From NCBI GenBank assembly GCA_003663565.1, contig QMTT01000004.1, positions 1-10,006 on the forward strand: a stretch of 10,006 nucleotides of DNA, read 5' to 3'. The position numbers and the translations under genes are program-made. Below, in pieces: positions 1 through 10,006 of the stretch (the stretch's first letter is position 1; each line of letters starts with the position of its first letter). Origin of the DNA: Thermoplasmata archaeon. GTDB taxonomy: Archaea > Thermoplasmatota > B47-G6 > B47-G6B > 47-G6. Below the pieces are notes generated by a model. That model did not search any database. It was not told the origin of the DNA and saw only the letters and a program-made list of their open reading frames with translations.

Positions 1-132
1 CATGCTCCCGAAAGCCCTCCAATGAAGCCAGGGGAGGGAAGGTTAGCCATTACACAAGTTACGGTTAACCAGAATGGTTCCCCGAAGGGATTGGAGGTCT
101 CGAGGGAAGAACTCCCGATGACGGGCCTATGA
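1..132 (+). CDS. tnpB: TnpB-like (IS605 OrfB) protein, C-terminal 43 residues only
   Basis: The reading frame is open from the first base to a TGA at 130-132. It begins HAPESPPMKPGEGR. The E-S-P-P-M-K-P stretch is a typical tail sequence of archaeal OrfB/TnpB proteins, lying after the C-terminal zinc ribbon and the last RuvC-like catalytic residue, which are both outside the window. TnpB is the RNA-guided nuclease of IS200/IS605 and IS607 elements; it is guided by an RNA made from the 3' end of its own gene. The identification rests on this short tail, on the palindrome just downstream, and on a second related copy at 9533-9601. No catalytic residues are visible, so whether the gene is intact cannot be judged. 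The element body lies to the left of the window. Confidence 0.72.
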   Translation, partial: HAPESPPMKPGEGRLAITQVTVNQNGSPKGLEVSREELPMTGL

Positions 133-152
133 ATGCCAATCCCTACGGGATT
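10..152 (+). ncRNA. Candidate omega RNA / reRNA scaffold overlapping the tnpB 3' end
   Basis: Several stems can be drawn in the tnpB tail: CCCTCC (15-20) with GGAGGG (33-38); GGTTAGCC (41-48) with GGTTAACC (63-70), eight pairs with one G-U; TCCC (79-82) with GGGA (87-90) around a CGAA loop; and the palindrome at 138-152. The second stem is matched by a covarying stem in the relic at 9533-9601. TnpB guide RNAs are known to be made from this part of the element and to end in flanking DNA that acts as guide. The 5' and 3' limits given here are guesses. Confidence 0.45.
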
Positions 153-239
153 ATCCTCCTCGAGAAGCAGAGACTGGGATTAAGATTCCACGAGATCACA
201 CTAACATCCCCCATAGAGAGAACCCTTAGGTTGGACTTC

Positions 240-258
240 TCACTTAGTGATCTTTTTT
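240..258 (+). terminator. Possible hairpin plus T-run terminator for rightward transcripts
   Basis: The short palindrome TCAC-TTA-GTGA (240-250) is followed by a run of six T (253-258). It sits in the last codons of mtnA on the other strand and could stop transcription leaving tnpB. The stem is only 4-5 bp, so this is weak. Confidence 0.25.
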
Positions 259-1250
259 AATAGCTTCTTTATGTTTTTCTTAAATGGGGGATATATTATC
301 CCATATTCCGTTATGATTCCTGTTAGATACTTATGTGGGGTCACATCAAATGCTGGGTTTCTAGCACGTGATCCCTTTGGAGGGGGTATTGGTTTGTCCA
401 CTGAAAGAACCTCTTGTTCACTTCTTTCTTCTATAGGAATTTGCATACCGTTTTCAATGTTTGGATCAAACGTTGTTATAGGTGCCGCAACAAAGAATGG
501 AATGCCATTTTCCTTAGCCAAGACCGCCTTTTCATACGTTCCTATTTTATTAGCGAAGTCTCCATTTAGAGCTATCCTATCAGCACCTACTATGACGAGG
601 TCTATTTCTCCCCTCCACATGAAGTATCCAGCGGCATTGTCAGGTATTATAACGTGGTCTATTCCTTCATTAAGGAGTTCCCATGCTGTTAACATGCCTT
701 GAAGTCTAGGCCTTGTTTCGTCGACATAAACGAAGACCTTCTTACCATTTCTGTGGGCCATTCTTATGGGTGCAAGAGCAGTTCCCCAATCACCAACAGC
801 TAAGGCACCGGCATTACAGTGCGTAAGTATTCTGTCTTCATCTTCTATGAGAGGTTCACCATGAACTCCTATAAGCCTGGCCTTCTCTATCACATCGTTT
901 GCATATTGTTCAGCAGCCTCCCATCCCTCATCATAGTGCTTTAGCATGTAATCTATAGCAAAAAACAAATCATGAGCTGTAGGTCTAGTATTTCTTAGTA
1001 CACTCGCTGCGTGTTCTGGATCAATTCCCTGAGCATGTGCTAAAGCCATTCCATATGCTGCTGTTATTCCTATGGCTGGGGCTCCTCTAACAACCATTTC
1101 CTTTATTGCAAACGCGACGTCTTCTAACGTCTTTGCCTCAAATATGACAAGCTCCCTTGGAAGTCTTCTCTGATCAATAAGCTTTATTATGCCATCTTCT
1201 GCCCAGACACTCCTCATTTCAACAGGTTTACCGCCTATTATCACCCTCAT
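240..1250 (-). CDS. mtnA: S-methyl-5-thioribose-1-phosphate isomerase (MtnA)
   Basis: This 336-residue enzyme converts methylthioribose-1-phosphate to methylthioribulose-1-phosphate, a cytosolic step in recycling the methylthioadenosine left by polyamine and other SAM-using pathways. It belongs to the eIF2B alpha/beta/delta-like isomerase family. Visible motifs are RGAPAIG (55-61), LTHCNAG with the catalytic Cys at 145, ETRPRLQG (178-185) and GADRIALNGD with the catalytic Asp at 224. The LTHCNAG and ETRP forms favour MtnA over the related archaeal ribose-1,5-bisphosphate isomerase. Length is normal for the family. The ATG at 1250 overlaps the upstream glycosyltransferase stop in an ATGA junction and is preceded by GGAGGT about 6 nt away, so the two are translationally linked. 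No other methionine-salvage gene is in the window. The stop is about 60-90 bp from the IS end. Confidence 0.93.
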   Translation of the reverse strand: MRVIIGGKPVEMRSVWAEDGIIKLIDQRRLPRELVIFEAKTLEDVAFAIKEMVVRGAPAIGITAAYGMALAHAQGIDPEHAASVLRNTRPTAHDLFFAIDYMLKHYDEGWEAAEQYANDVIEKARLIGVHGEPLIEDEDRILTHCNAGALAVGDWGTALAPIRMAHRNGKKVFVYVDETRPRLQGMLTAWELLNEGIDHVIIPDNAAGYFMWRGEIDLVIVGADRIALNGDFANKIGTYEKAVLAKENGIPFFVAAPITTFDPNIENGMQIPIEERSEQEVLSVDKPIPPPKGSRARNPAFDVTPHKYLTGIITEYGIIYPPFKKNIKKLLKKITK

Positions 1251-1954
1251 CTCGAGGACCTCCTAATGTTCCACCACTTCTTGAAAAGGAATACGAGATT
1301 TCTAAATCCATCCCTGAAACTATTAAGTTTTTTCTCACCAGTGCGTTTCTTATATGGTATTCCAATCTCTTTAGCGTAACCTTTCATGAATGCTTCTATT
1401 TTTATTTCCTCAGAGAATTCCATTCCATCTCCTGTGAGGTTTAGCTTCTTTAAGAGTTCTTTTCTGAAGACCCACATCCCAGACTGAGAGTCTTCTATCT
1501 TTATCTTAAAGAGAATCCTTAGAGTCCAAGTTAGTATCTTGTTTCCTATCTTGTGAAGCAAGCTCATAGACCCTTTTTCCATTTTTTCGAATCTATTTGT
1601 GTTTATGAAATCTAATTTTTCCTCTTCAAGTATTCTAATAAGTTCTGGAATGAGTTCAAAGGGGTATGTTCCATCAGCATCTCCAGTGACTATAATGTCT
1701 CCAGACGCCTCTTTAAATCCTGTTTTATAAGCCCTACCGTAACCCTTTCTGGACTCGATTATAACCTTAGCACCAAGCGAAGATGCTATTTCCCTCGTTC
1801 GATCCTTCGACCCTCCATCTACTACTATAACTTCTACATCGTATCCCATGCTGATTAGTTTCTCCTTAGGAATTGATCTTATGGTTTTTTCAATACCTTC
1901 TTCTTCATTTAGAGCTGGTATCACAATAGATACTTTTTTTCTTTGATTTTTCAC
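1247..1954 (-). CDS. GT2-family glycosyltransferase, dolichyl-phosphate sugar synthase-like
   Basis: This 235-residue protein has a GT-A fold. It starts with VSIVIPALNEEEGIEKT, then has VIVVDGGSKDRT (nucleotide-sugar binding), GDADGTYP with the metal-binding D-A-D, the DSQSGMWVF segment and GDGMEFSEE. These are features of the DPM1/dolichyl-phosphate glucosyl- or mannosyltransferase branch, which moves a sugar from a nucleotide donor to a polyprenyl phosphate on the inner face of the membrane. There is no C-terminal membrane domain. The start is a GTG at 1954, chosen because GAGGTGAT lies 5 nt upstream; it overlaps the end of nog1 by 50 nt. The flippase two genes upstream suggests a shared role in N-glycan or surface polysaccharide assembly. 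The exact sugar is unknown. Confidence 0.85.
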   Translation of the reverse strand: MKNQRKKVSIVIPALNEEEGIEKTIRSIPKEKLISMGYDVEVIVVDGGSKDRTREIASSLGAKVIIESRKGYGRAYKTGFKEASGDIIVTGDADGTYPFELIPELIRILEEEKLDFINTNRFEKMEKGSMSLLHKIGNKILTWTLRILFKIKIEDSQSGMWVFRKELLKKLNLTGDGMEFSEEIKIEAFMKGYAKEIGIPYKKRTGEKKLNSFRDGFRNLVFLFKKWWNIRRSSR

Positions 1955-2903
1955 TCAATATCACCTCTATCCTTTGTAGAAGTTCCTCGATACCCTCTCC
2001 TGTGACAGCGGAGATTTTCAGTCTATTGTTGTCCCTTTTCAATATGTCTGATTTTGTTTCGACTTCTATTATTGGTATCTTCGGAAACATATCTTTTATT
2101 TCCTCTAGTAGTCGTTCTTGTGGTTCAACAGGATACCCACAGTGACCTGTAGGATCTATCAGGAACACTATTACTGTAGCCAAGTATCTTAAGGCAAGTA
2201 TTGCTTTCAGTTCTATTTCGTTTCTTTCTTCTAGGGGTCTGTCCAGAAGTCCTGGAGTATCTATGACTTGGATCACTTTCCATCCGAGTTCTAAGTGTCC
2301 GACGTTTATCCCTTTTGTTGTGAATGGATATTGAGCAATTTCAGGTCTTGCTCTTGATATCTTCCTGAGAAGAGACGACTTTCCAACGTTTGGATATCCA
2401 GCAATAACTATAGTAGGTTCTTCAGGATTTATTGTTGGAAGACTTGAGATGGCGGCTCCTGCCTTCTTAAGTATGTAAAGGTCAACATCTAAGTCCTCAA
2501 TTATAGAAGCCACGCGTCCATAGAATGCTTTTCTATGTCTTTCTATGGTCTTAGCATCATTTGCCATTTTTATTTTCTCTACTAGGCTATCTGCTATTCT
2601 GTTGACCAATCTCCTTGCCCATTTTATCCCATCTAGTGCATTTCTTATCTTTTGTGCTCCGAAGGATATATCTATGAGTTCATAGTAGAATTTGTGCATT
2701 TTCCTGGGATCAGGATAATTTTCTATAATCTTAGTAAGAGCACTATCTACAACACTTTGTGCAGTCCTAATTCTTACTATTGCTATATTCTTCTTGTTTT
2801 TAAGAGGATCCCTAGCTCTTGGTGGACTCGCCTTTACAGCCCTACTGAATGCCTTATCTATGATCTCCTGAGGTTCAGGTATGTATGGGATCTTGAATGC
2901 CAT
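1905..2903 (-). CDS. nog1: NOG1-family GTPase, ribosome large-subunit assembly
   Basis: This 332-residue protein has a helical N-terminal NOG1 domain (about 1-160, beginning MAFKIPYIPEPQEII) and an Obg/HflX-type GTPase domain. G1 is AGYPNVGKSS (168-177), the G2 threonines are at 195-196 (PFTTKG), G3 is DTPG (216-219) and G5 is ISAVTGEG. G4 reads TKSD (283-286) instead of the usual NKxD, so guanine recognition relies on a Thr in place of Asn. In eukaryotes Nog1 acts in 60S maturation; a similar role is likely here. I place the start at the ATG at 2903. The longer GTG start at 2915 lies inside the strong Shine-Dalgarno AAGGAGGTG (2921-2913), which is well spaced for the ATG. The 33-nt gap to the flippase upstream indicates an operon. 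Confidence 0.92.
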   Translation of the reverse strand: MAFKIPYIPEPQEIIDKAFSRAVKASPPRARDPLKNKKNIAIVRIRTAQSVVDSALTKIIENYPDPRKMHKFYYELIDISFGAQKIRNALDGIKWARRLVNRIADSLVEKIKMANDAKTIERHRKAFYGRVASIIEDLDVDLYILKKAGAAISSLPTINPEEPTIVIAGYPNVGKSSLLRKISRARPEIAQYPFTTKGINVGHLELGWKVIQVIDTPGLLDRPLEERNEIELKAILALRYLATVIVFLIDPTGHCGYPVEPQERLLEEIKDMFPKIPIIEVETKSDILKRDNNRLKISAVTGEGIEELLQRIEVILSEKSKKKSIYCDTSSK

Positions 2904-2912
2904 AATATATTG

Positions 2913-2921
2913 CACCTCCTT
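2913..2921 (-). promoter_or_regulatory. Strong Shine-Dalgarno site that fixes the nog1 start
   Basis: The minus strand reads AAGGAGGTG here, followed 9 nt later by the ATG at 2903. The GTG inside this motif would itself be the start of the longer reading frame, which is therefore unlikely to be used. Confidence 0.8.
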
Positions 2922-2936
2922 TATGTAATGGAGTGA

Positions 2937-4490
2937 TCATTGTGAGTTGTTCTTTATTCGTTCAAGCTCATCGATGAAAGTTCTTTTGAGGTTTTTAATG
3001 CTTAGCATTCCCATTATAATTTCGAACTTCTCCTTGTCAAGGACGTTTAGGACGCGCATTACTATGAGATATGCTATGTAGAGTGCCAAAACCGCTGGTA
3101 AAAATGTGAAAACTCTATAAAGATATGGCTTGAGGACGTAAGCGATTGGGAATAGTGGAAGTCCTAACAGGAGATAAAGATGTGAGCGCACTCCTAAGTG
3201 CTTTAAGCCAATTTTTCTCAGCATAATGTATGTAAGAAGCGACCCCAAAATACCAACTGAAATAAGAGTCGCGAGTGCCGCTCCAAAGCTTCTCATCACA
3301 GGTATTAGGAGAATGTTAAGTATTACGTTAAGAACGTTTGCAAATATGGCAATTCCTGCAGCTGTCCACTGCTTATTAAAGCTCAAAAAAGTGGAAGAGA
3401 GTGGACTTCTTATTGCAAGAAGTATATATGTCAACACAAGGACGAAGAGCGTATTAGATGCCGTTACATATTGCTTGCTAAGAAATATTATTATCAAATT
3501 ATCAGAGAGGGCGTAGGCAAGTGGAACTGCCGGAGCGAGTATAATAGCAATGGTTTCTTCCCATTCCTTTAGATATTTCTCTATTTCGGGAATGCTCTTA
3601 TTCATGGCATCTATTGAGACCTTTACAAAAAATATTTGGGATATTCCCATGGCAATATTTGAAATAAACTTGGCATATCTCTGGACAACATTATAATCAG
3701 CGACATCTGCACTTGAAAATATCCATCCAAGCATTATTTTGTCTATGTTCGCTGATATGATTATGACAGCACCGGTTATAGCAAGAGGTATTGAGAACCT
3801 AAGAATATCCTTAACTATTTCTAATTTTAAAGAAAATTTGAATCTGAGGATCAATCTTCTTGAGAGAAGTAACATGAAAGTCATGTTCAGCAATCTAGAA
3901 AGTATAAACGTTATTAAGAGCATTTCTGCAGCAAAAATGCCTCCTATCAATTTATTTTTATAAAGAAAGGCTATTGCTATCTGTAAAATTGCTCTAGCAA
4001 CAGCTTCAGCTGAAGATATTAAATTTGCAGTAACATAGGACATGTTTGCTCTAATGAAAGATCCCAAAACGGAAAGGACAGTTCCCTCAATGAGGATCCA
4101 TATGAGCATCGTATTGAAGAGTTCTTGAGTTGTGGCATCAAATAGCCTATAGCCAAAATACGGAAGAATGACATAAACTAAAAGGAATGATCCCGAGACT
4201 ATTAACACAGACAGAACTATTTTCATGCTCATGAAAGTGTTGAAAAGGTCGTCATGTGAATACTTACGCTCCGTATATTTTTTAATATATGCGGAGCTAA
4301 CGCCGAGATCTACCATGAAGAGGTAAAGGTTATACAATGACAACACAAAGGCATACATTCCGTAAAAACTCTTAGGGATATACCTAGCAATGAAGAATAA
4401 GGCTACTAATCCAGAAAGACCCCCTATAACGTTTTGAAGTATCGTTGCGCTTCCTTTTGCACTTATGCTTAACCGTTCCTCGGTCTCCAT
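2937..4490 (-). CDS. Polysaccharide/oligosaccharide flippase (Wzx/MATE-like), integral membrane
   Basis: This 517-residue, strongly hydrophobic protein has about 12-14 membrane segments, for example at roughly 17-38, 42-66, 90-113, 123-146, 165-178, 182-210, 235-256, 316-336, 343-360, 376-398, 402-424, 437-454 and 458-480. The N-terminal pattern (a GSATILQNVIGGLSG helix, then a RYIPKSFYGMYAF loop, then DLGVSSAYIKK) is that of the polysaccharide biosynthesis branch of the MOP superfamily, where the next loop usually starts D-x-G and leads into an A-x-x-K/R motif. Such proteins flip lipid-linked glycans across the cytoplasmic membrane. The C-terminal 35 residues are a charged cytosolic tail. 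Start: ATG at 4490, with no good Shine-Dalgarno, as the first gene of the unit. The GT2 enzyme downstream fits a glycan-assembly role. The substrate cannot be told. Confidence 0.87.
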   Translation of the reverse strand: METEERLSISAKGSATILQNVIGGLSGLVALFFIARYIPKSFYGMYAFVLSLYNLYLFMVDLGVSSAYIKKYTERKYSHDDLFNTFMSMKIVLSVLIVSGSFLLVYVILPYFGYRLFDATTQELFNTMLIWILIEGTVLSVLGSFIRANMSYVTANLISSAEAVARAILQIAIAFLYKNKLIGGIFAAEMLLITFILSRLLNMTFMLLLSRRLILRFKFSLKLEIVKDILRFSIPLAITGAVIIISANIDKIMLGWIFSSADVADYNVVQRYAKFISNIAMGISQIFFVKVSIDAMNKSIPEIEKYLKEWEETIAIILAPAVPLAYALSDNLIIIFLSKQYVTASNTLFVLVLTYILLAIRSPLSSTFLSFNKQWTAAGIAIFANVLNVILNILLIPVMRSFGAALATLISVGILGSLLTYIMLRKIGLKHLGVRSHLYLLLGLPLFPIAYVLKPYLYRVFTFLPAVLALYIAYLIVMRVLNVLDKEKFEIIMGMLSIKNLKRTFIDELERIKNNSQ

Positions 4491-4633
4491 ACTGAGTTTG
4501 AAAATAACCAGGTACCATTTAAGAACATTTTAGTACGAATGTTTTTCTAAATAGAAATTTTTATATAGAACCACATACATATTAACTTTGACGCTTTCAA
4601 AGATCACGATCATAATCAGGAGGTGTTGAAAAT
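4491..4633. promoter_or_regulatory. Divergent promoter region between the flippase operon and hsp20
   Basis: The 143 bp between the two ATGs holds one clear A/T-rich TATA element, TTTATATA at 4560-4567, with an A-rich BRE-like stretch before it (4554-4559). Read rightward it puts hsp20 transcription near 4590; read leftward (TATATAAA) it would put flippase transcription near 4540. The near-symmetry allows use in both directions, though a separate weaker site is possible. An inverted repeat, AAGAACATT (4521-4529) and AATGTTTTT (4538-4546), 8 of 9 pairs with an 8-nt spacer, lies just left of the TATA box. Confidence 0.6.
4618..4625 (+). promoter_or_regulatory. Shine-Dalgarno of hsp20
   Basis: AGGAGGTG, nearly the full anti-16S complement, ends 8 nt before the ATG at 4634. 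It is much stronger than the site of the divergent flippase gene and suggests high translation. Confidence 0.75.
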
Positions 4634-5215
4634 ATGGCATGGTGGCCGAGGAAGAGAAGACGCAGATGGGATCCATGGGAACCTTACGGATTCGAGGACA
4701 TATTCGAAGAGCTCATGGAAGAGATGACGCTAATAGACGAATACTTTAACAAGATCTTTTATGACTTAAGGAGAAGATTTGAAGAAATGGCAAGAACTGG
4801 ATCTCCGAAGTCAGTCGTTTACGGTTTTACAATTTCCATAGGACCTGATGGAAAGCCAAGGATAGAGACCTTTGGAAACGTTCCAAGGCAGGTGATGCCG
4901 AGAGGTATCACTGAGGAGCAGCTTGAGGAAGAAAGGGAACCCCTTGTGGAGATTGTAGAAGATAAGGACAAGGTTTACGTGACAGTCGAGCTTCCAGGTG
5001 TGGACAAGGACAAGATAGATCTCGAGGTTATGGATGGAAACAAGCTTCTCATAAAGGCCGAGGGTGAGAACAGGAAGTATAAGAAGGTACTTGAGCTTCC
5101 AGCAGACGTCGATCCAGACAGTATCAAAGCCACATACAAGAACGGTATACTAGATATCATAATAAAGAAAAAGGGGTCCGAGAAAAGGTCTGGAAAGAAG
5201 ATAAAGATAGAGTGA
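4634..5215 (+). CDS. hsp20: Small heat shock protein, Hsp20/alpha-crystallin family
   Basis: This 193-residue ATP-independent holdase should form oligomers in the cytoplasm and bind unfolding proteins. The alpha-crystallin domain spans about 103-180 (EPLVEIVEDKDKVYVTVELP to the end of the last strand) and includes the conserved A-x-x-x-N-G-I-L form (ATYKNGIL, 166-173). The C-terminal tail ends with the I-x-I motif (IKI, 190-192) that docks onto neighbouring subunits. The N-terminal arm is long, about 100 residues. It opens with a Trp- and Arg-rich head (MAWWPRKRRRRWDPW), then a helical acidic/aromatic stretch, then VVYGFTISIGPDGKP, a block seen in a subset of archaeal Hsp20 proteins. It has its own TATA box at 4560-4567 and a strong ribosome binding site. 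Confidence 0.93.
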   Translation: MAWWPRKRRRRWDPWEPYGFEDIFEELMEEMTLIDEYFNKIFYDLRRRFEEMARTGSPKSVVYGFTISIGPDGKPRIETFGNVPRQVMPRGITEEQLEEEREPLVEIVEDKDKVYVTVELPGVDKDKIDLEVMDGNKLLIKAEGENRKYKKVLELPADVDPDSIKATYKNGILDIIIKKKGSEKRSGKKIKIE

Positions 5216-5218
5216 TCA

Positions 5219-5260
5219 TGTCTCTTTCTTATTTTTACACAAATTGTTTTTCGAGTTTTT
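5219..5260 (+). terminator. T-rich termination region after hsp20
   Basis: Starting four bases after the stop, a pyrimidine tract (5221-5237, with TTTTT at 5232-5236) is followed by TTTTT at 5247-5251 and again at 5256-5260. Oligo-T tracts are the usual intrinsic terminators in archaea. They would separate hsp20 from the ATPase gene downstream, at least partly. Confidence 0.5.
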
Positions 5261-5266
5261 CTTGAA

Positions 5267-5309
5267 GACAATCAAGATGTCTTTTAGGAAACTAGCCCTG
5301 GTGATTGTC
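5267..5309 (+). promoter_or_regulatory. Inverted repeat enclosing the TIP49 ribosome binding site
   Basis: GACAATCA (5267-5274) and TGATTGTC (5302-5309) are a perfect 8-bp inverted repeat with a 27-nt spacer. The right arm abuts the ATG at 5310 and covers most of GGTGAT (5300-5305), the Shine-Dalgarno. As RNA it could hide the site; as DNA it could bind a dimeric regulator. Either role is inferred. Confidence 0.45.
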
Positions 5310-6659
5310 ATGGAGATACGTGAAATAGGCGGAACATTCGAGAGAGTGCATGCCCATTCTCATATAAAAGGACTTGGTCTGGAGGGGCTTAAGGCGAAGC
5401 ATACCGCTGATGGAATGGTGGGGCAGGAAGAAGCTAGAGAAGCTGCTGGCATAATAGTTAGAATGATAAAGGAAGGTAAGTTCTCTGGAAAGGCTGTTCT
5501 AATAGCAGGTCCACCAGGTAGTGGTAAAACCGCTATAGCAGTGGCTATAGCAAAAGAACTTGGTGAAGATGTTCCTTTCGTCCCAATAACAGCTTCCGAG
5601 ATTTATTCAGCCGAGATCAAGAAAACAGAATTCCTCACTCAGGCTATAAGAAGTGCGATTGGTGTGAGAGTGAGAGAAAAGAGGAACGTTTATGAGGGAA
5701 AAGTGCTTGAAGTAGACATTCAAACAAAGGCTTCACCGTGGAATCCATATATGCAGGTTCCCGTTAGCGCTAAGATTGTGCTTGCTACTAAGGATGAAAA
5801 GAAAAAACTAAGCCTAGATGAGGGATATACGAGACAGCTTGTTCAGTTGGGAATAAGAGAAGGAGATATTATAATGATAGATATAGACAGTGGCCGCATT
5901 GTGCGTGTAGGAGTTGCCGAGGACGCCATTGGTGATGAAACTTTATACACAGAGAAGGCCGTGCCTGTACCTTCTGGTCCAGTAAAGAAGGAGAAGGAGT
6001 TTGTATACACACTTACGCTTCATCAGCTTGATTTAATGCACAGCAGATCTCAATATTCACTCTTTGACATATTCTTTGGAGGTGTTCAGAGAAAAGAGAT
6101 AAGTCAAGATGTAAGAAGGGAAGTAGATAAGATGGTTAAAGAGTGGATAGAAGAAGGTCGTGCAGAGATAATACCTGGGGTTCTCTTCATAGACGAAGCT
6201 TCATTATTAGATATAGAAACATTTGCATTTCTCAATAGAGCACTGGAGCAGGAACTTGCTCCAATAATAATCTTCGCTACGAACAGAGGAGTTACAAAGA
6301 TACGCGGTACAGATGCCGTGGCGCCACACGGAATGCCCTTGGATCTCCTGGACAGGCTCTTGATAATTGTTACAAGGAAGTATTCTGAGGACGAGATAAG
6401 AGAAATATTAAGAATTAGGGCGAGAGAAGAGAACGTTAAAATAAATGATGAAGCACTAGAAAGACTTGTGAAACTTGGTGCAGAAAGATCTTTGAGGTAT
6501 GAAGTACAACTATTGACTCCTTCGAGAATAATTGCAGAGAGTGAAGGCAGAAAAGAAGTCATGCCGGAAGACGTAGAGAGAGCTTCAAGACTATTTGTGG
6601 ATGTAAAGGCATCCTCAGAATATCTCAGCAAAATAGAAAAGGAGATGCTATATTACTAA
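5310..6659 (+). CDS. tip49: TIP49/RuvB-like AAA+ ATPase (archaeal RUVBL homologue)
   Basis: This 449-residue protein aligns throughout with the eukaryotic RUVBL1/RUVBL2 (pontin/reptin) family, AAA+ ATPases that form hexameric rings and act in chromatin remodelling and complex assembly. In order it shows the N-terminal HAHSHIKGLGL (14-24), Walker A GPPGSGKT (67-74), SEIYSAEIKKTE (96-107), the family-specific OB-fold insertion (about 122-285), Walker B LFIDE with D295 and E296, sensor 1 in FATNRG (N325), an arginine-finger position LLDR (R349) and sensor 2 SLRY (R396). All ATPase residues are present. The frame is open 22 codons further up, but I choose the ATG at 5310: it has GGTGAT 4 nt upstream and the MEIREIGGT start matches the family, while the extra residues are hydrophobic and non-conserved. 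It follows hsp20 on the same strand. Its 3' end overlaps ribK by 12 bp. Confidence 0.93.
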   Translation: MEIREIGGTFERVHAHSHIKGLGLEGLKAKHTADGMVGQEEAREAAGIIVRMIKEGKFSGKAVLIAGPPGSGKTAIAVAIAKELGEDVPFVPITASEIYSAEIKKTEFLTQAIRSAIGVRVREKRNVYEGKVLEVDIQTKASPWNPYMQVPVSAKIVLATKDEKKKLSLDEGYTRQLVQLGIREGDIIMIDIDSGRIVRVGVAEDAIGDETLYTEKAVPVPSGPVKKEKEFVYTLTLHQLDLMHSRSQYSLFDIFFGGVQRKEISQDVRREVDKMVKEWIEEGRAEIIPGVLFIDEASLLDIETFAFLNRALEQELAPIIIFATNRGVTKIRGTDAVAPHGMPLDLLDRLLIIVTRKYSEDEIREILRIRAREENVKINDEALERLVKLGAERSLRYEVQLLTPSRIIAESEGRKEVMPEDVERASRLFVDVKASSEYLSKIEKEMLYY

Positions 6660-7055
6660 AACCTCCACATTTTCTCCCATATTTATGTTTATTTTTTTCG
6701 GTAAAATTACTTCTATAACATTTTTTCCATGCTTACTTACTATTGGAAACACTATTATGCCACGAACACCTTTTAAGACACATTCGACATAATATACATC
6801 ATGAAAGATCCTGTTATTTTTCTTAAATCCATTTATTTTTTTATTTGCGAGAGCCCTTACAGTTCTCCAAGTGGCTTCATTGACGATTATGTTTATGGTT
6901 CCAGGGTATGGTTTCCATCCTAAATTCCTTGCAATAATGTTGGAGTAAGCACTTACATAGTATTTTCCCTCCCCGAATCCTTTGGAGATAATTCCTTTTA
7001 TCTTAAAGGGTCTCATTTCGACTGCCTCGTCTGGAATTTTATATATCTTATACAT
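6648..7055 (-). CDS. ribK: CTP-dependent riboflavin kinase (archaeal RibK, DUF120)
   Basis: This 135-residue protein phosphorylates riboflavin to FMN, using CTP instead of ATP in the characterised archaeal members, in the cytosol. It has the family's features in a single compact domain: GFGEGKYYVS (26-35), a glycine-rich nucleotide-binding segment, and PYPGTINI (49-56), whose Thr and Asn bind the metal. RGIIVFPI (98-105) is a core strand. The length is typical of free-standing archaeal RibK without the N-terminal helix-turn-helix domain seen in some relatives. There is no Shine-Dalgarno before the ATG at 7055, but a TATA box (ATTTAAAT, 7079-7086) is centred about 28 bp upstream, which fits a leaderless message. 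The 3' end overlaps the convergent TIP49 gene. Confidence 0.92.
   Translation of the reverse strand: MYKIYKIPDEAVEMRPFKIKGIISKGFGEGKYYVSAYSNIIARNLGWKPYPGTINIIVNEATWRTVRALANKKINGFKKNNRIFHDVYYVECVLKGVRGIIVFPIVSKHGKNVIEVILPKKININMGENVEVLVI
6669..6698 (+). terminator. Oligo-T terminator of the TIP49 gene, inside antisense ribK
   Basis: About 10-40 nt after the TIP49 stop the plus strand is T-rich and ends in seven T (6692-6698). These bases also encode the lysine-rich C-terminal part of RibK on the other strand, so terminator and coding sequence share DNA. Confidence 0.45.
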
Positions 7056-7123
7056 AACTGTTGTGAAGAGGAAATAGCATTTAAATACTATGAGGCAAAG
7101 TTATGTTAGCAGAGGTGTTTCAG
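7056..7123. promoter_or_regulatory. Divergent ribK/queD promoter with one palindromic TATA box
   Basis: ATTTAAAT (7079-7086) is a perfect palindrome and the only TATA-like site in the 68-bp gap. Leftward, its centre is about 28 bp from the ribK ATG, giving a leaderless transcript. Rightward, transcription would start near 7108, just before the queD Shine-Dalgarno AGAGGTG (7111-7117). One site could therefore serve both genes. Confidence 0.55.
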
Positions 7124-7609
7124 ATGACGTTCTATGTATATATAGATGGTTGGAAGCGTAATATCAGGTTCTCTGCTGCTCACTGGGTTGAGCGTGCAGG
7201 AAAGTGTGAAAGGCTTCATGGCCACGATTATTATGTGAGCATTAAACTCTATGGACCAGTGTCTGACGATGGAATGATTGTGGATTTCAGCATAGTGAAG
7301 TCTGCATTAAAGAAGATTGTCGAAGAATTGGATCATAAAGTACTAGTTCCCGAGAAGAAAGTGACCAAAAGAGAGGATGGTCTAGTTTTTATAAAGAAGG
7401 ATGACAAAATCATGTGTATTCCAGAAGAAGATGTAAAAGTGCTTCCAATAGAGGTTGTTACTGCAGAAGAATTGGCTAAATATGTGGCGGAGAGACTTTA
7501 TGAAATGCTTAGTGATGAAATTAGGAGAAGAGGAATATACCAAATAGAAATATGCATTGATGAAGGTGGAGGTCAGGAAGCATGCCACGTAAAAAAGCTG
7601 TTTGCTTGA
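7124..7609 (+). CDS. queD: 6-carboxy-5,6,7,8-tetrahydropterin synthase (QueD)
   Basis: This 161-residue enzyme of the PTPS family converts 7,8-dihydroneopterin triphosphate to 6-carboxytetrahydropterin, the second step to preQ0. Zinc ligands are His20 (FSAAHW) and His32/His34. The motif C-E-R-L-H-G-H (28-34) is the CxxxHGH signature of true QueD; the ExxHGH form of PTPS-III folate enzymes is absent. The Asp-His pair at 70-71 (LDHKVL) and Glu147 complete the active site. The segment 75-108 is an insertion that is charged and variable. The frame allows an ATG at 7103, but AGAGGTG (7111-7117) lies 6 nt before the ATG at 7124, so I use the latter. It overlaps queC by 28 nt, with queC's own ribosome binding site inside queD. 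Confidence 0.94.
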   Translation: MTFYVYIDGWKRNIRFSAAHWVERAGKCERLHGHDYYVSIKLYGPVSDDGMIVDFSIVKSALKKIVEELDHKVLVPEKKVTKREDGLVFIKKDDKIMCIPEEDVKVLPIEVVTAEELAKYVAERLYEMLSDEIRRRGIYQIEICIDEGGGQEACHVKKLFA

Positions 7610-8319
7610 TATCAGGAGGTTTGGATTCTACCGTAGCTGCTACATACGCTAAGTCTCAGGGATATGAGATATACACACTTACAATAGTTTATGGTCAGAA
7701 ACACAGTAAAGAAGTGGAGAGTGCTAAAAAAATAGCAAAAGAGTTAGGAGCACTAGAACACAAAGTGCTTTATGTTCCTCTTGATGAAATAGGAGGTAGT
7801 GCTCTTACAGATAGCACAATAGAGATTCCTACGAGAACTAGGCCAGAAGAAATAGGAAGTGAAATACCTTCGACATATGTGCCAGGTAGAAATATAATCT
7901 TCTTGAGTATTGCGGCAGCTTATGCAGAAGTTGTGAGGGCCGAGACCATATTCATAGGAGTAAATGCAATAGACTATAGTGGTTATCCCGACTGTAGACC
8001 TGAGTTCATAAGGGCAATGCAGGAGGCTATTAGGCTTGGCATGAAAACAGGAGTGGAAGGCAGACCCATAAAGATAGAGACACCACTAATAAACATGACG
8101 AAGGCAGAGATAGTTAAACTGGGATATAAGTTAGGAGCACCATTACACTTAACGTGGAGTTGTTACAGAGGTGGGGAAAAGGCTTGTGGAAGATGCGACA
8201 GCTGTGTTTTGAGACTCAAAGGCTTTATGGAAGCAGGGATTCCAGACCCAATAGAGTATGAATATTATCCCAAATGGTATAAGGAATGGTTGGAGGAAAA
8301 AAATAGAAAAAATCTATAA
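7582..8319 (+). CDS. queC: 7-cyano-7-deazaguanine (preQ0) synthase (QueC)
   Basis: This 245-residue ATP-dependent enzyme converts 7-carboxy-7-deazaguanine plus ammonia to preQ0. The N-terminal PP-loop is SGGLDS (11-16), followed by YGQKHSKE, VPGRN (100-104) and DYSGYPDCRPEF (131-142), the substrate-binding loop. A zinc site is formed by Cys194, Cys202, Cys205 and Cys208 in the C-terminal part. The length is typical of stand-alone QueC; there is no fused glutamine amidotransferase (GAT-QueC) domain. The start ATG has GGAGGT (7567-7572) 9 nt upstream, within queD, and the 28-nt overlap points to coupled translation. In archaea preQ0 is inserted at position 15 of tRNA and made into archaeosine. 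Confidence 0.95.
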   Translation: MPRKKAVCLISGGLDSTVAATYAKSQGYEIYTLTIVYGQKHSKEVESAKKIAKELGALEHKVLYVPLDEIGGSALTDSTIEIPTRTRPEEIGSEIPSTYVPGRNIIFLSIAAAYAEVVRAETIFIGVNAIDYSGYPDCRPEFIRAMQEAIRLGMKTGVEGRPIKIETPLINMTKAEIVKLGYKLGAPLHLTWSCYRGGEKACGRCDSCVLRLKGFMEAGIPDPIEYEYYPKWYKEWLEEKNRKNL

Positions 8320-8406
8320 ATTGCACATAAACTTTAAATCGAGCTCCTGTAGACGTGCATTGAAGACAAAGCTGTCTAATCAAAAAGGCTCCTGTGGGGA
8401 AATCCC
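8320..8406 (+). promoter_or_regulatory. queC-queE gap with possible promoter and leader stems
   Basis: TTTAAATC (8333-8340) is TATA-like and would start a transcript near 8362. Two 5-bp stems share one right arm: TAGAC (8350-8354) with GTCTA (8374-8378), or AGACA (8364-8368) with TGTCT (8373-8377). GCTCCTGT occurs twice (8343-8350, 8388-8395). TGGG (8395-8398) can pair with CCCA (8404-8407) across the likely Shine-Dalgarno. This is suggestive only. Confidence 0.35.
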
Positions 8407-9141
8407 ATGGCATACATTTATGAGGCTTTTTCTTCTATACAGGGTGAAGGCATATATGTGGGGAAGAGACAAGTGTTCTTAAGGTTTGCAGGCTGCCCAT
8501 TGAGATGTATATATTGTGATACAAAGTACGCATATGAAATTCCAAAAAGGGCTAAAATAATAATGTCTGATGAGGTAAAGTACATAAGCAATCCTATATC
8601 GCCAAAGGACATAGTAGAAATTATAAAGGCTCTAGAAACTCCTGACATGCACTCAGTATCGTTCACTGGAGGTGAGCCTCTAATACAAGAAGATTTAGAA
8701 GAAGTTCTTAGAGAAGTGAAAAAAGAGGGATATAGAACATTTCTTGAGACTGCATGTTTTCCATATAAAAAAGCAGAGAAAATAGCTAAGTACATAGATA
8801 TAGCATCTGTGGATATAAAGCTCCCTTCACATAGGGCGCACCCAGATCCACAGGCCTTAATATCTCATGAGAAGAGATGCATCGAGACATTTGTCAAAAG
8901 TGGTATTGAAACATATGTCAAGGTCGTAGTTCTTCCGGAGACATCCATCAAGGAGCTTGAGAATGCATTATTAGGGTTAGAAAATTATAACATAGAGATA
9001 GTCCTCCAACCTGTTATGATCAGAAACCTACTGGGGGTGAATATAAAATCTCTTATTAAAATGTCTGAAAAGCTTGGAGAAAAATTTAGAGGTAACATAA
9101 GAGTATTGCCTCAGGTACACAAGCTTCTGAAGCTACGTTAG
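8407..9141 (+). CDS. queE: 7-carboxy-7-deazaguanine synthase (QueE), radical SAM enzyme
   Basis: This 244-residue enzyme turns 6-carboxytetrahydropterin, the QueD product, into 7-carboxy-7-deazaguanine, the QueC substrate. The radical-SAM cluster motif CxxxCxxC is at Cys30, Cys34 and Cys37 (GCPLRCIYCDT), preceded by the family's EAFSSIQGEG start, which binds substrate. The SAM-binding GGE lies at 88-90 (FTGGEPL), followed by ETAC (114-117), SVDIKLPS (134-141) and the C-terminal LPQVHKLL. Length is normal. The Shine-Dalgarno (GTGGGG, 8394-8399) is weak and only 7 nt from the ATG. The gene sits 87 bp after queC and may have its own promoter. The GTP cyclohydrolase and the tRNA-guanine transglycosylase needed on either side of this pathway are not in the window. 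Confidence 0.94.
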   Translation: MAYIYEAFSSIQGEGIYVGKRQVFLRFAGCPLRCIYCDTKYAYEIPKRAKIIMSDEVKYISNPISPKDIVEIIKALETPDMHSVSFTGGEPLIQEDLEEVLREVKKEGYRTFLETACFPYKKAEKIAKYIDIASVDIKLPSHRAHPDPQALISHEKRCIETFVKSGIETYVKVVVLPETSIKELENALLGLENYNIEIVLQPVMIRNLLGVNIKSLIKMSEKLGEKFRGNIRVLPQVHKLLKLR

Positions 9142-9293
9142 AACAAATACTACCTCTAATTATGGAAAGCATAGTGCATATATGGAAGACCTTCCTTTTG
9201 GCGCCTTATGAAACTGTTCTTGTCCTTGTGGGCATTCATGAATATTCGCGAGCGTTCGTACGTCATTAATGAGCAAAATAACCAATATATCCT
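9142..9293. other. Intergenic gap between convergent queE and eL40 genes
   Basis: I see no gene, no convincing C/D-box guide RNA motifs and no repeat here. A GGCGCC palindrome lies near 9200. Short T-rich stretches on each strand could serve as weak terminators for the two converging genes. Confidence 0.4.
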
Positions 9294-9443
9294 TTATCTG
9301 CCTCCTCTAGGTTCCTTAGCTTTTGGTCTTAGTTTAGTTGAGCCACATCGTCTACAACGTTTTGCTCTTGGAGGATTCCTTGCGCTACATTTCATGCATA
9401 TATACTTATTGAGCAATCTTGCCTCTGCCTCTGGGAATCCCAT
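9294..9443 (-). CDS. rpl40e: Large-subunit ribosomal protein eL40 (L40e)
   Basis: This 49-residue zinc-ribbon protein is part of the archaeal 50S subunit. The sequence opens [19 protein letters not shown], has the zinc ligands Cys16, Cys19, Cys30 and Cys33 (CxxC, 10 residues, CxxC, with [14 protein letters not shown] between and after), and ends [13 protein letters not shown]. These match archaeal L40e proteins along the full length. In eukaryotes the homologue is made as a ubiquitin fusion; here it is free. The ATG at 9443 is preceded by AAGGTGATC (9455-9447). A TATA box lies on the minus strand at 9492-9485, giving a leader of about 20 nt, so it appears to be transcribed alone. It is short enough to be missed by length-filtered gene calling, and a longer spurious frame (9208-9483) covers it on the other strand. 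Confidence 0.95.
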
Positions 9444-9484
9444 AGTGATCACCTTGAAATCATGTATTAATTATTTGAGATAGG

Positions 9485-9492
9485 TATATAAT
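9485..9492 (-). promoter_or_regulatory. TATA box of the eL40 gene
   Basis: The minus strand reads ATTATATA here, about 42 bp before the ATG at 9443. Transcription would begin near 9462, just ahead of the Shine-Dalgarno AAGGTGATC. Confidence 0.5.
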
Positions 9493-9532
9493 AGTATAGC
9501 CATGGGAGATAATGGCTTAAGTAATATATAAT

Positions 9533-9601
9533 TATCGCTGTTCTTCCACCCGTTCTGGTCAGCAGTAAACCTCGTTAAGCTGACTTCATTAGAGGGTTTT
9601 C
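9533..9601 (-). mobile_element. Decayed TnpB 3'-end / omega RNA relic
   Basis: On the minus strand this matches the tnpB tail at the left edge of the window in three collinear blocks. 9601-9580 against 10-31 is 19 of 22 identical, all differences being transitions. 9559-9550 (ACCAGAACGG) against 68-77 is 9 of 10. 9547-9540 (GGAAGAAC) against 105-112 is exact. The first block also aligns in the coding frame, giving T-A-E-N-P-L-M-K-S where the other copy has A-P-E-S-P-P-M-K-P, but the frame stops two codons later and is closed upstream. A hairpin GTCAGC/GCTGAC (arms 9584-9579 and 9563-9558) lies between the first two blocks. The space between galT (9750) and this relic is too small for a transposase, so only the end survives. 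Confidence 0.6.
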
Positions 9602-9749
9602 AGCAGTCATTCGGGCTTAGGATTCCACATGTCGAAGATCCTTCACGACAAAAATAAAGTAAGCTCTGAGAATGTTTAAAAATTGTGAAAAATAAGGGAT
9701 TCAAATTTTATTCTTTTAACTATTTATGAAACAGCTTTAGCAAAGGTTA
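9602..9749. other. Intergenic DNA after galT, possible terminator
   Basis: This stretch lies between the galT stop and the TnpB relic. On the minus strand it carries two oligo-T tracts (9692-9688 and 9682-9678) about 60-70 nt after the galT stop, which may end galT transcription. A TGT/CGT-containing stretch near 9625-9650 could be further decayed tnpB, but I cannot align it. Confidence 0.35.
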
Positions 9750-10006
9750 TCACTCTTCTCCTCTTAATATTTTGGCCGCGAGTTCAGGAGGGGTTGGATT
9801 TATATAAAATCCAGTGCCCCACTCAAATCCTGCAATTCTCGTGAGCTTTGGCATGATCTCTATGTGCCAGTGATAGTACTCATAGGGTTTTCCATCGCTG
9901 GGTGCCGTATGAAGCATGAGATTATATGGTGGGTCGTTAACCTTTTCCTTTATGGCCTTTAATGTAACCTTTAGGGCATCTGCAAGTGACTCTATTTCAA
10001 CTCCTC
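9750..10006 (-). CDS. galT: Galactose-1-phosphate uridylyltransferase (GalT), C-terminal 85 residues
   Basis: This is the 3' end of a gene that continues beyond the right edge. The product swaps UMP between UDP-glucose and galactose-1-phosphate (Leloir pathway). Visible parts are the NDPPYNLMLHTAPSDGK strand and loop, then YEYYHWHIEIMPKLTR, whose H-x-H provides metal-binding histidines in GalT of the HIT superfamily, and AGFEWGTGFYINPTPPE, the usual C-terminal end of archaeal and bacterial GalT. The catalytic H-P-H motif lies in the missing part. The stop is TGA at 9752-9750. The GalT product can supply activated sugars for glycosylation, but no direct link to the glycan genes at 1247-4490 is shown. 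Confidence 0.92.
   Translation of the reverse strand, partial: GVEIESLADALKVTLKAIKEKVNDPPYNLMLHTAPSDGKPYEYYHWHIEIMPKLTRIAGFEWGTGFYINPTPPELAAKILRGEE

Follow-up and report, generated by a model that had tools for sequence, protein, structure and literature searches.

Gene content of the window

The window, by which we mean the whole stretch of DNA analysed (10,006 nucleotides of contig QMTT01000004.1 from a Thermoplasmata archaeon), encodes, by best family match, MtnA, a glycosyltransferase, a NOG1-like GTPase, a MurJ-like membrane protein, Hsp20, TIP49, a riboflavin-kinase-like protein, QueD, QueC, QueE and ribosomal protein L40e; the family matches for the glycosyltransferase, the MurJ-like membrane protein, the riboflavin-kinase-like protein, QueD and QueE lie below curated cut-offs. 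The gene set by itself points to an archaeon. A search of genome contigs with QueE returned one Nanoarchaeia locus at 28% identity. The first-pass annotation had described minus 9601-9540 as the relic of a tnpB 3' end that matches, in three ordered blocks, a copy at plus 10-112, close to the window start. The features considered here are as follows.

1-132, plus: open frame cut by window base 1 and closed by the stop codon TGA at 130-132 (HAPESPPMKPGEGRLAITQVTVNQNGSPKGLEVSREELPMTGL); putative TnpB C-terminal tail, with weak likeness to VNQP-type TnpB tails
15-38, plus: H1, a predicted hairpin of the copy with arms CCCTCC and GGAGGG, in the fold of 1-150 and absent from the fold of 10-119
41-70, plus: hairpin H2 of the copy, the stem of the first-pass annotation, GGTTAGCC (41-48) / GGTTAACC (63-70), loop 14, seen in the sequence and in the folds of 1-150 and 10-119
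81-149, plus: predicted hairpin H3 of the copy, a long rod in the fold of 1-150, candidate 3' (right-end) hairpin
9294-9443, minus: ribosomal protein L40e gene, fully open frame (Pfam PF01020, E 5.3e-7, 29.9 bits against a cut-off of 23)
9504-9513, minus: ATTATCTCCC, a possible further block resembling ATTATCCTCC at plus 150-159 (MAFFT alignment A5)
9540-9601, minus: relic, with blocks matching plus 10-112 in order (chained-score test; MAFFT backs blocks one and two, not three)
9558-9584, minus: relic hairpin, GTCAGC (9584-9579) / GCTGAC (9563-9558), loop 15, seen in the sequence

The relic is flanked by the L40e gene, which lies downstream of it on the same strand, and by a minus-strand frame at 9750-10004, which we take to be the end of a galT gene and for which Pfam gave no firm family. 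By eye, a TATA-like stretch lies between the relic and the L40e gene, with the relic 5' of L40e. Antisense to the relic, plus 9620-9649 carries GGAT...ATCC followed by TTCAC, which resembles some right ends; the folding of plus 9600-9650 is no better than chance (z +0.51).

The copy is predicted to fold as a stable RNA

Folding was ranked over 265 tiles, each 150 bases long and taken from both strands at steps of 75, with one relic tile included. A stable sense-strand RNA of several hairpins that spans the stop codon was predicted at the copy and not at the relic: positions 1-150 have a minimum free energy of -60.7 kcal/mol and the lowest folding z of all tiles (z -3.55, rank 1 of 265), and none of 200 shuffles folded as well. 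When 10-119 was folded alone, a different, nested structure was obtained (z -2.52), in which 41-70 is the sole hairpin in common with the fold of 1-150. The eight pairs of H2, with G-U pairs counted, are equalled in 2.5% of shuffles and in 63 of 498 native stretches.

The published accounts of omega RNA (reRNA) offer a frame for this structure. Among 59 TnpB orthologues, conservation is limited to the 3' stem loop near the guide in 11 'Typical' ones and takes in two 5' stem loops as well in 16 'Derived' ones (PMC10278001). The reRNA of ISDra2 is about 150 nt long and corresponds to the tnpB 3' end plus the right end (PMC8612924), and that of Sulfolobus islandicus begins in the coding sequence and extends into the right end (PMC11043419). 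In these terms, the copy resembles the 'Derived' omega RNA of the IS200/IS605 family, being about 150 nt long, spanning the frame end and stop codon and having two predicted 5' hairpins and one 3' hairpin (PMC10278001, PMC8612924). Unlike omega RNA loci, its TnpB body would lie outside the window, and the copy is known from its sequence and predicted fold; neither an element end nor a target motif or guide could be recognised at the copy. Predicted H3 is its candidate right-end hairpin, with the element end not located, and has no counterpart in the relic. Our data suggest that positions 1-150 are a reasonable candidate omega RNA.

The copy compared with tnpB ends

We asked whether the frame ending at 132 could be traced to tnpB. 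Blastn and tblastn searches of plasmids and phages with the copy and the relic returned no match or chance-level matches only (E 2 to 9), and two frames searched against the protein database gave no relative of the copy. In viral contigs searched with five DNA patterns, the 10, 43 and 38 pattern matches inspected included none resembling a related tnpB end. A search of 371 genomes of the phylum of G001 gave no relative of the copy, an empty answer that is uninformative for want of a known match. A PDB search gave one match at E 1.8 and Pfam gave no relative of the copy; Rfam matches of copy and relic were far below curated scores. Since these searches gave no relative, we infer the tnpB identity of the copy rather than demonstrate it.

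As a yardstick, tnpB ends were taken from the phylum of G001 and from viral contigs. Of 279 genomes of that phylum, 65 had a PF07282 match with E no greater than 0.001, and in 43 the match was above the cut-off; one VNQP-type TnpB has relatives in 19 of 371 genomes, its own genome counted. From 268 loci we obtained 40 distinct zinc-ribbon tails, 17 with a VNQ-like motif; for a profile of 15 tails, four near-identical tails were dropped and two were added by hand. The copy tail scored 5.5 bits against this profile and, ranked among its own shuffles, came 21st of 10,001; four of 14,315 peptides outscored it in a pool, drawn from the window and viral loci, that includes the tail itself. With a profile of nine tails it ranked 2 of 5001. 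This test of likeness is weak, since it was chosen after VNQ was noticed in the tail. A DNA profile of the 15 VNQP-type ends (nhmmer) gave a single window match, at 7550-7574 with E 57, and none at the copy. The relic peptide shows no likeness to the 15-tail profile (rank 3535 of 10,001).

Folded singly, VNQP-type ends form tandem hairpins, the second over the V-N-Q-P codons. There, a hairpin GGYTG-8 or 9 nt-CARCC occurs in L019, L024, L025, L026, L027, L031, L125, L136, L138, L145, L148, L204, L230 and L262, and in L161 the motif is present with a break at one pair that is C-G in most. Two of nine VNQP ends (L019 and L138) carry U-A in place of the usual C-G. In fixed columns, one of five pairs changed on both sides and the covariation score was equalled by 93 of 500 shuffles, a count that mixes registers because three of nine rows are offset by one base. 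Like these ends, the copy has tandem hairpins, with the 3' arm of H2 over codons V and N of TVNQNG. In those ends the 3' arm of the second hairpin falls on codons Q and P, whereas the copy reads CAGAA at that place and pairs just upstream; it lacks GGYTG N8-9 CARCC at the V-N-Q-P codons and reads GGTTAACCAGAATGG instead. Other tnpB ends (L004, L006, L010, L011, L014, L015 and L023) carry GGGAGGATGTCAC or a close variant right after the stop codon, possibly a right end.

The relic is probably related to the copy

The bases, both stems, the loops of 14 and 15 and the blocks with their order are present in the sequence as the first-pass annotation had given them. Block one reads GAAAxCCCTCxAATGAAGxCAG in both stretches and block two TTACxGxTxACCAGAAxGG; six of the seven differences in these two blocks are transitions. 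Block three, GGAAGAAC, lies at minus 9547-9540 in the relic and at plus 105-112 in the copy, and the three blocks stand in identical order.

The best local score of 30, which includes one 1-base gap, was equalled in four of 300 Markov windows. The chained score of 44.9 was equalled in none of 100 and then none of 1000 random windows (random maximum 44.2), and the best tile without relic overlap reached 28.4. An adverse control was less favourable: of 38 viral loci picked by block one alone, five (L109, L096, L101, L085 and L086, L101 and L085 being alike in the 60 bases shown) surpass 44.9 against the copy or the relic, so that blocks two and three contribute modest weight. The weight of the similarity sits mostly in block one. 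Three of the 38 loci have CxxC...CxxC in some upstream frame, and their chained scores against the copy are 23.8-26.8. The three-block match stands above chance by its chained score, but MAFFT, which aligns blocks one and two, sets GGAAGAAC of the relic elsewhere than at 105-112 of the copy. On this comparison of sequences, we regard the relic as a probable decayed relative of the copy.

The reading frames of the matched blocks in the relic differ from those in the copy. In frame 3 (3-66 plus; minus 9599-9540), block one reads KPSNE in both stretches with two silent differences, and the copy has a TAA stop inside H2. This frame-3 reading gave no homologue in the protein database; two candidates had words in common with it, none at E up to 10.

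Structure of the relic

The relic tile (9501-9650, minus) is not unusually structured, with z +0.93 and rank 227 of 265. Shorter cuts fold slightly better than shuffles, with z -1.20 for the 62 bases and z -1.27 for another cut (25 and 24 of 200 shuffles as good). A six-pair Watson-Crick stem is as such not rare, being found in 6.4% of shuffles and in 31 of 498 native stretches. In the MAFFT alignment the 3' arm of H1 is unmatched in the relic, and little of H3 is matched, with no counterpart of the hairpin; the relic lacks most of two of the three hairpins predicted for the copy and retains at most one. This lack of structure and the missing hairpin parts fit decay better than a retained guide RNA. 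A box C/D guide RNA was also considered by eye and dropped, the spacing being wrong for one.

Placement of the 5' arm and covariation

The first-pass annotation had set the 5' arm of the relic stem against that of H2 and read the paired change between them as a sign of selection on RNA structure. The stretch between AATGAA and ACCAGAA measures 41 bases in the copy and 25 in the relic. GTCAG of the relic is one base off GCCAG at 27-31 of the copy and one base off GTTAG at 42-46; placing it on 27-31 extends block one ungapped, while placing it on 42-46 needs a gap there. The placement on 42-46 has the lower score in two of four schemes (-4.6 vs -2.5; -14 vs -9) and ties in the other two. MAFFT puts GTCAG on 27-31 with gaps opposite 42-47, and in its alignment no H2 pair is changed on both sides, since seven of its pairs stand opposite a gap and the remaining one is unpaired in the relic. 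The correspondence of the two 5' arms is thus not borne out, since 27-31 fits the relic arm equally well or better. The covariation claim is not supported, because the alternative alignment of the two copies is equal or better: it consists of one double change in two sequences, and the placement of the 15-16 nt gap that it needs is never the better one. Alignment A3 gave no consensus structure, so model R1 was built without base pairs.

Some hints, drawn from two sequences, speak for a stem common to both. If the 3' arm of the relic is kept in register, 0.2% of shuffles of the 27 upstream bases yield a perfect partner, or 2.8% when G-U is allowed. The placement on 42-46 implies three arm changes, one in the 5' arm, where five of six bases are identical, and two in the 3' arm. 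When three changes were made at random, the share of trials in which all six pairs stayed ran from 3%, when transitions made up one third of the changes, to 20%, when they made up nine tenths, and was 4-26% when the changes were split 1 + 2 as seen. All six pairs were Watson-Crick, as in the relic, in 0.5-3.4% of random trials, or 0.6-4.1% with the 1 + 2 split, again according to how many of the changes are transitions; the rarity of this outcome is a hint in favour of the first-pass reading. It is possible that the H2 stem is common to both copies.

Discussion

We consider it somewhat probable that the relic is a decaying 3'-end fragment of a gene carried by a transposon; this gene would resemble the one that ends at 132 and is most likely a tnpB with an omega scaffold. 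What we observe directly is the sequence relation, the exceptional stability of the copy, the parts missing from the relic and the ambiguity of the covariation; from these we infer the tnpB identity, the omega RNA function and neutral decay. The tnpB 3' end would double as the scaffold of the omega (right-end) guide RNA, with H1 and H2 as 5' hairpins and H3 as the 3' right-end hairpin in the intact copy. TnpB would bind this scaffold, use the downstream guide and cut DNA. In the relic H1 is without its 3' arm and H3 is largely missing, and the six-pair hairpin near the place of H2 may be a survivor or the product of a deletion that joined neighbouring bases. The first-pass proposal that the copy is a tnpB 3' end gains slight support from the tail rank of 21 of 10,001, with no relative in the searches. 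Its proposal of an omega RNA (reRNA) made from that end is consistent with the strong three-hairpin fold of the copy strand, which has omega/reRNA size and layout.

A less likely, though serious, reading is that H2 is a conserved omega RNA hairpin, that the copies diverged while functional so that the paired change reflects selection, and that the relic later lost the rest. It draws on the rarity of an in-register partner among shuffles (0.2% Watson-Crick, 2.8% with G-U), on the agreement of five of six bases of the 5' arm and an all-Watson-Crick outcome in 0.5-4.1% of random trials, and on the V-N-Q-P hairpin of VNQP-type ends, in which two of nine (L019 and L138) show U-A at a pair that is C-G in most. 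Set against this, the alternative placement is equal or better and is the one MAFFT chose, the evidence is one double change in two sequences whose pairs would all stay in 3-26% of random trials, and fixed-column covariation in VNQP ends is not above shuffles (93 of 500), in a count that mixes registers because three of nine rows are one base out. We think it improbable that the likeness in block one and in short words arose by chance between unrelated stretches: the chained score was reached in none of 1000 random windows, the blocks are in order and six of seven differences are transitions, even though the local score was equalled in four of 300 random windows, five of 38 loci picked by block one beat the chained score and the third block is unaligned by MAFFT.

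Two readings in which the relic still works appear highly improbable. A stand-alone RNA under selection, such as an orphan guide RNA or sRNA gene, would account for the hairpin, and transcription is compatible with it; yet its structure does not exceed chance (the 150-base tile has z +0.93, the 62-base cut z -1.20), no Rfam match comes near its curated score and there is no counterpart of H3, the 3' stem loop being kept in both the 'Typical' and 'Derived' clades (PMC10278001). Just as improbable is that the relic is a minimal, still transcribed scaffold with the central hairpin only, used in trans by a TnpB elsewhere, the paired change reflecting selection.

The organism of the copy is without close relatives in the sequence sets searched. 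A compensatory change that is read across a gap in two sequences may reflect the placement of the gap, and such changes call for caution. Were the first-pass annotation right, an omega RNA hairpin maintained by selection would be seen at two places in the contig. Our data suggest instead that the relic is probably ordinary mobile-element debris, related to the stretch at positions 1-150 that is our candidate omega RNA.
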